This document shows positions 1 to 64,000 of a stretch of DNA of 64,000 nt, one piece after another. Made by a program: the position numbers and the translations under genes. Source of the DNA: Salmonirosea aquatica. GTDB lineage: Bacteria > Bacteroidota > Bacteroidia > Cytophagales > Spirosomataceae. The DNA is taken from the NCBI RefSeq assembly GCF_009296315.1, contig NZ_WHLY01000002.1:4996501-5060500 (forward strand), in the 5' to 3' direction. A model generated the notes under the pieces. It was not told where the DNA came from. It saw only the letters and a list, made by a program, of their open reading frames with translations, and made no database searches. Position 1 is the first letter of the stretch. Every line of letters starts with the position of its first letter.

Positions 1-122
1 TTGAAGTCAGCGGAGTTCGTGGAGGTTTTGGCCTGGCCGGTTGCCTGGGTGGTCGATAAACTTATCACCAGCAGTGTTGCGAACAAGCCGTTCCGGCATT
101 CTGAATAGATTCTCTGGACCAT
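1..122 (-). CDS. N-terminus of a secreted protein (partial)
   Basis: A reading frame on the minus strand starts with ATG at 122 and stays open to the left edge of the window (40 codons). The visible part has a few polar residues, then a hydrophobic stretch (GLFATLLVISL) and a likely signal-peptidase site near TQATGQA, so the protein is probably exported. It was too short and truncated to be listed as an ordinary ORF. Nothing of the mature domain is visible, so function cannot be stated. The signal-peptide reading rests on the hydrophobic pattern only. Confidence 0.6.
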   Translation of the reverse strand, partial: MVQRIYSECRNGLFATLLVISLSTTQATGQAKTSTNSADF

Positions 123-471
123 GTTTATCCGATTTGAAGGGTTTAGTACGTTTTGATGACTTCTCGGCAGGTACCCCCGGCCATTAGCCAGCAGTTCATC
201 AACCCGCCTTGCGAATACGCGCTAAAAATCGGGCGGACGGGTCACAAAACGCGATGGGTAGGCCAAAAAGATTCATTGGTAATATTAGGAAATTTTCCGA
301 GATGCCTCTACGTACGCAGCGTAAAAACCAACTTTTTCTTTCTGATCAAGAGTAGGTTAGGGGTGTATCAGTATCAGGAATCCAGGGTGCCTGGCCAATA
401 GGGCGACAGTACCCGGAGCAGGTAAGGTACCTTGGGCTTTTAGGGAAATCAACTGCAAGGTACCGCTGACG
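123..471. other. Intergenic stretch with one inverted repeat
   Basis: No convincing gene. An 82-codon plus-strand frame at 153-401 has no recognisable domain and was rejected. The only structure seen is a pair of 9-base arms (GGTACCTTG at 426-434, CAAGGTACC at 456-464) directly beyond the stop of the minus-strand gene ending at 472. It could act as a transcript end, but there is no clear T run. Confidence 0.4.
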
Positions 472-1083
472 TTACATGGATTGATCCAGCAATCCCTTTA
501 CTAATTGATGCCACTGGAATTTCGAGAACCAGACCACAGCGGAGGTACCTACCACCCAATGGCGTACTTTATCTACCGGATTCTGCATTTCCATATTGGG
601 CTTGGTGTTTCTATCGTAAACCCCGGCCGTAATTTTTTTTCCTTGCCGGGTTACCATAAAAATGCTCGTGGATTCTCTGGAATAAAAGTGGGCTATGTTC
701 TTATCCGTGCTTTGAGGATTCGCACTGGGCCTTACCCGAATTCCTAAACTTTCCTCATCTGCGCCGGAAAGCAATTTTAATTCCTCAACCTGCACCCAAT
801 CGTGACCTTCCCCATCCAGGGAGCCAGGTCCGGGTACATCGATTTTGAAGTAATCACCTTCCCTGACCGGTCGGTTTACTTCCTTTCCATCCCGATCGAC
901 CACCTGAAAGTCGGCTGTTGCTACGCCCGCTATCTTTCCCCATGAATTCACCTCCAAAAGCCGCGCTTTGACTACTTCAAAAAAGATTCGGGCTTCCTCG
1001 TTACTAGCGAGTTCAAGGGAACGGGTAGTATCAATAGTCCTGCCCGTATAGTGTTCAGGGATGATTTCTTCGTTTTCTTTCAT
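472..1083 (-). CDS. Conserved hypothetical protein, about 203 aa
   Basis: An intact 203-residue frame with an ATG start at 1083. It has no signal peptide or membrane segment, so it is probably cytoplasmic. The composition is that of a soluble mixed alpha/beta protein (alternating VVDRDGKEV- and EGDYFKIDVPGPG-type segments, Trp-rich C-terminus). I do not recognise the family. GC and the presence of GGTACC just upstream and downstream match the core genome, not the AT-rich islands. It is a single gene with about 70 bases to the next feature, and no operon partner is evident. Confidence 0.7.
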   Translation of the reverse strand: MKENEEIIPEHYTGRTIDTTRSLELASNEEARIFFEVVKARLLEVNSWGKIAGVATADFQVVDRDGKEVNRPVREGDYFKIDVPGPGSLDGEGHDWVQVEELKLLSGADEESLGIRVRPSANPQSTDKNIAHFYSRESTSIFMVTRQGKKITAGVYDRNTKPNMEMQNPVDKVRHWVVGTSAVVWFSKFQWHQLVKGLLDQSM

Positions 1084-1152
1084 CGCGCAAATCAGTTAGG
1101 GACGGTACCAATAAACCCCTTCTACCTACATGGGCCAATACTAAGTAGTAGT

Positions 1153-1347
1153 TCAGTAACAGGAAGTTGGTAGGGTAGTAAGGAATAATAAAAAACTGTG
1201 CCCCGTTGAAGATATAGGGTACCCTAGGCTATATTTCTCAAATATAGCACGTTTGAAGGGCTGAGACGACTCCGGCCGAGGTGATTTTACAGATCCTGGA
1301 TTTGGAAAGTGTGCATCGGTAAGAAACCTAAATTCAGAGAGCCTCAC
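1153..1347 (-). pseudogene. Remnant of a DUF5615 (PIN-like) toxin gene
   Basis: The frame starts with GTG at 1347, overlapping the stop of the upstream DUF433 antitoxin gene (GTGA overlap), which is the usual coupling in DUF433-DUF5615 pairs. The first 11 or so residues (MRLSEFRFLTD) match the start of DUF5615 PIN-like proteins, in which the Asp after FLxD is an acidic active-site residue. After that the sequence (PNPGSVKSPRPESS...) no longer resembles the family and ends after 64 codons, where a family member has roughly 100-120. The toxin seems to have lost its body by deletion. Alternative: chance similarity of a short N-terminus. Confidence 0.5.
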
Positions 1348-1577
1348 ATCGCTGGGGTCATTTCGTAAAAGGCATCGTTGCGCAGATTATAAGCGGCAAA
1401 AGAAATGGCCTGTTGGATGGCTTCAACTGATAGGTGGGGGTAGCTTTCGGCAATCTGGCTGACGGAACCGCCCGAAGCAATCAGTTCAAGAATAAACTCA
1501 ACGCTGATTCTGGTATTTTTGATAATGGGTTTCCCACCCAAAATAGCGGCGTCGGAGGTAATGTAGGGAAAGCGCAT
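1344..1577 (-). CDS. DUF433 domain protein, putative antitoxin
   Basis: A 77-residue protein of the DUF433 family, small helical proteins related to the VapB-like antitoxins. The hallmark GGKPIIKNTRISVEFILELI (a G-x-P-x-I-x-x-T-R-I/V-x-V stretch) lies at residues 14-33, followed by the helix with SQIAESYPHLSVEAI. DUF433 proteins are normally the first gene of a two-gene unit with a DUF5615 PIN-like ribonuclease. Here the second gene survives only as a start with a GTGA overlap, so this antitoxin is probably orphaned. DNA-binding autoregulation is known for relatives but is not shown here. Confidence 0.8.
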   Translation of the reverse strand: MRFPYITSDAAILGGKPIIKNTRISVEFILELIASGGSVSQIAESYPHLSVEAIQQAISFAAYNLRNDAFYEMTPAM

Positions 1578-1710
1578 ATCTTATTTGTTTGGAAGCAAGT
1601 TAAAGGTTTGCCGAGTAGTTTCCAAACGTCCTAATCCCAGGCTAATCCAATGTTAAACCGCGTTGCTCAGCGTAACCTACCCCTACGCTCGTTCTACTTT
1701 GCAAGCGGGG

Positions 1711-2064
1711 CTAAAAAAAATGATAATAGGCAATGAACAGAGCCCCAATCCATAAAAAACTGATAAAGGGTAGCTTCGACCACTCACGTCGTCTGGTATG
1801 AATCACGCCCGCACCTAGTAGCACGATACTCATGCAGACTGCTATGATGCCCGTTAGCATCGGCCAGGTACCCGTGAGCAGTAGCACCATCATTACCACG
1901 GCTCCGGCTACTTCCAGTCCGGCCAATATCCGAATGAAGGGCAAGGGAAACGCTCTGGGTACCAATTGATACACTTTGTCTGAGGGTTGCAAGAGTTTGA
2001 TCAGACCTGTCGCCAGAAAGACGACGGCCAGAAAGCACTGTACTATCCATAGGGCGGTATTCAT
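1711..2064 (-). CDS. DoxX-like family membrane protein
   Basis: A 117-residue protein with four hydrophobic segments (about residues 3-21, 44-63, 70-88, 98-115). It has the DoxX/DUF4870-like opening QCFLAVVFLATGLIKLLQP (helix 1 ending in G-x-x-K-L), the standard DoxX signature. It acts in the inner membrane. DoxX-like proteins are linked to redox or quinone reactions in some species, but the biochemical role of this short form is unknown. It is a single gene, flanked by intergenic DNA on both sides. Confidence 0.8.
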   Translation of the reverse strand: MNTALWIVQCFLAVVFLATGLIKLLQPSDKVYQLVPRAFPLPFIRILAGLEVAGAVVMMVLLLTGTWPMLTGIIAVCMSIVLLGAGVIHTRRREWSKLPFISFLWIGALFIAYYHFF

Positions 2065-2322
2065 CGGTTGTGGAAGAAGGTTAGTCTGGCTCTTTAAGTA
2101 AAAAAGAAAGTAGGCGATACCATATTTCTAATCGCAAATGGATTTTCAAAGATCTCCCGCGCTACCGCCAATTTGATGATTCAATCCTATCCCATAAAAA
2201 CCAGGTTGTTATATGTATTCACATGGTCTGTACTACCCGATGGAGTAATGTAAGTTTAAAAAGGTTGAGACTTTAAAATCAAATCCCTGCGTATCTTGTG
2301 CGGTCACTAAACTGGTCTGCCA

Positions 2323-3513
2323 TTGCATAGGAGTCTACTTCTGATCATCATCTACCTGGCTTTCATAAGCCTGGGACTTCCTGATTCGTTGCTGGGGCCA
2401 GCCTGGCCTACTATGTACCGGAGCCTCGGGGTACCTGTTCATTTCGCGGGTGTTATTTCGATGGTCGTAGCCGCAGGTACTGTCCTGTCCAGCCTCTTCA
2501 GCGCCCGACTCATCCAGCGGTTTGGGGTAGCCACCATCACGACTCTCAGTGTACTGCTCACGGCCCTGGCCTTGTTGGGGTTTTCGTATTCAAGTAGCTT
2601 CCTTTTTCTGTGCCTTCTGGCCATTCCCCTCGGACTGGGGGCGGGCTGTGTGGATGCCGCCCTCAACAACTACGTAGCCCTGCACTACCAGGCCCGGCAC
2701 ATGAACTGGCTACACTGTTTCTGGGGCGTAGGGGCGGCCATCGGTCCGTTCATCATGGCGAAGTACCTCGCCCGGGGCGAATCCTGGACCATGGGCTACA
2801 ACACCGTCGGCTGGATTCAGATTGGCCTGGTGGCGGTGCTGTTCTTCTCCATTCCCTACTGGATCAAAAAGCCGGAAGCGGAGCAGGCAGAAGACGAGGC
2901 AAAGCTTTCTTTTATCAAACTACTGGCTATTCCCGGCCTCAGACAGGTCCTCCTGGTCTTCTTTCTCTACTGCACCATCGAGGCTACCTTCGGCCTGTGG
3001 GGAGCAAGTTATCTGGTGCTCGTCCGGCAGTATGAACCCGAAAAAGCAGCTACCTTAGTTTCCACTTATTTTATCGGCATTACGCTGGGCCGGTTTGTAG
3101 CCGGCTTCCTAACCGCCCGGCTCACGAATCAGCAACTGGTGTATCTGGGGCAAGGGCTTATCTTGCTGGGCGTGCTCTTCCTGTTCCTACCGGTGAACGC
3201 GACCGTTTGGCCGGGCTTTTTTCTGGTCGGACTGGGGTGCGCCCCCATTTTTCCCAGCCTGCTGCACGAGACTCCGCGCAATTTTGGTGAAAAGCACTCA
3301 CAAGCCATCATGGGTTTGCAAATGGCCAGTGCCTACGTGGGAATCACCCTCATGCCACTGCTTTTTGGAAAACTGGCCTCCTACCTTGGCTATGCGTTCT
3401 TACCGGGCTTTCTGGGCGTAGTGCTGCTGGCCAAGGTCTACATGACGTATGCCCTGAACCGTAAAGTTGCTGCCGGGAAAGGCACCCCGGCTCCATCTGG
3501 CACAAGAGTTTGA
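2323..3513 (+). CDS. MFS transporter (FucP/sugar-like)
   Basis: A 396-residue integral membrane carrier of the major facilitator superfamily with about 12 hydrophobic segments. After helix 1 comes SLGLPDSLLGPAWPTMYRSLG. The MFS motif between helices 2 and 3 is seen as SARLIQRFGVATIT, and the acidic/aromatic helix 4 region as LGLGAGCVDAALNNYVA, resembling the fucose/hexose group. The substrate cannot be read from sequence. The start is TTG at 2323: an in-frame stop lies just upstream, and the first ATG (2413) would remove helix 1, so TTG is preferred. A short gap separates it from the co-directional DUF808 gene. Confidence 0.85.
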   Translation: MHRSLLLIIIYLAFISLGLPDSLLGPAWPTMYRSLGVPVHFAGVISMVVAAGTVLSSLFSARLIQRFGVATITTLSVLLTALALLGFSYSSSFLFLCLLAIPLGLGAGCVDAALNNYVALHYQARHMNWLHCFWGVGAAIGPFIMAKYLARGESWTMGYNTVGWIQIGLVAVLFFSIPYWIKKPEAEQAEDEAKLSFIKLLAIPGLRQVLLVFFLYCTIEATFGLWGASYLVLVRQYEPEKAATLVSTYFIGITLGRFVAGFLTARLTNQQLVYLGQGLILLGVLFLFLPVNATVWPGFFLVGLGCAPIFPSLLHETPRNFGEKHSQAIMGLQMASAYVGITLMPLLFGKLASYLGYAFLPGFLGVVLLAKVYMTYALNRKVAAGKGTPAPSGTRV

Positions 3514-3561
3514 GAAGAGGCAACATGAACTTAACTTTATCCATAATCCAATCCCTTATTC

Positions 3562-4506
3562 ATGGCATCAGGACTTCTGGCACTTTTAGATGATGTGGCG
3601 GCGCTGGTAAAAGTCAGTGCGGCAAGCCTCGATGACGTTCCCACGCAGGTAGCTAAAACCACAGGCAAGATTTCCGGCATTGTGATCGATGATACGGCCG
3701 TCACGCCAAAGTACGTGGTGGGCCTCGATCCGAAGCGCGAGCTGTCCATCATCTACCAGATTGGTAAAAAATCAATCATCAACAAAGTGATTTATTTAGG
3801 ACCGGCCGCCCTGCTGCTCGGGTACTTTGCGCCGTGGGCGATACCGTACGTGCTCATGGTAGGTGGGGCCTACCTGTGCTTTGAGGGCTATGAGAAAATC
3901 CATTCCATTTTTAGTAAATCCGCCCACGCCCCGGACGATCAGCCCACCGAGGCCATGAAAGTGATTACCCCGGAAGAACTCGAAAAAGAGCGGGTAGGCA
4001 GTGCCGTGCGCACCGACTTTATCCTTTCCGCCGAAATCATGGCCATTGCTTATTCCACCGTGACCGAAAGTCCGTTGGTCAACCAAATCCTGGTGATGTT
4101 TGTGGTGGCTATCTTTATCACTGTTGCGGTGTATGGCTTTGTGGCCCTGATCGTAAAAGCTGATGACATTGGCGTGCACCTGGCCCGGGAAAGTGCCAAC
4201 CCGACGATCCAAAAGATCGGGCGGGGTATTGTGAAGTCGATGCCCCGGTTTCTGATTATATTGGGTTATATAGGTACGGCGGCCATGCTCTGGGTAGGGG
4301 CCGAAATCATTGCCCATGGCTTACCCTTTCTGCACCATCCATTAGAAGCCCTGGAACATGCCTTGGGAGGGGTACCTGCCGTCGCGTGGCTGGTGAAAGT
4401 GCTGGTGCTTGCGCTGGGCGGTATCGTGTTGGGGGCCATCATCGCCCAATTGGTAGCCCTGGCCCAGAAACTCTTCAAGCGCTCCACAGCAAAGACTGCC
4501 CATTAA
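3562..4506 (+). CDS. DUF808 family (YedI-like) inner-membrane protein
   Basis: 314 residues beginning MASGLLALLDDVAALVKVSA, the diagnostic N-terminus of DUF808, followed by DDVPTQVAKTTGKISGIVIDDTAVTP and GLDPKREL, also typical of the family. Several membrane segments follow (about residues 75-100, 150-205, 225-250, 275-300). Members such as E. coli YedI are about 300 aa and uncharacterised. The gene lies 48 bases behind the MFS gene on the same strand and may be co-transcribed. It is the last core gene before the hairpin repeat that opens the AT-rich island. Confidence 0.9.
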   Translation: MASGLLALLDDVAALVKVSAASLDDVPTQVAKTTGKISGIVIDDTAVTPKYVVGLDPKRELSIIYQIGKKSIINKVIYLGPAALLLGYFAPWAIPYVLMVGGAYLCFEGYEKIHSIFSKSAHAPDDQPTEAMKVITPEELEKERVGSAVRTDFILSAEIMAIAYSTVTESPLVNQILVMFVVAIFITVAVYGFVALIVKADDIGVHLARESANPTIQKIGRGIVKSMPRFLIILGYIGTAAMLWVGAEIIAHGLPFLHHPLEALEHALGGVPAVAWLVKVLVLALGGIVLGAIIAQLVALAQKLFKRSTAKTAH

Positions 4507-4521
4507 TCCTGGCAAATGATC

Positions 4522-4588
4522 GGTGTGTTGTCGGGTGTTTCCACCGACAACGAGGATATAAGTTTACGATGAGGGAGAAACAGCCTTA
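4522..4588 (+). repeat. Hairpin repeat, copy 1 (left edge of island)
   Basis: About 65 bases nearly identical to 6382-6446 in the same orientation. Shared blocks include TGTCGGGTG, GACAACRAGGATATAAGTT and a later ACAGCYTTA-like end. The first part folds into a hairpin. The tip is GTGTTTCCAC here and GTGGAAACAC in copy 2, exact reverse complements. It starts 16 bases after the DUF808 stop. Its nature (MITE-like, REP-like or recombination site) is unknown. Confidence 0.7.
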
Positions 4589-4699
4589 GCTAAGAGCGAC
4601 AAAGTACCCTGAGACCGTATTTCTCCAATGAAGCGTGTTTTAATGCCTGAGTCTTTTAGGCCAGGGATTCGATTTAGGACATTTTCTAAATAAAATGTC

Positions 4700-5086
4700 A
4701 TGAATTTAGAGCAAAGGGTTATTAATAAAATTTTCAAGAGTTACATTGGTAGTTCGATTGAATACCATGCAGGAGGTTATTTTGTAAGAAAGAAAGCAGC
4801 TTATTTGATTTTTGAGTCTAACAATACGGTTTATTATCTGGAGAAGGAGGAAGGCTTGCATCCAAATGATAATAGATATGATAAGCTGGCTGAAAACCTA
4901 CGAGATGCCAAATTATTTGAGTTTTTTAGTGTGAATTCTCATATTTTGTCATTCTCAAATTCGGAAGTAAAGGCATTGATACTTCCCTCAATATTTATTG
5001 AAAATCTAGATCATCAAAGCTTAACCGAACTGCTGATCGATTGGGGAAACAACAATACCCAAATTTATCATTATGTCTATGGGTAA
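4700..5086 (+). CDS. Hypothetical AT-rich protein, island gene
   Basis: A 128-residue soluble protein with no signal peptide or membrane segment. The coding sequence is clearly more AT-rich than the flanks and has no GGTACC. I do not recognise a family. Visible features are a Tyr/Phe-rich first half (SYIGSSIEYHAGGYFVRKKAAYLIFES) and an acidic helix (LAENLRDAKLFEFF). It sits just before the remains of a WHH nuclease toxin and an SMI1/KNR4 gene, so it may be another immunity or accessory protein of a polymorphic toxin locus. That is inference from position and composition only. Confidence 0.6.
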   Translation: MNLEQRVINKIFKSYIGSSIEYHAGGYFVRKKAAYLIFESNNTVYYLEKEEGLHPNDNRYDKLAENLRDAKLFEFFSVNSHILSFSNSEVKALILPSIFIENLDHQSLTELLIDWGNNNTQIYHYVYG

Positions 5087-5111
5087 TTGTCAGTAAACCA
5101 AGGATAACCCC

Positions 5112-5560
5112 TCGTTGTGCGGAGTAAAAGTAACTATACAAACAAAGGGTAATAGGAATGCAAATTTTAGGGCGGCAGATGCTGAAATGGGTATTAATAG
5201 ACTTGTTGCATTGCTGATTATAAGGTAGTTAAATAAAATCCGCACCTATTTGCCGATCTCAAAAAATACGTAGTAGAGACCATGAAGCACATTTAGTCGG
5301 TTATCAGGTCAGTTTGACAGAAATTTCCAGTCTATCGAACTCATTGGCATCTATTTAACTTACTGATTTATAGTATTTTGACTTTTATTAATTCAGTGCA
5401 ACAACTCTAATTTTAGATATAGAGATGAAAACAAAATAACATGGCATCATGTAGAGGATACAAAAACAATGGTATTAATTCCTACTGATATTCATGATCA
5501 GGTAAAACACACCGGAGGAATAGGGGTTTATAAAAACAACATATCACTAGACGAATAATT
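5112..5560 (+). pseudogene. Broken WHH-type HNH/EndoVII nuclease toxin C-terminus
   Basis: Two decayed pieces of one toxin domain. Piece 1 (about 5112-5224) reads GNRNANFRAADAEMGI, the conserved GnrnaDFraAdaamGi block that precedes the active site in WHH nucleases, and then runs into stops. Piece 2 (about 5382-5560) reads RDENKITWHHVEDTKTMVLI followed by PTDIHDQVKHTGGIGVY and a stop. This is the catalytic W-H-H motif plus the downstream His of the HNH/EndoVII fold, ending at the natural C-terminus. No start codon or N-terminal delivery domain is present and the two pieces are not joined in frame. The SMI1/KNR4 gene begins 7 bases later, the normal toxin-immunity order. Confidence 0.75.
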
Positions 5561-5567
5561 AAATACT

Positions 5568-6017
5568 ATGGAATTTCTGAAAAAATTTGACATGATTTTC
5601 ACCCCTAGAATTATTGCATTTGAAGAAAAGAATAAATTTAAGCTCCCTGATGATTATTTCAGTTTTTTAAAAAACTATAACGGTGGTTATCCAACAAGAG
5701 ATAAGTTTAATATTAGTGATTCCCAAGGGATAGATATTTTGGATGTTTTTCATGGCTTAGATGTTAAACCTCGTTTTTCAAATTTAGACTACTTAGTTGA
5801 TAATTATACAGATAGGTTTATACGTCATATTATTCCTATAGGACATGACGCTGGTGGCAACTATGTTTGTCTAAATGTAAATCAAGGCAATGATTATGGA
5901 AAGGTTTATTTCTATGATCATGAAGTAGAAAACAAGGACGAAAATGGAAACCTTACCTGGGATAATCTATATCTGATTGCTGATAGTTTCGCAGATTTTT
6001 TAGAGAAATTATATTGA
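5568..6017 (+). CDS. SMI1/KNR4 (SUKH) family immunity protein
   Basis: A 149-residue soluble protein with the SUKH pattern: an N-terminal helix with the IIAFEEKNKFKLPDDYFSFL block (E-x-x-x-x-x-x-LPxDYxxFLxxYNGG), then an ...IPIGHDAGGNYVCLN core and a C-terminal ADSFADFLEKL helix. SUKH proteins commonly neutralise nuclease toxins of polymorphic toxin systems by direct binding. The gene directly follows the WHH nuclease remnant (7 bases), so it is probably the retained immunity gene of a dead or partial toxin. The sequence is AT-rich like the rest of the island. Intact immunity without toxin may protect against sister-strain toxins (inference). Confidence 0.85.
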   Translation: MEFLKKFDMIFTPRIIAFEEKNKFKLPDDYFSFLKNYNGGYPTRDKFNISDSQGIDILDVFHGLDVKPRFSNLDYLVDNYTDRFIRHIIPIGHDAGGNYVCLNVNQGNDYGKVYFYDHEVENKDENGNLTWDNLYLIADSFADFLEKLY

Positions 6018-6037
6018 TAATGTAAGCCCTAGTTGTA

Positions 6038-6064
6038 CCCCGCAGTCGCTCGGCTCTCTGCCGA
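6038..6064. repeat. 27-bp hairpin repeat at island end, copy 1
   Basis: CCCGCAGTCGCTYGGCTCTY followed by TGCCGA (about 27 bases) lies 20 bases after the SMI1/KNR4 stop. The same sequence occurs at 13444-13470, four bases after the stop of the other AT-rich island's last gene. It holds a small stem, TCGGC/GCCGA. It may be a transcript end or an insertion-boundary motif. Confidence 0.6.
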
Positions 6065-6123
6065 AGGTACCCCCCGAACATTTTCTCGCAGAATGGAATT
6101 TGCGGGATTCTGGCCTATGTTTA

Positions 6124-6380
6124 CTACTGGTGAAATTTCCGCTCCTTCTCTCTTTTAATTTCTTCCGACAAGCGGAAAGCTTCCTCAACCAATTCGTCTG
6201 GGTACCCATTCAATGCCAGAATTCGAATGGCATTGGTGGTGGTGAGGCTGCCGGGTTTCAGCTTATAATCGAATGTGATCTGATCGTTCTCGATAACTTC
6301 CGTAAAGTGGTACAGCCCGAAGGAAGTTTTCAGGTACTCCGCCAGTTCCAGATCGTGGGTCGAGACCACGACAAAGTTAT
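6124..6380 (-). pseudogene. C-terminal fragment of a MutS-family ATPase gene
   Basis: About 85 residues reading VVVSTHDLELAEYL, then IENDQITFDYKLKPGSLTTT and NAIRILALNGYPDELVEEA. This is the Walker B-distal end of MutS-like ATPases (STHDLELA switch His, Y-K-L-x-P-G-x-x-x-x-x-N-A-I). A complete Bacteroidota MutS-like protein is several hundred residues long; everything upstream, including Walker A, is missing. The break falls exactly at the start of hairpin repeat copy 2 (6382). GGTACC is present, so the fragment looks native rather than part of the AT-rich insert. Confidence 0.75.
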
Positions 6381-6381
6381 T

Positions 6382-6446
6382 GGTGTGCTGTCGGGTGGAA
6401 ACACCCGACAACAAGGATATAAGTTGGCGTTGAGGCAGACAGCTTA
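6382..6446 (+). repeat. Hairpin repeat, copy 2 (truncates MutS fragment)
   Basis: Direct repeat of 4522-4588 with the hairpin tip inverted (GTGGAAACAC against GTGTTTCCAC). It joins the MutS-like fragment on the left and ends at the stop of the decarboxylase gene on the right. The two copies bracket about 1.8 kb that includes the whole toxin/immunity island. Confidence 0.7.
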
Positions 6447-6450
6447 CGTT

Positions 6451-7953
6451 TTACATACGAATGAGCTTTTCCCCGATCTCTTTCAGCTTCGCAAGCACGA
6501 TATCGATGTCTTCCGGTGTCGTTCGGTGGGAGCAGACCGACAGCCGGATGATCACCCGCCCCCGGATCCGGCTCGTCATGATAAAGGCAACCCCACTGCG
6601 TTGAATTTCGTCGGCTATTTGCTGGTTGAGTTGGTCCAGGTAGTCGTTTAGTGTTTCGGGATCGTCCCATCGCTGACGCAAATCCCGGGGAGCATACCGA
6701 AAACAGTACATGAGCAGGTTCGGTTTGTGCAGGGGTTCAAAGTCTTTATCCCGACGGACACACGCATCCAGATACTCCACGCACCGTATGTTTTGGGACA
6801 GCAAATTCCTGTATCCTTCGGCGCCGTAGTGTTTGAGGGACATCCAGACTTTCAGGGCGCGAAACCCGCGCGACATTTGCGGACCGTAGTCCAGGTACCA
6901 GAGGCCAGTGTAGTCCGAGGGCAGCGTGCCCCGTAGGTAGGGTGCGGTGAGGGAGAATGCCCGCCTGAGTTTTTCGGGATAACGCACGAGTACGCACCCG
7001 CATTCGTAGGGAATATACAGCCATTTGTGCGGATCGAGCGTGACGGAGTCGGCCAATTCAAGGCCCTGGTACTGGGGTCTTTTTTCGGGCAGCATGGCCC
7101 CGACGGCTCCACAGGCCCCGTCGGCGTGAAACCAAATGCCCCTTTGCCGACAGATTTCGGCAATTTCGACCAGCGGATCGATGGCCCCGACGTTGATAGA
7201 GCCTACTTGCCCCACCACACAAAACGGTACATCGCCTTGGGCAATATCCTCATCCAGTTTCTGTTCCAGATCCTGCGTGTCCATGGTAAAGTCTTCCCGG
7301 CTTTTGACCAGCCGGATGGACTCCCGGCCCAAATTCAGAAGATCCGCCGCCCTGACGATGGAAATATGCCCTTCGTGATCGGACATATACACGGTGAAGC
7401 GACCGGAAAACGCTTTATTCTGTAGTCCTTTGACTGTCGTGTCATAGGGAGCGATATTCCGCAGGGCCGTTTGGAGCGCGGTGAAATTAGCCATGGTACC
7501 CCCACTGGTAAACAGCCCGCCGCAGTCGGTCGGGTAGTGGATGAGTTCGGCCATCCAGGCAATGGTCTGACGTTCTATTTCGGTAGCCGCCGGGGCGGGT
7601 TTCCAGCCGCCGGTGTTCATGTTCACGGAGGCAGCCAGGGCCTCGGCCAGGGTACCTATCATCGTGCCCGACCCGTTTACAAAACCAAAGTAACGCGGCG
7701 AACCCAGGTGCGTCGTATAGGGAAGCACCTTCGATTGCCATTCGTCCAGGATATGCTGCGGGTCTTGTCCTGTTTCCGGAAGGTTTTCTCTGAAGACTTC
7801 CTCCACTTCGACGGAGGTACTGTTTGGGAACACCGGCAATTCCCGAATCGAGGCATAGTAGTCCGTGATCATGTCGACGGAGCGATAGCCCAGCTTCCGG
7901 AACTCCTCCGGGTCAAGATCCAGGCTCTCAAAGGGTTCAGGATTCGTATCCAT
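6451..7953 (-). CDS. PLP-dependent group II amino acid decarboxylase
   Basis: A 500-residue cytosolic enzyme of the aromatic-L-amino-acid/glutamate decarboxylase group, which releases CO2 from an amino acid using pyridoxal phosphate. Seen: the substrate-loop opening HLGSPRYFGFVNGSG (about residue 84), TSGGTMANF (PLP phosphate region), HADGACGA (Asp-Gly-Ala stacking region), and VTLDPHKWLYIPYECG with the Schiff-base lysine. The C-terminal small domain ends in SRIRGRVIIRLSVCSHRTT. The start at 7953 (MDTNPEPFESLDLDPEEFR) fits family N-termini. A 47-residue upstream extension in the same frame lacks family character and is rejected. The substrate (Tyr, Trp, Phe or DOPA) cannot be decided. Confidence 0.9.
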   Translation of the reverse strand: MDTNPEPFESLDLDPEEFRKLGYRSVDMITDYYASIRELPVFPNSTSVEVEEVFRENLPETGQDPQHILDEWQSKVLPYTTHLGSPRYFGFVNGSGTMIGTLAEALAASVNMNTGGWKPAPAATEIERQTIAWMAELIHYPTDCGGLFTSGGTMANFTALQTALRNIAPYDTTVKGLQNKAFSGRFTVYMSDHEGHISIVRAADLLNLGRESIRLVKSREDFTMDTQDLEQKLDEDIAQGDVPFCVVGQVGSINVGAIDPLVEIAEICRQRGIWFHADGACGAVGAMLPEKRPQYQGLELADSVTLDPHKWLYIPYECGCVLVRYPEKLRRAFSLTAPYLRGTLPSDYTGLWYLDYGPQMSRGFRALKVWMSLKHYGAEGYRNLLSQNIRCVEYLDACVRRDKDFEPLHKPNLLMYCFRYAPRDLRQRWDDPETLNDYLDQLNQQIADEIQRSGVAFIMTSRIRGRVIIRLSVCSHRTTPEDIDIVLAKLKEIGEKLIRM

Positions 7954-8299
7954 GGGAGTGAGAGAAAGAATAGGGAAGTACAACCAATACCTGAATCTAC
8001 CGATTGGATTTTGAATGTACAAATATTCCAGGCCAGGGTACCAACCCGAAATACGCCACGACGATACATTTGATGTTTTCACCCAAGCCGTCATTTTTGA
8101 GGGCGCTGCTCCTTGGCCGGAAAAAAACAGGCAACTGCTGTTATTTTGCTATAAAACATTCATTGCATCCCCAAGTCGGGCGGTATAGGCAAGTAATCGG
8201 GAAATACGGGCATTTATCCATATTTCCCGGCCGCCTACATTTGTTTCATACAATCATTACAAGGAAACAGGGTTGTTTCCTGCAAACTATGAGACAATT
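7954..8299. other. Divergent promoter region
   Basis: 346 bases between the divergent decarboxylase and spondin-lipoprotein genes. It holds the plus-strand -7 box at 8236-8243. No RNA gene or further coding sequence was seen, apart from the rejected N-terminal extension of the decarboxylase frame. Confidence 0.5.
8236..8243 (+). promoter_or_regulatory. Bacteroidota -7 promoter box
   Basis: TACATTTG fits the TAnnTTTG -7 consensus of Bacteroidota sigma-A promoters and lies 57 bases before the spondin-lipoprotein start. No clean -33 TTTG was identified, so this is tentative. Confidence 0.4.
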
Positions 8300-9598
8300 A
8301 TGAAACACCGCACACAGATTTTTTATCGGACAGTTTTGGCTTTATCGCCCGTATTTTTTTTCGCCTGTACCGATCATGACCCAGTGATCATGGATCAGAA
8401 GTCGACGATCAGCATCGAAAATGTGTTGGATTCCCGGCCCCTGGTTGAGTCCGGAACGTTTCAGGGAACAGGTACACCGCCCGTTATTCTTCCCGGGCAG
8501 TCAGTAACGATCAAATTCTCAGCGGCAAAAGGGGAAGCACTGTCTTTTGCCACCATGTATGGCTGGTCCAATGACTTGTTTTTCGCGCCCGCCAATCCGG
8601 GTATTATGGTGTATGACGGGGCAGGGGTACCTATAGAAGGTGATGTTTCTTCCCAGATCAGGCTTTGGGACAATGGTACGCGTATCAACCAGATGCCCGG
8701 CGCGGCAGTAACCCACCCGGGCACCGCGGAGGTGAAAAATATCACGGAGGTCAAGGGTACTGACGCCCAGGGTAATACGTATCTGGCAGCTTCGGCCCTG
8801 ATGCAGGCGACTTTGAAATATGATGGCAATTCGTACTTCACCCTGACGCTGAAGAACACTTCCGGCGGAACGGCCAACGAAACACCCTTCAGTCCCGGGG
8901 TATGGTCGGTTTCTTATATCGTGGGGGGCAATTTACTGAGCCCGGCCCCTCTCTATTCAGAAGGTATGCCCACCGCCAACGGATTGACCTCGATTGCTGA
9001 AATGGGGGATAATATGCCGCTGAGTGCTTACGTTACCTCCCAGACGGGCATCTTTACACCGCTTTCGCCCATACTGGTCGTCGTATACAACGGCATCGAT
9101 AACCCGATTTTCAAAGTGGGCGAAAACGATCGGGGAGAAGGCCTTAAAAGACTGGCCCAGCAGGGGAATGCGACGGACCTGGCTGCCTCTTTGAAAACAA
9201 AACCGGGGGTTAAGAGCGTCTATATTCTTGCCGCACCAACGAGCACGGTACTGCTTCCGAAGATCAACGGCGCACCGGGCAGCAGCGTGTCCCAGGAGCT
9301 TTCGGTTAAAAGTGGCGACCGCCTTGCCATTGCAACCATGTACGGATTTTCCAATGACTGGTTTTTTACCAATATAGATAACGGGGTAGATGCAACGCAA
9401 AAAGGAGACATTTCATCGAGTATCAAGCTGTATGACGACGGAACGGCGCTGGACCAGTTCCCGGGAGCCGGTATTACACAGTTTAATTTGGCAGGTACCC
9501 CGCTGGTCGAAAGTAAGCCCATTGCGCCGGTACCTAATCCGAATCCGTTCACGACGCTTCCAGCCATTACTGATTTTATAAAAGTGACTATCCAATAA
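8300..9598 (+). CDS. Lipoprotein with two spondin_N-like domains
   Basis: 432 residues. The N-terminus MKHRTQIFYRTVLALSPVFFFAC is a lipoprotein signal with the lipobox Cys in FFAC, so the protein is anchored in the membrane or outer surface. Two tandem copies of a spondin_N-like domain follow (about residues 35-240 and 240-425). Each shows ATMYGWSNDLFF or ATMYGFSNDWFF and then ...DISSSIKLYDDGTALDQFPG (first copy DVSSQIRLWDNGTRINQMPG). Spondin_N domains bind extracellular ligands in eukaryotes; in bacteria the role is unknown. The ATG at 8300 is preferred over 8273 because it places the signal directly at the N-terminus. The AraC regulator follows after a hairpin. Confidence 0.85.
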   Translation: MKHRTQIFYRTVLALSPVFFFACTDHDPVIMDQKSTISIENVLDSRPLVESGTFQGTGTPPVILPGQSVTIKFSAAKGEALSFATMYGWSNDLFFAPANPGIMVYDGAGVPIEGDVSSQIRLWDNGTRINQMPGAAVTHPGTAEVKNITEVKGTDAQGNTYLAASALMQATLKYDGNSYFTLTLKNTSGGTANETPFSPGVWSVSYIVGGNLLSPAPLYSEGMPTANGLTSIAEMGDNMPLSAYVTSQTGIFTPLSPILVVVYNGIDNPIFKVGENDRGEGLKRLAQQGNATDLAASLKTKPGVKSVYILAAPTSTVLLPKINGAPGSSVSQELSVKSGDRLAIATMYGFSNDWFFTNIDNGVDATQKGDISSSIKLYDDGTALDQFPGAGITQFNLAGTPLVESKPIAPVPNPNPFTTLPAITDFIKVTIQ

Positions 9599-9623
9599 AC
9601 GAGGAAACCCATAAAACCCATAG

Positions 9624-9657
9624 CCATGCATGGCCCTTTAAAAAGGCTCATGCATGG
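9624..9657 (+). terminator. Hairpin terminator after spondin lipoprotein
   Basis: CCATGCATG (9624-9632) pairs with CATGCATGG (9649-9657), with further GCC/GGC pairing inside, and a short T run (GGTTTTT) a few bases later. It lies between the spondin gene and the AraC gene. Confidence 0.6.
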
Positions 9658-9683
9658 TGTATGGTTTTTAACCCATACACAGT

Positions 9684-10544
9684 ATGAAGTGGCAATTTGA
9701 AAACCGGATGACGAATGGGCAGTTTAAGGTGAGCGTTGGCGAAACCACGCTGAAGGGCGACGGCCTTCTGAACGGAAGTAAGGAATTACTGTCTACCATT
9801 GTCCTTAATCCGGGCCCGGATCAGCAGGTTGTAATCGATAAAATCACGCATACCTTTCCTTCGGGTTCAATCCTGCCGCTTGTTTCTAACCAGCATTTTT
9901 TGTTTGACAATCCGCAAAGCTTGATTGCCTGGCAGTTCAACCGGAGCTTTTACTGCATAGCCGATCACGATGCGGAAGTGGGGTGTGTGGGTTTTTTGTT
10001 TTACGGCATTCAGAACCCGCTTTTTATTGCGCTGTCAGAACAGGAAATGGAAGGGTTTTCCATTATTCAAACCATGTGTGTGGAAGATATGTCGATCAAA
10101 GACAAGATGCAGGGCGAAATGCTGCGTACACTTTTGAAGCGGCTGATCATCAAAGTAACCCGGATTGCCAAAAGACAAACCGAAAATTACGACTGCTTCA
10201 CCGAAGAGAAAATGGATGTAATCCGTAAGTTCAATCTGCTCGTAGAAGTCAATTATCGCTCGCAACACGAGGTACAGTTTTATGCCCAGGCCATGAACAA
10301 ATCACCCAAAACGCTTACCAATATCTTCGGGTTATGCAATTATCCGTCTCCCTCCAAGCTGATCCAAAGAAGGATTATCGCGGAGGCCAAGCGTTATTTG
10401 TATTTCACCAACAAATCGGCCAAAGAAATTGCCTGTGAGCTTGGTTTTACGAGTATGGCCCATTTCAGCCGTTTTTTTAAACTGCATGCGGGTATGAACT
10501 TTTCAGAATTCAGGAATCAGCAGTTGCTTACGCTTGAAAAATAA
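9684..10544 (+). CDS. AraC-family transcriptional regulator
   Basis: 286 residues. The C-terminal ~100 form the AraC double helix-turn-helix: ...KLIQRRIIAEAKRYLYFTNK followed by SAKEIACELGFTSMAHFSRF and FKLHAGMNFSEFR (second HTH and the conserved G-F-x-x-x-x-x-F-S-R-F-F-K end). The N-terminal half is a cupin-like sensor without a recognised ligand motif. It acts as a cytosolic DNA-binding regulator. The target may be the spondin lipoprotein directly upstream, but only position suggests that. Core-like base composition. Confidence 0.85.
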   Translation: MKWQFENRMTNGQFKVSVGETTLKGDGLLNGSKELLSTIVLNPGPDQQVVIDKITHTFPSGSILPLVSNQHFLFDNPQSLIAWQFNRSFYCIADHDAEVGCVGFLFYGIQNPLFIALSEQEMEGFSIIQTMCVEDMSIKDKMQGEMLRTLLKRLIIKVTRIAKRQTENYDCFTEEKMDVIRKFNLLVEVNYRSQHEVQFYAQAMNKSPKTLTNIFGLCNYPSPSKLIQRRIIAEAKRYLYFTNKSAKEIACELGFTSMAHFSRFFKLHAGMNFSEFRNQQLLTLEK

Positions 10545-10679
10545 TCCAAATCAACCCTCCGGTTATCAGATACATCAGGCTGAAATAACGCATCAAGGAT
10601 GGGTTATTTTAAAGGGTACCATCCGTCACGAATTCCGTGTACGGTTTTTCTTGATCCTAAGTTTGGTACACGCAATCGG

Positions 10680-11234
10680 TCAATCATTTTTTGTCGGCTT
10701 ATAGTATAGAATAACGGCACCACCCGTAAAGGTTTGGGTTCGTATGAGGGTAAGAATCGTGCTGTCATGTATGTTTTCGAATAAGGGTAACCCGCCGCCT
10801 GCTATGACCGGGTGAACACAAAGTTGGAGTTCATCCAGCAAATTGAGTTTCATCAACTGTATGATTAAACTCCGACTGCCGACAAAAATATTTTTACCCG
10901 CTTGCTGTTTGAGTTCTGAAATTTCTGCTTCAAGGGTACGGTTGGCCAACGTGGCACTTTCCCAGGCTACGTCTTTCAGCGTGTGGGAAAAAACCATTTT
11001 TGGTACGTTGTCCATGATCGACGCAAATTCGTCCATGGTTTGGTTGCCGGTAGGGTTTTCTACCACCGTTTGCCAGTATTGCATAAGTTGGTAGGTTATC
11101 CGCCCGTACAGAATGGTACCTGCGTTCCTTAACAAATCTGCGTAATGGTGATGTATTTCTTCGTCAGGAGTTATGGCGGTATGGTCGCAAAACCCATCAA
11201 GTGTCATGTTGATGGCTCCAATTAGCTTTCTCAT
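10680..11234 (-). CDS. Dihydrofolate reductase/RibD C-terminal-like protein
   Basis: A 184-residue single-domain cytosolic protein of the RibD_C/DHFR-like family (PF01872). Seen: MRKLIGAINMTLDGFCDHTA at the N-terminus (S/N-M-S/T-L-D-G), the GRITYQLMQYWQTV helix, KNIFVGSRSLIIQLMKLNLLD, and HPVIAGGGLPLFEN (the V-x-G-x-G-x-x-L-F nucleotide site). Family members reduce NADPH-dependent substrates, but most single-domain ones are unassigned and few are true dihydrofolate reductases. It is convergent with the AraC gene. Confidence 0.85.
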   Translation of the reverse strand: MRKLIGAINMTLDGFCDHTAITPDEEIHHHYADLLRNAGTILYGRITYQLMQYWQTVVENPTGNQTMDEFASIMDNVPKMVFSHTLKDVAWESATLANRTLEAEISELKQQAGKNIFVGSRSLIIQLMKLNLLDELQLCVHPVIAGGGLPLFENIHDSTILTLIRTQTFTGGAVILYYKPTKND

Positions 11235-11659
11235 TTTATTCTGTTTTGATCAATTGTCTGTTTTCATTTTGGGCGAATCAAGTTTGCACAGTCGTCATAG
11301 TACGATGGCAAACGAGTAGCAGTCCAACTGCGAAAGATAAGGTACCCTGTGGAATGATATACCTCCAATAAATCATATTTCAGGACTTGAGGAGACTCAG
11401 GTCACAGTGGTGGCATATGCCACACAATACATTAGGAGTCAATGCAGACCATGGATTTAGGAATATAATTCTAATTTCGCCTGAACTTACTGTTCACATA
11501 ATCAGATTGTTGTAAATAATACAACTTTTAATGAATAAATATATACAACTTATAACGAAAAAATATTTATACTTGCAGAGTAAATAACTGCTAATGGCAG
11601 ACGAGGTGTTGTTATCAGATTATAATCATCTTATCATAAAACTTTAACTATACACATTT
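11235..11659. other. Upstream region of AT-rich three-gene module
   Basis: 425 bases without a gene. The left half contains one GGTACC (11341) and looks like core DNA. From about 11460 the sequence turns AT-rich. It carries the operator-like repeats at 11509-11549 and a weak -7 box, TATACTTG, at 11568-11575, about 85 bases before the first gene. Confidence 0.5.
11509..11549 (+). promoter_or_regulatory. Operator-like repeats upstream of the XRE-ImmA module
   Basis: A perfect inverted repeat, GTTGTA (11509-11514) and TACAAC (11520-11525) with a 5-base spacer, and a third half-site, TACAAC, at 11544-11549. The spacing places them just upstream of a -7-like TATACTTG (11568-11575). The XRE domain of the last gene in the module is the obvious candidate to bind here (inference). 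Confidence 0.45.
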
Positions 11660-11992
11660 ATGGACACTAATTTACAGTGGGACTACGATAGTTCCAAAGA
11701 GCCAAATCAACCATCAAGTCTGCGCCATCAACGTTCAGTTCAAGAGGTATTTGAAGTTGAACTGGCAGAAGAACTTCCAGTATTTGCTAGTATCATAGAG
11801 GCAGCATTTAATGAAGGACTATCAGAATTGGCAAGACGCCCTCCTATCTATCAGAACAGGATTTCAAAAGCAAACAAAATCAATGAGTTGACCAAAGGCA
11901 TGCTTTTTGAGCGATTCCCAGATGAAATGAAAGAGGATTCGGATCGTTTTTACTTCGTTAAAGGGGGTATAGGCTGTACTTCAAAAAATTGA
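11660..11992 (+). CDS. Hypothetical protein, gene 1 of XRE-ImmA module
   Basis: 110 residues, soluble and acidic. No family recognised. The central part (VQEVFEVELAEELPVFASII) is amphipathic helix, followed by a basic stretch, IYQNRISKANKINELTKGML. Gene 2 starts inside the last codons (4-base overlap), indicating translational coupling. No GGTACC, AT-rich. As the first gene of a coupled pair followed by a regulator with a metallopeptidase domain it could be one half of a conflict module, but no toxin or antitoxin motif is seen. Confidence 0.6.
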   Translation: MDTNLQWDYDSSKEPNQPSSLRHQRSVQEVFEVELAEELPVFASIIEAAFNEGLSELARRPPIYQNRISKANKINELTKGMLFERFPDEMKEDSDRFYFVKGGIGCTSKN

Positions 11993-12309
11993 AATCCTTT
12001 AAGCCCATGAATATTACAACTGTGCGGTCTAGGCGGATACTAAATCAGTATCAGCTGCCATTCAATAATGATACGCCAGTAGAAATTTTCATTGGGTACT
12101 TACCGAACACAGCATGGGACGAGATTAAAAAGATATGTGCAGTTTACATTTCACTTGGAAACGTAGTATGGATTACAGATTTGAGGCGTCTAGGTGGATC
12201 TGGACATGTGCAGACTAACCTGTTCCCAATAACGCCAAACGATGACGCACCATTAATTGTACAACCAAAAGAAAATAGGCGGGACAATCAGGCCAACTCG
12301 GCTAGTTAA
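11989..12309 (+). CDS. Hypothetical protein, gene 2 of XRE-ImmA module
   Basis: 106 residues read from TTG at 11989 (overlapping the stop of gene 1). An ATG at 12007 is the alternative start and would give a protein six residues shorter. No recognised domain. The N-terminal half has a strand/helix pattern with YLPNTAWDEIKKICAVYISL, and the C-terminus is polar (QPKENRRDNQANS). It is probably co-expressed with gene 1 and with the XRE-ImmA/IrrE gene 60 bases downstream. Confidence 0.55.
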   Translation: MKSFKPMNITTVRSRRILNQYQLPFNNDTPVEIFIGYLPNTAWDEIKKICAVYISLGNVVWITDLRRLGGSGHVQTNLFPITPNDDAPLIVQPKENRRDNQANSAS

Positions 12310-12368
12310 GCATTTAGCACTAGCGAGTTGCGTCTACTTTTCAACGGCCATCATAGAGACGCACTTTT

Positions 12369-13439
12369 ATGGAAAAATTTAATTTTAAGATTTTGCCTAT
12401 TGCAAGGGAAGCACGTGGGCTAACCCAGGCCGAGTTGACAAAACTGATCCCTAATTTAAGCCAGGGAAACTATTCACGAATGGAGAAGGGATTACTTGCT
12501 GTCCCTGAGGATACATGGCATGAAATTGCCAAGAAACTTAACTTTTTACCTAGTTTTTTTACTCATGAAAAGCCAATAAGGGACCAAGCTGAATATTACT
12601 ACAGAAAGCGAGCTTCAATGCCCAGGAAGTTGCAAATAAAACTTGAAGCGACTTTTGATATCCTCAGGGTTTGGATTGAAGGATTATTGCAAGACGTTGA
12701 TGTTCCAGAGTTTAAATTACCCCCTATTGAAGTAAAAGGAAATAATAGCCCAGAGGAGATTGCCCGTAAGGTTAGAGCATTGATGGGTTTACAGAGAGGG
12801 CCAATAGACAATCTTGTACGTGCAATCGAAAGGCACGGAATTATGGTGTATTTTTTAAAGAATGCGCCTGAGAAATTTGATGGTACTACAATAGTTACCC
12901 AATCTGGACAGCGCATCATAGTAATAAATGATTCTTTGTCTAATGACCGTAAGCGCTATACTATTGCGCATGAGTTTGGGCATAACGTTATGCATCTTCC
13001 GTTTTCTCCAATTCTTGACCCTGACAGAGATGTAGAAAGGGAAGCTGACAGTTTTGCTTCTGAATTTTTAATGCCTGAACTAGATATCCGAAGAGACTTG
13101 ATAAACTTTCGCTTTTCCAAGCTTGGTGACTTGAAAGCCTTTTGGAAAGTTTCTAAGGCTTCCTTGATTCGAAGAGCTTATGATCTGAAACATGTTGATA
13201 AGACTAAGTATACTAATATGATGATCGAGCTTAGCAGAGCGGGTGAACGGAAAGTAGAGAGAAATGACGTTAATTTGGATTCCCCTGCTTTGCTACAACT
13301 CATTACTGCAACCTATATAAATGAACTTGGCTACACTCGTGAAGAATTATCAAACATTATTAGTATAAGTAGTGAAGACTTTGATTTCTTCCTACTAGGT
13401 AAAGAACCCAATAGGGCTAAATTTAAAATTGTTATCTAA
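12369..13439 (+). CDS. XRE-ImmA/IrrE fusion: DNA-binding regulator with Zn-peptidase domain
   Basis: 356 residues. Residues 1-65 form an XRE helix-turn-helix (AREARGLTQAELTKL ... GNYSRMEKGLLAVPEDTW). Residues about 165-265 form an ImmA/IrrE (COG2856) metallopeptidase domain with RYTIAHEFGHNVMHL (HExxH zinc motif; HEFGH) and the downstream glutamate helix READSFASEFLMP. Such fusions regulate mobile elements and stress or toxin-antitoxin modules by cleaving or sensing a partner protein. The natural target here may be one of the two small upstream proteins (inference). AT-rich, no GGTACC. A short hairpin repeat follows four bases after the stop. Confidence 0.9.
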   Translation: MEKFNFKILPIAREARGLTQAELTKLIPNLSQGNYSRMEKGLLAVPEDTWHEIAKKLNFLPSFFTHEKPIRDQAEYYYRKRASMPRKLQIKLEATFDILRVWIEGLLQDVDVPEFKLPPIEVKGNNSPEEIARKVRALMGLQRGPIDNLVRAIERHGIMVYFLKNAPEKFDGTTIVTQSGQRIIVINDSLSNDRKRYTIAHEFGHNVMHLPFSPILDPDRDVEREADSFASEFLMPELDIRRDLINFRFSKLGDLKAFWKVSKASLIRRAYDLKHVDKTKYTNMMIELSRAGERKVERNDVNLDSPALLQLITATYINELGYTREELSNIISISSEDFDFFLLGKEPNRAKFKIVI

Positions 13440-13443
13440 AGCT

Positions 13444-13470
13444 CCCGCAGTCGCTTGGCTCTTTTGCCGA
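13444..13470. repeat. 27-bp hairpin repeat at island end, copy 2
   Basis: Nearly identical to 6038-6064, differing in about three bases, with TTGGC/GCCGA as the small stem. It directly follows the last gene of the second AT-rich island, as copy 1 follows the first island. Confidence 0.6.
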
Positions 13471-13493
13471 TCTGCGAGTTCCCTAACCTACCC

Positions 13494-14018
13494 TTAAATT
13501 TCATTAGTAGGAGAAACTTTCTCCACCACGAGGGGCCGTTTGGAGAGGGGGGAAGCTTCTAGGTACACCCAATCGTTTTCTTGCAGTTGGTCGTATAGTT
13601 TCTCGCTAACCTGTACCTGCCCAATTTTCTTGCTGAATTCCCAATCCAGGGTGAGGGTAAAGATGCTCGCGGAGCCGTTGGAATCCTGGTAGGCAATTTT
13701 TTTAGCGATTCTGGCCTGGCCGGTATGTTTCAGGCCATGCGCCAGAATCCGGTTGGTCTTGGTGATGAAAAAATAGCGAAACAGAAACACACACAACCCC
13801 ACGAAGACACAGAACCCGAGGCTAACCCAAATCGTGGCCCCGGAGGTGAAAACCTTATAGGAAATAAAGGCGATAGCGGCCGCAATGAGGAAGTTCATCC
13901 AGGGGCTGATCTTCATTTTCTTTTCTTCAAAAAAAGCCCGGTCTTCGGCCGTGAGGGGTACAATTTGGGCGGGTACGTGCTGGCCACCACGATAGTCGTG
14001 CGTTGGGTTGGGTTCCAT
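13494..14018 (-). CDS. Two-helix membrane protein with soluble C-terminal domain
   Basis: 174 residues. Two adjacent membrane helices (about residues 40-58 and 62-85: MNFLIAAAIAFISYKVF and IWVSLGFCVFVGLCVFLF) are followed by a cytosolic or periplasmic beta-rich domain (ILAHGLKHTGQARIAKKIAY ... LDWEFSKKIGQVQVSEKLYD). This layout resembles DUF3592-like proteins, though the match is not firm. No operon partners. It ends just beyond the repeat that closes the second AT-rich island. Confidence 0.65.
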   Translation of the reverse strand: MEPNPTHDYRGGQHVPAQIVPLTAEDRAFFEEKKMKISPWMNFLIAAAIAFISYKVFTSGATIWVSLGFCVFVGLCVFLFRYFFITKTNRILAHGLKHTGQARIAKKIAYQDSNGSASIFTLTLDWEFSKKIGQVQVSEKLYDQLQENDWVYLEASPLSKRPLVVEKVSPTNEI

Positions 14019-14229
14019 TCCTGAGGCAATTTAGGGTTTACAGACAAGAAAGTAACGATAAAATCAGCAGGCAGCCAAACCCGGGAATAGACTTTTCGTG
14101 AACGGGTAGTGCCTGACAATGTGTCCTTTACTATAATTTCCAGTCCGCAAATTTCCTCTCATCCGTCCCGCTGCTGATTTTGCATACACCCGGCCTGCGA
14201 TTCACAGAACCTATCTTTTTCGCACAACC
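14019..14229. other. Intergenic, nothing recognised
   Basis: 211 bases upstream of the membrane-protein gene and downstream of the glycoside hydrolase gene. No RNA, repeat or clear terminator was seen. Confidence 0.4.
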
Positions 14230-15891
14230 TTACTTCCTCTGCAACACCAGCACCCGATCACCATCGTCGGGCGAAGCGTCGCTCGGCGAGGCGTCGCCCG
14301 GCGAAGCCGCTTGCAGTACCCCCTGCTTCACCGAAAGGGTAGCCGGCGCGTAGGTATTTTTCGCCGGATCGAACCACTGCCCCTGATACGAAATACCTGA
14401 CAGATTGAAGAGTTTTACCGTCGCGGGCCGGGGTACATACGCCAGAATCGTACTGCGGTCGTCGGAACGTACCACGGAGATGAATTCACCCGCTTCCTTA
14501 TTTTCGACCAGCAGTTCCGGCGCGGGTTTGAGTTGCCACCAGGGGTACTTCCGCATGAACTCGGCCAGGTACCCTATCTGCACGCTGCCGGGGAGTTTGA
14601 TGCTTTCGTCCCAAGGGCGCAGAATGGGCGGCTTGCCGTGGTTTTCGATTTCTTCGCCGGGCCGTATCCACGGCCAGATGCCGTTGGCGCCGTAGGTAAT
14701 GCCCGCCACGGGCGTAGAAAAGACGCTCCAGTAGCTGGCGTTGCGGATATCGGCAGCGTCGGCGTCTTTGTTGATATCTTCGTAGACGGGTTCGAGGTTG
14801 ATGAACACTTTGGGGGGTAGGTACGACCACTCCTGGGCTATGGGACCTTCCGTGATCCATTTTTGGGTGTTGGGGGTAGCGTTGTGGCCGGTCTGAAAGC
14901 CCAGAATATCTACCCAGTCTTCGTGGGCGTACTGCTTGCCTACCCACGAGCGGCCCTGCGGGTGCAGCGCCACGACGCCCGGCGGTCGGGCGTTCCCGTT
15001 CTCCCCGCCAAATACGGCGCGGCCGATGTTCTTCCAGCGTTGCTCATACTCGTCGATGTACTTGCCGTCGCCACCCAGAAACCAGATCACGTGATGGCCC
15101 CCGTAGCGGGCCACCATGTATTTGGCCAGCAGAATGGCCTCCGGCTCGGGGAGGTGGTAGCCGGGACTAAGCTCCCGCCCTGCCCCGGTGGGTAACGCCC
15201 ATAGCAGCACGGGCGCAGCCACCAACCCGTGGGCGTTGATTTCATCCACCTTTTTGTCCAGCAACTGGAAAAACTCCGGGCTGAGGCTGATGCGTCCACT
15301 GCCGGTAAAAGCTACCTGTCCCCGGCTGTTCTTCGAGCCGCCACGCCACTGTGTAGTCACGAACTGGATCACGTTGTAATGGTTGGCCGCGCGGTCTTTG
15401 AGGTAGGTATCCCATTCGGCATCAGTCGATTTGAGGGCCCCGTTCCAGGCCGTGCAGGCGGTGTAGAAGAAGGGGGTACCATCCGCGTGGGTGAGGTGGT
15501 AGGTACCCTGCGGGTGCATGATGGTACCCTTGGTGTAAATATCGTACGGACTGGCCTTGTCCACGCAGGTGAAGGTACCCTTCTGCCCGTGAAGCCCGGC
15601 ATTGGTTTGGTCGGAGCATTCGGTGGCGTAGGTCCAGGTACCTACCTCGTCGGGCGCGAAGCGGACCCGCCAGGAGGTACCCCCATCCCAGAAACCCAAA
15701 ACGGTTTTGACTCTTCCCGAGGGTGAGGTAAACCGGACGCTGAATTTCTGGACATTATACAAAGGGTTTTCGTAGGTCTTGTCGCTCTGGAATGCCTGTT
15801 CGTACTTCATCCAACGGCCCGTCTGGGCGTGGAGCAGAGCGGGCTGGGCAATTAGATAAAGCAACACGAGGAGAGAAACCAGGGCGCGCAT
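14230..15891 (-). CDS. Secreted glycoside hydrolase, DUF5060/DUF4038 (GH140-like)
   Basis: 553 residues, start at 15891 giving signal peptide MRALVSLLVLLYLIAQPALL with cleavage near LLHAQ. An N-terminal beta-sandwich (DUF5060-type, about residues 25-110, GFWDGGTSWRVRFAPDEVGTW) precedes a TIM barrel of the DUF4038/apiosidase type: DGTPFFYTACTAWNGALKST, NVIQFVTTQWRGG, WFLGGDGKY and a later NLEPVYED. A C-terminal sandwich follows. DUF4038 proteins of family GH140 cleave apiose linkages in pectin; other members have other substrates. The last 20 residues before the end hold a Ser/Asp/Ala repeat (PGDASPSDASPDDGD). It clusters with a DUF4886 protein 50 bases upstream in transcription order. Confidence 0.85.
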   Translation of the reverse strand: MRALVSLLVLLYLIAQPALLHAQTGRWMKYEQAFQSDKTYENPLYNVQKFSVRFTSPSGRVKTVLGFWDGGTSWRVRFAPDEVGTWTYATECSDQTNAGLHGQKGTFTCVDKASPYDIYTKGTIMHPQGTYHLTHADGTPFFYTACTAWNGALKSTDAEWDTYLKDRAANHYNVIQFVTTQWRGGSKNSRGQVAFTGSGRISLSPEFFQLLDKKVDEINAHGLVAAPVLLWALPTGAGRELSPGYHLPEPEAILLAKYMVARYGGHHVIWFLGGDGKYIDEYEQRWKNIGRAVFGGENGNARPPGVVALHPQGRSWVGKQYAHEDWVDILGFQTGHNATPNTQKWITEGPIAQEWSYLPPKVFINLEPVYEDINKDADAADIRNASYWSVFSTPVAGITYGANGIWPWIRPGEEIENHGKPPILRPWDESIKLPGSVQIGYLAEFMRKYPWWQLKPAPELLVENKEAGEFISVVRSDDRSTILAYVPRPATVKLFNLSGISYQGQWFDPAKNTYAPATLSVKQGVLQAASPGDASPSDASPDDGDRVLVLQRK

Positions 15892-15940
15892 GGGTTTGGG
15901 TAGGTAGGGTGAAAAGGCAATCAACTAAGAATCTTGCCGG

Positions 15941-16858
15941 TCAATGTTTTTTGGCTTCCAGCAGGGTGGCGTCGGCCACTTTTTTGAGATGAGTGGCGAA
16001 ATCTCCGGGTACCTCCTGGGGGAAAAAATTGACTTTGAGCGGCGATTCGCCGAACAGAAAACCGTACCATACCAGTCCGCCCAGGTAGCAGCCCGCCTCG
16101 TTGGCGTGGTGCGAATCGAAGCCCAGTTTTTTGTCATTGGTCCAGCGGTAGCCCGCGTGCAGCGAGTGGGTTTGGTCGGGCAGGGCAGGGTACCTGGGCG
16201 TTGCGTAGTCGAATTGGGTGTCTCGGTGGTAGCCCCACTGGCGGTCCGCGCTGTTTTTCCAGAAAGCATCGCCCACCGGAATCAGGGTCGTGTTCAGCTT
16301 ATCGGCTATTGTGTGGTAGGCACTTCGAGATTTCTCCCACATTTCCTGCTCGGAACTCGCCAATTTTTCTTCCGAAGTCTGTCCGAAGCCGTCGGCATCG
16401 GCGCGGTAGGCCCAGGTCTGGTGGAATACGATTTTGGCCTGGGGTTGCAGGGCCTTGATGTAGGCGTAAAGTTTGGAAGCGTAGGGCTCGTAGGTAGCCG
16501 GATCGGCCGAGAGCATGGAATATTGCTGCAGGGTGATGATGTCCCAGGTACCTTCGGCCAGCAGCATTTTCAGTGATTTGCCTTTATAGGGCTTGCCTTT
16601 GGGATCGAGGGAGTCAGCTTCGGCGGCAGCGGCGTGCTCCCAGTGCCGCTGGAGCGAGCAGCCGCCCAGCTCGGCCCGCTGGATCACCAGCGGATGGCCT
16701 CCTTCGGCCGCCATCTGGGGTAGGTAGCGGGTGGCGTTTTGAGAAAAGCTGTTGCCAATCAGGAAAAGGTGCAGCGTATCCGACGATTGGGCAAAGGTAC
16801 CCCACGCCAGCAGGCACAGCAGAATAGAACAACTGAATTTTTTCAGGAAAAGCGTCAT
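15941..16858 (-). CDS. DUF4886 family secreted SGNH-hydrolase-like protein
   Basis: 305 residues, start at 16858 with signal peptide MTLFLKKFSCSILLCLLAWG and cleavage near GTFAQ. The mature N-terminus LHLFLIGNSFSQNATRYLPQ has the GNSFS block, equivalent to the GDS nucleophile motif of SGNH esterases. WDIITLQQYS and DSHHANEAGCYLGGLVWY supply the N and C-terminal H blocks. DUF4886 is a family of putative carbohydrate esterases or sialate-type SGNH enzymes, periplasmic or secreted. It is probably co-transcribed with the glycoside hydrolase 49 bases downstream. The in-frame upstream extension to 16963 is not used, because it would bury the signal peptide. Confidence 0.85.
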   Translation of the reverse strand: MTLFLKKFSCSILLCLLAWGTFAQSSDTLHLFLIGNSFSQNATRYLPQMAAEGGHPLVIQRAELGGCSLQRHWEHAAAAEADSLDPKGKPYKGKSLKMLLAEGTWDIITLQQYSMLSADPATYEPYASKLYAYIKALQPQAKIVFHQTWAYRADADGFGQTSEEKLASSEQEMWEKSRSAYHTIADKLNTTLIPVGDAFWKNSADRQWGYHRDTQFDYATPRYPALPDQTHSLHAGYRWTNDKKLGFDSHHANEAGCYLGGLVWYGFLFGESPLKVNFFPQEVPGDFATHLKKVADATLLEAKKH

Positions 16859-16974
16859 AGGGTTCGGTTTGTGGCTTTGGCAAATCATAAAAACGGCTGA
16901 TTTGCCGGGTTCTACCGATGCCCGGATGATATTTCTGAAAATGAGCAGACTCATTTCAATCACTACCAGTAAAG

Positions 16975-17988
16975 TTACCTGCCCGTGACCTGGCCGTGCA
17001 CCACCGTATTGGCCTCTATAAATTCTCCCCGTTCGTAGTTTGTAAGGTTGGTCAGTGTAATCCGGGCGATTTCGGTGAGGGCCTCCTCGGTAAAGAAACC
17101 CTGGTGGGAGGTAATGAGTACGTTGGGGAAGCTGATGAGCCGCATCAGGGCGTCATCCGTGATGATTTCTTCGGATAAATCCTGGAAGAAAAAATCGGTT
17201 TCCTGCTCGTACACATCGATGCCCAGGTACCCTACTTTGCGGTGCTTCAGGGCGTGCAGTATCGCTTTGGTATCGATCAGTGCCCCCCGGCTGGTGTTGA
17301 TGAGCATGACGCCCTCCTTCATCTGGCGTAAGGTACCGGCGTTGATCAGGTGGTGGTTTTCGGGCGTGAGCGGGCAGTGCAACGACACGATGTCCGACTG
17401 GCTCAACACTTCTTCAATGGTTGCGTAGGTGACGCCCTGCTGCGCCAGAGCTTCATTGGGGTAGGGGTCGTAGGCCAGTACCCGGCAGCCGAACCCCTGC
17501 ATGATGGTACAAAAGACCTGCCCGATTTTCCCCGTTCCGATTACGCCCACCGTCTTTTTGTATAAGTCAAACCCTTCCAGCCGATCCAGCGCGAAATTTC
17601 CCTCCCGCACCCGGTTGTAGGCTTTGTGGATTTTGCGGTTTAGAGTCAGAATCAGGGCCACGGCGTGTTCGGCCACAGCATGGGGTGAGTAGGCAGGTAC
17701 CCTCACTACAATCAGGCCGAGTTCCTGCGCCGCGTCGATATCGACGTGGTTGTAGCCCGCACAGCGCAGGGCAATCAGTTTCACGCCGTTTTCGGCCAGT
17801 AGGGTCAGTACCGGGCGGTCGAGCTGGTCGTTGACGAAGGCGCATACCGCATCATAACCACCAGCCAGAGGAGCCGACCGAAGATCCAGGCGATTTTCAA
17901 AGTAGGTGAGTTCTTGCTTGTATTCTGATGCGTAGCGGTCGAAGTAGTGACGATCGTAGGGTTTGGTACTGAATAGGGCGGTTTTCAT
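16975..17988 (-). CDS. ldhA: D-2-hydroxyacid dehydrogenase (LdhA-like)
   Basis: 337 residues, cytosolic. NAD-dependent reduction of a 2-keto acid, most probably pyruvate to D-lactate. Seen: LRCAGYNHVDIDAAQELGL, VIGTGKIGQVF (Rossmann GxGxxG), DPYPN, INTSRGALIDT with the catalytic Arg, DVYEQE with the catalytic Glu, and SHQGFFTEEA with the catalytic His. The F-F-Q-D insertion (TDFFFQDLSEEIITDD) is typical of fermentative LdhA. The L-lactate oxidising lut genes lie 11 kb away; no direct linkage is shown. It is a single gene between the esterase-like gene and cheB. Confidence 0.85.
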   Translation of the reverse strand: MKTALFSTKPYDRHYFDRYASEYKQELTYFENRLDLRSAPLAGGYDAVCAFVNDQLDRPVLTLLAENGVKLIALRCAGYNHVDIDAAQELGLIVVRVPAYSPHAVAEHAVALILTLNRKIHKAYNRVREGNFALDRLEGFDLYKKTVGVIGTGKIGQVFCTIMQGFGCRVLAYDPYPNEALAQQGVTYATIEEVLSQSDIVSLHCPLTPENHHLINAGTLRQMKEGVMLINTSRGALIDTKAILHALKHRKVGYLGIDVYEQETDFFFQDLSEEIITDDALMRLISFPNVLITSHQGFFTEEALTEIARITLTNLTNYERGEFIEANTVVHGQVTGR

Positions 17989-18040
17989 GGATGTGTTGCA
18001 GTAGGGTGAGGGGAATTTTTCAGGGCCGGTAGGTCCGATA

Positions 18041-18627
18041 TTACTGGATTCTCAGCAGCTTTTGTAAAAGTCCGGGTATCTCCGCCGCGGGTAGGACACT
18101 ATCGACCGGAGTCAGAGCCAGGGCCTGCTGCGGCATGTAGCCGACATCGGCCGTGGCGGGGTCCTGCACGATGGTGTAGCCACCGGCTTTCCGGATCTTC
18201 GCCATTCCGACCGCGCCGTCTGCATTGGCACCGGACAACAGGATGCCGATCACGCGGTCACCAAACGCTTCGGCGACCGACTCGAAGGTAACGTCGATAC
18301 TGGGGCGACTGTAATGGACTTTTTCGGAGCTGTCGAGTGAGAAAAGATCCGCTCGCTCGATGAGCAGATGGTAGTCGGGCGGAGCCAGGTAGATGGTATT
18401 GGGACTGATGATTTCTTTATCCTCCACCTCCCTGACGGGCAGCTTGGTACGGTAGGAGAGGAGGTCCACCAGAATGGAGTCTTTGTCTTTTTTGCGATGC
18501 ACCACCAGGATTACCACCGCATGGGGGGGGTAGGTAGGTGGGTTACCAAATCCAGGATTACTTCCAGGCTCCCGGCCGAGCCACCGATGACGAGGTACCT
18601 TGGCTGATTTATCGCATTTTTCGCCAT
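18041..18627 (-). pseudogene. cheB: cheB, protein-glutamate methylesterase domain (frameshifted)
   Basis: The C-terminal catalytic domain of CheB without a receiver domain, which demethylates or deamidates chemoreceptor glutamates. The start ATG at 18627 overlaps cheR by 19 bases and reads YLVIGGSAGSLEVILDLVTH (GGSxGS nucleophile). The frame breaks at an 8-base G/C run (G at 18523-18530) and resumes one frame over as VVILVVHRKKDKDSILVDLL. The catalytic His is in VHR, and later GILLSGANADGAVGMAKIRK carries the Asp. One extra base would give 195 codons with no other stop. Either a sequencing error or a slippage tract (see findings). Confidence 0.8.
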
Positions 18628-19420
18628 ATTTTTTCTTTGTTTTCGAGTTGTGTGTAGCTGGCGGCAATGGGTGAGAACCGGAGGTTTTCCTTGGAACCCA
18701 GTACCAGAAACCCCAGCTTTTCGAGGCTGTTGTCAAATAGGGTCAGGGCTTTATCCTGTAACTCCTTATCGAAATAAATGAGGACGTTGCGGCACAGAAT
18801 CAACTGGAATTCATTGAAAGAACGGTCCGAAACCAGGTTGTGCGTCGCAACGATCGTATTGGCGCGCAGCCTTTCATCGAACTTGGCCCACTCGTACTGA
18901 GCCTGATAATACGAGGAAAAGTCTTTCTTCCCCCCGACTGCAGGTAGTTCTCGGTGTACTGCCTGATGTTGCCGATGGGAAACATACCCCGTTTGATGTT
19001 CTCAATCACCGTGGGATTGATATCCGTGGCGTAGAGCAGGGATTTGTGCAACAAATTGGCCTCCTCGAGCATAATGGCCAGCGAGTACACTTCCTCGCCC
19101 GTGGAGCAGCCCGCGTGCCAGATGCGGATCAGCGGGTGGGTGGACAGCACGGGTAGTACCTGCTCGCGGAGCGTTTTGAATAGGCTGGGATCACGAAACA
19201 TTTCGGTGACGTTCACCGTCAATTGCTCCACGACGTGCGGCAGATAGTCGGAATCGTTTTTTACTTTATAGAGCAACTCGGCAAAGCTCGTGAAACGGTC
19301 CATCGTCAGCAGCCGGTTCACGCGGCGTTTCAGGGATGCCCGGGCATAGTTGGTGAAGTCATACCCGTAGCGGTGCGAAAGTTCACTTAACAACAGATTC
19401 AGATCCTCATCCTGTATCAT
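18609..19420 (-). pseudogene. cheR: cheR, chemotaxis-type protein methyltransferase (frameshifted)
   Basis: CheR methylates receptor glutamates with S-adenosylmethionine. The N-terminal helical domain (YGYDFTNYARASLKRRVNRL), EQLTVNVTEMFRDPSLFKTL and the SAM motif WHAGCSTGEEVYSLAIMLEE are intact. The frame breaks at a six-base C run (18930-18935) after YLQSGG and continues one frame over, with KDFSSYYQ, to ILCRNVLIYFDKELQ (the LCRNVLIYF signature). One extra base restores 270 codons. It overlaps the receiver gene by 14 bases and cheB by 19 bases, so the cluster is a tight operon. Confidence 0.8.
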
Positions 19421-19805
19421 TCGTATTCCGTATCTGATTTATTGGTGGGGATTTCAGCAATTCGAGCAGCGCATCGATGTCGATGGGCTTCGAATGGTAG
19501 GCGTCGGCCCCGGCGGCCAGGCATTTCTCCCGATCGCCGGCCATCGCTTGTGCTGTAACGGCTATCAGCGGAATATGTTTGTAGCGGTCGTCTTGTTTCA
19601 GTCGGGGAATTGCCTCGTACCCGTCCATGTCGGGCATCATCATGTCCAGCAAAATGACGTCGACCGTTCCCTGCTGCTCCAGAACCGTATACGCTTCCTT
19701 CATCCCCGTAGCCGATAGAACGGAAAACCCCCGGGCTTTCAGCATGGCCGACAGGGCGAAAATATTTCGGGGGTCGTCGTCGACGATTAGAATGGACTTC
19801 TTCAT
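19407..19805 (-). CDS. Single-domain response regulator (REC)
   Basis: 132 residues with a receiver domain only. ILIVDDDPRNIFALSAMLKA has the acidic pocket (DDD), VDVILLDMMMPDMDGYE the phospho-acceptor Asp (LLDMMMPD), and ITAVTAQAM-type residues, here LIAVTAQAMAGDREKCL, the Thr/Ala switch. YHSKPID has the conserved Lys. It is likely phosphorylated by one of the two flanking kinases and passes the signal to CheR/CheB or another output. It sits 11 bases after the hybrid kinase and overlaps cheR by 14 bases. The receiver resembles the last receiver of the hybrid kinase. Confidence 0.9.
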   Translation of the reverse strand: MKKSILIVDDDPRNIFALSAMLKARGFSVLSATGMKEAYTVLEQQGTVDVILLDMMMPDMDGYEAIPRLKQDDRYKHIPLIAVTAQAMAGDREKCLAAGADAYHSKPIDIDALLELLKSPPINQIRNTNDTG

Positions 19806-19816
19806 AGCGGGTTAGT

Positions 19817-22800
19817 TTATTGGTACAGCCACACCCGGAGGAGCGAGATGAGTTGATCCACATCCACGGGCTTGGTGATGTAGTCGGATGCTCCGGCCTG
19901 GATGCACTTTTCCCGGTCGCCGGTCATGGCTTTGGCGGTGATGGCGATCACGGGCAGCTTCTTGTATTTGGGGTTGGACCTGATCCGGCGGGTGGACTCA
20001 TAGCCATCCATTTCGGGCATCATCATGTCCATTAGCACCAGATCGATGCTTTTGTGCTTGTCCAGTTGCCTGAGGGCGTCCTTGCCGTCCACGGCGGACA
20101 CTACGTTCATCTTATAATTCTCGAGCGATTTGGAAAGCGAAAATATGTTGCGCACGTCGTCGTCGGCTACCAGGATGGTTTTTCCTTTCAGTACTTCTTC
20201 CAGGTTGCCCAGCCGTTTGAAGCGAGTGGTTTTGGTTTCGGTGCTGTTCACATCCACCAGGTGCAGGAAGAGGGACACCTCGTCGAGGATGCGCTGGTAG
20301 GAGTGGGCGGTTTTGACCACGATGGAGTCGGCGTACTGCTTGAGCTTCACCTCTTCGGTAGTCGAGAGATTCTTGCCCGTAAAAATAATGATGGGGATGT
20401 TCTCGAAGCCCGGCGTCTGCTTTACTTCTTCCAGAAAGTCGTACGATTGGTTCCCCGTTACGGCCATGTCCAGAATCACGCAGTCCACCTGATCCTGATT
20501 GATGGCAATGATTCCCTCCTGCACGGTATGCCTGATTTCCGACACGACATTGTAATTTTCGAGGAAATACGCCAGCGCCTGGGCGTGCTTGGCGTCTTCT
20601 TCCACGATCATCACTTTTTTAGGATGCCGGCTCAGGGCTTCTTCGATCTTTGAAAACACGCTGCTCAACTTCTCGAAAGCTACCGGTTTGTCGATGAAGT
20701 CGAGGGCACCTTTGGACAGGCTGCGGTGCTTGACCTGGAAGGACGACATCATGTGCACCGGAATATGCCGGGTGGTGGCATCAGCTTTCAGTTCATCCAT
20801 GACTTCCCAGCCGCTTTTGACGGGCAACTGCACATCGAGCAGAATACCAATCGGCAGGTACCTCCGGGCCAGGTCCAGTCCTTCGTCGCCCCGCACTGCC
20901 ACCACGCCCTTGTAGCCCTTGTTACGCGTGTAGTCCAGGAGCGATTTGGCAAAATTGGTGTCATCCTCGATCATGAGAATCACCTTGTCGCCGCTGGTGA
21001 TGGTAGCCCGGTCGTCGGGGATCGAAGCGGGAATGACGCTGCTCAGGTACTCATTGCCTGCCACGGGCTGGGCGGCCTCCCCCGATACGGGTAAGGGATT
21101 GGCATCCGGAATATTCATTTTTTCCGGCCGGAAAGCCTGCTGTCTCCGATGCAAGGGTACCATCAGGGTGAATTCGCTGCCCTTACCTACCTCGCTGGTG
21201 ACTTTGATTTCTCCACCCAGCAGTTTGGCCAGCTCGCGGCTGATGGACAGGCCGAGCCCGGTACCCCCGAACTGCCGGCGCGTGGAGCCGTCGGCCTGCT
21301 GGAACGCTTCGAAAATGGTTTTCTGCTTGTTCTCCGGAATGCCGATTCCGGTGTCTTGTATGGTCATGGCGAGGGAAGCGGCTTCCCGGGCCACCGTTAC
21401 CGAAACCGATCCTTTTTTGGTGAATTTCAGGGCATTGGAAATCAGGTTGCGGAGGATCTGATCCAGCCGGAGCCGGTCCGTTTCCAGGGTACCCGGCACG
21501 CCTTCCAGTAAGGTAGCCGTGAACGTAATCCCCTTATCTTTGGCGATGGGCGAAAACAGGGACAGCAGGTCGTTGACCACATCCTGCATTTTTACGTCCG
21601 TGTACTCCAGCTGCATCTTGCCGGCCTCGATCTTGGAAAGATCCAGAATTTCGTCAATCAACGTGAGCAGGCCCTTGCCGGAACTTTGAATGACGTTGGC
21701 ATATTCGATCTGATCTGACGACAGGTTGCTTTCGTGGTTTTCGCTCAGCAGCCGCGACAGCAGCAGAATGGAGTTGAGCGGGGTGCGCAGTTCGTGTGAC
21801 ATATTGGCCAGAAACTCCGACTTGTAGCTGGTACTTTGGGCCAGTTCTTCGGCTTTGGCCTGGATTTCGAGATTGCGCTCCAGAATCAACTCGTTTTTCT
21901 CTTCCAGGGTACGGCTCCGCTCTTCGAGTTCCTGGTTGGCCTGTTGAAGCTCTTCCTGCTGTACCCGAAGCTCTTCTTCGGAGGCCTGCAGCTTTTCGGC
22001 CTGGGTTTCGAGTTCGGCGTTGATATTCTCCAGTTCGCTGTGCTGGGCTTGTAGTTCCTCCGCCTGCGCCTGGGTTTCTTCCAGCAATTCCTGCACCCGC
22101 TCCCGGCTCTGGGCCGAGTTGATGGCGATGCCGACATTCTGGGAAACCGCTTCGAAAAAGGCTTTCACTTTGGGCGAGTAGGCCGTGAGCGAAGCCAATT
22201 CGATGACGCCCTTCACCCGGTTATTATACAGGATGGGTATGGCGGTGACCGAACGGGGCTTCACCTGCCCCGAAACAATGCTGAGCGTATAGTCGTCGGG
22301 TACGAGCTCGTCGATTTCCATCATCCGGGCCCGTTGGGCGCACTGCCCGGCCAGGCCTTCGCCCAGGGACACCAACGTACGGAGCTGAGTGGCCGTGAGC
22401 GCATAGCTGCTTTTCAGTTCGAGGGTACCTTCGCTGTTCAGTATGTAAAATGCTCCGGCCTGACTCCCCGAGTATTCGGTAATGAAGGTCAGGGCGTTCT
22501 GCGCTAAGGCTTTTATACTCTGGTCGATGATAATGTTCTCGTTCAGGGAGGCGATGCCCGTCTGCAGCCATTCCTTTTCGGTCAGGGTAGCGAAGGAAGC
22601 AGCCAGCGAAGCGGCCATGGTATTCAGCGAGCCCGCAATTCCGCCCAGGGCATCCTTGCCTTGGTCGTCTACCTTGACCTGATAATTGCCTGACGAAATT
22701 TGGTCGGCGACGCCCTGTACCATAGTGAGGCGTTCCGATATTTCGCGGTCTTTCTCCTGAAGTACCCGTTGGAGTTGCGTTCGTTTTTCCAGATCGGTGT

Positions 22801-23401
22801 TGACGCGTGCAAACGATACCCCCGTCACGACAATGGCCAGCAGGGAGGCCAGTACGATCAGGATGGGCGTCAGGGTCGAGAACTGCTTCAGCTTGTCGGT
22901 CCGGGAAGCCAGCAGGATCTGTTCCCGCACGGCCATGCGTTCTGCCACGGACTCGATCTGATCCATGGTTTCCCGTCCGGCTTCCAGGTCCGTGACCTCC
23001 GTTTTACCCACGCGGTTGTATTTCTGAATGACCTGCTGCAGGATGCTGTACCGCTTATCCGTCAATGTCTTAAGTACGTCGGCGTCGGCGTGCTGCTCGG
23101 TATTGTCACTGGTCAGTTCATCCACTTTTCGGCTCGTTTCGAGCGACAGCGCCCGCGCTTCCTGGTAGGGAATCAGATAGCGGCGGTCGCGCGTAAGGAG
23201 GTACCCCCGCTGGCCGGCCTCGCCGTCTTTGAGTGCCGAGGTGAGCGTGTTCAGTTCGCTGATGACCAGATTGGTGTGGTTGACCAGGTCGGCGCTGGAT
23301 AGAAGGTTCCGGATACTGATGTAAGACGCAATGGAACTGACCATCAGCAGCAGGATGGAAATGCCGTAGCCAAGCAGCAGGTTGCGTTTGAATGTCTTCA
23401 T
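19817..23401 (-). CDS. CHASE3-HAMP-GAF hybrid histidine kinase with three receivers
   Basis: 1194 residues. Membrane helix about 8-30, periplasmic CHASE3 domain 38-175 (GEAGQRGYLLT signature near 60), second helix 174-196, HAMP near 200-270, GAF about 290-430. A long Glu/Gln coiled coil spans 433-520. HisKA has SEFLANMSHELRTPLNSILL (phospho-His at 536), and HATPase follows at about 640-760 (DTGIGIPE and FGGTGLGLSIS boxes). Three receivers follow at about 825-940, 950-1060 and 1075-1190, each with its Asp (ILLDVQLP, VILDMAVT, VLMDMMMP). An inner-membrane sensor of unknown stimulus. Twelve bases separate it from the upstream kinase gene and the REC gene follows closely, so it is the centre of a signalling operon with cheR and cheB. 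Confidence 0.92.
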   Translation of the reverse strand: MKTFKRNLLLGYGISILLLMVSSIASYISIRNLLSSADLVNHTNLVISELNTLTSALKDGEAGQRGYLLTRDRRYLIPYQEARALSLETSRKVDELTSDNTEQHADADVLKTLTDKRYSILQQVIQKYNRVGKTEVTDLEAGRETMDQIESVAERMAVREQILLASRTDKLKQFSTLTPILIVLASLLAIVVTGVSFARVNTDLEKRTQLQRVLQEKDREISERLTMVQGVADQISSGNYQVKVDDQGKDALGGIAGSLNTMAASLAASFATLTEKEWLQTGIASLNENIIIDQSIKALAQNALTFITEYSGSQAGAFYILNSEGTLELKSSYALTATQLRTLVSLGEGLAGQCAQRARMMEIDELVPDDYTLSIVSGQVKPRSVTAIPILYNNRVKGVIELASLTAYSPKVKAFFEAVSQNVGIAINSAQSRERVQELLEETQAQAEELQAQHSELENINAELETQAEKLQASEEELRVQQEELQQANQELEERSRTLEEKNELILERNLEIQAKAEELAQSTSYKSEFLANMSHELRTPLNSILLLSRLLSENHESNLSSDQIEYANVIQSSGKGLLTLIDEILDLSKIEAGKMQLEYTDVKMQDVVNDLLSLFSPIAKDKGITFTATLLEGVPGTLETDRLRLDQILRNLISNALKFTKKGSVSVTVAREAASLAMTIQDTGIGIPENKQKTIFEAFQQADGSTRRQFGGTGLGLSISRELAKLLGGEIKVTSEVGKGSEFTLMVPLHRRQQAFRPEKMNIPDANPLPVSGEAAQPVAGNEYLSSVIPASIPDDRATITSGDKVILMIEDDTNFAKSLLDYTRNKGYKGVVAVRGDEGLDLARRYLPIGILLDVQLPVKSGWEVMDELKADATTRHIPVHMMSSFQVKHRSLSKGALDFIDKPVAFEKLSSVFSKIEEALSRHPKKVMIVEEDAKHAQALAYFLENYNVVSEIRHTVQEGIIAINQDQVDCVILDMAVTGNQSYDFLEEVKQTPGFENIPIIIFTGKNLSTTEEVKLKQYADSIVVKTAHSYQRILDEVSLFLHLVDVNSTETKTTRFKRLGNLEEVLKGKTILVADDDVRNIFSLSKSLENYKMNVVSAVDGKDALRQLDKHKSIDLVLMDMMMPEMDGYESTRRIRSNPKYKKLPVIAITAKAMTGDREKCIQAGASDYITKPVDVDQLISLLRVWLYQ

Positions 23402-23413
23402 GTAGGGAGGGAG

Positions 23414-24677
23414 TTAAGCGGGTGTTTCGTCTGGAACAAAAGTCTTGGACTGCCGGACGGGTAATATGATATTAAACGTGGTACCTTCGTTCGGTTTACT
23501 ATTTGCGCTGATCAGGCCGTTGTGTTTTTCCACAATTTTCTTGACAATCGCCAGCCCGATTCCCGTGCCTTCGTATTCGTTCTGGGTGTGCAGCCGTTGG
23601 AAAATGGCAAAAATTTTGCCGAGGTACATTTCATCAAATCCGATGCCCCGGTCAGCGATGCAAATCCGGATGTACGCTCCCTCGGTGGTCCAGGGAGCAG
23701 AAAGGTCGCCCTCGGCGATGTAGCCCCCCCGGATGGTGACCAGTGGGGGGTACCTTTCTGCGAAAATTTCAGGGCATTGCCAATGAGGTTCTGAAACACC
23801 TGGCGCATCTGGCCGGGTATGGCCTCGATGGGGGGAGGAATTCAGTCCTGATCACCGCATTTTTTTCCGCGATGGCAATTTCCAGATTCAACAGGGTGTC
23901 CTGCAATAATTCGTTGAGGTCAACGGGTTCGAACAGCGTGTGGGCCGAAAGCTTGGAGTAGTTCAGCAGATCGTTGATCAGGTTGCGCATCCGCTCGGCT
24001 GAGGCATTGATTTTTTGCGAAAGCTCGGCCGCTTCGCCCAAATCAGCCAGGTACTTCGTTTCCAAAAGCTGCCCGAAGGTGATGATTTTGCGCAGGGGTT
24101 CCTGCAGGTCGTGCGACGCTAACGACGCAAACTGGGCCAGTTCGGTGTTGCGGGTTTCCAGTTCTTTGTTGGCCAGGCGCAATTCCCGGGTTCGCTCCTC
24201 CACGTGCTCTTCCAGCCGTGCATTCACGTCTTCGACGGCCTCCTGAGCCTGTTTCCTGATTTCAATTTCTTCCTTTAAGGCCTTCTGGACGCGCTGTAAT
24301 TGTCGGGTTTGATCGTGCAGGCGGCAAAAGGTCTTTACTTTCAACAGCAGCAGGTCCGAATCGAAGGGCTTGGTGATGTAGTCTACTCCACCCGAAGCGT
24401 ACCCTTTGGTAATGAAGCGCTTGTCCACATTGACCGCCGACAGGAACAGGATGGGAATGTCCCGGGTTTTGCTGTAGCCCGTGATGGTTTCGGCTACTTC
24501 GAAGCCGTCCATGCCCGGCATCTGGACATCCAGGATTATCAGGCTGTATTCATTCTTCAGTATTTTTAACAGAGCTTCCTCACCGGAAGCGGCGGTGTCC
24601 ACCTCGTAGGAATTCAGCTGCAGGAGGGTTCTGAGCGAGAAAAGGTTCTCCTGGGTATCGTCGACAATGAGGATCAT
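23414..24677 (-). pseudogene. REC-histidine kinase (two homopolymer frameshifts)
   Basis: A soluble kinase: N-terminal receiver (residues 1-115, ILDVQMPGMDGFE), coiled coil (QKALKEEIEIRKQAQEAVED), and HisKA with FASLASHDLQEPLRKIITFG. The frame then breaks at a six-base run (G at 23830-23835), moves one frame to MRQVFQNLIGNALKFS (N box), and breaks again at a second six-base run (23745-23750), returning for ADRGIGFDEMYLGKIF and GTGIGLAIVKKIVEKHNG. Adding one base at each run gives an uninterrupted 421-residue protein. It is the first gene of the signalling operon. Both breaks lie in G/C runs and are one base short, as in cheR and cheB. Confidence 0.8.
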
Positions 24678-24862
24678 GGGTGGGGATGGAAAGCCAGACT
24701 CATCAACAGCCCTGCAGGTACCTTACTTAACTGGATCTTTTGCTTCATTTTGCCAGACTTTACAAACCAGAGGGATGTCAGCTGAGACAACATGGCAGGT
24801 AGGGGAATATTTGCGGTAAAAGTAAGGATTTTCCTGAAAATGATCGCAGCAAAACACCAAGG

Positions 24863-26209
24863 TCAGTGTCCAACACTTCCTACAAATCCCGGTTCTCCGG
24901 CGACTGCTCCTTTTTTTATTTTGATAAACAAGACCGACAACGCCGCCAAAACCAGCAACAGGCCGGCCAACCGGATGGCATTGACCGGGCTATCCCCCAG
25001 CCAGGCTTTGTAGTACATGGGCATGGTGAAGGTTTCCAGCAGCATAGGAATTACGATAAACATATTGAAAATACCCATGTACACGCCCGTCCGCTCGGGC
25101 GGGATGCTGCCCGCCAGCATGATGTAGGGGTTGCCCATCATACTGGCCCACGACAATCCTACCCCGAGCATCGGGAGCAGGAGCAGGTACCTGTCGTGCA
25201 GGTAGGGTAGGGCCAGCAGACCGATTCCGGCGGACGCCAGGCAAAGCCCGTGGAGGTACTTGGGGCCGTACTGCCGCGCCAGGTAGGCCAGGCCAAAGGC
25301 CGAAATGAACGCGACGGCGTTGTAAAAGGCCCCCATCGGCCCGACCCAAATCTCCGCTTTGCGAAACAGCGGACTCTCGGAATCGATGGTACCATAGAGG
25401 GTTTGGGAAACGCACTTGGCAATGTACTGCCAGTAGATGAACATCGCGTACCAGCTGAACAGCATCATAGGTGCCATCGTTTTCATAGTCAGGGGCATGT
25501 CGCGCAGCGCTTCGAAGATTTCGGCAAAGGTGGAGCGCACACCCGCCGGAGAAGCCCTGATTTTCGCTTTTTCGGCCTCGGTCAGGGGGATTTCCCGGGT
25601 GGTTTTTAAAGTCCAAAGAATGGAGGTGATCGAAACCACCGAACCGATGAGGAAAGCCACCAGGGTGGAGGTAGGTATCCGACCAATGCGGCCGGACTCG
25701 GATACGGCAAAAAAATTGATGAGCAGGAAAGGAGTCAGGTACGAGAGCGTCTGCCCCAGTCCGGTAAAGGCGCTTTGGGTCAGGAAGCCGAGCGAATGCT
25801 GGGTCTTGTCGAGCTTGTCGCTCACGAACGCCCGGTAGGGCTCCTGCGTGATATTGTTGGCCGCATCCAGAATCCACAGAATGCTGGCCGCCATCCACAC
25901 CGAGCTACTAAACGGCATGATCAGTAGCGACAGGCTGCAAAAAATGGCCCCGATCAGAAAGTAGGGCGTCCGGCGGCCCCAGCGGGTGATGGTCTTGTCG
26001 CTCATGGCCCCGATGATGGGCTGTACGATCAGCCCGGTCATGGGGCCCGCCAGCCAGAGCAACGGCAGACTGCTTTCATCGGCGCCCAGGTAGGAGTAAA
26101 TGGGACTCATGTTGGCCTGTTGCAGGCCAAAACTGTATTGCAGCCCGAAGAAGCCGAAATTCATATTGATGATTTGGCCGAAAGACAGGGCGGGTTTTCT
26201 CAAATTCAT
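24863..26209 (-). CDS. MFS/GPH-type sugar transporter
   Basis: 448 residues with 12 membrane segments. The start at 26209 gives [20 protein letters not shown]. Seen: [38 protein letters not shown] (MFS motif D-R/K-x-G-R-R-x-P) and [15 protein letters not shown]. This is the pattern of SLC45/sucrose- or maltose-type carriers common in Bacteroidota. It probably moves a disaccharide with protons. A 149-residue in-frame upstream extension to 26656 is low-complexity antisense of lctP and is rejected. It is divergent from lctP, with a 135-base shared control region. Confidence 0.85.
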
Positions 26210-26344
26210 CGGAATAGGGTTTTTTCCAAAAGTAGTTTGATTTTGGTAAGAGAAGAAATGCCGTTCAGCCCGGTAGGTAAATCCATTTAAAGAAATTCTT
26301 TTGCTATCAAATCCCATCCCTCCAACCCCCCGGCAACCCGACCT

Positions 26345-28111
26345 ATGAACTGGCAACAGGTAATTGATCCTTTCGGCAATATCGGCCTGTCGGCCTTGCT
26401 GGCGGTGGTTCCGATTCTTTTTATATTCTGGGCACTCATCATCCGAAAAATGAAAGGGTACCAGGCGAGTTTGATCGCCACCGTCCTGGCCATCCTCATT
26501 GCCATTTCTGCTTATGGCATGCCCGTAAAACTGGCGCTTCTTTCTACGGTCAACGGAGCCCTGTACGGACTGTTTCCCATCTGCTGGATTATCATTACTG
26601 CCGTTTTTCTGTTCAACATCACCGTCCGGAGCGGTCAGTTTCAGGTCATCAAGCACTATATGGCCTCCATCACCTCCGACCGCCGCTTGCAGGCCTTGTT
26701 GATTGCCTTTGCGTTTGGTTCCTTTTTGGAAGGCATGGCTGGTTTTGGGGCGCCCGTAGCCATCACGGCGGCCCTGCTGGTAGGTTTGGGATTCAACCCG
26801 CTGTATGCGGCTGGCCTTTGCCTGATCGCCAATACCGCCCCCGTGGCCTTCGGGTCGGTCGGTATCCCCATCACGGTAGCCTCGCAGGTGACGGCTATCC
26901 CTGAACTGGCCATTTCGCAGATGGTCGGGCGTACGCTACCGCTCCTGTCGGTTTTTCTGCCTTTTTATCTGGTCGTCATTATGGCGGGGTTCCGAAAAAC
27001 CCGGGAGGTATGGCCGGCCATTGTGGTGGCGGGGGTATCGTTCGCTTTTCTGCAATGGTTTTCTTCCAATACCCTGGGTCCGGCGCTGCCCGATGTCATT
27101 GCGGGCATCGGCTCCATTGTGAGTCTGATCGTGTTATTGAAATTCTGGAAACCCAAAGGTACCTGGCGCTTTCCCAACGAGCCCGCCCCGACGATACTGA
27201 ACGATATCAACTACACAACGGGGCAGATCATCCGGGCGTGGTCGCCGTTCATACTGCTCACCCTCGTCATCATCGCCTGGGGCCTAAAACCGATCAAGGA
27301 TGTTTTCAACGCGGTCGGGCAGGTACAATTTGAGTTTCCGGGCCTGCATAATGTCATTCTGGATACCAGCGGCCATGCGGTACCCCACCTGTTCAAGTTC
27401 AACTACCTGTCGGCTACCGGCACGGCCATTTTACTGTCGGCCCTTATCTCAATTCCCCTGATGGGTATGAGATACCGGGAGGCGACGAAAGTTTTTGGCG
27501 AAACCCTCCGGCAGCTCACGTTTCCCATCATCACCATCGCCGCCGTGCTGGGGTTTGCCTACATCGTCAATGATTCGGGCATCAGCCTCACCATGGCCGA
27601 AGCGCTGGCCAACACCGGTGTTCTGTTCCCTTTCTTTGCGCCGATGCTGGGCTGGCTGGGGGTATTCATTACGGGTTCGGATACCTCGGCCAATGCGCTG
27701 TTCGGGAAGTTGCAAGCCTCCACCGCCACTTCCATTGGGGTCGATCCCGTCGTTACCGTTTCGGCTAACGTATCGGGGGGCGTAATCGGCAAAATGATTT
27801 CACCGCAGTCCATCGCGGTGGCGGCGGCGGCGGGGGATCTGGTCGGAAAAGAATCAGAACTTTTCCGGTTTACGGTCAAGCATAGTTTCTACATGCTCAT
27901 GGCAATCTGTTGCATTGTACTGGCCCAGGCTTATCTGTTCAGCTGGGTTGTGCCACACTATCAAATGATCGCCGCAGGCGCCGCTTCGGTAATCCCTGAT
28001 TTTACGGAGGGGTACCTGTACCTGCTGATTTTGGCTATTGTACTGGTAGTCTTTGTGGCGGCGGTCAAAGTAATCAACAGAAAAAAAGTGTTTCCACGAA
28101 TTTCACAATAG
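26345..28111 (+). CDS. lctP: L-lactate permease (LctP family)
   Basis: 588 residues with about 13 membrane segments. A cytoplasmic-membrane lactate:proton symporter of the LctP/LldP/GlcA family (usual length 530-590). Seen: SFLEGMAGFGAPVAITAALL (highly conserved), NTAPVAFGSVGIPI, GWLGVFITGSDTSANALFG and SAN(V)SGGVIGKMISPQSIAV. Start ATG at 26345. It is followed by lutA after 67 bases, so uptake and oxidation of L-lactate are in one unit. The six-G run at 27774 is in frame here. Confidence 0.93.
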   Translation: MNWQQVIDPFGNIGLSALLAVVPILFIFWALIIRKMKGYQASLIATVLAILIAISAYGMPVKLALLSTVNGALYGLFPICWIIITAVFLFNITVRSGQFQVIKHYMASITSDRRLQALLIAFAFGSFLEGMAGFGAPVAITAALLVGLGFNPLYAAGLCLIANTAPVAFGSVGIPITVASQVTAIPELAISQMVGRTLPLLSVFLPFYLVVIMAGFRKTREVWPAIVVAGVSFAFLQWFSSNTLGPALPDVIAGIGSIVSLIVLLKFWKPKGTWRFPNEPAPTILNDINYTTGQIIRAWSPFILLTLVIIAWGLKPIKDVFNAVGQVQFEFPGLHNVILDTSGHAVPHLFKFNYLSATGTAILLSALISIPLMGMRYREATKVFGETLRQLTFPIITIAAVLGFAYIVNDSGISLTMAEALANTGVLFPFFAPMLGWLGVFITGSDTSANALFGKLQASTATSIGVDPVVTVSANVSGGVIGKMISPQSIAVAAAAGDLVGKESELFRFTVKHSFYMLMAICCIVLAQAYLFSWVVPHYQMIAAGAASVIPDFTEGYLYLLILAIVLVVFVAAVKVINRKKVFPRISQ

Positions 28112-28178
28112 AAGTATATCAGTACGAGCGATTTAACTCCGTTCAATCTGATATTTACCCAACCCTTAACAGACTCAC

Positions 28179-28916
28179 ATGAACGTCGGACTTTTCATAC
28201 CGTGCTACGTCAACCAGTTTTACCCCCAAGCCGCGCGGGCGACGCTGGAATTGCTTCGGAAAATGGGCGTTAACGTGAGGTACCCTACCAAACAAATTTG
28301 CTGCGGGCAACCCATGGCCAACTCGGGGTTTGAGCATCTGGCGCAGGATTGCAACAATACCTTCATCGAAAACTTTGCGGCGTTCGACTACATCGTCGGG
28401 CCGTCGGCCAGTTGTATTCTGCACCTGAAAGACCATCTTCATTCGGATACGCAGGAGGCGATAGCCACCGAAATTCGGGGAAAAGTATACGAGTTGGTCG
28501 AGTTTCTGACCGATGTATTGAAAATCGAATCACTCGACGCCGCGTTTCCCCACAAGGTAGGGCTACACCACAGCTGCCATGGCTTGCGCGGATTGCGCTT
28601 GGCCCAAATGAGCGAACTCAACGCGCCCGATTTCTCCAAACCCCAGCAGTTACTGGCCATGGTAAAAGGGCTGGAACAGGTACCTCTTGATCGCTGTGAC
28701 GAGTGTTGCGGATTTGGCGGCGTTTTCTGCGTGTCGGAAGAAGCCGTGTCCGTGAAAATGGGGAAAGACCGGGTGGCGGACCATACCCGCAACGGGGCCG
28801 AGTACATCACCTCGTCCGACTTGTCCTGCCTCATGCACCTGGAAGGTATCCTGCACCGGAAAAACAGCGCGGTCAAGGTCATTCATATTTCAGAAATACT
28901 CAATGCAACGCTATGA
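28179..28916 (+). CDS. lutA: LutA, CCG-domain Fe-S subunit of L-lactate oxidation
   Basis: 245 residues, cytosolic. Two CCG cysteine-rich domains: PCYVNQFYP...ICCGQPMANSG and HHSCHGLRGL...CDECCGFGGVF. LutA, LutB and LutC together oxidise L-lactate to pyruvate in many aerobes. The stop overlaps the lutB start (ATGA), showing translational coupling. LctP is directly upstream. Length matches the family (about 240). Confidence 0.93.
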   Translation: MNVGLFIPCYVNQFYPQAARATLELLRKMGVNVRYPTKQICCGQPMANSGFEHLAQDCNNTFIENFAAFDYIVGPSASCILHLKDHLHSDTQEAIATEIRGKVYELVEFLTDVLKIESLDAAFPHKVGLHHSCHGLRGLRLAQMSELNAPDFSKPQQLLAMVKGLEQVPLDRCDECCGFGGVFCVSEEAVSVKMGKDRVADHTRNGAEYITSSDLSCLMHLEGILHRKNSAVKVIHISEILNATL

Positions 28917-30289
28917 GCCAACCTAAAACAAAAGATCACGCGGCCCTGGCCGAGGCCTTCATCCAGGACGAAGAGCGGGTGGACTGGCACGACGGGGCGC
29001 TTTGGTACATCCGGGCCAAACGCGACATCGCCTCCAAATCCATCCCCGAGTGGGAGGAATTGCGAGAAGCCGCCTCGCAGATCAAAAGCAATGTCATCTC
29101 CAACCTGCATGGGTACCTTTTGCAGTTTGAAGCCAATCTGAAAAAAAACGGTATCACGGTGCATTGGGCCGATACCCCTGAAGAGCACAACGAAATCGTG
29201 TACGCCATTTTGAAAGCGAAGGAGATCGATCAGATGGTGAAAAGTAAGTCCATGCTCACCGAAGAGTGCGGCCTGAATGAGTACCTCGAAGCGCGGGGCA
29301 TCGGCGTCATCAATTCCGATCTGGGCGAGTACATCCAGCAGATCGACAACGAGCCGCCCAGCCATATCGTGCTGCCGTGCATCCATAAACGCAAGGAAGA
29401 AATCGGTGAACTGTTTCATGAGCACCTGGGTACCGAAAAAGGATTGTCGGACCCAACGCAGCTGACGCGGGTAGCCCGCAAGCACCTGCGCAATGTGTTC
29501 ATGACCCGCCGCGCCGCGCTGACGGGCGTCAACTTTGCCGTAGCCGAAACGGGCGAATACGTGGTGTGTACCAACGAGGGCAACGCCGACATGGGCGCGC
29601 ACTTATCTGAAGTACAGATTGCCTCCATGGGTCTGGAAAAGATCATCCCGCAGAAAAAGCACCTGGGTATTTTTCTGCGCCTGCTGGCCCGGAGCGCCAC
29701 TGGACAACCCATTACTATCTATTCGAGTCACTACAAAAAGCCGCGCGAAGGGCAGGAAATGCACCTGATTTTGGTCAACGCGGGCCGGACGCGGCAGCTG
29801 GGGCGGAAGGATTTTCAAAATTCCCTGAAATGCATCAAGTGCGGAGCCTGCATGAATACCTGTCCGGTGTACCGCAAAAGCGGCGGACTGAGCTACCACA
29901 ATACCATTTCCGGGCCAATTGGCGCGATTCTGGCTCCCAATCTGGATATGAAAAAACACGCGGACCTACCCTTCGCCTCCACGCTCTGCGGGTCGTGCTC
30001 CAACGTGTGTCCAGTTAAAATCAACATCCACGATCAGCTGTACAAGTGGCGGCAGGAGATTGTGAAAGAGGGTCACGCTTCGAGTACCAAGGCGCTGGGC
30101 ATGAAGGCTATGGCCTGGACGTTGTCTTCGCCCGAAAAATTAGACAAAGCCGGTCGGGCCGGGAGGTGGTTTATGCATAAGGTACCCTTCGTCGTCAATA
30201 ACAAGCTCAATCCCTGGTACAAGCAGCGCGACATGCCGGAAGGTCCCAAAGAGTCTTTCAGTGAATGGTACCTTAAAAACGAAAAGTAG
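28913..30289 (+). CDS. lutB: LutB, iron-sulfur subunit of L-lactate oxidation
   Basis: 458 residues from ATG at 28913. An N-terminal LUD-like domain (ITGVNFAVAETG, here ALTGVNFAVAETGEYVVCTN) is followed by two [4Fe-4S] motifs: CIKCGACMNTCPVYRKSGG and CGSCSNVCPVKINI. A longer frame opening at 28703 overlaps lutA out of frame and is rejected. It is coupled to lutA. The operon is then interrupted by about 670 bases with structured repeats before lutC. Confidence 0.93.
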   Translation: MSQPKTKDHAALAEAFIQDEERVDWHDGALWYIRAKRDIASKSIPEWEELREAASQIKSNVISNLHGYLLQFEANLKKNGITVHWADTPEEHNEIVYAILKAKEIDQMVKSKSMLTEECGLNEYLEARGIGVINSDLGEYIQQIDNEPPSHIVLPCIHKRKEEIGELFHEHLGTEKGLSDPTQLTRVARKHLRNVFMTRRAALTGVNFAVAETGEYVVCTNEGNADMGAHLSEVQIASMGLEKIIPQKKHLGIFLRLLARSATGQPITIYSSHYKKPREGQEMHLILVNAGRTRQLGRKDFQNSLKCIKCGACMNTCPVYRKSGGLSYHNTISGPIGAILAPNLDMKKHADLPFASTLCGSCSNVCPVKINIHDQLYKWRQEIVKEGHASSTKALGMKAMAWTLSSPEKLDKAGRAGRWFMHKVPFVVNNKLNPWYKQRDMPEGPKESFSEWYLKNEK

Positions 30290-30390
30290 ATTGTTGGGTT
30301 CTAGTAACTCGCTCATACCAGTGATCTGGTCGAAGGTAGTACTTATTATGCTTTTGCCAATTATTCAATGTTCTGGGCAAAGCTGGCTTT
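30290..30390. other. Start of the 670-base lutB-lutC interval
   Basis: The whole interval 30290-30959 has no plausible gene; the small frames there are reading through the repeats. It consists of the two inverted repeat copies (30391-30519, 30675-30801), a 155-base spacer between them and AT-rich flanks. Typical lutB-lutC spacing is a few bases, so this is an insertion or expansion. Confidence 0.6.
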
Positions 30391-30519
30391 TGCCCTCCTG
30401 GGGCGGGCGGCCCCAATTCCATTGCGGCCGCTTTCTCAACGCCTTTGGATATCAATGGCCCTGCGCATGCCTGCCGCACACTGGCCATTGATATCAGGTC
30501 GGCTTATGAGAGAGCTGAG
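30391..30519 (+). repeat. Structured inverted repeat, left copy
   Basis: About 129 bases, repeated in inverted orientation at 30675-30801. The conserved part includes TGCCCTCCTGGGGCGGGC (with a TGGGGC/GCCCCA stem) and GCGGCCGCTTTCTCAACGCC. A second hairpin follows with 13-base arms, GATATCAATGGCC (30448-30460) and GGCCATTGATATC (30483-30495), then GGTCGGCTTATGAGA. Confidence 0.75.
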
Positions 30520-30674
30520 AAATGGGGCGTCATGCAATAAAAGGTTTATTCACTTTCAAAAATGGTGAAATGAACGGGTCAAAATAATAATGAGCTACTT
30601 GTAAAGGTAAATTCAAGAATCGAACCATATATTTTGAAAACATTCAAAGCAATACAGTAAAATGCAAATCAATT

Positions 30675-30801
30675 TCAGCCTTCTCATAAACCGACCCTAT
30701 AAAAATGGCATTTGTGCGCTTGGATTGCGCAGGCCATTTTTATACAGAGGCGTTGAGAAAGCGGCCGCAATGGAATTGGGGCTGCCCGCCCCAGGAGGGC
30801 A
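30675..30801 (-). repeat. Structured inverted repeat, right copy
   Basis: Same element as 30391-30519 on the other strand. Here the second hairpin has different 12-base arms, TATAAAAATGGC (30698-30709) and GCCATTTTTATA (30733-30744), so pairing is kept although the sequence of the stem changed on both sides. The flanking conserved blocks match the left copy closely. Confidence 0.75.
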
Positions 30802-30959
30802 AGCGTTGGCACGAGCCGATAAATCAGCATAAAATACAGAAAGACAGAGAATCGCCCCGGCCCCAGGTGCCGCAAACATAGGTGCATTTCGATATAGTTT
30901 TATGCTAATTATTTTTTCAATAAATAGATTTACGAACAACCAGTAACCAATCACCACCC

Positions 30960-31544
30960 ATGACAAGCCGGGAGAAAATATTGGGAGAAGTTTTACAAAA
31001 CCAACCCGCTTCGCTGCCGCTGCCGGACATTGCCCGATTCCGGGGCAAAGAACAGGAAGTAGTTCAAAGGTACCAAGCCGTTTTTGAAAGTATTGGGGGT
31101 ACCGTGTACCGGGTAGATGATTTCGCCGCCATCCAGGCGATCATCCACGAGCGCTACGACACCGAAAAACGCATCGCCACCACGCTGCCGGAACTGACCG
31201 AAGGCTTTGAATGGATTGTCCCGAACGCAGACCCCCATACGTACGAAGATATCGAACTGGCGATCATCCGCGGACATTTTGCGGTCGCCGAAAACGGGGC
31301 CGTGTGGCTGTCGGACGAAGTCATGGGCCAGCGCATCATCCCCTACATCTGCCAGCACCTGGCCGTCGTGGTACGCGCCGATAGCATCGTACCTACCCTG
31401 CACGAAGCCTATGAGATCATCGGTGAAGGTACCTACGGCTTCGGCGGCTTCATCGGCGGCCCCTCTAAAACCGCCGACATCGAACAGGCCCTCGTCCTCG
31501 GCGCCCACGGGCCGTTGTCGATGGCGGTTTTTCTTTTGAGCTAG
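30960..31544 (+). CDS. lutC: LutC, LUD-domain subunit of L-lactate oxidation
   Basis: 194 residues, cytosolic. LUD domain (formerly DUF162) with GGTVYRVDDFAAIQAI, ADPHTYEDIELAIIRGHFAV, AENGAVWLSDE and TYGFGGFIGGPSKTADIEQA; the last block is the family end signature (x-G-P-S-x-T-A-D-I-E). Length is typical. It is separated from lutB by 670 bases of repeats and may need its own promoter. No clear -7 box was identified in the AT-rich DNA just upstream. Confidence 0.92.
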   Translation: MTSREKILGEVLQNQPASLPLPDIARFRGKEQEVVQRYQAVFESIGGTVYRVDDFAAIQAIIHERYDTEKRIATTLPELTEGFEWIVPNADPHTYEDIELAIIRGHFAVAENGAVWLSDEVMGQRIIPYICQHLAVVVRADSIVPTLHEAYEIIGEGTYGFGGFIGGPSKTADIEQALVLGAHGPLSMAVFLLS

Positions 31545-31714
31545 TTGTCGGGTTAATGGGCAAAGGTCAACGGTTAACTGATTTCGGCTATCAACTGTCG
31601 GCAAAAGCGGACGCCGTGCGGGATAGCATAGAACGCCGTTTGACCTTTAACCCGCTCCGGCGTACCGGTTGACCGTTAACACTTTTTCTAAACAATGAAT
31701 CAATTCCCGCAACA

Positions 31715-33598
31715 ATGAACAATTCAATCCTCATACACGGCAACCTCCAACAGGAATACAGCGATATATATACCCCCGAGGCTCTCGCAGCCCTCACGGC
31801 CCTGGCGCATTTCAATAAAGACATCAAAGAAGCCATGCAGGCCCGCCTCCAGCGACGCGCCCAGCGCGCCGAACAGAGACAGCGGATCACCTTCCTCGAC
31901 CCAAAAAGCACCATTCCACGCACCAGCATCAAGGTACAGGATGCCCGCGATGGAAAATTTGAAGGATCGGTGATCCCGGCTGATTTGCAGCGGCAGTGGA
32001 TACAGGGTACCGGCCCCGCCGCCAAGCCCAACGCCCCGCTGGAAAGCAGCATCCGCAACGTAGCCTATGCTTTGCTGTCGGGAGCCGATGGTTGGATGTT
32101 CGATGGCGAGGATGCGCTGGGACAAATCGCCAGTATTTCGCTGGATAACCAGCGAAATCTCAAACTAGCCATTAAAAAAGACCCCGGGTTCCTGAAAGCG
32201 GCTGAGAAAGTAGCTGACGAAATGAATCATTGGGCGCAAGGATTTTTTGGCAGAAAGATCATCCACGACTGGCAGCAGCAACTGGACTGTACCACCATCA
32301 TCTTCCGGGCGCGGGGCCTGCACCTCGACGACCGCCATATCCGTGATGCCGACGGGGTAGCCATGGCCGCCTCCCTCGTGGATGCTACTTTGTACGTGGT
32401 GAACAACTACCAGGAGCTCCAAAAGAAAGGCGCTTCGATTGTGTTGTATTTACCCAAAATTCAGACCGCGGGCGAAGCGGCGCTGTGGAATGATCTGTTG
32501 TCGGCGCTGGAAACGCATCTGCGCCTGGCCATGGGTACCATCAAAGTGTACGTACTGGTAGAACAACTGGAAGCTACCCACCAACTGATGGAAATCCGGG
32601 CGGCGCTGGGCAAGCACTTTGTGGGCTACAACACCGGCCGCTGGGACTACATCAACAGCGTATCCGACGCCATGGCCTGGGACGAAAGTTTTATCAACCC
32701 CGACATCGAGGCCATCACCATGACCTACGGGTACATGAGCAACTACGAAAACCGCGTGCGCTGCGCGGTGAATACCCCCGACCTCCACGGCAACTTTGCC
32801 CTCTGGCAGGGTGGCATGGAACCCAACATCCCCGTTGGCTCGGCGGAGGGCGTGACGGCGAGTATGAAAAAAGCCGTGGCCGGAGCCGAGCGCGAGCAGC
32901 GCGAAGGCGCGAGCGGCAAGTGGGTAGCGCACTGGAAAATGGTACACATCGTCCGCCCCGTTTGGGAGGAAGTCGGTGAAGCCAACCAAGCAGGCCGCGC
33001 CTTTCCGCGGCTGACATATACCCAACAAGATGTCGACGGATTGATCCTGATTGAAAATGCCCCCACCACCATCCGCGGGGCCCGCAACCTTCTGAGCGTG
33101 GCCTTGCAGTACGGCAATGCTTTCGGACAGGGCATGCAGGCCGCCGCCCTCAAAGCGGCCGACTTTTTTGGCAACGACGACATCCTGTACCTGATGGAAG
33201 ACATGGCCACGGGCGAAATCCGCCTCAGCATCCTGTGGGAGTGGGTACACAAAGGCGCCACCCTCACCGAAGACGACGCCCATACCAGTACCCAAGCCGG
33301 GGATACTTTTACCGCCGACCTATTCAAAAAGCTGGTAGCCGAAGAGTACGAAAAACTCCTGAACGCCCGCAGTAAGGACGTCTTCGACGACTCCAAAACC
33401 ACCACTCTGCCCATCGCCCGGGAGATCGTCCTCACCTACGTACTCAGTGAACAGAAGTTTCCCTGGTTTATTGATTTTCTGAATATAAACCTGAATACGA
33501 CCGATCTGGACGAGGCGAAGCGGCGGATTGGGTTATATAGGGAGCAGTTTGTTGAGGGAGGGAAGCGGGTTACGGAAAATTTGGATTTTTTGGGGTAG
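31715..33598 (+). CDS. aceB: Malate synthase (AceB-type)
   Basis: 627 residues, cytosolic TIM-barrel enzyme joining acetyl-CoA and glyoxylate to malate. Seen: GTGPAAKPNAPLESSIRNVA, SGADGWMFDGEDALGQ (acidic metal site ED), FRARGLHLDDRHIRDADG (catalytic Arg region), IKVYVLVEQLEATHQLMEI (E of the metal site), GYNTGRWDYINS and a catalytic Asp region in LMEDMATGEIRLSILWEW. Longer than the usual ~530 by N- and C-terminal extensions. Isocitrate lyase is not in the window. Next to lactate use, it suggests a C2/C3 carbon module. Confidence 0.85.
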   Translation: MNNSILIHGNLQQEYSDIYTPEALAALTALAHFNKDIKEAMQARLQRRAQRAEQRQRITFLDPKSTIPRTSIKVQDARDGKFEGSVIPADLQRQWIQGTGPAAKPNAPLESSIRNVAYALLSGADGWMFDGEDALGQIASISLDNQRNLKLAIKKDPGFLKAAEKVADEMNHWAQGFFGRKIIHDWQQQLDCTTIIFRARGLHLDDRHIRDADGVAMAASLVDATLYVVNNYQELQKKGASIVLYLPKIQTAGEAALWNDLLSALETHLRLAMGTIKVYVLVEQLEATHQLMEIRAALGKHFVGYNTGRWDYINSVSDAMAWDESFINPDIEAITMTYGYMSNYENRVRCAVNTPDLHGNFALWQGGMEPNIPVGSAEGVTASMKKAVAGAEREQREGASGKWVAHWKMVHIVRPVWEEVGEANQAGRAFPRLTYTQQDVDGLILIENAPTTIRGARNLLSVALQYGNAFGQGMQAAALKAADFFGNDDILYLMEDMATGEIRLSILWEWVHKGATLTEDDAHTSTQAGDTFTADLFKKLVAEEYEKLLNARSKDVFDDSKTTTLPIAREIVLTYVLSEQKFPWFIDFLNINLNTTDLDEAKRRIGLYREQFVEGGKRVTENLDFLG

Positions 33599-33698
33599 GG
33601 GAAACTTTTGCGGTTGTTCGAGTTGCAAACGCGGGCGGATGCAATGTCGAGCGAAGATCCGGGTTTGCGGAGGGATCGATCGTGGGTACTCCTGCCCA

Positions 33699-33962
33699 AA
33701 GGCGAAAATTCAGTCGTGGCAGCCCTTATTTGCCCGCTACGGTATGCACGAAATCGGCCCAGGCGGGGGAGGAGCCGATATTGGTCCGCTAGGACAGCAG
33801 GGAGCTACGCTTCTGGGCCTGATCCCCGACTCTCAGCGGTACTTCGACTACCACCATGCGGCTTCCGATGTCTTCGATGCCGTGAGCAAGCGGGAACTTG
33901 AAATGGGTGGGGCCGCCATGGCGGCGATGATTTACCTCATTGATAAATACGGACTGGAATAG
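33699..33962 (+). pseudogene. C-terminal fragment of an M28-family peptidase
   Basis: About 85 residues of the C-terminus of a secreted M28 (Zn) aminopeptidase: WQPLFARYGMHEIGPGGGGADIG, then ATLLGLIPDSQRYFDYHHAA (H of the metal site) and SDVFDAVSKRELEMGGAAMA. All N-terminal metal ligands are missing. The frame extends upstream to 33528 only by chance through the end of malate synthase. No start codon or signal peptide. Core-like GC. A remnant of a deletion. Confidence 0.75.
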
Positions 33963-34038
33963 TGCCTCTATCCATAGGTGCGAAGATGCTTAAAGTAGCA
34001 GTTACGCGGTTGGATATACGCAGTACTTTTTAAGTGCT

Positions 34039-35061
34039 TTATTTCATAAGCTCGGTGAGGGTAGTTCCGTCGTAACGGTAGGCGCCATCAGCACCGAACC
34101 AAAGATTTCCGTCCTTGTCTTCCAGGATCCCAAAAAGCATCTTCCCGTCTTTAGGATTGATCTCGGTGGCCGTGGGTTTTTTGTTGGATAAAGATTTTTC
34201 ATCGTATCGGGAAAGTACCCAACCCTGGGCCGCTTCTGAACTCGTCCAGATATTGCCTTTTTTATCTTCGTAGATATATCCAACGAAGTCTTCCGTGATA
34301 TTGGCAAAGGTACTGCCGTCGTAGCGCCAAAGGCCATCGTTTCCACCGAGCCAGATATTTCCTCTTTGATCCTCGATGATTGTACGGACATTCGTAAAAG
34401 GTTCGCCGTTATGGGTTACCGGGGTAAATGTTTTTCCATCATAAACGAAGGTTTTATCCCTGGTCCCAAACCAAAACTGGCCTGATTTATCTTCAATAAT
34501 AGAAGTAATCTCATGAGGTGGGCGGGTAAAATTGGGGAAAGGTATTCCCGTAAAATCTTCACTTATTGAATCCCCTTTCATCAGGTAGTTTCGAAATGAT
34601 TTCCCATCGTAACGGCTTGTTCCCCCATTGACACCGAACCAGATAGCACCGGATTTGTCTTCATACATACAAGTAATCTCATCGTTGAGAAGCCCGTCTT
34701 TGGTGGTGAAGTTTTGAAAGGATTTTCCATCATAACGATACACTCCCGAGCCAATCGACCCGAGCCAGAAGTTGCCTTTACTATCCTCTAGAATAGAAAA
34801 GAAGCGGGCCGAACTTACGTCACCGATCACATTGGTCAGATTCTTTCCATCGTACCGAAAAACACCCTCCCAGGAGGTAAACCAAATGTTGCCCTTTTTA
34901 TCTTGTAGTATGTTCCGGGTAATAGTATTAGGTCCGTAAGAAGTAAGTACGGCTTTGGTTTCGGGCTTGGCAGTAGTTTTTAACCAGTCAGTATTATTTT
35001 GTCCTTTGCAGAAAGTGCAAAAAACAAACATTAATAAAACGTAAGCAGGTAAGTGTTTCAT
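34039..35061 (-). CDS. Secreted two-component-regulator-propeller protein
   Basis: 340 residues, signal peptide MKHLPAYVLLMFVFCTFCKG, then about seven propeller blades with the repeated RYDGKSFxNF...EDKxGNIWFG pattern (the reg_prop/Y_Y_Y-type blade, W-F-G). There is no kinase or DNA-binding domain attached, so it is a free periplasmic or secreted propeller. The promoter and first 25 or so codons resemble those of the next gene upstream (35340-35918), but the mature parts are unrelated. No GGTACC in this region. Confidence 0.8.
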   Translation of the reverse strand: MKHLPAYVLLMFVFCTFCKGQNNTDWLKTTAKPETKAVLTSYGPNTITRNILQDKKGNIWFTSWEGVFRYDGKNLTNVIGDVSSARFFSILEDSKGNFWLGSIGSGVYRYDGKSFQNFTTKDGLLNDEITCMYEDKSGAIWFGVNGGTSRYDGKSFRNYLMKGDSISEDFTGIPFPNFTRPPHEITSIIEDKSGQFWFGTRDKTFVYDGKTFTPVTHNGEPFTNVRTIIEDQRGNIWLGGNDGLWRYDGSTFANITEDFVGYIYEDKKGNIWTSSEAAQGWVLSRYDEKSLSNKKPTATEINPKDGKMLFGILEDKDGNLWFGADGAYRYDGTTLTELMK

Positions 35062-35094
35062 TATCCTCTTTTTTTTGATAACAAAGAATCCTGA

Positions 35095-35102
35095 CAAACC
35101 TA
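35095..35102 (-). promoter_or_regulatory. -7 promoter box of propeller gene
   Basis: On the minus strand TAGGTTTG (TAnnTTTG consensus), 34 bases before the start at 35061. A similar box and the upstream block ACATATCGTT recur before the neighbouring gene (35941-35948), as expected for a duplicated promoter. Confidence 0.55.
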
Positions 35103-35339
35103 CAAGTATATGGGCTGGGTTTTTGTTAATGGCTCGTAAATGATTGTCAACGATATGTTAAAATTGGTTGAGAAAACCTTGAATAGCGGTGTTCTAAACT
35201 TTTTTATCACCAGCAACAACCGGTAGTAGGTAGATCACTCGGCCAGCGATGGGATAGTCCTTACTCTACCAGCGGGCGACTGTCATGAGCAAAGAGCGGG
35301 ATGAGCAGGTGGCAGGGAATACGTGATACTATCCACCGA

Positions 35340-35918
35340 TCACTGCTTATCATATACGAGCTTCCTGGTATTCTCACCGGAAGTTGAGCTCACATTGACC
35401 TGGACAGCGATAGACTGGCCATTATTGATCAACTTCCAAGCTTCTGTTACTTCAACAGCCGCTTGTTCACTATAGGGATCAAAGGTTCTTGCCGAGATAA
35501 CCGTCATCGTTTGTCCATCATCGGACCACTTTGCGGTAGACTTTTCCCTGGGGTATCCGACCCTGATGGCTTACCTTTCTTTATCGTCGAAGGTCAGTTG
35601 CTCTTGTCTTGTAAACTGGACCCCGCCAGGACTTGGTACATCCACGGTCAGAAAACCGGCATGATCGGCTATTTTCATGGTTTTTGAACTGACATGGTCA
35701 TGATATCCTCCGAAAAGGCAGACAGGAAAGTTTCCGATTTGTTCACTTTTCAACTCATTTAATTTCCATACCCCAGAAAAATTAGCGCGATTGTCAGTAG
35801 CTGCGACGTTGGTTTCGGTCTTCTCGGTAGCTTTTGACAGGTCCGTTTTAATTTGTCCCTGACAGAGAGTGCAGGAAACAAATAGTAACAAAGCGTACAC
35901 GGGTAGGTGTTTCATCAT
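35340..35918 (-). pseudogene. Secreted lipocalin-like protein with one nonsense codon
   Basis: Read through, the frame is 192 residues: signal peptide MMKHLPVYALLLFVSCTLCQ, FSGVWKLNELKSEQIGNFP (lipocalin-type G-x-W start), ... and after the stop STAKWSDDGQTMTVISART, then EAWKLINNGQSIAVQVNVSS. A single in-frame TAA (codon ending at 35571) interrupts it; the second part stays in the same frame to the natural stop at 35340. A point mutation, not a frameshift. Its N-terminal half and promoter are near-copies of the neighbouring propeller gene's. Confidence 0.75.
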
Positions 35919-35940
35919 TTTTTTATTTTAAGGATTTCAG

Positions 35941-35948
35941 CAAACATA
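35941..35948 (-). promoter_or_regulatory. -7 promoter box of lipocalin-like gene
   Basis: On the minus strand TATGTTTG (TAnnTTTG), 23 bases before the start at 35918. An ACATATCGTTTACA block about 45-60 bases further up matches the equivalent block in front of the propeller gene. Confidence 0.55.
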
Positions 35949-36411
35949 CAAAGCATTGTTCCTGATTTTGGTTAATGACTTGTTAAAGAATGTAAACGAT
36001 ATGTAAAAGTTGTCTGAGACAAAGCGGAAAGGCAGGATTCAGACTTGAAATGGCTGGTTATTACTACGGTTATCCTTGCCGAGTCGCGTTTGCTTTATAA
36101 AGCAGTTGTAGAAAGGGAGTTGTTACATCAAAGATTTAGTTTTTAACGATCTGATCCAAAGACTATTACCTGATACTAAAAGTTGCACGGAGTAGAGGTA
36201 TCTTTTGAGAAGGAGGCTTAGTTTACTGGGAAGGGATGGCGAATACTAACTTTTTAACAGGTGCCAGCTTCTCGGAGTTGTGCGTGGTCTTCCATCGAAT
36301 GACTGCGTACTGAAAATAGCTGGCCGCCGGTAGGCCGGCCCCGTTGTAACGGCCTCGAAGACAAACGCCACAAATTTAGTAAATTTACTACTCAGCCTTA
36401 CCGAACAAAAC
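35949..36411. other. Intergenic DNA with REP-like copy A
   Basis: No gene. Contains the upstream part of the duplicated promoter, REP-like copy A (36277-36310, reverse orientation), a G/C-rich stretch at about 36320-36355 and TAGTAAATTTACTA at about 36379-36392 just before the transposase remnant. Confidence 0.5.
36277..36310 (-). repeat. REP-like repeat, copy A
   Basis: Reverse orientation of GTACGCAGTC...TCGATGGAAGACCACGCACAAC. Related to copies B, C and D at 37038, 37162 and 38875. It lies on the left of the RAYT remnant and is inverted relative to copy B on the right. Confidence 0.6.
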
Positions 36412-36978
36412 CATGCCCTTCGCCCGTCGCATCCAAAATCCCGAAGACCTGTACTTCGTGACCTTCGCTACCGTACAATGGCGGGGTCGCCCGTGCGGTG
36501 GATGTCTTCACGCGTCCGGTTTATGTGGATATTATATTTGAGAGTATCCGATACTGCCAGAAAAGGTCTACGAATCCATGCCTGGTGCTATATGTCTAAA
36601 CATGTGAATCTAATGATTTCAACGGAGTTTGGCCATCATCCTTCCGATGCGTTACGGGATTTGAAAAAGATTACTTCCAGGAAAATCATAGCCGCTATTG
36701 CAGATAAGGAGCAGCCCGAAAGTCGGCGTGGCTGGATGTTGTGGATTTTTCGACAAGCTGGGGAGGCAAATTCTAAGAATAAAGAATACCAATTTTGGCA
36801 GCAGGAAAATTATCTGATTGAACTCATCAGCAATAAGTTTATTGACCAGAAGCTGGATTATATGCACATGAATCCAGTGAAGGTGGGGCTGGTAGACGAG
36901 CCTTGGGAGTACCGCTGCTCCTCGCCGCGGGATTATATGAATGATCAGAAGGGATTATTGGACGTGGAGTTGATTTGA
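36412..36978 (+). pseudogene. REP-associated tyrosine transposase (RAYT), decayed
   Basis: A Y1 transposase-like gene in three frames: MPFARRIQNPEDLYFVTFAT in frame 1, VDVFTRPVYVDIIFESIRYC in frame 2, then GLRIHAWCYMSKHVNLMIST through QKLDYMHMNPVKVGLVDEPW in frame 3. The start block and the N-P-x-x-A/V-G-L-V-x-x-P-W-x-Y end are RAYT signatures. The catalytic HUH motif, normally HVH, reads HVN. With two frameshifts and a changed active site, it is dead. The frame breaks are not at homopolymers. REP-like copies flank it. Confidence 0.85.
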
Positions 36979-37037
36979 GCGATGGTTATAGGCGTAAACA
37001 TGGTAACGTGGCAGTCACAGACTGCCGATTATATGAG

Positions 37038-37071
37038 GTACGCAGTCTGCCTTCGGAAGACCTCGCACAAC
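37038..37071 (+). repeat. REP-like repeat, copy B
   Basis: GTACGCAGTCTGCCTTCGGA then AGACCTCGCACAAC. Just right of the transposase remnant and inverted relative to copy A, as expected for REP/BIME flanks. Confidence 0.6.
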
Positions 37072-37086
37072 AAGGATTTCTATGGC

Positions 37087-37124
37087 AAAAGCATAGAAAA
37101 AATGCGAAATTTTTCTATGCTTTT
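37087..37124 (+). repeat. 15-bp perfect hairpin between REP-like copies
   Basis: AAAAGCATAGAAAAA (87-101) and TTTTTCTATGCTTTT (110-124) around an 8-base loop, ATGCGAAA. It lies between REP-like copies B and C and could be the variable stem of a larger repeat element or a transcript end. Confidence 0.65.
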
Positions 37125-37161
37125 GACGAGGCTGACAGTTACAAACGGCCTTCCACTTAGA

Positions 37162-37195
37162 GTACGGAGTCTCACTTTGGAAGATCCCGCAAAAC
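37162..37195 (+). repeat. REP-like repeat, copy C
   Basis: GTACGGAGTCTCACTTTGGA then AGATCCCGCAAAAC, more diverged than B. The following 30 bases (CACTGCGCAGCACTGGGGAA) also match what follows copy D. Confidence 0.5.
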
Positions 37196-37230
37196 AGCCG
37201 AACACTGCGCAGCACTGGGGAATTACTCAC

Positions 37231-38838
37231 TTACAATTCTATTGTAAATGATTTATCGAAAAATACACCCGTAGCAACAGAACAATTTTGAGGATACCCT
37301 GTGGTTAAAATTTGCACCTTATTATCTATGTGCAGATAAAAAGGAGTAATTATTGCACAGGGAGGTATAGTGTTGTATCCAACAATTCTTATTGTATCGC
37401 CAGTTGCTGCCTGAAATTTTAGAGCAGGAGATCCATTTGAAACTCCATCCATATTTTGAAAAATAATTTTGCTATTTAGATAAATTTCAAAATCGTCATC
37501 AGCTCCAATCTCTGCACTCGGCGATGGCCCGCCACTTAATACAAAATCTTTTGTAATTTGATCACATTCTTTTACTACACCTTTCTCAATAGTGTAACAT
37601 TTATCCATTTTTGAAATTGAGAAGTCCCAGTGAAATCCGAAAAGAGTTGCATTTCCAATGCTCCCAACAGTGTTAACCAGACCTACGAACCTGAGCATTT
37701 TTCCAAAATTTTTCAAGAATTTAATTCCGGGCTCTTTTTGCTCTAATTTTAAACACTTAGTCAGCTCCTCGACATCTTCGTCATTTAAAAACACACTTGA
37801 AAGCACATCAATCACCAAATCGGCAGCATCAATATTCTTGTTCGAATAGTTATTGATCAAAAATGCAACTCGATTCGTAATTATCGTTCCATATAAGGAT
37901 GCGCATCCATCAATAGGAAGATAGTTCAAGACCAATAGACCAATTTTAGAAACCCCATATTTTACGTTTTTCAGGAATGCATCTTTTGCTTCATCGCTAT
38001 TATCGAAGCTTTCACCAGGTCTACCTGTTCTGTACCTTAGCTCAAATTTCCCCTCACCTTTCATTTCATATTTATACTCTTTTATTTCAGGAACTTGTAA
38101 GATTGAGTTTGCGATTTCGCTCAACGAAGCAGGAACAAATTCAACTTCGTCAATTGTCAAAAAATTTTCCTGCTCAATCTTCTGCCTAACGCCATCTTTA
38201 TAGATTCCGACAATCGTTTTATGTGATCTTGCATTATTTACAAGCGTTAGCTCTGTACCTGCTCGAAAAGTATTAACTGGCACCTCTGATTCAACGGAAA
38301 TTCTTGCTGATGCCGCAGTAAATAGGATACTTACACTCTTTGCTAGCGACTTATTTGTTATGTCAAATAAGTCCATCTTATTAAAGATAACCTTTTCAAT
38401 TTCTTTTTCAACGTTCACGAGCAACGGACTACTAAGTAGAAAGTTTATAGTTTTAAGTTTTCCTTCCTTTGTAAGGCTAAGAGCCGATGGAACATTCATA
38501 ATAAGACCAATAGCGGTAGATCTGACTGAAATGTCATAGTTATTTTGTTCCGGATAATTATATCCCATCATGATTATATTTTGATTCGCATTTAAAAGAA
38601 ACCGGAATGTAAAATCAGAGGAAGGGTTTATAATTGAATACTTTTGATCGGTCACTTTACTTTCTTCCAGGCCATTGTTTACAAATAACGTGTTTACATC
38701 TATTTTACTTCCGGTTGGCAGAAGCACTTTACCCGATACCCGTAAACCTTGCTCAGGATCTGGGAAGGAATGATCCTTTAAGCATCCTTGTGACAAAACT
38801 AATAGTAATGTCAAACTTAGCAAATACGTATTTCTCAT
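37231..38838 (-). CDS. Large lipoprotein of unknown function, AT-rich cassette
   Basis: 535 residues from ATG at 38838: signal MRNTYLLSLTLLLVLSQGC with lipobox Cys, so a lipid-anchored envelope protein. An early beta-rich, carboxypeptidase-regulatory-like region (LRVSGKVLLPTGSKIDVNTL) is followed by a long region without recognised domains (helical middle, beta C-terminus with Cys pairs). A 36-codon upstream extension to 38946 is repeat DNA (REP-like copy D) and is rejected. It is the last gene of the cassette 40215 to 37231. AT-rich and without GGTACC. Confidence 0.7.
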   Translation of the reverse strand: MRNTYLLSLTLLLVLSQGCLKDHSFPDPEQGLRVSGKVLLPTGSKIDVNTLFVNNGLEESKVTDQKYSIINPSSDFTFRFLLNANQNIIMMGYNYPEQNNYDISVRSTAIGLIMNVPSALSLTKEGKLKTINFLLSSPLLVNVEKEIEKVIFNKMDLFDITNKSLAKSVSILFTAASARISVESEVPVNTFRAGTELTLVNNARSHKTIVGIYKDGVRQKIEQENFLTIDEVEFVPASLSEIANSILQVPEIKEYKYEMKGEGKFELRYRTGRPGESFDNSDEAKDAFLKNVKYGVSKIGLLVLNYLPIDGCASLYGTIITNRVAFLINNYSNKNIDAADLVIDVLSSVFLNDEDVEELTKCLKLEQKEPGIKFLKNFGKMLRFVGLVNTVGSIGNATLFGFHWDFSISKMDKCYTIEKGVVKECDQITKDFVLSGGPSPSAEIGADDDFEIYLNSKIIFQNMDGVSNGSPALKFQAATGDTIRIVGYNTIPPCAIITPFYLHIDNKVQILTTGYPQNCSVATGVFFDKSFTIEL

Positions 38839-38874
38839 ACCAGAAGATAATTTACATTCTACATCATTAATATT

Positions 38875-38907
38875 GTACGGAGTATCCCTTCGGAAGACCC
38901 CGCACAA
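38875..38907 (+). repeat. REP-like repeat, copy D
   Basis: GTACGGAGTATCCCTTCGGA then AGACCCCGCACAAC, followed by ACACTACCCCGAACTGGGGG-type sequence shared with the region after copy C. Copies C and D flank the 535-residue lipoprotein gene in the same orientation. Confidence 0.6.
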
Positions 38908-38948
38908 CGGCGCTCGGAACACTACCCCGAACTGGGGGGAATACAAAA

Positions 38949-39341
38949 TCAGGTGTTGAAACTTTCTACAACACCTTTTAATGCATCAATGATTGCTTGT
39001 GGATTTTTACTAACTATTGCGCCCCCCAAAACAACTATTGAAGTAGCTACATTGATACCCTTTTGTATTTGCTGTATTGTATTGATAGTAGCTTTTATTT
39101 CAGTCGATATATCATTAATTTCTTCCAAAGACTGTTTTGAGTCTTCGACTACTAACTGAGTCGAGAGAGCTAGAATATCTTCACCATAGTTTAAGATTGA
39201 CCATTGCAAATCACCCATCCGCTGATTTTCATCAATTGTCAAAACATTCCAATTGTTAAATCGGAAATCACCAATTGATTGAGCCAATCCTAAAAAGTTA
39301 TTTGCCAACCTATTGGCTTCTTGTGCACTAAGATTTGCCAT
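38949..39341 (-). CDS. Small helical protein, possible pore-forming or hydrophobic-hairpin protein
   Basis: 130 residues, no signal peptide. Mostly helical: a polar first half (ANRLANNFLGLAQSIGDFRF), a Gln/Ile coiled part (STEIKATINTIQQIQKGINV) and a hydrophobic stretch near 97-112 (ATSIVVLGGAIVSKNP). No family recognised. It starts four bases after the stop of the upstream 289-residue lipoprotein gene, so the two are translationally coupled. The helix plus central hydrophobic segment is reminiscent of alpha-helical pore formers, but that is inference. Confidence 0.6.
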   Translation of the reverse strand: MANLSAQEANRLANNFLGLAQSIGDFRFNNWNVLTIDENQRMGDLQWSILNYGEDILALSTQLVVEDSKQSLEEINDISTEIKATINTIQQIQKGINVATSIVVLGGAIVSKNPQAIIDALKGVVESFNT

Positions 39342-39345
39342 GTGT

Positions 39346-40215
39346 TTACTTGTTTAATTTGTTAAACTCAGAAACCATTCCTTTAATATCAATTGAAAAT
39401 GTCATTATTAATTGTTTAATCTCTTCAGCTGTCATTTTATCTCTATTCTCATAAAGCTTTTGATGGCCTTCTGATATTTTTGATAGACCCTTTGCAAATA
39501 TTTCCATTTGTTTTTGTTTCGTATTTATATCTGAAAGTTGATGGTAATATTCTGTCGTGGCTTTGCCATTTTCAAAGTCCGTTAAAGTCTTTCCTTTTTT
39601 TAATTCTTGGTAATACGAAAATAATTTTTCTTTTTTAAAATCAAGCTCTTTTTTCAAGTTATCATTAATGATAAACTGAAAAGAAGTGAGTAATTTATGG
39701 ATAGGCTCATTAGCATCTCCAATATAACTTTTTATTTTTTTATTTCTGTATGCATCAGTAGTAGCACGTAATAGTATATTAGCTATTTTAGAATAAGAGT
39801 CAACTTGTTCTTTTTCAATTTTAATATCACCAAACGTTCCTTCATTTAATGATTTTTTGAGTCCATCTAAATTATAAGTTGTCAAATCTTTATTTGACAA
39901 CTTTGATAGTCCATCAAAGTATCCCACAATTCCTTGATATATTAGTGATGTTGCTTGATCGGCTTTTTTAAAGTCTTCACAATCACAAGTTGCCTCATTA
40001 TCCCTTTTAATTTCAAATTTTCTAACTAATTCAAAATTACACCTTTCAATACAGTGAATAGTGAAACTATAATGTAAATCTTCATATTTTTTTATGCTAC
40101 TTAAAGAACTTGTGGAATAGTCATTAACTGCTTTCAAGTTCACACAACTACTTATACTTACTCCGAAGAAAATAAGTAAAATTATTGTTTTGAGTAAGCT
40201 TATAAATTTAGCCAT
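39346..40215 (-). CDS. Helical lipoprotein of unknown function
   Basis: 289 residues. Signal MAKFISLLKTIILLIFFGVS with lipobox ISSC (Cys about residue 24). The mature part is charged and helical throughout (LKKSLNEGTFGDIKIEKEQV, YYQELKKGKTLTDFENGKAT), with a small Cys cluster, CIERCNF ... CDCEDF, at about 55-80. No family recognised. It is coupled to the 130-residue gene four bases downstream. The coding sequence is one of the most AT-rich in the window. Confidence 0.65.
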   Translation of the reverse strand: MAKFISLLKTIILLIFFGVSISSCVNLKAVNDYSTSSLSSIKKYEDLHYSFTIHCIERCNFELVRKFEIKRDNEATCDCEDFKKADQATSLIYQGIVGYFDGLSKLSNKDLTTYNLDGLKKSLNEGTFGDIKIEKEQVDSYSKIANILLRATTDAYRNKKIKSYIGDANEPIHKLLTSFQFIINDNLKKELDFKKEKLFSYYQELKKGKTLTDFENGKATTEYYHQLSDINTKQKQMEIFAKGLSKISEGHQKLYENRDKMTAEEIKQLIMTFSIDIKGMVSEFNKLNK

Positions 40216-40614
40216 TGCTTTAGGTATTTAAGTGTAAGGATTAAATAAAGAATTTTTATATGAAAATAAAAAATAACAGATGTAGAGTAAATTTTTTTTT
40301 CGTTTGTAAATCAGCAAGAATGCCTACTATTAAGGTAATCTATTCACCGTGGCCTGTGCTCCCACAGGTCTTAGAAAAATGTTGCTATACCCGCGAAAAA
40401 TAATCAACGAATATGCGACGTCTAATCAAATTCTTTCGTTAGAAGTAAAAATCAATGATTAGCTTCGCTCAGGAAAAGTAGAGAATAAAATCAATACTTG
40501 AGACGGTCAATCTCACAAAACTTATCAAGCGGTAGTATTTTTTTTGTACACCATAAAAAGTCGGAATAAAGACTTGAAATTACACTGATAGTGTTCCCCC
40601 AACTACACTGCCCA
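40216..40614. other. Intergenic DNA of AT-rich cassette
   Basis: 399 bases between the M15 peptidase and the helical lipoprotein. Contains a short hairpin, CCTGTG/CACAGG (about 40353-40368), and the left copy of the 18-base direct repeat (40517-40534). No gene seen. Confidence 0.5.
40517..40534 (+). repeat. 18-bp direct repeat left of M15 gene
   Basis: AAAACTTATCAAGCGGTA, identical to 41868-41885, followed in both by a T-rich run and a CC about 15 bases on. The two copies bracket the M15 peptidase gene at a distance of 1351 bases. Confidence 0.75.
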
Positions 40615-41670
40615 CTACATCGCCAAATATCTCTCATCCCAACGCCCCAAATTCCGATTCAAGTGATCATCAATATGCACCGGATCACGATCTCTAAAAT
40701 CACCGCCCCACCGAAGATCAGGATCATCTATAATGAATTTGATAAAGCGCCGGACGGGGTCGGGTACTTCCGGATAACGGGCTAGTACTTTCGAGTTGGC
40801 AAATTGTCGTTTATTGTCATATATCACATTCATATCGATGGCGTGTCCGGCCATGTGGTTGGAGCGGGTGGCGGGTTTCACGATCGCGCCCGCCACATTC
40901 GAGGAGGTTCGGAAGGAACTCGTGACATGAACAAAAACATCGGCTTGTTCGGCGTAGCGGTTGATTTTCGTGAGCATCGGCACAAATAGCACATCCGCGC
41001 GGCAGGGTTTGCCCTGAAATCGGGAAGCTTCGAACAAAACGAGGGGTGAATCAGCGTTGGGTAAATTGTTTACGGCCAGTTCGCTCCAATCCTTGCCGTA
41101 AAAGGCATCGATGTCTTTGAGCATGATATCCATCAAGGGCCTGGTCAATAGGTCGCCATCCGATTCGAGGCCATTGTCTTTGGCGTAGGCAATCATGGCT
41201 TTGCGGGTGCTTTTGCCATAACTTCCATCTGCCCCGAATTTCTTAAAATTTAGTTGTTCGGCGTATCCTCTTTCAAACAGCATGAGTTGGATGGCCGTAA
41301 CGCTCATCCGGGTACCTTTGGAAATGTATTTTTTCGTCCTCAGGTCGGAATTATGGATGGACCACAGCAGGTACATTTCCGGCAGGAAGCTATGCCGCTG
41401 AAGCATCAGTTTGGCTAACGGATTCGAAACGGTTGTTCCGTCGCCAAGTAAGTTGTTTTTTGTGGCAAAAGCAGTCACCGCGCTTGCCGTGGCCGAGTCG
41501 TACGCTCCGGTGGCTTGGTAATTTTCAAACTTTAACTCCCGTTTGAAGCCTAGTTCAAAAAGTACCCGTTGCAGGTCGGCAATTAAAGCGGTGTGAGCAG
41601 AACCTTTGAATAAGGAAGCACTGATGTCTCCTTGCTGTAAGGCGGTAGCAATAAGGTTTGAGCATTCCAT
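40615..41670 (-). CDS. M15 peptidase with two peptidoglycan-binding-like repeats
   Basis: 351 residues without a signal peptide. Two peptidoglycan-binding_1-like repeats (ALIADLQRVLFELGFKRELK ... GAYDSATASAVTAF, and TAIQLMLFERGYAEQL ... GSYGKSTRKAMIAY) precede a C-terminal M15 (D-Ala-D-Ala/L-Ala-D-Glu endopeptidase) domain. Zinc ligands are seen in SNHMAGHAIDMNV (H-x6-D) and DPVHIDDH (H). It would cut peptide stems of peptidoglycan. The lack of a secretion signal suggests release by lysis or another route. GC is higher than the neighbouring lipoproteins and one GGTACC is present, so it may have a different origin. Confidence 0.85.
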   Translation of the reverse strand: MECSNLIATALQQGDISASLFKGSAHTALIADLQRVLFELGFKRELKFENYQATGAYDSATASAVTAFATKNNLLGDGTTVSNPLAKLMLQRHSFLPEMYLLWSIHNSDLRTKKYISKGTRMSVTAIQLMLFERGYAEQLNFKKFGADGSYGKSTRKAMIAYAKDNGLESDGDLLTRPLMDIMLKDIDAFYGKDWSELAVNNLPNADSPLVLFEASRFQGKPCRADVLFVPMLTKINRYAEQADVFVHVTSSFRTSSNVAGAIVKPATRSNHMAGHAIDMNVIYDNKRQFANSKVLARYPEVPDPVRRFIKFIIDDPDLRWGGDFRDRDPVHIDDHLNRNLGRWDERYLAM

Positions 41671-41867
41671 AGGCCATACAGGGACAGGAAGGGTGATTGT
41701 TTTTCAGAATTTTGGTGTGGTACTAAACCTATTCTACCCTCACAAAATCACGATCTTCTGCTCTTACATACTACTTGCTCTACCTTATAAGAAGATCAAT
41801 ACTGCATTTCTTAATTCACTTAGGAAATTTAAGAAAAAGCACAATCACTTGGTACACACCACCCACT

Positions 41868-41885
41868 AAAACTTATCAAGCGGTA
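41868..41885 (+). repeat. 18-bp direct repeat right of M15 gene
   Basis: AAAACTTATCAAGCGGTA, identical to 40517-40534. Here the right end extends so that AAAACTTA and TAAGTTTT can pair, followed by T residues, so this copy could also act as a terminator hairpin on the plus strand. Confidence 0.75.
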
Positions 41886-41940
41886 AGTTTTTTTCTTCAA
41901 CCAATTCAAATATGTGGTTCTGAGCAGTTTTGCATACACA

Positions 41941-41974
41941 CAGGGCGCAGCCTCCTTTCGAAGACTGCGCCCTG
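41941..41974 (-). terminator. 10-bp hairpin after propeller/barrel gene
   Basis: CAGGGCGCAG (41941-41950) pairs with CTGCGCCCTG (41965-41974) with a 14-base loop. It lies 39 bases beyond the stop of the minus-strand gene at 42013. No long T run follows, so termination strength is uncertain. Confidence 0.55.
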
Positions 41975-42012
41975 AACTATTCCTGCTTAAAGCCATTGAA
42001 ATTGCTTCCCGG

Positions 42013-44130
42013 CTAATCCAGCAACCTATGATACAACGCCATGTAGTAGGGTAGGAGAAAGAACGTTCCCTCGTGTTCGGAATAGCCGTCCCCTTCCGAG
42101 GCGTTGAGGGCAAAGCCATCCCGATCCTGCCGCACGTGCGCGCGTTCATCCACGGGCAGGGCCAGGCCGTCGGTACGCCAGCCCATCTCCTCGCTTTGGC
42201 CGGGGGTACCGTCCAGCACCACATCCAGCCGGTGGGTATTGTGGATGGTGTACCCAATCAGGTCCAGCGGTATTTTTTGCAGATTTTCCAGAATATAGGC
42301 CGGGTTATTGGCGGCCCGGTAATGGTTCTTGACCACGGAGGGAGCGTACAGGTGGTTTTCGGGAAATAGGTCGGTTCGGGCAAAGGTTTTTTGATCCACC
42401 AGCCGGGTGAAATAATTGGCCAGGGCTTCGTAGATCGTATCCCAAAACGCATTTTTCTGTTTGCTGATGTGCAGCCAGGCATTTTCCAGCGACTGCCGGT
42501 ACATGAGCAGGAGCGCGGGATCGGTTTCGTATTTTAACAGGCCGTACAGGCTCATTAGGCACAGATTGTTGTCCCAGGGTACCACGTTCTCGGCCGGAAA
42601 GTACTCCTTGGGATGGAGCGCGAAAATATGGTACTTGTATGTATCACGCAGTTTCTTGGCCTCGACGTCATACTTTACGTCACCCGTGACATGCCGGGCT
42701 ACGTTCAAAAACGAAAGCATCATCATGGAATTCAGGCCGCGTTGATCGTAGCCGTACACCGAGCTGAAGTACTCCGGCGAAAAATCCCCCCAGCGGGTTA
42801 CCTTCCCGTCGTGGTCGGTTAGTTTATAGCCGTGTCGTATAAGGTGATCGGTGATGTCGCCCACTACCTGCCGGACCTCCTGCTTCTCCTCCTCGGTTTT
42901 GGCGACCAGGTCATAGTAGATGCCGTAAAAGAAGAAATGTCCGGCCAGCTCATCCGAGCTGGTGTCGATTTTGTAGAGGTACTTGCCATCCTTACTTTTC
43001 GGGAAACGCGGATAAATATCTTTCCACTGCGGGTCGGTCTCCTGACGCTTCTTGTTATACGCTCGCCCGTACTGCTCGTTGACAGGTTCGTGCCAGTCGG
43101 CAGGGATAATGACCCGGGCCGGAAAGCCGGGCTCATGGGTGATGTCCACCAGCCATTTGCAGGCCCGGAAACTACGGATGGCCAGCTCCCGGGCTTCGGC
43201 GCTGCCAGTGGCCGCGTAACGAAAGGCCTGCGCCGCCCCGTACATGGCGGTATACATGCCGTCATTGTCCGAAATGGCCACCTGCGAACTACCGATCTGG
43301 AATTGCTTCGTCAATTCGCTCTGGGCGATAAATCCCATGCGGTTGTGGCGGGTTTCCACTTGGTTGGTAAAGTAGACAGCTTTGGCCTCCAGCGTCATTT
43401 CTTTGGGTTCAATCCGGCTGATGCCTCCGCGGGTTGCGATCCAGGCCGTGCCGTCGGGTTGCACGGCAATGTCCAGTACGTAGTCATCGGGGAGCCACCG
43501 CCGACTTGCCCGGTACCGAAAAAAATCATTTTGTGCCTCGATGGCTCCGCGCTCCGTCCCGAACCAGACGGTGCCATCCGGTCCGGCGGCGGCGCAGGTA
43601 AAATTCGTGTAGGGCAGGCCTTCCTTCCCTGTAAACAGTGTCCACTGATTGCCGTCCAGGTACCCTACGCCTTCATCGGACCCAAACCATAGCCGACCCT
43701 GCGAGTCGACGGCAAGCGCCGCTACATTCCGCAGCGACCAGCTATACCGGCTGTCGGCAGGGTATACCTTTACCGGCTTTTTTCCCTCATACAGGTACAG
43801 CCCCTCATCCGTGCCCACTGCCCACTCATTTTTGTAGCGAACCCGGGCAAGTACTTTGGTACCTTTCGGGACTGGTACCTTTTCAATATTTCGGCTGGGG
43901 GATTTCCCGGTTGCAGGAATCCATGCTTCGTTCTGAAATTTGTACAAAGTACCTTTAGCCAGCGCGGTGAGGGTACCTTGTTCCCAGGTGATCTGGTCCA
44001 CCGGACCGGCGGGTAGTCCCTGTTCCACCGTGTAGACGGTAGCTACGTCCTGGATAAATTTTCGGTCACCCACATTTTGGGCCAATAACACGGATGGAAA
44101 AAAGAGGACAATCAGGAAAAGGTACTTCAT
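42013..44130 (-). CDS. Secreted propeller plus (alpha/alpha)-barrel fusion protein
   Basis: 705 residues, signal MKYLFLIVLFFPSVLLAQ. Residues about 25-265 form propeller blades (LAVDSQGRLWFGSDEGVGYL, PDGTVWFGTERGAI, PDGTAWIATRGGIS). From about 280 a large helical domain begins (NDGMYTAMYGAAQAFRYAAT, ELAGHFFFYGIYYDLVAKTE, WDNNLCLMSLYGLLKYETDP, ASEGDGYSEHEGTFFLLPYY). It resembles (alpha/alpha)6 barrels of glycoside hydrolase/lyase enzymes. Fusion of a sensor-like propeller to a barrel in one exported protein is unusual. Catalytic residues cannot be named. Many GGTACC sites: a core gene. Confidence 0.75.
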   Translation of the reverse strand: MKYLFLIVLFFPSVLLAQNVGDRKFIQDVATVYTVEQGLPAGPVDQITWEQGTLTALAKGTLYKFQNEAWIPATGKSPSRNIEKVPVPKGTKVLARVRYKNEWAVGTDEGLYLYEGKKPVKVYPADSRYSWSLRNVAALAVDSQGRLWFGSDEGVGYLDGNQWTLFTGKEGLPYTNFTCAAAGPDGTVWFGTERGAIEAQNDFFRYRASRRWLPDDYVLDIAVQPDGTAWIATRGGISRIEPKEMTLEAKAVYFTNQVETRHNRMGFIAQSELTKQFQIGSSQVAISDNDGMYTAMYGAAQAFRYAATGSAEARELAIRSFRACKWLVDITHEPGFPARVIIPADWHEPVNEQYGRAYNKKRQETDPQWKDIYPRFPKSKDGKYLYKIDTSSDELAGHFFFYGIYYDLVAKTEEEKQEVRQVVGDITDHLIRHGYKLTDHDGKVTRWGDFSPEYFSSVYGYDQRGLNSMMMLSFLNVARHVTGDVKYDVEAKKLRDTYKYHIFALHPKEYFPAENVVPWDNNLCLMSLYGLLKYETDPALLLMYRQSLENAWLHISKQKNAFWDTIYEALANYFTRLVDQKTFARTDLFPENHLYAPSVVKNHYRAANNPAYILENLQKIPLDLIGYTIHNTHRLDVVLDGTPGQSEEMGWRTDGLALPVDERAHVRQDRDGFALNASEGDGYSEHEGTFFLLPYYMALYHRLLD

Positions 44131-44264
44131 GACAACAGAGAGGATAGTCGGTAGAGAAAAGGGATGTAGTGAATACTACCCTTTCCCGGAAAGAAAGGAC
44201 TACCGGAATGAAGTAAAGAAGCGAATTAAGACCTAACTCTTCTGCTCTTTGAACCCTGAGTAGT

Positions 44265-44783
44265 TCAATCGATGGCCGCCGCGTACAGGTTACCCTGACC
44301 GAATAAGGATTTCCGCTCCGACAATTTGACTACTGCCTGATAGTTTAACTCCATAAACAGCTCTTTCAGACGAATGTAATCGATGGGGTAGGGTACCCAC
44401 GAGTTGGCATTGAGCGTGTCGTATTCAACAACCAGAAATCGTTTATCGGGCGATAGGTACTTTTCCAGCCGACGGATTAGCCCCTCTTTGTCCTGGACAT
44501 AATGCAGGGAGTTGGCCAACAGGATTCCGTCAAGATTGGTGTAGTTCAAGTCGGTTTTTTCAAAATCCGCCCGTAGAAATTCTACGGAAACGGCGTTGCC
44601 CATCGTCTTTTTCAGGGACTGCCGGCTTCGGTCCACCGCCAGAATTTGACTCCCGTACGGCAAGACAGTGGCCAACGCTTCGGTAAATGTTCCGCTCCCG
44701 CATCCCAGATCGGCCCAGCGTTGGGGTACTTCTGTTTTCTGGATTCCGTTTCGGATCAGTTCGACTGCGTCTTTGTTGGTCAT
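44265..44783 (-). CDS. Class I SAM-dependent methyltransferase (small)
   Basis: 172 residues, cytosolic. Motif I RWADLGCGSGTFTEALATVL, motif II LAVDRSRQSL, motif IV DGILLANSLHYVQDKEG and the later FLVVEYDTLNANSWVPYPID. The substrate is unknown. Length suits a minimal Methyltransf_25-type enzyme. A single gene, with a hairpin 50 bases upstream on the shared side toward the PHA-like gene. Confidence 0.85.
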   Translation of the reverse strand: MTNKDAVELIRNGIQKTEVPQRWADLGCGSGTFTEALATVLPYGSQILAVDRSRQSLKKTMGNAVSVEFLRADFEKTDLNYTNLDGILLANSLHYVQDKEGLIRRLEKYLSPDKRFLVVEYDTLNANSWVPYPIDYIRLKELFMELNYQAVVKLSERKSLFGQGNLYAAAID

Positions 44784-44834
44784 TTCAATCCGCTAAATGC
44801 GACATCAAAAAGTTGGTACGTCACTTAAAAAAAG

Positions 44835-44870
44835 CCCTTGAAAGCCTTCTGTCCAGGCGGCTTTCAAGGG
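44835..44870 (-). terminator. Intrinsic terminator of the PHA-system-like gene
   Basis: CCCTTGAAAGCC (44835-44846) pairs with GGCTTTCAAGGG (44859-44870), a perfect 12-bp stem. On the minus strand the stem is followed by a T run (seven T). It lies 66 bases after the stop of the gene at 44936. Confidence 0.8.
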
Positions 44871-44935
44871 GAAGTATTCTACTACCGCACGCAAACAAAA
44901 GTTCGATAGAAAGAAGCGGACTTCCTGAAAATTAG

Positions 44936-45265
44936 CTACTTTTTGTCCGCGAAAAGCGAATCAATCTGCTGGCCTATCACGTCCGAAATTTTCTCTTCCG
45001 ACACGAAGGTTCTAATCAGACCAGGTACTTCAGAGTTCATGATAATTTTTCCGTTTTCCACCTGAATATTCCCGGCTAACCTCGTACTCATCAACCCTTT
45101 CTTCAATTTGAAAGAAAAGTCCATGGTATTCCCAGACCAGCTTTTCGTGGGTTCTTTCACGACGACTCCTCCCGGAAAATCGCGCTTCATGAGCTCGTCC
45201 AGAAAAGAATCGATTTTCCTGATGGCCTCCTGCTGGCTTGCCTTATGACTTCGTTCAACTCTCAT
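44936..45265 (-). CDS. Polyhydroxyalkanoic-acid-system-like protein (PF09650)
   Basis: 109 residues, cytosolic. The pattern MRVERSHKASQQEAIRKIDS, then SGNTMDFSFKLKKGLMSTRL and AGNIQVENGKIIMNSEVPGL fits the PHA_gran_rgn/'putative polyhydroxyalkanoic acid system' family: small beta-sheet proteins with an I-x-I-x-x-x-x-V-x-V-x-x-E-V/L-P end. No PHA genes are nearby, so the family name may not describe its role. Transcription ends at the hairpin at 44835-44870. Confidence 0.7.
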   Translation of the reverse strand: MRVERSHKASQQEAIRKIDSFLDELMKRDFPGGVVVKEPTKSWSGNTMDFSFKLKKGLMSTRLAGNIQVENGKIIMNSEVPGLIRTFVSEEKISDVIGQQIDSLFADKK

Positions 45266-45424
45266 CGTTTTGTTTTTTTAGGCTGTGGATTATTTGAAGG
45301 AGTGAATATAGGCAGATTTCTTTTAGGTGAAACCTACTAAGGTGGAAGTCAATCACGCACGTCCCAATTCGCAATCGGGATGCTATCGCCTCGCGTTTGT
45401 ATCGGTAGCGGCCGATCGCACCGA

Positions 45425-45796
45425 TTACGAGTCAGTGTTAGCCCGAATATTCTTTTCAATGAGTGTCCGCAAGCGCTGCTCATGCTGGTCGCCCCATTCC
45501 CCGATTGCACCAATGACCGGGATCAGTGATTTTCCGAAATCGGTGAGATAATATTCGACTTTGGGCGGGACAACCGGATAAATTACCTTTCCAACCAGCT
45601 CGTGGCTTTCCAGTTCTTTCAACTGTACATTGAGCACGCGCCTGGATGCATCCGGTATTTTCCGCTGCAGCTCACTCGGACGTTGGAAACCTTCGTTGAT
45701 AAACCACAAAAGCCGCATCTTCCATTTGCCATAAAGTACCTCACCGATCAGGTCGAGCCCGCAGTTCAGGTTGGGCATTGTCTTTCTTTCGTACAT
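45425..45796 (-). CDS. HxlR-family transcriptional regulator
   Basis: 123 residues with the winged-helix HxlR pattern: CGLDLIGEVLYGKWKMRLLW, RPSELQRKIPDASRRVLNVQ (recognition helix), then LKELESHELVGKVIYPVVPP and KVEYYLTDFGKSLIPVI. It acts as a DNA-binding switch, often for redox or small-molecule signals (via Cys; here C near 12). It is divergent from the SDR gene with a 128-base shared region that contains a palindromic operator candidate. Confidence 0.9.
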   Translation of the reverse strand: MYERKTMPNLNCGLDLIGEVLYGKWKMRLLWFINEGFQRPSELQRKIPDASRRVLNVQLKELESHELVGKVIYPVVPPKVEYYLTDFGKSLIPVIGAIGEWGDQHEQRLRTLIEKNIRANTDS

Positions 45797-45830
45797 AATG
45801 CAAATATAAATCTATGCTTGTAGCAGTTCA

Positions 45831-45852
45831 ATAGGGACAAATTTATCCCTAT
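45831..45852. promoter_or_regulatory. Palindromic operator candidate between hxlR and SDR
   Basis: ATAGGGA (45831-45837) and TCCCTAT (45846-45852) with an 8-base AT spacer, in the middle of the divergent region. A typical position for binding by the HxlR dimer to control itself and the SDR gene (inference). Confidence 0.55.
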
Positions 45853-45924
45853 CTGATTCGTAAGTCCGTACTTGTCAGAAGGTACCATACTCCCGAAATT
45901 TGTCCTAAACAAATCAGCAAACTC

Positions 45925-46713
45925 ATGGACTTTAATTTTGAAAACGAATTGACGGGCAAAATTGCGCTGGTAACCGGAGGAAGCAAAGGAGCGGGAAAGG
46001 CTATCGCCGCGCGCCTTCTAAAAGCGGGTGCTACGGTGATTATCACCGCGAGAAATAAGCCGGAAGACGAAAGCAACGGCGCTTATTTTATAGCGGCGGA
46101 TTTGAGCAAACCCGAAGGAACCCAAAAAGTGGTCGATGAAGTATTGGATCGATTCGGTCGCCTGGATATCCTGGTCAATAATATGGGTGGTTCCGAAACG
46201 CCGGGCGGTGGTTTTACCGTGCTGTCCGACGGGGATTGGGAATCGTCTTTCCAGACCAATCTACTGGCACCCGTGCGACTGGACCGCGGCTTTCTGCCCG
46301 GCATGATCGAGCGCCACGAGGGGGTAATTATTCACATTGCGTCCATTCAGGCGAAACTGCCGTTGTATGACTCCACGCTTCCCTATGCGGCGGCGAAAGC
46401 GGCTCTGGTCAATTATAGCAAAAGCCTGTCGAATGAAGTGGCACCGAAAGGAGTGCGCGTGCTCACCGTATCGCCGGGCTGGATCATGACCACTGCATCC
46501 AGCCGAATGATGGAGCGCATCGCCGAAAGCTCAGGCGGCACCGCTGAACAGGCTACCAACGGGGTGATGAATGCTCTTGGCGGCATTCCCTTCGGCCGAG
46601 CGGCCTGGCCGGAAGAAGTCGCTGAACTCGTCGGTTTCCTGGTTTCACCCAGGGCGGCTTACCTCACCGGCACCGAATATGTAATCGACGGCGGCACAAT
46701 TCCTACGGTATAA
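45925..46713 (+). CDS. Short-chain dehydrogenase/reductase (SDR)
   Basis: 262 residues, cytosolic. NAD(P)-dependent: TGGSKGAGKAIAARLL (TGxxxGxG), AADLSKPEGT, NNMGG, catalytic Ser in IHIASIQAKL, catalytic YAAAK (Tyr and Lys) and VSPGWIMTT. Substrate unknown. It is the first gene of a plus-strand pair with a SnoaL-like protein 50 bases downstream, and is probably controlled by the divergent HxlR regulator. Confidence 0.9.
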   Translation: MDFNFENELTGKIALVTGGSKGAGKAIAARLLKAGATVIITARNKPEDESNGAYFIAADLSKPEGTQKVVDEVLDRFGRLDILVNNMGGSETPGGGFTVLSDGDWESSFQTNLLAPVRLDRGFLPGMIERHEGVIIHIASIQAKLPLYDSTLPYAAAKAALVNYSKSLSNEVAPKGVRVLTVSPGWIMTTASSRMMERIAESSGGTAEQATNGVMNALGGIPFGRAAWPEEVAELVGFLVSPRAAYLTGTEYVIDGGTIPTV

Positions 46714-46762
46714 TCAGCTGTTTATCAAAGCATTTTTTTAATCAATCAAAACTTTTATACTC

Positions 46763-47086
46763 ATGAAACTTCCTGAAAATATAGAAGGCCTTATTAGGGC
46801 ACAAAATGAACGGGACAGCACAGCATTTGCCAACTATTTCACCGAACAGGCAACTGTTTCCGATGAAGGATCGTCCTATTCAGGTAGAGAGGAAATCAAG
46901 CAGTGGATACAGCAGGCGACTGAAAAGTATAACATGCAGTTAAAATCCTTGGATTTTAAGCAGACGGGCTCAAAGGGCGAGCTTACCGTGGAAGTAACCG
47001 GTACATTTCCGGGTAGTCCGGCGGTGATGCAGTATAATCTTGAATTCGATGGTACTTCCATTAGCTCGTTAAAGATTACGGGCTAA
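46763..47086 (+). CDS. SnoaL/NTF2-like family protein
   Basis: 107 residues with the NTF2 fold pattern: an N-terminal helix (ENIEGLIRAQNERDSTAFAN), YFTEQATVSDEGSSYSGREE (x-D-x-G-x-x-x-x-G-R-E-x-I), and beta-strand end IKQWIQQATEKYN ... SLKITG. Such proteins often serve as cyclase, isomerase or binding partners of an SDR enzyme. Probably co-transcribed with the SDR gene. Confidence 0.8.
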   Translation: MKLPENIEGLIRAQNERDSTAFANYFTEQATVSDEGSSYSGREEIKQWIQQATEKYNMQLKSLDFKQTGSKGELTVEVTGTFPGSPAVMQYNLEFDGTSISSLKITG

Positions 47087-47181
47087 GAGTTTAAAGTCTA
47101 AATTCGCAGGATTGCTTCAGGAAGATCCACGCTTGATCATGGAGCATCCTGCGAAACCATGGTAGATAAAATTTTGAATGA

Positions 47182-48114
47182 ATGATGATTAGGAAAGCGG
47201 CGTTTATTCTGGGTGTTACCCTTTTGGTAGTGTTGTTTTTCTCAGCGGGTACTTCGGCGCAGGACCTGGATTCTACTCACACGAAGGAACTGTCGCAACG
47301 GGTACGAATTGCGCCTGAAAGTGTCTTTGAGAGTTTCCGCGAGGCCGGGATGAAGCCGGTTAACCATGAACTGACGCCAGCGGAAAAACAGAAGGTACTT
47401 CATGCTTTTGCGCTTTTGCCGCCGCTGCATCAGCGCATTTTGAACCAGCATTTGCAAAGCATAAGTTTCATGGATAACATGCCAAACACGGCGTTGACCT
47501 CGCCGGTCGATTCTGCGGGCGGTCCGAAAATGTTCAACATTACTTTTCGTGCGGGTTTGTTGGAGGAAACTATTTCAGAATGGGCCACGTGGAAAGAGAC
47601 CACCTGCTTCACACCGGCCGCCGATTCCAGTTATGAAGTACGCGTGGAAGGAGGTACCCTGGATGCCATCGTGTACGTGCTCATGCACGAGGCCACGCAC
47701 ATTGTCGACGCAGTGATGGACATTACCCCGCATCCCGCCGAAAGAAATGCAATCGTGGAACCGACGCCTTTTACAAAAGGTATCTGGCGCAAAATGAATG
47801 TACCCGCCGAGCCGTACCTGGATTCGCTGTTGGAACAAACCCGTTTCCGCAGTGGGAAAACCGTGCCGATCAGCTTGGCACCGGAAGTGTATCAGAAGCT
47901 CGCGCAGACCCCGTATCCGTCTTTATACGCCATGGCGGCGTGGTTTGAGGATATTGCGGAGCTTGCCACCATTTATCATCTCACGGCTAAGTTGAATCAG
48001 CCGTTTTATGTGGTGGTTACCAAAGATAAGGTGGAGGTAACGAGATTCGAGCCGATGAAGAATGGGCTGGTCAAGCCAAGATTGGACCAACTGGCGAGTT
48101 TTTACGCGAGGTGA
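47182..48114 (+). CDS. Secreted putative zinc metallopeptidase (HEATH)
   Basis: 310 residues with signal peptide MMIRKAAFILGVTLLVVLFF and cleavage after SAGTSAQ. A zincin motif HEATHIVDAV (HExxH; in VLMHEATHIVD, about residue 173) and a downstream AAWFEDIAELAT glutamate helix suggest a gluzincin-like protein. There is no similarity to a named peptidase family that I can give. Exported to the periplasm or beyond. A single gene. Confidence 0.65.
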   Translation: MMIRKAAFILGVTLLVVLFFSAGTSAQDLDSTHTKELSQRVRIAPESVFESFREAGMKPVNHELTPAEKQKVLHAFALLPPLHQRILNQHLQSISFMDNMPNTALTSPVDSAGGPKMFNITFRAGLLEETISEWATWKETTCFTPAADSSYEVRVEGGTLDAIVYVLMHEATHIVDAVMDITPHPAERNAIVEPTPFTKGIWRKMNVPAEPYLDSLLEQTRFRSGKTVPISLAPEVYQKLAQTPYPSLYAMAAWFEDIAELATIYHLTAKLNQPFYVVVTKDKVEVTRFEPMKNGLVKPRLDQLASFYAR

Positions 48115-48116
48115 TT

Positions 48117-48299
48117 TTACATTTTGTTGCCTTTTCTTAACACTAAAACGTCAAGTACAATGAATAGTAAAGCTATTGATGCAGGGACTAGCATATATTT
48201 GCTATTCTGCCAGTGCTGTGTGAATGCCACTAACCATCCTACTGACGATAAAACAAAAACAATGTATAGGGTAATCCGCAATAATGTTTTGTAAATCAT
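48117..48299 (-). CDS. Small two-helix membrane protein, 60 aa
   Basis: From ATG at 48299: MIYKTLLRITLYIVFVLSSV then ...YMLVPASIALLFIVLDVLVL and RKGNKM. Two hydrophobic helices and a basic C-terminus, no family recognised. A longer frame from 48467 runs through the VOC gene end and the hairpin at 48330 and is rejected. It is convergent with the metallopeptidase gene, ending three bases from its stop. Confidence 0.55.
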   Translation of the reverse strand: MIYKTLLRITLYIVFVLSSVGWLVAFTQHWQNSKYMLVPASIALLFIVLDVLVLRKGNKM

Positions 48300-48329
48300 A
48301 GAAGAAAGATGGAGTTGAATGACAGATAC

Positions 48330-48360
48330 AACACTGCCCTTATTATTTAAGGGCAGTGTT
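48330..48360. terminator. 13-bp perfect hairpin between VOC and small membrane gene
   Basis: AACACTGCCCTTA (48330-48342) and TAAGGGCAGTGTT (48348-48360) around a 5-base loop. The 5 bases after it on the plus strand are A, so the T run is on the upstream side of minus-strand transcription and the terminator direction is ambiguous. Confidence 0.5.
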
Positions 48361-48451
48361 AAAAACTCGGAGATTGGTTTCTGCGATCGGGCGTCGAATA
48401 ACCTCGTGTTTGTAACGCTATCCGCATCGTTTAATAGAATTACCAAGTCTA

Positions 48452-48880
48452 CTAAACCGGCTCCCAAAGTTCAATTTTATTGCCTTCCAGGTCCATGATA
48501 TGGACAAATTTACCATAGTCGAAAGTCTCAATGTCGTCGAGTAGGGTCACCCCGTTTTCTTTGAGTTTGGCTACCAATCCTTCAATATTCTGAACCCGGT
48601 AGTTGATCATGAAGGCTTTCTTAGACGGCGAAAAATAATCATCCCCTTTTTTGAAAGGGCTCCATTGCAGCGAGTTAATCACCTCAGGATTATCAATATC
48701 TCTGGATTCAAAACTCGATGAACCCCAGTCATTGATTTCAAATCCTAGATTTTGGGCATACCATTCTTTCGTTTCTTTCAGGTTGTCCGAAAAAAAGAAA
48801 ATGCCGCCAATCCCTGTCACCTTGGGGGTAGTATCGGCCGGTGATGATGATTCGTCAGTTTGATTTTTGTTATCTGCCAT
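48452..48880 (-). CDS. VOC-superfamily (glyoxalase/bleomycin-resistance-like) protein
   Basis: 142 residues, cytosolic. One VOC module: VTGIGGIFFFSDNLKETKEW then YAQNLGFEINDWGS, YRVQNIEGLVAKLKENGVTL, and the C-terminal HIMDLEGNKIELWEPV (metal ligand Glu in E-L-W). The first 18 residues are polar and serve no obvious role. Function within the superfamily (detoxification, binding) is not decidable. Confidence 0.85.
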   Translation of the reverse strand: MADNKNQTDESSSPADTTPKVTGIGGIFFFSDNLKETKEWYAQNLGFEINDWGSSSFESRDIDNPEVINSLQWSPFKKGDDYFSPSKKAFMINYRVQNIEGLVAKLKENGVTLLDDIETFDYGKFVHIMDLEGNKIELWEPV

Positions 48881-49056
48881 ATCGATGGGTATTGGAGCTC
48901 AAAGCGAGCCGTGTTCATGCTGTTCCAGGCGTCAATATAAAGTATGTTTTCGCATAGCGCTTGATTAAGAAAACCGAACTTCGGAGCTACTGTACATGCC
49001 TATGTTACAGATCTGAGGGGATAAAAAGGAGGGGGAAACTACTTTCCCCCTTATCC

Positions 49057-50025
49057 TTACTTTGCCGGCGTAATCACGATATTTCGGTACTCTACCGGGC
49101 CGTGGTCGCCCTGAATGTAGAGGGGGCCGGGCTCGCCTTCGTTACTGTCGAGGGCACCACCCGTGATGCCGGGAATTTCCTGGTTGGTAATGACGCGTTG
49201 GCCGTTGACATCGAGCGTAATCATGCGACCGATCAGCGTTACGTCGAACGATTGCCACTCGCCGGGTTCCTTGGCCACCATCTCGCTGGGAGCGATGAAA
49301 CCGTACACGCCGCCGAGTTCTCCGTAGGAGGGTTCCATACCTTTGCCGTCGGTGACCTGCACCTCATAACGTCCGCGCAGGTACACGCCGCTGTTGCTGC
49401 CTTTAGGAATGCGGAACTCGACGTGCAGTTTGAAATCGTCGAACTTTTCGTCGGTGATCAGGTTCGCGCCGGATTTCTCACTTTTCAGCACGCCATCCTG
49501 GATCGTCCACTGGTTAGTACCCGCGGCGTGCCAGCCCTTGATCATGTTGCCTTCCGTGAGTTTGATGGGCTTGCCCCAGGCAGGCGTCGAGGTACGGCGC
49601 AGTTTGGGCGCCCGTACGCCCGTCCAGCTGTGGGATTTTCCGTCGGGGGTGGTGAGGGTACCACTCATTTTGTCGCCCTGCACGGTACCCTGCACCGAGA
49701 AGTCGTTCTCACCGCTTTCCCATTGGGGCGGAATGGAGAAATTGAATTTGCCGTCCTGAAAATGTACCTCCGAAATCGGCCGCGCGCTGCCTGATACCGA
49801 CACAAATCGGCCGACCAGGGTATGGTTGCCGGAATGGGTGACTTCCAGCCACGAAGGAGCCGGTTTGCCGTTCATGTCCACGGTAAGATCCCAGCGGCCT
49901 TCCAGCGGGGTGGCGAGGGGTTTGGCCTGTACGGTACTGATGCATACCGCCAGCATGACGGCAAGCGCCGATACGGTGAAGTACCGGAAAAGGGAACGTG
50001 GTTTGGATTGGAGTAAGCTGTTCAT
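49057..50025 (-). CDS. Secreted DUF1080 (3-keto-disaccharide hydrolase-like) protein
   Basis: 322 residues. Signal peptide about 1-35 (YFTVSALAVMLAVCISTVQA). An N-terminal lipocalin-like region (EGRWDLTVDMNGKPAPSWLE), then a DUF1080 jelly-roll (about 150-320): KGWHAAGTNQWTIQDGVLKS, FDDFKLHVEFRIPKGSNSGV and YLRGRYEVQV, GELGGVYGF. DUF1080 proteins bind or hydrolyse keto-sugars in the periplasm. The first part recalls a separate lipocalin module, so this is a two-domain form. A single gene. Confidence 0.85.
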   Translation of the reverse strand: MNSLLQSKPRSLFRYFTVSALAVMLAVCISTVQAKPLATPLEGRWDLTVDMNGKPAPSWLEVTHSGNHTLVGRFVSVSGSARPISEVHFQDGKFNFSIPPQWESGENDFSVQGTVQGDKMSGTLTTPDGKSHSWTGVRAPKLRRTSTPAWGKPIKLTEGNMIKGWHAAGTNQWTIQDGVLKSEKSGANLITDEKFDDFKLHVEFRIPKGSNSGVYLRGRYEVQVTDGKGMEPSYGELGGVYGFIAPSEMVAKEPGEWQSFDVTLIGRMITLDVNGQRVITNQEIPGITGGALDSNEGEPGPLYIQGDHGPVEYRNIVITPAK

Positions 50026-50100
50026 AGTGTTTTTAGATAGTAAAGAGCCAATATACTTATAAAATGCAAGGTAGGACAGGTAGGTTTCATCCCGGCTGGT

Positions 50101-50856
50101 TTATTTGGTGATTGTATAAAAAAGCTGATCGCAAGACATGCTGTATTCGCCTGATTCCGTGCGTTGTAGGGAGCTGAGGAAAGTACGGAGGTCTGCCTTG
50201 GTAGGAATGGACTCTTCGTTGGGAAAAGGAGTCAGATTCAACAAAAATTCCAGAATCAACTCCAAATCTTCTTCCGAACGACACCGGATCGTGGAGGTCT
50301 GCCGGAATACGTCGACGGATTGGGCGGTACCGGTCCGGGAAAATTCTTCCATGAAATGCATGATGGGAAACTCTTCGTTTCGGAGTTTCCTGAAAAAATT
50401 CATACAATCCGTATCCTCAGCCTGTAGTATGACGACAATGCGTCCCCCCGGTTTGGTCCAGGAAAGCAGCTGGTGCAGTATACCGTCCCATTGGGATTGG
50501 GGGATGTAGTACAGCACGTGGGAACACAGTACCAAATCGGCCACCGTCCCGGGCAGGGTACCCTCGGCAATGGGTTGGTCGATTACCTCCACGTTTTCAC
50601 CCGCCGTGGCCAGTTCGGCGAGCAGGGCTTCGTTGGGCTCCACCGCGAGTACTTTATCGAAGTGCCGGGCCAGGATTTTGGTAAGTACCCCATTGCCGGC
50701 TCCAGCGTCGATCGCAGTATGTTTCGGATCGATCCCGTCCAGAAATTCCGTGATCCAGACTTTGGCATTTTCTTTCTGATCGGTACTCTTGATAAACGTG
50801 GCAAAGGCGTGATCGTAGTACTCTTCCTGTGAACTGAAAATCCTGATTTTCTCCAT
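50101..50856 (-). CDS. Class I SAM-dependent methyltransferase (about 250 aa)
   Basis: 251 residues, cytosolic. Motif I HTAIDAGAGNGVLTKILARH, VLAVEPNEALLAEL (motif II), ADLVLCSHVLYYIPQSQWDG (motif IV) and KPGGRIVVILQAEDTDCMNF. Histamine-N-methyltransferase or UbiE-like fold; substrate unknown. GGTACC is present. It stands alone upstream of the lyase cluster. Confidence 0.85.
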   Translation of the reverse strand: MEKIRIFSSQEEYYDHAFATFIKSTDQKENAKVWITEFLDGIDPKHTAIDAGAGNGVLTKILARHFDKVLAVEPNEALLAELATAGENVEVIDQPIAEGTLPGTVADLVLCSHVLYYIPQSQWDGILHQLLSWTKPGGRIVVILQAEDTDCMNFFRKLRNEEFPIMHFMEEFSRTGTAQSVDVFRQTSTIRCRSEEDLELILEFLLNLTPFPNEESIPTKADLRTFLSSLQRTESGEYSMSCDQLFYTITK

Positions 50857-51189
50857 CGCTTTGGGTTATTTTATGTAGTGAGCATTGGGCAAACGTCCCG
50901 CTTATACGCATCAGCCGAATGTACCAAAGTAGGGCTCAGGCACTATTCTACTACTGCCGTTCAGGTCCTGCCGTCCGGGGCGGCGGTTCTTCGAATGGGG
51001 TAGGTGGGTAGGCCGATCTTGACGGGCTTCGGTTTCCGGGGCGCGATGATCGACTCAGGGTACCCTAGCCCCGTATTTCGTCCTGTACAGTAGGCTTCCG
51101 GCAAAAAATCTTTTATTAGAGCGAGTTGCTGCCGAGCTGATGTCCCTACGGGGTTCATTCCATTTTTCGTACCTTTCTAACCCTGTTGC
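50857..51189. other. Intergenic upstream of lyase gene
   Basis: 333 bases, one GGTACC (51058). Possible weak -7-like TACCTTTC at about 51169. The antisense frame of 357 codons that crosses the lyase gene was rejected. No RNA seen. Confidence 0.4.
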
Positions 51190-53265
51190 ATGAATTTCCA
51201 AGCCCCTGTTGCCCTGTCGTTTCCGTTTGCTTCCCGGCTGTTTGCGCTGCTGATTTTTTTTACCCTTGTTTCCACAAATGTTTTTGCCCAGAAAAAGTGG
51301 CAGGAACTCACCACCGTGGAGGACATCTGTGCCTACGCACCGGAAACGATGAAAACGATGCTCGATCAGTTTGACCTGAATACGCCGGGCCTGGAAAAAG
51401 TAAAGCAGGCCCAGGCCAAAGGGGATTTGGTGCAGGCCTGCAAAGAACTGCTGGCCTACTATAAAAAAGGCAATACGGCCACCTACCTCCGGAAGTCTCA
51501 GCCGGCCGCCTCCACTAAAACCGTAGCGGACGCCGATACGGTGCTGAACTACGTATTTTACGTGCAGAACGTCCGGGGGGTACCCCCCCTGCTGCCCGAC
51601 GGCCACCGCGACTGGTACTACAAGGGTCCCAATAACGACCGGGAGTGGGCCTGGCTCTCGAACCGGCATTCGCAGCTGCTGGAAGTGTACAATGCCTACA
51701 TGGAAACGGGTAACCCGAAGTACGCCCGGTACATCGATGACTTCCTGCGCGATTTTATCATCAAAAGCCTGCCCTATCCGGCCGTGAAAAGCAGTACTTC
51801 GGTATGGCGGGGACTGGAAGTGGCCGCCCGGGTCAAGGCGTGGTCGCGGATTTTCTACGGGATGATCAATAGTCCGTACCTGACACCCGCTACGCAACTG
51901 CTGATGCTGAGCAGTCTGCCCGATCATGCGCATTACAACCGGTATTTTCACGCCGGCAACAACTGGTTGACGATGGAAATATCGGCTCTGGCGACCGTAG
52001 CCACCAATTTCCCGGAATACAAACAGGCCGACGAATGGCTCACCTACGCCATCGGTACCATGACCGAAAGCATGAAGGGGCAGGTGTACCCCGACGGCAT
52101 TCAGACCGAACTTACTTCGCACTACCACAACGTGGCGCTGGCCAATTTTGAATTGTTCAAAGACATCTGCGACCGCGCCAACCGCCCCCTGCCGGATTTT
52201 TTCAATCAGACCATCGTGGCGATGTACGACTACATCGCCCGGGCCATTCGTCCCGACGGGTACCGCATCCTCAACAACGACGGCGACCGGGGCAGCGACC
52301 GGGAACTGCTACTGAAAGCCGCTGAAAAGTACCACAAACCCGAATGGGCCTACCTGGCGTCCAACGGACAGCAAGGTACCCAACCCACGCAGGGGCCGTC
52401 ATACTTTTTCCCCTGGGCCGGTCAGCTGGTTTCCCGCTCTGGGTACGATGCGCAGGCGCAGTGGTCGTTTTTTGACATCGGTCCGTGGGGAAGCGGGCAT
52501 CAGCACAGCGACAAGCTGCACATTTCAGTGTCGGCCTACGGGCGCGATCTGCTGGTGGATGCGGGACGGTTTGCCTACACGGGTGAAGTGGCCGAAAAAT
52601 TCCGGCCCTACGCCACGGGCAGCGCCGGACACAATCTGGTTTTGATCGACGGCCACGGACAAAATCCCGGCCCCAAACTAGCCGAGGTACCCCTGGACGA
52701 CAGTCATCTCAAAATTACCCCCGAATTCGACTACGCCACCGGTGAGTTTGCCGATTTTAAAAATACGGAAGGTACCGCCCGCCACTCGCGTTCGCTCATG
52801 TATATACGTGGCGAGTTTTGGGTAGTGGTAGACCGGATCCAGACCGACCGCCCCCGCAAAGTCGAAACCCTTTGGCACTGGCACCCTGACTGCGTGGTAA
52901 CGCAGGATGGGAATAGCATCAAAACCAATAATCCCATGGGCAATCTGGCGGTAGTACCCGTTAGCGACCAAAAAATGGATATTCGTTTTGTCAAAGGGCA
53001 GGAGCAGCCGGAAATCCAGGGCTGGTACAGCCCCGAATACAACGTCTACTCGCCCAATACCGCCACTATTTACAGCGCCAACATCCCCCGTGACCAGACT
53101 TTTGTGTGGCTGCTCATGCCCTCCGAAGGCCCTACGCCCGCGGTGCAGGCCCGGGTACTTTCAGAAAATGAGGAGGGGGTTGAGGTGGAAGTAAAAGCTT
53201 CTGGCAAGACCTGGAAATTAAGAGTACCTTATGCCAACAGTGGGAAAGTAGCGTTGGAGAATTGA
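51190..53265 (+). CDS. Heparinase II/III-family polysaccharide lyase
   Basis: 691 residues. Signal peptide through FTLVSTNVFAQ. An (alpha/alpha) toroid (about 40-370) with FHAGNNWLTMEISALATVAT and QTELTSHYHNVALANFELF is followed by a beta-sandwich: GPWGSGHQHSDKLHISVSAY (heparinase II/III HxH signature region), GRDLLVDAGRFAYTG, TLWHWHPDC. It cleaves acidic polysaccharide by elimination; alginate, heparin and rhamnogalacturonan-type substrates are all possible. The last ~37 codons (WKLRVPYANSGKVALEN region) recur as fragments downstream at 54195 and 56908. Confidence 0.87.
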   Translation: MNFQAPVALSFPFASRLFALLIFFTLVSTNVFAQKKWQELTTVEDICAYAPETMKTMLDQFDLNTPGLEKVKQAQAKGDLVQACKELLAYYKKGNTATYLRKSQPAASTKTVADADTVLNYVFYVQNVRGVPPLLPDGHRDWYYKGPNNDREWAWLSNRHSQLLEVYNAYMETGNPKYARYIDDFLRDFIIKSLPYPAVKSSTSVWRGLEVAARVKAWSRIFYGMINSPYLTPATQLLMLSSLPDHAHYNRYFHAGNNWLTMEISALATVATNFPEYKQADEWLTYAIGTMTESMKGQVYPDGIQTELTSHYHNVALANFELFKDICDRANRPLPDFFNQTIVAMYDYIARAIRPDGYRILNNDGDRGSDRELLLKAAEKYHKPEWAYLASNGQQGTQPTQGPSYFFPWAGQLVSRSGYDAQAQWSFFDIGPWGSGHQHSDKLHISVSAYGRDLLVDAGRFAYTGEVAEKFRPYATGSAGHNLVLIDGHGQNPGPKLAEVPLDDSHLKITPEFDYATGEFADFKNTEGTARHSRSLMYIRGEFWVVVDRIQTDRPRKVETLWHWHPDCVVTQDGNSIKTNNPMGNLAVVPVSDQKMDIRFVKGQEQPEIQGWYSPEYNVYSPNTATIYSANIPRDQTFVWLLMPSEGPTPAVQARVLSENEEGVEVEVKASGKTWKLRVPYANSGKVALEN

Positions 53266-53345
53266 GGGTTTGGATTGATACTAAGCTGGTACGCTTTGTT
53301 ATTGGACATAGCTAAACGGATTGCGTGGAAAAAACACATTGTTCT

Positions 53346-53371
53346 ACATTTGGGAACTTTTGCTACATTTG
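53346..53371 (+). promoter_or_regulatory. Promoter/operator of higBA with two -7-like boxes
   Basis: CTACATTTG occurs twice (53345-53353 and 53363-53371); each contains TACATTTG, a perfect TAnnTTTG box, 18 bases apart and 17 bases before the higB start for the second. The direct repeat could be the HigA operator. Confidence 0.55.
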
Positions 53372-53387
53372 TCGTTCAAATGCCATT

Positions 53388-53684
53388 ATGAAAAGAATAG
53401 TTGCCAAACGCACACTAAAAGAATTTTGGGATAAATATCCCGACTCGGAGCAATATTTGAAGACATGGTATGATACCGTGCAAAAATCAAACTGGCAATC
53501 CCCCAATGAGATCAAAGCTACCTACGCATCTGCCAGTATACTCGGGGACGGCAGAGTCGTTTTTAATGTGAAGGGGAACACCTACCGTTTGATTGTCCGG
53601 TTCAATTTTGAAAAACAATGGGCTTTTGTACGATTTATCGGCACCCATGCCGAGTACAATAAGATAAACGCAAATACTATTTAA
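53388..53684 (+). CDS. higB: HigB-family toxin (mRNA interferase)
   Basis: 98 residues from ATG at 53388: MKRIVAKRTLKEFWDKYPDS then YDTVQKSNWQSPNEIKATYA, GDGRVVFNVKGNTYRLIVRF and AFVRFIGTHAEYNKI. This is the HigB (RelE-superfamily) fold with conserved F-N-x-x-x-N-x-Y-R-L and F-I-G-T-H-x-E-Y-D/N-x-I. HigB cuts ribosome-bound mRNA. HigA starts 13 bases after the stop. The earlier in-frame ATG at 53325 lies in the promoter and is rejected. A lower-GC accessory gene. Confidence 0.92.
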   Translation: MKRIVAKRTLKEFWDKYPDSEQYLKTWYDTVQKSNWQSPNEIKATYASASILGDGRVVFNVKGNTYRLIVRFNFEKQWAFVRFIGTHAEYNKINANTI

Positions 53685-53697
53685 CATTATTTCAATA

Positions 53698-54066
53698 ATG
53701 AACCTCAAACCCATTAAATCAGAAGCAGAATATGATGAGGCACTTCATCGTCTCGATGCTATTTTCGATGCAGCTGCCGATACAGAGGAAGGAAACGAAG
53801 CCGAAATATTATCATTACTGATTGAAGATTACGAGGAAAAATACCATCCAATCGACGCACCTGATCCGATTGAAGCCATAAAAATTAGAATGGAGGAGAT
53901 GAACCTAAATCAGAAAGATTTGGTCGGTGTCATTGGTGGTAAAAGCCGGGTTTCGGAGGTACTCAATCGGAAGAGAAAGCTAACGGTCGATATGATTCGG
54001 GAACTTGAAAAAGTATTGAATATTTCGGCTTCGGCTCTGGTAAAGAATTACCAGCTTGCCAAGTAA
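53698..54066 (+). CDS. higA: HigA-family antitoxin (XRE)
   Basis: 122 residues. An acidic N-terminus (AIFDAAADTEEGNEAEILSL) and a C-terminal XRE helix-turn-helix (MEEMNLNQKDLVGVIGGKSR and VSEVLNRKRKLTVDMIREL). HigA binds HigB and represses the operon at the upstream repeat. The order toxin-antitoxin is the usual one for higBA. The pair lies between the lyase gene and a copy of its 3' end. Confidence 0.92.
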   Translation: MNLKPIKSEAEYDEALHRLDAIFDAAADTEEGNEAEILSLLIEDYEEKYHPIDAPDPIEAIKIRMEEMNLNQKDLVGVIGGKSRVSEVLNRKRKLTVDMIRELEKVLNISASALVKNYQLAK

Positions 54067-54194
54067 TTGTTATGCAGTTTTTAGCCAAGAGTTGATTTGT
54101 TGCCAATCAATACTACGAAAACAGCGCTGCCGGGCCGTTACAGATGGCTATTTATAATGAGTACGCAGTCTCCTACCGTAGACTATGCCCAGCG
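54067..54194. other. Intergenic right of higBA with REP-like trace
   Basis: Part of a 441-base gap (54067-54507). GTACGCAGTCTCCTACCGTA at 54161-54180 matches the start of the REP-like repeats near 37 kb. The rest of the gap (54195-54507) holds the lyase tail copy and unremarkable DNA. Confidence 0.45.
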
Positions 54195-54306
54195 GGGTAC
54201 TTTCTGAAAATGAGGAGGGGTAGAGGTAAAAGTAAAAGCATCTGGCAAGACCTGGAAATTGAGGGTACCTTATGCCAACAGCGGGAAAGTAGCGTTGGAG
54301 AAGTGA
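54195..54306 (+). repeat. Copy of the 3' end of the lyase gene, about 112 bp
   Basis: About 90% identical to 53153-53264, the last 37 codons of the heparinase II/III gene plus stop: ACTTTCWGAAAATGAGGAGG, CTGGCAAGACCTGGAAATT and GGGAAAGTAGCGTTGGAGAA are shared. HigBA lies between the two copies, so the module is flanked by direct repeats of the upstream gene's 3' end. One base is missing here in a G run, so the copy is not translatable in frame. Confidence 0.85.
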
Positions 54307-54507
54307 TGCAGGTGAAGATACGACCTGGATCGTAACCACCCGGCTGATCATATCCCTAAGAAACAGTTTCTGACAAAACAGGATAGATAGAGAATGACCA
54401 CCCATTTTTTTAGCGATCAGAAGGGTACCTTGTTAGTAGTTTACGGAGAAAGGCAGATTGTCTTTCTGGAAAATTATTGAGTACCGTCTGAATCAGTACT
54501 AACCCTC

Positions 54508-56883
54508 ATGCCTATTATGAAGCACATCACTCTGCTAACTTTACTGTGGGCCGCCTGCCTGACCCTCGTGCGGGCACAGTCCACGACAGAATACAATCCC
54601 GAGCTGGAAACCGCCTGGGATGCCAACTGGATCACCCACCCCGCCATCAAGGGGGATGAATTCGGGATTTATCTGTTCAAAAAAACCTTTCAGGTGAATG
54701 AGAAACCGGGTAGTTTCATCGTCCATGTCAGTGCGGACAACCGCTACAAGCTTTACGTAAACGGAAAGTACATCACCAATGGCCCGGCTCGCGGGGATCA
54801 ACTGCACTGGCGGTTTGAAAGCCTGGACATCGGCCCCTATCTGGCTCAAGGTAGCAATATCGTATCGGCAGTCGTTTGGAATTTTGCGCAGTACCGCCCC
54901 GTCGCTCAGCACAGCGTGCGCACCGGATTTATCCTGCAAGGGAACACGGCCCGTGAGCGTATCATCAATACCGACAGCACCTGGAAAGTCCTGAAAAGCG
55001 AAGCCTATCGGCCCCTCCCGGTTCGGCTGAATGCCTATTACGTGGTGGGGCCCGGCGAAGCGTTTGACGGCGGTGCGTACGCCTGGGACTGGGAGGCGAA
55101 AGGGGCTGCCGACACTGGTTTCGTGGCCGCCAAGTCGCTGGGGCCCGGCAATCCGGCGAAGGGATTGGGCAAGTACGGGATAGTACCTCCCCACGTGCTG
55201 GTCAGGCGGACGATCCCGTTGATGGAGGAGCATCTGCAACGGTTCAAGGCCGTTCGGAGAAGCTCAAAGGACATCGACGAAGGGTTTATAGGCGGAAGTA
55301 CCGCCCTGACGATCGCTCCCAATACACAGCTAACAATCCTGCTGGATCAGGGGCAGTTGACAAATGCCTATCCCCTGCTCACCTTTTCCCAGGGTCAGGG
55401 AAGTACCATCAAGCTGACCTACGCCGAAAGTCTGGTGGATGCGGAAGGGCGAAAAGGCAACCGGGATGTGGTCGAGAATAAAAAGATTGTAGGCAACAGC
55501 AACGTCATCAAACCCGATGGCGGCAAGAACCGAACCTACGAAACCCTGTGGTGGCGTACGTTCCGGTACGTTCAGCTGGACATCGAAACCAAAAACGAGC
55601 CGCTCGTTCTGAACGATTTTCAATCGCGGTACACAGGGTACCCCTTCGAAGAAAAAGCGGTTTTCGAAACCCAGGTACCCACTCTGGATCAGATTTGGGA
55701 TGTAAGCTGGCGCACCCAGCTCCTTTGTTCGGGAGAAAATTATTTTGACTGCCCCTACTACGAACAGCTTCAGTACACGGGCGATACCCGGATTCAATGT
55801 CTTATCTCTACCTACGTATCCGGCGATACCCGGCTCTATAAGAACGCGTTGCAGTCGTTCCACGATTCGTTCAATTCCATCGGTCTGACGCAGAGCCGCT
55901 ACCCGAGTTATGATCCGCAGTACATACCGACTTTCTCGCTGGTCTGGATCACCATGCTGCACGACTACCTGAAATTGCGGAAAGATGACGGCACCGTGGC
56001 CGGGATGATGCCTGCGGTACTTAGCGTGTTGGATTGGTACGAAAAGCGCCTGGACGCCAATGACCTGCTGGGCAACATGGAGTGGTGGATGTTTGTGGAT
56101 TGGGTCGATGCCTGGGACTCGGGGATACCACCGGGCGTGGGAAGTACCCAGTCTACGACGATCAGCCTGCAATATGTATATACTCTACAAAAAGCCGTGG
56201 AGCTAATGCGCAGGTACGGGTACCCCGAGCAGGCAAAACATTATGACCAAGTAGCCAAACGGATTCAGGGAGCGGTTAACAAACTTTCGTGGGATGCTCA
56301 GCGGGGTTTGTATGCCGATACGCCCAGCGGAAAAAATTTCAGCCAGCACACCAACATCTTTGCCTTGTTGAGTGGTACTTCGTCCGCCGAAAGATCGGCC
56401 GCGCTGATGGATAAAGTCATTCAAGGTACCGACATGGCTCCGGCCAGCTACTACTTTTCCTTCTATCTCATGGAGGCGCTGCGGAAGACGAACAAGGAAG
56501 ACCAGTACCTGGAACTGCTCGGCCCTTGGGAAGATATGTTGAAAAAGGGCCTGACTACCTTCGCTGAAAGAGCGGACCCGACCCGCTCCGATTGCCACGC
56601 CTGGAGCGCCTCTCCCATGTACTTTTTCCTTTCGATGGTTTGCGGCATTGAACCGGCCGGGCCGGGTTTTGAAAAAGTGACCGTGGCCCCGCATCTGGGG
56701 AAGCTACCCTCGGTGAAAGGCGCGGTTCCGCATCCGAACGGCATGATCGAGGTTTCGCTCAAGCGCAAAGGCAAGTCTGGCGTCGAAGGTACCGTGCAAC
56801 TACCGGCGAGCCTGACGGGTACCTTCCGATGGGGCCAGCAGACGCTGAATCTGAAAGGCGGCGCTAATTCGATTTCGATTTAA
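54508..56883 (+). CDS. Secreted alpha-L-rhamnosidase, GH78-type
   Basis: 791 residues. Signal peptide MPIMKHITLLTLLWAACLTL and cleavage near VRAQ. N-terminal beta-sandwich with a carbohydrate-binding pattern (SADNRYKLYVNGKYITNGPA), a second sandwich with TYETLWWRTFRYVQLDIETK, then the (alpha/alpha)6 barrel with ENYFDCPYYEQLQYTGDTRI (GH78 general-acid/base region, normally D-C-P-x-R-E-x-x-x-W-x-G-D; here Y for R) and WMFVDWVDAWDSGIPPG. The C-terminal sandwich includes DPTRSDCHAWSASPMYFF. It is periplasmic or secreted and removes alpha-rhamnose. It stands between two lyase-tail fragments. Confidence 0.88.
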   Translation: MPIMKHITLLTLLWAACLTLVRAQSTTEYNPELETAWDANWITHPAIKGDEFGIYLFKKTFQVNEKPGSFIVHVSADNRYKLYVNGKYITNGPARGDQLHWRFESLDIGPYLAQGSNIVSAVVWNFAQYRPVAQHSVRTGFILQGNTARERIINTDSTWKVLKSEAYRPLPVRLNAYYVVGPGEAFDGGAYAWDWEAKGAADTGFVAAKSLGPGNPAKGLGKYGIVPPHVLVRRTIPLMEEHLQRFKAVRRSSKDIDEGFIGGSTALTIAPNTQLTILLDQGQLTNAYPLLTFSQGQGSTIKLTYAESLVDAEGRKGNRDVVENKKIVGNSNVIKPDGGKNRTYETLWWRTFRYVQLDIETKNEPLVLNDFQSRYTGYPFEEKAVFETQVPTLDQIWDVSWRTQLLCSGENYFDCPYYEQLQYTGDTRIQCLISTYVSGDTRLYKNALQSFHDSFNSIGLTQSRYPSYDPQYIPTFSLVWITMLHDYLKLRKDDGTVAGMMPAVLSVLDWYEKRLDANDLLGNMEWWMFVDWVDAWDSGIPPGVGSTQSTTISLQYVYTLQKAVELMRRYGYPEQAKHYDQVAKRIQGAVNKLSWDAQRGLYADTPSGKNFSQHTNIFALLSGTSSAERSAALMDKVIQGTDMAPASYYFSFYLMEALRKTNKEDQYLELLGPWEDMLKKGLTTFAERADPTRSDCHAWSASPMYFFLSMVCGIEPAGPGFEKVTVAPHLGKLPSVKGAVPHPNGMIEVSLKRKGKSGVEGTVQLPASLTGTFRWGQQTLNLKGGANSISI

Positions 56884-56907
56884 TGTGAGCGGGTATGAAG
56901 GTACCTG

Positions 56908-57042
56908 ATGGATATTCATTTTGCCAAAGGGCAGGAACAGCCGGAATGGTCTGTGAAAACCGGGATTTTATCCGCCAATAGCAACACCGGGAAGATGGAG
57001 GTACCCTACGCAGACAGCGGGAAAGCAAGTTTAGGTAGATGA
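56908..57042 (+). pseudogene. Internally deleted fragment of lyase-type 3' end
   Basis: A 44-codon frame: MDIHFAKGQEQPEW then ...GKMEVPYADSGKASLGR and TGA. The first 12 residues match the lyase's MDIRFVKGQEQPE (about 100 residues before its end) and the last 15 match LRVPYANSGKVALEN. The middle has been lost. It seems derived from a lyase paralogue or duplicated tail. It lies between the rhamnosidase and the Fic operator. Confidence 0.75.
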
Positions 57043-57085
57043 TTGGTTGCGCTTCTAAGGGTGATTTATAGTTGAGCAGAAGAAT

Positions 57086-57118
57086 ATATGTCCCAAAAAA
57101 TGTATTTTTGGGACATAT
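57086..57118 (+). promoter_or_regulatory. 14-bp inverted repeat overlapping Fic promoter
   Basis: ATATGTCCCAAAAA (57086-57099) and TTTTTGGGACATAT (57105-57118) with a 5-base centre. The right arm includes TATTTTTG (57103-57110), a perfect TAnnTTTG -7 box, 28 bases before the Fic start. A dimeric repressor bound here would block the promoter. The C-terminal winged helix of the Fic protein is a candidate (inference). Confidence 0.65.
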
Positions 57119-57137
57119 TAAAAAAACGTGAGACTTT

Positions 57138-58208
57138 ATGCACCCTATTCAGCTCTCTAAATTACCACCTGAGCGTGAAAAGGTTGAAACCATCCCCATT
57201 CTCAGAGAGGTTAGTGCGGCTACGGCGGCCTTGGCCGAATTGAAAGGAATAGCCAAAAGCATTCCTAACCAGTCTATGCTCATCAATGCCATTGTGCTTC
57301 AGGAAGCAAAGGATAGCTCGGAGATCGAGAATATCATTACCACGCAGGATGAACTTTACAAAGCATTGACCGTCAATAAGTCCAACAGCTCTCCCCAAAC
57401 CAAGGAAGTGGTCAATTACAGGAAGGCTATTTTTCTGGGGTTTGAGCTTGTTCAAAAACAAGGCTTCCTGCGTGTGAATGACATCGTACGGATTCAGGAA
57501 GAACTTCTGGAAAATAACGCAGGAATCAGGAATCTTCCGGGTACAGTTCTGAAAAACGACCGTACCGGAGAAACAATCTATACTCCTCCGCAGGACAAAT
57601 CTGAAATAATGGATATGCTTTCCAATTTTATCGAGCATTTCAATAATACAGATACTACCCTTTCGCCGTTGATCAATCTGGCGATATTCCATTATCAATT
57701 TGAAAGTATCCATCCGTTTTACGATGGAAATGGCCGGACGGGTCGAATCCTGAATATCCTTTATCTAATTCTGAATAAGCAGATTGACATCCCGATCCTG
57801 TATCTGAGTGCTTATATCATGGACCATAAGGCGGAGTATTACCGGCTTCTCAGCCATACCTATACCAATGGCGAATGGGAAGACTGGATTTTGTATATGC
57901 TCCGGGCCATAGAAATCACTTCCCGACAGACTATTGCGAAAATAGAACGTATCCGAACGCTCATGACGCAAACCCTGGAAAAAGTACAAAGCGAGGCACC
58001 TAAAACCTATCGAAAGGAGTTAGTGGAGTTGCTTTTTGAACAACCCTACGCCAAAATCGAGTTTGTGATCGAACATCTGAACGTAGAACGGAAAGCAGCT
58101 TCCCGCTACCTGCGGGAATTGGAACGTATTGGCGTGCTCGATGCTCAGAAGGTAGGGCGGGAAACCCTATATATCAATAAGGCACTGGTGGAGATTTTGA
58201 AAAGATGA
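57138..58208 (+). CDS. Fic-family AMP-transferase with winged-helix C-terminus
   Basis: 356 residues, cytosolic. Class II Fic architecture: an N-terminal inhibitory helix motif SSEIENI (S-x-x-x-E-N) at about residues 59-65, the Fic core with FHYQFESIHPFYDGNGRTGR (HPFxxGNGRxxR catalytic loop) and a TPPQ-type phosphate loop before it (TIYTPPQDK). The C-terminal third is helical and ends in a winged helix (LFEQPYAKIEFVIEHLNVER KAASRYLRELERIGVL region). It transfers AMP or another nucleotide to a target protein; the target is unknown. Self-inhibition by Glu is expected. It is controlled by the palindrome upstream. Confidence 0.9.
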   Translation: MHPIQLSKLPPEREKVETIPILREVSAATAALAELKGIAKSIPNQSMLINAIVLQEAKDSSEIENIITTQDELYKALTVNKSNSSPQTKEVVNYRKAIFLGFELVQKQGFLRVNDIVRIQEELLENNAGIRNLPGTVLKNDRTGETIYTPPQDKSEIMDMLSNFIEHFNNTDTTLSPLINLAIFHYQFESIHPFYDGNGRTGRILNILYLILNKQIDIPILYLSAYIMDHKAEYYRLLSHTYTNGEWEDWILYMLRAIEITSRQTIAKIERIRTLMTQTLEKVQSEAPKTYRKELVELLFEQPYAKIEFVIEHLNVERKAASRYLRELERIGVLDAQKVGRETLYINKALVEILKR

Positions 58209-58350
58209 CTGGGCTTTTATCACCCCGATCGGTTAGTTTCAGTGAAAGTTATTCCATTGTTCGCATTGCAAACGCGAGGTGATAAAGCGGCCGCGGGTTA
58301 GGTAAATAAGCACAAAATTTTCAGTATTACCCCAATTTAAAATCAATTAA
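58209..58350. other. Fic to membrane-protein interval
   Basis: Contains a GCATTGCAAACGCGAGG sequence (58263-58279) related to repeats at 45389 and 48402, and GCGGCCGC at about 58287, recalling the lutB-lutC repeat. Confidence 0.4.
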
Positions 58351-59037
58351 ATGAATCGAAAGGAATTTCTTATAATATTATGGGTATGTGTGAGTCTGAT
58401 TACTATTGGTTTCGCAAGCTATATCATTATTGCTCTACTTGGGGTCTACTATGGAACTAGCAGAGTCTATCTTGAGCAAATATCTCATTTTGCTTCTTAT
58501 CATGGGTATTTTCTTGCCTTTGTCAATGTTATTTTAATTGGATTTATTTCTTACAGGGTATATCAGTCTACGGATACTTTTAATAGATTTCAGATGAGCC
58601 CAATTCTTGATTTCACTGTTAAAAATAGAGAAAACTGGTTCCTTATAAACTGTTCAAATGCGGCTGCCAGAAATATCAGTATCCGATTTGGAGGAAAGTT
58701 TTCTAAAACTGAACAAAATGATGAATTTGATATAAGTGGCTGGATAGCATGCCTTTCTCTGAAAGGAGGAGATGAAATGGAGTTGAAGTGGCTAAAATAT
58801 GTTGTTTGGATTGAAATAGTTTATGCAAATCCTACAAATAATATATTTTATAAGATACGATATGAAGATTTAAGGATGTCTAATTATTGTAGAATTTCAT
58901 CAGAAGAAATGGAGGATATTATAAGTGATCGATATAATTTTTTTGACGTAGATATGCGATTTGAAAAGCATTTCGATCAAAAGAAAATCACAGAAGAAAG
59001 TTACCGAATTTTTTGGTATAAATTTCTAAGACAATGA
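58351..59037 (+). CDS. Two-helix membrane protein, AT-rich, unknown
   Basis: 228 residues. Helices at about 7-30 (FLIILWVCVSLITIGFASYI) and 50-68 (YFLAFVNVILIGFISYRVY), then a soluble domain (FQMSPILDFTVKNRENWFLI onward) of unknown type. No family recognised. Strongly AT-rich with no GGTACC, like the islands near 5, 12 and 38 kb. Probably an acquired gene in the post-lyase accessory region. No obvious partner. Confidence 0.6.
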   Translation: MNRKEFLIILWVCVSLITIGFASYIIIALLGVYYGTSRVYLEQISHFASYHGYFLAFVNVILIGFISYRVYQSTDTFNRFQMSPILDFTVKNRENWFLINCSNAAARNISIRFGGKFSKTEQNDEFDISGWIACLSLKGGDEMELKWLKYVVWIEIVYANPTNNIFYKIRYEDLRMSNYCRISSEEMEDIISDRYNFFDVDMRFEKHFDQKKITEESYRIFWYKFLRQ

Positions 59038-59510
59038 TAGTTGACAAATGTAATATTCTTTTACCATTACTGATTTAATCAATAGTAGCATATAGATAAT
59101 TAGCTATCTAAAAAGACATAAATGCCAAAACGCCAATAAACTAACTACCTTCAAACCACCTCTCCCAACTGCCCCATCGAACACAATAGCGCCTGACTTC
59201 GCTTTTGAAACTTGTCTCCACCGCAGAACAAAATCCGTTGCGCATCGGAGGCTGTTTTTTCGAAGTGATGCAGGCCTATGAAGAAATCCCAGTTGCCGTG
59301 GTACCATTCTGTACATTTAGGAATTCAATTCCTAAATGTACAGAAAATAAGCCTATGGATGCTAAAAACCATGGGCCTTCGGTTTGAATACAGATAGGTA
59401 GGTACCTCCGAAGATAGAAACTGGAAAATGAGGGTACCTTAGAAGAGTAGGGGAGATGGAAAAGGCATTGGCAGCTGTCCGTCCCAATTACAAATGGGAA
59501 GTGGCTAAGG
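59038..59510. other. Intergenic with a long palindrome and lyase-tail trace
   Basis: 473 bases. The left part is AT-rich. A short coding-like piece (KLVSTAEQNPLRIGG then EVMQAYEEIPVAVVP) at about 59202-59303 may be debris of an unidentified gene. The 39-base palindrome at 59307-59345 follows, then ACTGGAAAATGAGGGTACCT (about 59419-59438), which resembles the lyase 3' tail. GGTACC reappears here. Confidence 0.45.
59307..59345. repeat. 39-base near-perfect palindrome
   Basis: TTCTGTACATTTAGGAATT (59307-59325), one central C, and its exact reverse complement (59327-59345). The 19-bp arms would form a strong hairpin or cruciform. It contains TACATTTAG, near a -7 box, so an operator is also possible. 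No gene follows within 150 bases. Confidence 0.7.
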
Positions 59511-60422
59511 TTAGCGGGCAGGCTTGTTGATGTTTGCCAGAATCACCCCCGTCAGTACGATGGTGAGTGCTATCAGTTGTTTGGGAGAGATCGTTTCTCC
59601 CAGGATCGACCAGCCCAGAAAAACGGCAATAAGCGGATTGATGTACGTGTACGTTCCGACGATAGCGGGACTGACTTTCTCGAGCAGCCAAACGTAGGAA
59701 AGGTATGCGACAATCGATCCAAAAAAGATCAAAAAGAATAAACCCCAAATTGCATTAAACGATATTTCCGACCAAATAACCTGGTCAGTTTCCCCAATGA
59801 GAAAAGCAACCAGAATGGATACCGCCCCGGCTACCATCATTTGAATCGCGGCTTTCATCGTCGTGGCCATTTCTATCTTTTTGCCGTACTTGGCCAGCAA
59901 AGAGCCGATTGAAAATAAAATGGTTCCTCCAATGGCGATAAAGAAATTGATCAGGACATCGCGGTTATTGAAATCCAAAGCAGTTTTGTCAGAAAACAGC
60001 AGGACAATTCCGGCAAAACCGATAATCAATCCTGCGATCAACCATTTATTTTTGAAGTACTGTTTCCATTGGTTGTAATCCAAAACGATCAGCCAAATCG
60101 GCAGAAAAGCCCACACAATGGAGGTAAGGCCAGTCGGCAGATATTGCTCGACCCAGATGACCGATCCGCTGCCAAATAAAAGCAGAAGTATGCCGATAAC
60201 GGAGGTTCTGAAAATAGCACGGACACTCGTAATTTTTTGTCTCTTGTATTTGCAAAATAGAAACAAAAGAAATCCCGCCGTAAAAAAACGTATACCCGCC
60301 AGAGTAAACGGGGGAAAGCCTTCCAGGGCCAGGGCTATCGCCAGGTAGGTAGATCCCCACACAAAATAGATTCCTACGAACGCAGCGATTATTTTCCAGG
60401 AGATGGGGGTACTTTCAGCCAT
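59511..60422 (-). CDS. EamA-family (drug/metabolite) exporter
   Basis: 303 residues with 10 membrane helices in two EamA halves: YFVWGSTYLAIALALEGFPP (first-half signature), RFFTAGFLLFLF, GLTSIVWAFLPIWLIVLDYN and second-half SYVWLLEKVSPAIVGTYTYI, NPLIAVFLGWSILGE (N-P-x-x-A-x-x-x-G/W-x-x-x-x-G-E signature). An inner-membrane transporter of metabolites or amino acids. Substrate not decidable. A single gene. Confidence 0.9.
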   Translation of the reverse strand: MAESTPISWKIIAAFVGIYFVWGSTYLAIALALEGFPPFTLAGIRFFTAGFLLFLFCKYKRQKITSVRAIFRTSVIGILLLLFGSGSVIWVEQYLPTGLTSIVWAFLPIWLIVLDYNQWKQYFKNKWLIAGLIIGFAGIVLLFSDKTALDFNNRDVLINFFIAIGGTILFSIGSLLAKYGKKIEMATTMKAAIQMMVAGAVSILVAFLIGETDQVIWSEISFNAIWGLFFLIFFGSIVAYLSYVWLLEKVSPAIVGTYTYINPLIAVFLGWSILGETISPKQLIALTIVLTGVILANINKPAR

Positions 60423-60652
60423 TGAAACGCGGTGGATGTGAGGTGCAAAACTATACTATTTGCCCCGCATTCATACATTTTGCCCGCAGGATGATCATTT
60501 TTTGAGGGAATCGAAGAAGCCTACCTTTTTTCGTAGTATGGTACCGAATACACTAACTATCCTACCTTTAGGCTAGTTCAAGGTTTATTTCTCAGCTGAC
60601 CTTTTCAACGCGCCAGGCACTGCTCTACCCAAGCACAGTACCCATCCAGCAA

Positions 60653-60678
60653 AACGGCTGCCTGAAAGGGCAGCCGTT
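60653..60678 (-). terminator. Hairpin terminator of the 225-residue gene
   Basis: AACGGCTGCC (60653-60662) and GGCAGCCGTT (60669-60678), 6-base loop. On the minus strand a T run (TTTT) follows the stem. 43 bases after the stop at 60721. Confidence 0.75.
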
Positions 60679-60720
60679 ATTACTATGTGAACCATCTATT
60701 ATTGATATTATCACCTTACC

Positions 60721-61398
60721 TTATTCTGTCTCGGCGGGCAAGGGGCTTTCCACTACGTCGCTTTCAAACTCCAATTGGTCAAAATCCGCATCACTCAGCC
60801 AATACTCCGAGGTAGTTAGCTGGTAGCGGGCATTGCCCAAGGGTTTCAATTCCCAGACAATCGCCTCTGCTTCCTCAAATACTGCTTGTCCCGCCAGATG
60901 ATCCTCAAATAGCCTTTTCATGAGCGAACGATCCGAGAGTCCACCGGCCAGGGCTTTCAAAGCCAATTCTTTGGTGAGGAGCGTATCGAGGTTGGTTTCA
61001 GGGGTGGTTTCAAAAGCAATCACACTCGTCTTCACATGGGGAAATTTTCCATTGAAAGCTTTGTAAAGTAGCTGGTTGATATTTGCAAGCTGATGATGCA
61101 GCGAAATCTCGGGGTACTCTTCTGAAATTTTATCCAGCTGCATATCGTACGCGATCTGACTGATTTGCCCCTCGTTCAAGAATTCAGACAGCCGGTAATC
61201 GAGCAGAATAGCCGCCGCTTCGGCGGGTTCCCGATCAGCAATGGCCATGTACAGGTACTCTTTGGGATCTTCGTTCTTCAAGGTATCACCGTCCGGGAAG
61301 TCGAACCGTTTGAGAAGCTCCAGATAGTCTTCCCGGGTCCAGGCCCCCGGTAGTTCGTCTAAACTCGTAATCTGGCTTATTTTGGTGGTATATTTCAT
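60721..61398 (-). CDS. Hypothetical 225-residue protein
   Basis: From ATG at 61398: MKYTTKISQITSLDELPGAW then TREDYLELLKRFDFPDGDTL, helical middle (ISQIAYDMQLDKISEEYPEI) and acidic C-terminus. No membrane segment or signal. I do not recognise a family. A longer frame runs upstream to 61635 through the broken pyruvyl transferase (61399-61745) and is rejected because the extra part belongs to that gene. It ends at a good terminator. Confidence 0.65.
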   Translation of the reverse strand: MKYTTKISQITSLDELPGAWTREDYLELLKRFDFPDGDTLKNEDPKEYLYMAIADREPAEAAAILLDYRLSEFLNEGQISQIAYDMQLDKISEEYPEISLHHQLANINQLLYKAFNGKFPHVKTSVIAFETTPETNLDTLLTKELALKALAGGLSDRSLMKRLFEDHLAGQAVFEEAEAIVWELKPLGNARYQLTTSEYWLSDADFDQLEFESDVVESPLPAETE

Positions 61399-61745
61399 GG
61401 TTGTTCGTTTGTGATGAAGTATTCTGGTAAGGTACGCTTTTATGGCCTGATTACCGGCATCCTGTTTTTCGTTAAAAGCCTGACTTCTGCTCGGAATCTT
61501 CCAGTAGGGCGTGAAGCGGGTGCGAATGACACACAGGTACTTTCCTTTTTCCAGGCCATTCTCCTTCATGAAGGCTTTGGCGGCTTGGTCGTTAGGCAAA
61601 TCCATGGCGAAAGCCCCGTCAGGATAAAATTCCATAATGGGGTTGTCAACTCAGCTATTTTGGGCCAGACCCATCGATACCGAATCACGGAACAAAGCGA
61701 AGACCGCTCCATTCAGGAGTTGATATCAAGTGGACTGGCTCGCAC
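61399..61745 (-). pseudogene. Fragment of a second polysaccharide pyruvyl transferase gene
   Basis: Two or three short pieces in different frames. The clearest reads IMEFYPDGAFAMDLPNDQAA and LEKGKYLCVIRTRFTPYWKI, matching IMEFGPDGCFGIDVRDEEKG and HQKFLTVVVRTNTPHLD of the intact gene at 61945-63267. Upstream of it, NGAVFALFRDSVSMGLA matches the RAAFIYTRDTESL block before frames break near 61655. N- and C-terminal thirds are gone. It is a remnant of a tandem paralogue. Confidence 0.7.
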
Positions 61746-61944
61746 AACCTCTTTCAGATCGTCATTGTATATCCCCGGAAACGTAATGCCCTAAATGCCG
61801 TAAGGGTTCCTGTTTCCACCTTCCAGCGTTTCACATCCTGGCGGTCTTAAAGGTTGGAGGTCTTAAGGCGTTAAATCGTTGAATAGGGGTTGAAAGTCAG
61901 TTTCGTGAATAACCATCCGATTTTTTGCCACATTCTTATCCGTT
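61746..61944. other. Intergenic between pyruvyl transferase copies
   Basis: About 200 bases including a direct repeat-like AGGCGTTAAATCGTT region. Nothing else is supported. Confidence 0.3.
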
Positions 61945-63267
61945 TCAGGAAGTAGCTTTTGCCACCGTTTCCATCGTGGCTTTTTGCCGTTCGGCTACGT
62001 ACGCCATGGCTTTTGTGACTTTGTTTTTAGCCTGGGGGTAACCTTTTTCAATGGTCATGAGGGTATCGATCAATTGCTCAGAAGATACCCGGTCAATATC
62101 GAAGAGCCATTCGGGCAGGCCAATGTCCCGAAACATCCACCCCTTGCGGCCATGAGCCAGCGGGCGGGCGTGGATAATGGGTACCCCCAGCGCCAGCCCC
62201 ATGATGAGGGAATGGGGCTCCATGCCAAAAATGGTATGCGCCCGGGCATACACCGACATGGCTTCGTCGGCATTCCAGAAGGTATCGCGAAAAACCGTCT
62301 TCTGCTTTACATCGTTATCCAGATGATCGTACAGCAGGGTTTTGCCGTATTTGGTTTCTTTGAGTGCCTCAGGGGCAATAAGTACCTTCAGATCCGTGGT
62401 GCGTACCCAATGCGTGATCATCGCTTTCAGTTTATCCAGACGGAGTCTATCCTCGGCCATTTTTTCGGGCGTCTGGGTAGGGTTGAGCAGGTTTCCCTTG
62501 CCGTCACTGTCCAGGTGCGGGGTATTGGTACGTACCACCACCGTGAGGAATTTCTGGTGATCCAGGCCAGCCTGTTTCAGATAGGCCAGTCCCTTTTCTT
62601 CGTCACGGACATCAATCCCGAAGCAGCCATCCGGCCCGAACTCCATGATCGGAGCACTGAAGCCCATTTCCTTGATGTAATCCAGGGATTCGGTATCGCG
62701 GGTATAGATAAAGGCGGCCCGGCTCAGGACATCGCGGTAGATCAGTTGGGAGGGCGGAGCGAATTTGTCGAACGAATGGCCGTACAGGCCGAAAGGAATC
62801 TTGTTCTCCAGGCAATAGTAAAAAGGTACCAGGTTGGACATGGTGGAGCCCCATTCGTAATTGAACAGACCGTAGTTCATGCTCATGCCGGAGTTATGAA
62901 TGTATACATCGGCTTGCCTGAAGGCTTCCATCACTTCGCTTTTTGCGTCGGAATCTGCTCCCTCGAACCCACCGTTGACGATCTGTACTCTGGGAAAATT
63001 TTTCCGGATCAGTGCCTCGGTGACCGGACGAGGAGCGGCGTGCCACAAGATGAGCCGAGCCTGAGGCAGATACCGTTCCATGATGCGAAGGGTACCTGCC
63101 GAATGCCCAATATCGCCTATGTTATTATCGTTCCAGGAAGAACGGAGCAGAATAGTTGGATCCGATTTGCGGGTGGATACTTCGATTGCCTCTGTTAGGG
63201 AGATGTGGACTATCCCCGGGGCGCTGAGGAGTGTACCTGTTTTTAGAAAATCCCGGCGGCTTTGCAT
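61945..63267 (-). CDS. Tat-exported polysaccharide pyruvyl transferase family protein
   Basis: 440 residues. Twin-arginine signal MQSRRDFLKTGTLLSAPGIV (S-R-R-D-F-L-K), start at 63267. The pyruvyl transferase pattern follows: NDNNIGDIGHSAGTLRIMER (G-D-x-x), ADVYIHNSGMSMNYGLFNYE, GLYGHSFDKF, MEFGPDGCFGIDV, TLLYDHLDN and MEPHSLIMGLALGVP (family end motif H-S-L-I/x-x-x-L-A-x-G-V-P). It may ketalise sugars on envelope glycans, although a Tat-borne member is unusual. A longer start at 63324 would put the Tat motif inside, so it is rejected. The HEAT-like gene follows upstream in transcription order. Confidence 0.85.
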   Translation of the reverse strand: MQSRRDFLKTGTLLSAPGIVHISLTEAIEVSTRKSDPTILLRSSWNDNNIGDIGHSAGTLRIMERYLPQARLILWHAAPRPVTEALIRKNFPRVQIVNGGFEGADSDAKSEVMEAFRQADVYIHNSGMSMNYGLFNYEWGSTMSNLVPFYYCLENKIPFGLYGHSFDKFAPPSQLIYRDVLSRAAFIYTRDTESLDYIKEMGFSAPIMEFGPDGCFGIDVRDEEKGLAYLKQAGLDHQKFLTVVVRTNTPHLDSDGKGNLLNPTQTPEKMAEDRLRLDKLKAMITHWVRTTDLKVLIAPEALKETKYGKTLLYDHLDNDVKQKTVFRDTFWNADEAMSVYARAHTIFGMEPHSLIMGLALGVPIIHARPLAHGRKGWMFRDIGLPEWLFDIDRVSSEQLIDTLMTIEKGYPQAKNKVTKAMAYVAERQKATMETVAKATS

Positions 63268-63298
63268 AGGGTGAATAAGGTTTGGTAAGGTACCTGGG

Positions 63299-64000
63299 TT
63301 ATTTGTTTCCGGACAAAAAATCATCCGCCGCCTTCCGCACGAAGGTACTTTCGCTATTTTGCAGTTGCCGCGCTGTGTGAAGTACCTGGTCGGAGTGGGT
63401 AGGTGCGGCCTGAAGTACCTGGAGAATCTTCACCGCCAGCCACCCCTGCTGAGCATCCAGGTCGCGGGCCAGGGCGTCGTACAGAACGGGTTCGAAGTGC
63501 TGCAGGGACTTTAAAGCGGGAAGAATTTCTATTTTTTCATTGATCACGGACTCTTGGTAAATGGGTGCCAGCTGCGCCTGAAACCAGGCGTCGTTGAGGT
63601 CGGTGGCGGCCAGGGCTTTGAGAGCCGCATGGCGGTAGGAGGGGGCATCGCGGGCTATGAGCCCTTCCAGCACCAGCTTCTGGATGGGCCGGGTGACCTT
63701 TAATTCACCTTGCCGGCTGGCTTCCAGCAAAAATAGGGGGTACTTTTTGTCATGGCTGCTGAGTAAGGCATTCATCAGGTCGGTCTCGTTGAGGTACCGG
63801 ATCGTGAGCGGCACGAGCTGCTCCTTTTCACCTACGTGCACCAGGTGCCAGAGCGTATGGGTGGTGTACACAGCATCGGCAACGGCCTCGGCCGCAATTT
63901 CCTTCCGGGTAGCGCCCGACACGCCGTCTACGCCCGCGGGCGTGTCGGTGGTGAGGTCGGCCAGGGCGTATTCCCGCAGGCTGGACCAATCGTTGCTCAG
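63299..64000 (-). CDS. C-terminal part of FMN-binding/HEAT-like protein (partial)
   Basis: 233 codons visible; the frame runs off the right edge. It begins (as seen) LREYALADLTTDTPAGVDGV and SGATRKEIAAEAVADAVYTT. The D-G-V-S-G-A-T block resembles the flavin-threonine motif of FMN-binding domains (NqrC/RnfG type, with SGAT). The following LWHLVHVGEKEQLVPLTIRY and repeated short helices (FLLEASRQGELKVTRPIQKL) suggest HEAT-like repeats. N-terminus not visible. Probably periplasmic or membrane-associated by analogy. Domain reading is tentative. It may share transcription with the pyruvyl transferase gene. Confidence 0.6.
   Translation of the reverse strand: MSNDWSSLREYALADLTTDTPAGVDGVSGATRKEIAAEAVADAVYTTHTLWHLVHVGEKEQLVPLTIRYLNETDLMNALLSSHDKKYPLFLLEASRQGELKVTRPIQKLVLEGLIARDAPSYRHAALKALAATDLNDAWFQAQLAPIYQESVINEKIEILPALKSLQHFEPVLYDALARDLDAQQGWLAVKILQVLQAAPTHSDQVLHTARQLQNSESTFVRKAADDFLSGNK

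Follow-up and report, generated by a model that had tools for sequence, protein, structure and literature searches.

A pseudoknotted inverted repeat between lutB and lutC of Salmonirosea aquatica belongs to a Cytophagales repeat family that may be mobile DNA

What separates lutB from lutC in Salmonirosea aquatica? In the window (the whole stretch of 64,000 nucleotides that was analyzed), an L-lactate permease gene and a lutA-like gene lie upstream of lutB, and a malate synthase gene lies downstream of lutC. The lutC-like ORF is 670 nt past the lutB stop. This gap is conspicuous within the lut operon because lutA and lutB apparently overlap. An earlier reading of the letters of this DNA (the sequence-only reading) had proposed that an inverted pair of repeats splits lutB from lutC, and we confirmed both the sequences and the coordinates of the pair. 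We define the + orientation of the repeat as that in which the pseudoknot and GGCC hairpin come first. The copies were scored with two covariance models, R1 (built from 16 copies) and R2 (built from 83 copies). The P4 hairpins and the pseudoknots were assigned by eye via homology, P3 by inverted-repeat search and folding, and P1 by RNA folding. The features are as follows.

28179-28916: lutA-like gene, overlapped by lutB if lutB starts at 28913
28703-30289, + strand: lutB-like ORF (LUD and 4Fe-4S); the likely true start, judged from the sequence, is ATG 28913
30380-30528, + strand: copy A (model span); R1 122.3 bits, R2 89.9 bits
30392-30414, + strand: copy A pseudoknot region; predicted pairing of GCCC (30392-30395) with GGGC of the P4 loop (30405-30408)
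30400-30404/30410-30414, + strand: copy A hairpin P4; these helices covary family-wide
30430-30438 with partner 30507-30515, + strand: copy A outer stem P1; covaries family-wide
30448-30495, + strand: copy A variable stem P3 with its loop (30448-30460/30483-30495); 13 bp, 100% paired
30529-30664, no strand: linker between the copies; alignable to its counterpart in a homologous pair, which a Persicitalea MAG has at an unrelated locus
30665-30812, - strand: copy B (model span), inverted relative to copy A with the 3' ends face to face; R1 123.1 bits, R2 95.4 bits
30698-30744, - strand: copy B variable stem P3 with its loop (30698-30709/30733-30744); 12 bp, 100% paired
30778-30782/30788-30792 (within 30778-30800), - strand: copy B hairpin P4, predicted; covariation
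30784-30787 with 30797-30800, - strand: copy B pseudoknot, predicted; covariation
30960-31544, + strand: lutC-like ORF (LUD domain)

The inverted arms (30390-30460 and 30732-30802) are 71 nt long and 93% complementary, with 271 nt between them. A 20-mer from the arm occurs twice in the window, compared with 0.02 occurrences expected (allowing up to 3 mismatches). When folded as RNA, both copies were more stable than all 200 dinucleotide shuffles (z of -3.9 for copy A and -4.4 for copy B). When folded as DNA, the z scores were -4.0 for copy A and -2.3 for copy B, and 4 of the 200 shuffles of copy B were equally good. As had been noted before, the P3 stems differ between the two copies and the pairing is kept. 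The region does not appear to encode protein: none of the 7 short ORFs across the repeats had a credible Pfam match (best E 0.32). In both copies the pseudoknot hairpin is followed by 13 inserted nucleotides, AATTCCATTGCGG (30415-30427 and 30765-30777). Two Telluribacter copies (L152:3252 and L124:2875) have the same insert, which none of the other inspected copies showed.

The two copies between lutB and lutC are members of a larger family. Four copies were detected in the S. aquatica genome, the window pair and two singles. When the window dimer served as a blastn query, 3 of 59 genomes, its own among them, had relatives. R1 matched 8 of 222 genomes at the level of the taxonomic family and 9 of 390 at the level of the order. 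With R2, the search for further copies that the sequence-only reading had suggested detected the repeat in 35 of the 390 Cytophagales genomes sampled. In a sample of the phylum, R2 matched 4 of 395 genomes, all four within the Cytophagales, in a search of a size that loses weak matches. Deep searches of ten genomes gave 4 to 28 copies per genome (4, 14, 17, 16 and 19 with R1; 16, 6, 20, 28 and 9 with R2). Genomes with the element include the Persicitalea MAG (G012) and two Telluribacter genomes (G014 and G242), all from the Spirosomataceae, Cytophagales. One f19 genome has at least four same-strand copies in ~6 kb near a contig end (G281:C14:539896-546125; L276, L189).

We found no catalogued counterpart. 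The window had no match in Rfam at the gathering threshold, and the 3 sub-threshold matches obtained from 10 element loci at relaxed thresholds were all unrelated to the repeat. A distant blastn search of a plasmid collection found no match to the repeat, and neither did a search of viral contigs with one exact pattern. The same exact pattern matched genome contigs of the Persicitalea MAG and the two Telluribacter genomes. Pattern matches in Citrobacter, Thiomicrospira and Chromatium were dropped because by eye they look like coding sequence that matched by chance; of these, only that in Citrobacter reached E <= 1 (0.023, partial). A literature search, thin on subscription papers, found no title or abstract that describes the repeat.

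The repeat unit is ~110-150 nt long. In the + orientation, a pseudoknotted GGCC hairpin (P4) is followed by the stacked stems P1, P2 and P3. A short 5' strand (GCCC, GTCC, CTCC, GCGC and others) pairs with the loop of the GGCC-loop-GGCC hairpin, forming an H-type pseudoknot. P3 is closed by a variable loop, and the repeat ends at its 3' side in a largely conserved CTG. Across genera and families, little change is seen in the GGCC hairpin, the 3' CTG and some letters of the loops.

We measured covariation in an alignment (A7) of 120 copies from 100 loci, which left out the G242 loci, L231, and parts of G431 and G483. Across 29 helix pairs, 91.0% of cells held standard pairs, compared with 36-47% when the partners were slid. 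There were 834 cells altered on both sides, compared with 274 in shuffles, and the covariation score was 0.569, compared with 0.169 for shuffled and 0.065-0.124 for slid partners. A weaker measure, the number of pairs with change on both sides, gave 26 of 29 (shuffled mean 22.4), a value that 2 of 500 shuffles attained. Fitting the alignment to the model biases the counts in the model's favor, and the pairs were chosen on the same alignment. Nevertheless, the effect is large enough that the structure (three stacked stems, the GGCC hairpin and the pseudoknot) is secure. The proposed covariation of the stems, for which the two window copies alone are thin evidence, is strong in 120 copies, and the further copies keep compensatory pairing. 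P1, P2, P4 and the pseudoknot covary too; that is, the variable P3 is merely the most visible part.

Two copies (L122:2235-2382 and L154:3054-3201) have ~16 extra nucleotides on the 3' side, inserted between P3 and P2. The insert is close to a reverse complement of the 5' hairpin (P4) region of the same copy; it could be a competitor for P4 or the trace of a template switch. At an orthologous Telluribacter locus (L122:8315-8448 and L123:8269-8417), the flanks and outer stem are similar but most of P3 differs, a pattern that conversion of the inner hairpin could have left.

Copies of the repeat are dispersed between unrelated genes. We compiled 153 copies (83 plus 73, less three duplicates), a set in which orthologous Telluribacter loci were both kept, so that the counts are not fully independent. 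The genes used in these counts are ORFs picked by codon score. Only 1 of the 153 copies overlapped a gene, and 5 more had no called gene on one side. Single units account for 115 of the copies. Among the 109 singles that could be classified, 70 were in co-directional, 27 in convergent and 12 in divergent gaps; the 259 background gaps at the same loci were 176 co-directional, 40 convergent and 43 divergent. Co-directional placement was thus no commoner than background. Convergent gaps were mildly enriched (p 0.04), and depletion from divergent gaps was not significant (p 0.20). In two genomes (G351 and G040) there was no consistent replication-strand bias of the sort that marks lagging-strand ssDNA elements (IS200/REP type): the two lean in opposite directions (p 0.036 and 0.077), with replichores drawn from 20 skew samples each. 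In genome G273 (L117, L118, L119), several copies lie amid SusCD/sulfatase and PSCyt/DUF1501-type operons, with more than one per operon (gene functions from ORF translations). Where same-strand copies in G273 and G040 are separated by 3.5-4.4 kb, the intervening genes appear ordinary from their ORF translations, and no transposase was noticed among them.

Paired copies are organized as inverted dimers. In the two Telluribacter genomes, all 12 adjacent opposite-strand pairs are tail to tail, and 11 of the 12 unite two outer-stem subtypes (by a simple motif call). We compared orthologous pair loci in both orientations. At 4 of the 5 scoreable loci the dimer was more similar when inverted relative to the flanks (85.0, 75.1, 84.7 and 82.2%, compared with 73.1, 71.1, 67.7 and 70.6% in the flank orientation). 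At the fifth, the flank orientation was better (82.0 vs 68.7%). A sixth locus (L153/L124) was unscoreable and is outside this count. That is, dimers have become inverted relative to their flanks, via recombination between the arms or otherwise.

We also looked for empty sites of four singles in G242 and G014. Two G242 copies were clearly absent from the orthologous region of G014, and a third single, a G014 copy, had unrelated sequence at the corresponding site in G242. No ortholog of the fourth was found in the other genome. At the two clear empty sites no target-site duplication was readable, the intergenic DNA being too diverged. The window dimer and the Persicitalea MAG dimer, which adjoin unrelated genes in two genera, align at 69% over a stretch that starts at the end of copy A and takes in the linker and copy B. 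In our reading the dimer has probably moved as a whole, although transfer and later rearrangement could also account for the alignment.

The sequence-only reading had likened the pair to an RNA element or transposon end. The structure stands, and of the two alternatives a mobile DNA element fits better than an RNA, because the copies have unrelated neighbors, occur as singles and inverted dimers, are absent at orthologous loci, have inverted relative to their flanks, and include a homologous dimer in two genera. We therefore consider a mobile DNA hairpin resembling REP/REPIN sequences more likely than a regulatory RNA. Specifically, the lutB-lutC pair would be one copy of an uncatalogued, non-autonomous, REP/REPIN-like DNA repeat family of the Cytophagales, a proposal with about an even chance of being right. 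The repeat would spread as a single-stranded DNA hairpin, either monomer or inverted dimer, recognized by its shape by a putative trans-acting nuclease or recombinase. Copying between the two arms may help to maintain complementarity, and the lutB-lutC copy would be an insertion tolerated by the operon.

It is possible, although doubtful, that the repeat functions instead as RNA in the intercistronic or 3' untranslated parts of mRNAs, on the strand opposite to +, for example as a pseudoknotted processing element or one that stabilizes 3' ends. The best evidence for this is orientation. Among co-directional singles, the + strand was antisense to the genes in 52 of 70 cases (p 6e-5), and one defined strand therefore tends to be in mRNA. 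This counts against our preferred explanation because a pure DNA element does not predict such a bias. The bias is driven by families f1 and f5 (30 of 35) and is weak in f12 and f19 (22 of 35, p 0.18). The covarying pseudoknot and the mild enrichment in convergent gaps would also be consistent with an RNA. In contrast, inverted dimers place one copy in each orientation, and neither the window nor the 10 element loci yielded an Rfam match to the repeat.

The letters of the stems also argue against RNA. G-U pairs made up 1.7% of 3329 cells when read on the + strand and 3.3% on the opposite (mRNA) strand, the cells not being independent. In cobalamin riboswitches of the same genomes (8 alignments counted, of 12 riboswitches found), G-U pairs made up 10.8% (44 of 407 cells); that is, they are 3 to 6 times rarer in the repeat. 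The raw counts favored the mRNA strand (110 vs 56), but the excess shrank to 53 vs 46 after repeats within a genome were merged, and to 15 vs 9 when merged by sequence context. The signal being weakened or gone, we dropped this wobble-pair strand test as evidence for RNA. In stems of GTAG REPs, GT pairs are frequent and taken as a sign of RNA function, according to the available text of PMC3733652, unlike the stems of the repeat, in which G-U is rare. The two lines of evidence conflict: orientation suggests that the transcribed strand matters and the letters suggest DNA. The orientation bias against transcription gives an RNA role some probability. The step from kept pairing to selection on RNA, however, does not hold as it had been put, because G-U pairs are far rarer than in the riboswitch control, there is no clear strand preference after merging, and copying between arms can maintain complementarity without selection.

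This last process could in principle be the main one. That is, the repeat may have spread once or rarely, with the pairing mostly a by-product of template switching (quasi-palindrome correction) and with little or no present function. We consider this unlikely. The excess of double changes (834 cells, compared with 56 G-U cells on the + strand) is what it would produce, although double changes with few wobble intermediates would fit Watson-Crick selection on a DNA hairpin as well as arm-to-arm copying. In the L122 and L154 copies, both from one Telluribacter genome, 19 and 4 of 500 shuffles were as good as the insert in matching the complement of the copy's own P4. Such an insert, which repeats part of the 5' hairpin in inverted form on the 3' side, hints weakly at copying between arms. 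A templated origin was supported in only these 2 of the 5 insert-bearing copies; the other 3 lack a P4 complement. In addition, templating alone does not explain the conserved GGCC hairpin, loop letters and 3' CTG.

A third explanation, which we regard as very improbable, is that a classical (DDE) insertion sequence gave rise to the pair as a MITE, with the inverted arms as its terminal inverted repeats. The dimers do consist of inverted arms that flank a short linker, measuring ~330-440 nt in total, and a homologous dimer is found at differing loci in two genera. MITEs such as NEMIS, ERIC and Nezha are short, non-coding, strongly folding elements that adjoin genes, as the available parts of PMC3733652 describe them, and in these respects the repeat is like them. 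They end in the terminal inverted repeats of insertion sequences, whereas each arm of the repeat is a complete folded unit and is often alone, most copies being singles and not paired ends. Moreover, each arm is a palindrome in itself and its stems vary greatly, no target-site duplication was seen in intergenic DNA that was too diverged to read, and no parent element was found at the fetched element loci.

The least probable explanation, to which we give almost no weight, is a cis-regulator (riboswitch, attenuator or operon switch) of lutC and other downstream genes; the pair does sit inside an otherwise tightly coupled lut operon and has three overlapping terminator-like sites within copy B on the lutC strand (4 in 30250-31000, 0.7 expected), but 18 of 20 scanned downstream genes (of 65 listed, from five genomes) had Pfam matches of many kinds, the distance from a copy to the next start ranged from overlap to 467 nt, and 27 of the 109 classified singles lie between convergent genes. 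The diversity of downstream genes and the unconstrained distance disfavor a riboswitch or regulon element, and the regulation of lutC that had been suggested is not supported: the scanned genes have no common theme. A polar effect of the pair on lutC would be possible, given the terminator-like sites in copy B. An intrinsic terminator is not a family trait, because, as judged by eye, a T tract is missing from the ends of the family on both strands, and this candidate was dropped.

If the repeat is a mobile DNA hairpin, as we prefer, what moves it? REP sequences are thought to be mobilized by RAYT (TnpAREP) enzymes. Matches to Y1_Tnp were present in all 8 element-bearing genomes that we searched, a set that has the genomes of f5, f12 and f19 outside it. 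No copy of the repeat (R1 and R2) was within ~1.5 kb of a Y1_Tnp gene at the 30 loci tested, of 34 in these genomes, and we rejected a RAYT as the engine on this basis. At the fetched element loci, the only RAYT relative encoded was in the window. It is a degenerate ORF (36478-36978, within feature 36334-36978) 5.7 kb from the repeat, scoring 22.7 bits against PF01797 (cut-off 23). It has a YMHMNP motif, and MSKHVNLM replaces NHxH (a damaged HUH motif), which makes it likely a decayed TnpAREP as far as its translation can tell. The hairpins downstream of this ORF are unrelated to the repeat.

The repeat can be compared with several known systems. REP, BIME and REPIN sequences are dispersed intergenic palindromes that occur as singles and inverted dimers, including heterodimers, with several subtypes per genome, in the available text of PMC3733652, PMC3116915 and PMC6006769. 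The repeat is like these described elements in being intergenic, in occurring as singles and inverted (hetero)dimers, in having several subtypes per genome, and in lying between co-directional and convergent genes. It differs in size and fold: a REP is 21-65 nt with one hairpin, whereas the repeat is ~110-150 nt with three stacked stems and a pseudoknot. Its stems, unlike those of REPs, differ strongly between copies within one genome. It also lacks the tag at the hairpin foot: in the 6 nt before the foot of P1, GT[AG]G was found in 0 of 120 copies (either strand) and CGTC in 1 of 120. Finally, unlike a REPtron, it was not found beside RAYT genes at the 30 tested loci (of 34, in 8 genomes).

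Other candidate counterparts are structures that adjoin TnpAREP genes of subclass 2.6 in Bacteroidetes. The available parts of PMC6006769 present these as atypical, without GT[AG]G and with copies elsewhere in the genome, and the repeat shares the phylum, the missing tag and the dispersed copies. The same text describes the subclass-2.6 structures as weakly folded, unlike the repeat. At 8 loci with subclass-2.6-like RAYT genes in element-bearing genomes we found other short palindromes and no copy of the repeat. There may also be a functional analogy outside the REP world. An integron attC site is a hairpin recognized by its shape, in which the stem letters vary freely and the boxes are RYYYAAC/GTTRRRY. 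The repeat is likewise a variable-stem hairpin, and its recognition by shape would be a further parallel; none of these boxes was seen in the repeat alignments (judged by eye).

Overall, the repeat works most like REP/REPIN sequences, but fails their tested defining features (foot tag, unit size and, at the loci tested, RAYT association) and adds a pseudoknot. The possibility that it forms a separate class is a serious one. We tentatively suggest, as something well short of an established conclusion, that the repeat represents a mobile DNA hairpin of a new class. It would be a single-stranded DNA with three stems and a pseudoknot, recognized by its shape and not its sequence. It would spread across the Cytophagales as monomers and invertible heterotypic dimers through an enzyme other than a known RAYT, and its arms would evolve in concert.

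The family has implications for the genomes that carry it and for how such repeats are found and interpreted. Covariance models revealed an order-wide family with no Rfam match where blastn had given three genomes. The family provides a test case for when perfect covariation means RNA function and when it reflects DNA hairpins or arm-to-arm copying, and a simple way to tell these apart is to compare G-U counts with those of riboswitches from the same genomes. For the bacteria themselves, dimers that flip relative to their flanks might alter the expression of adjacent genes.
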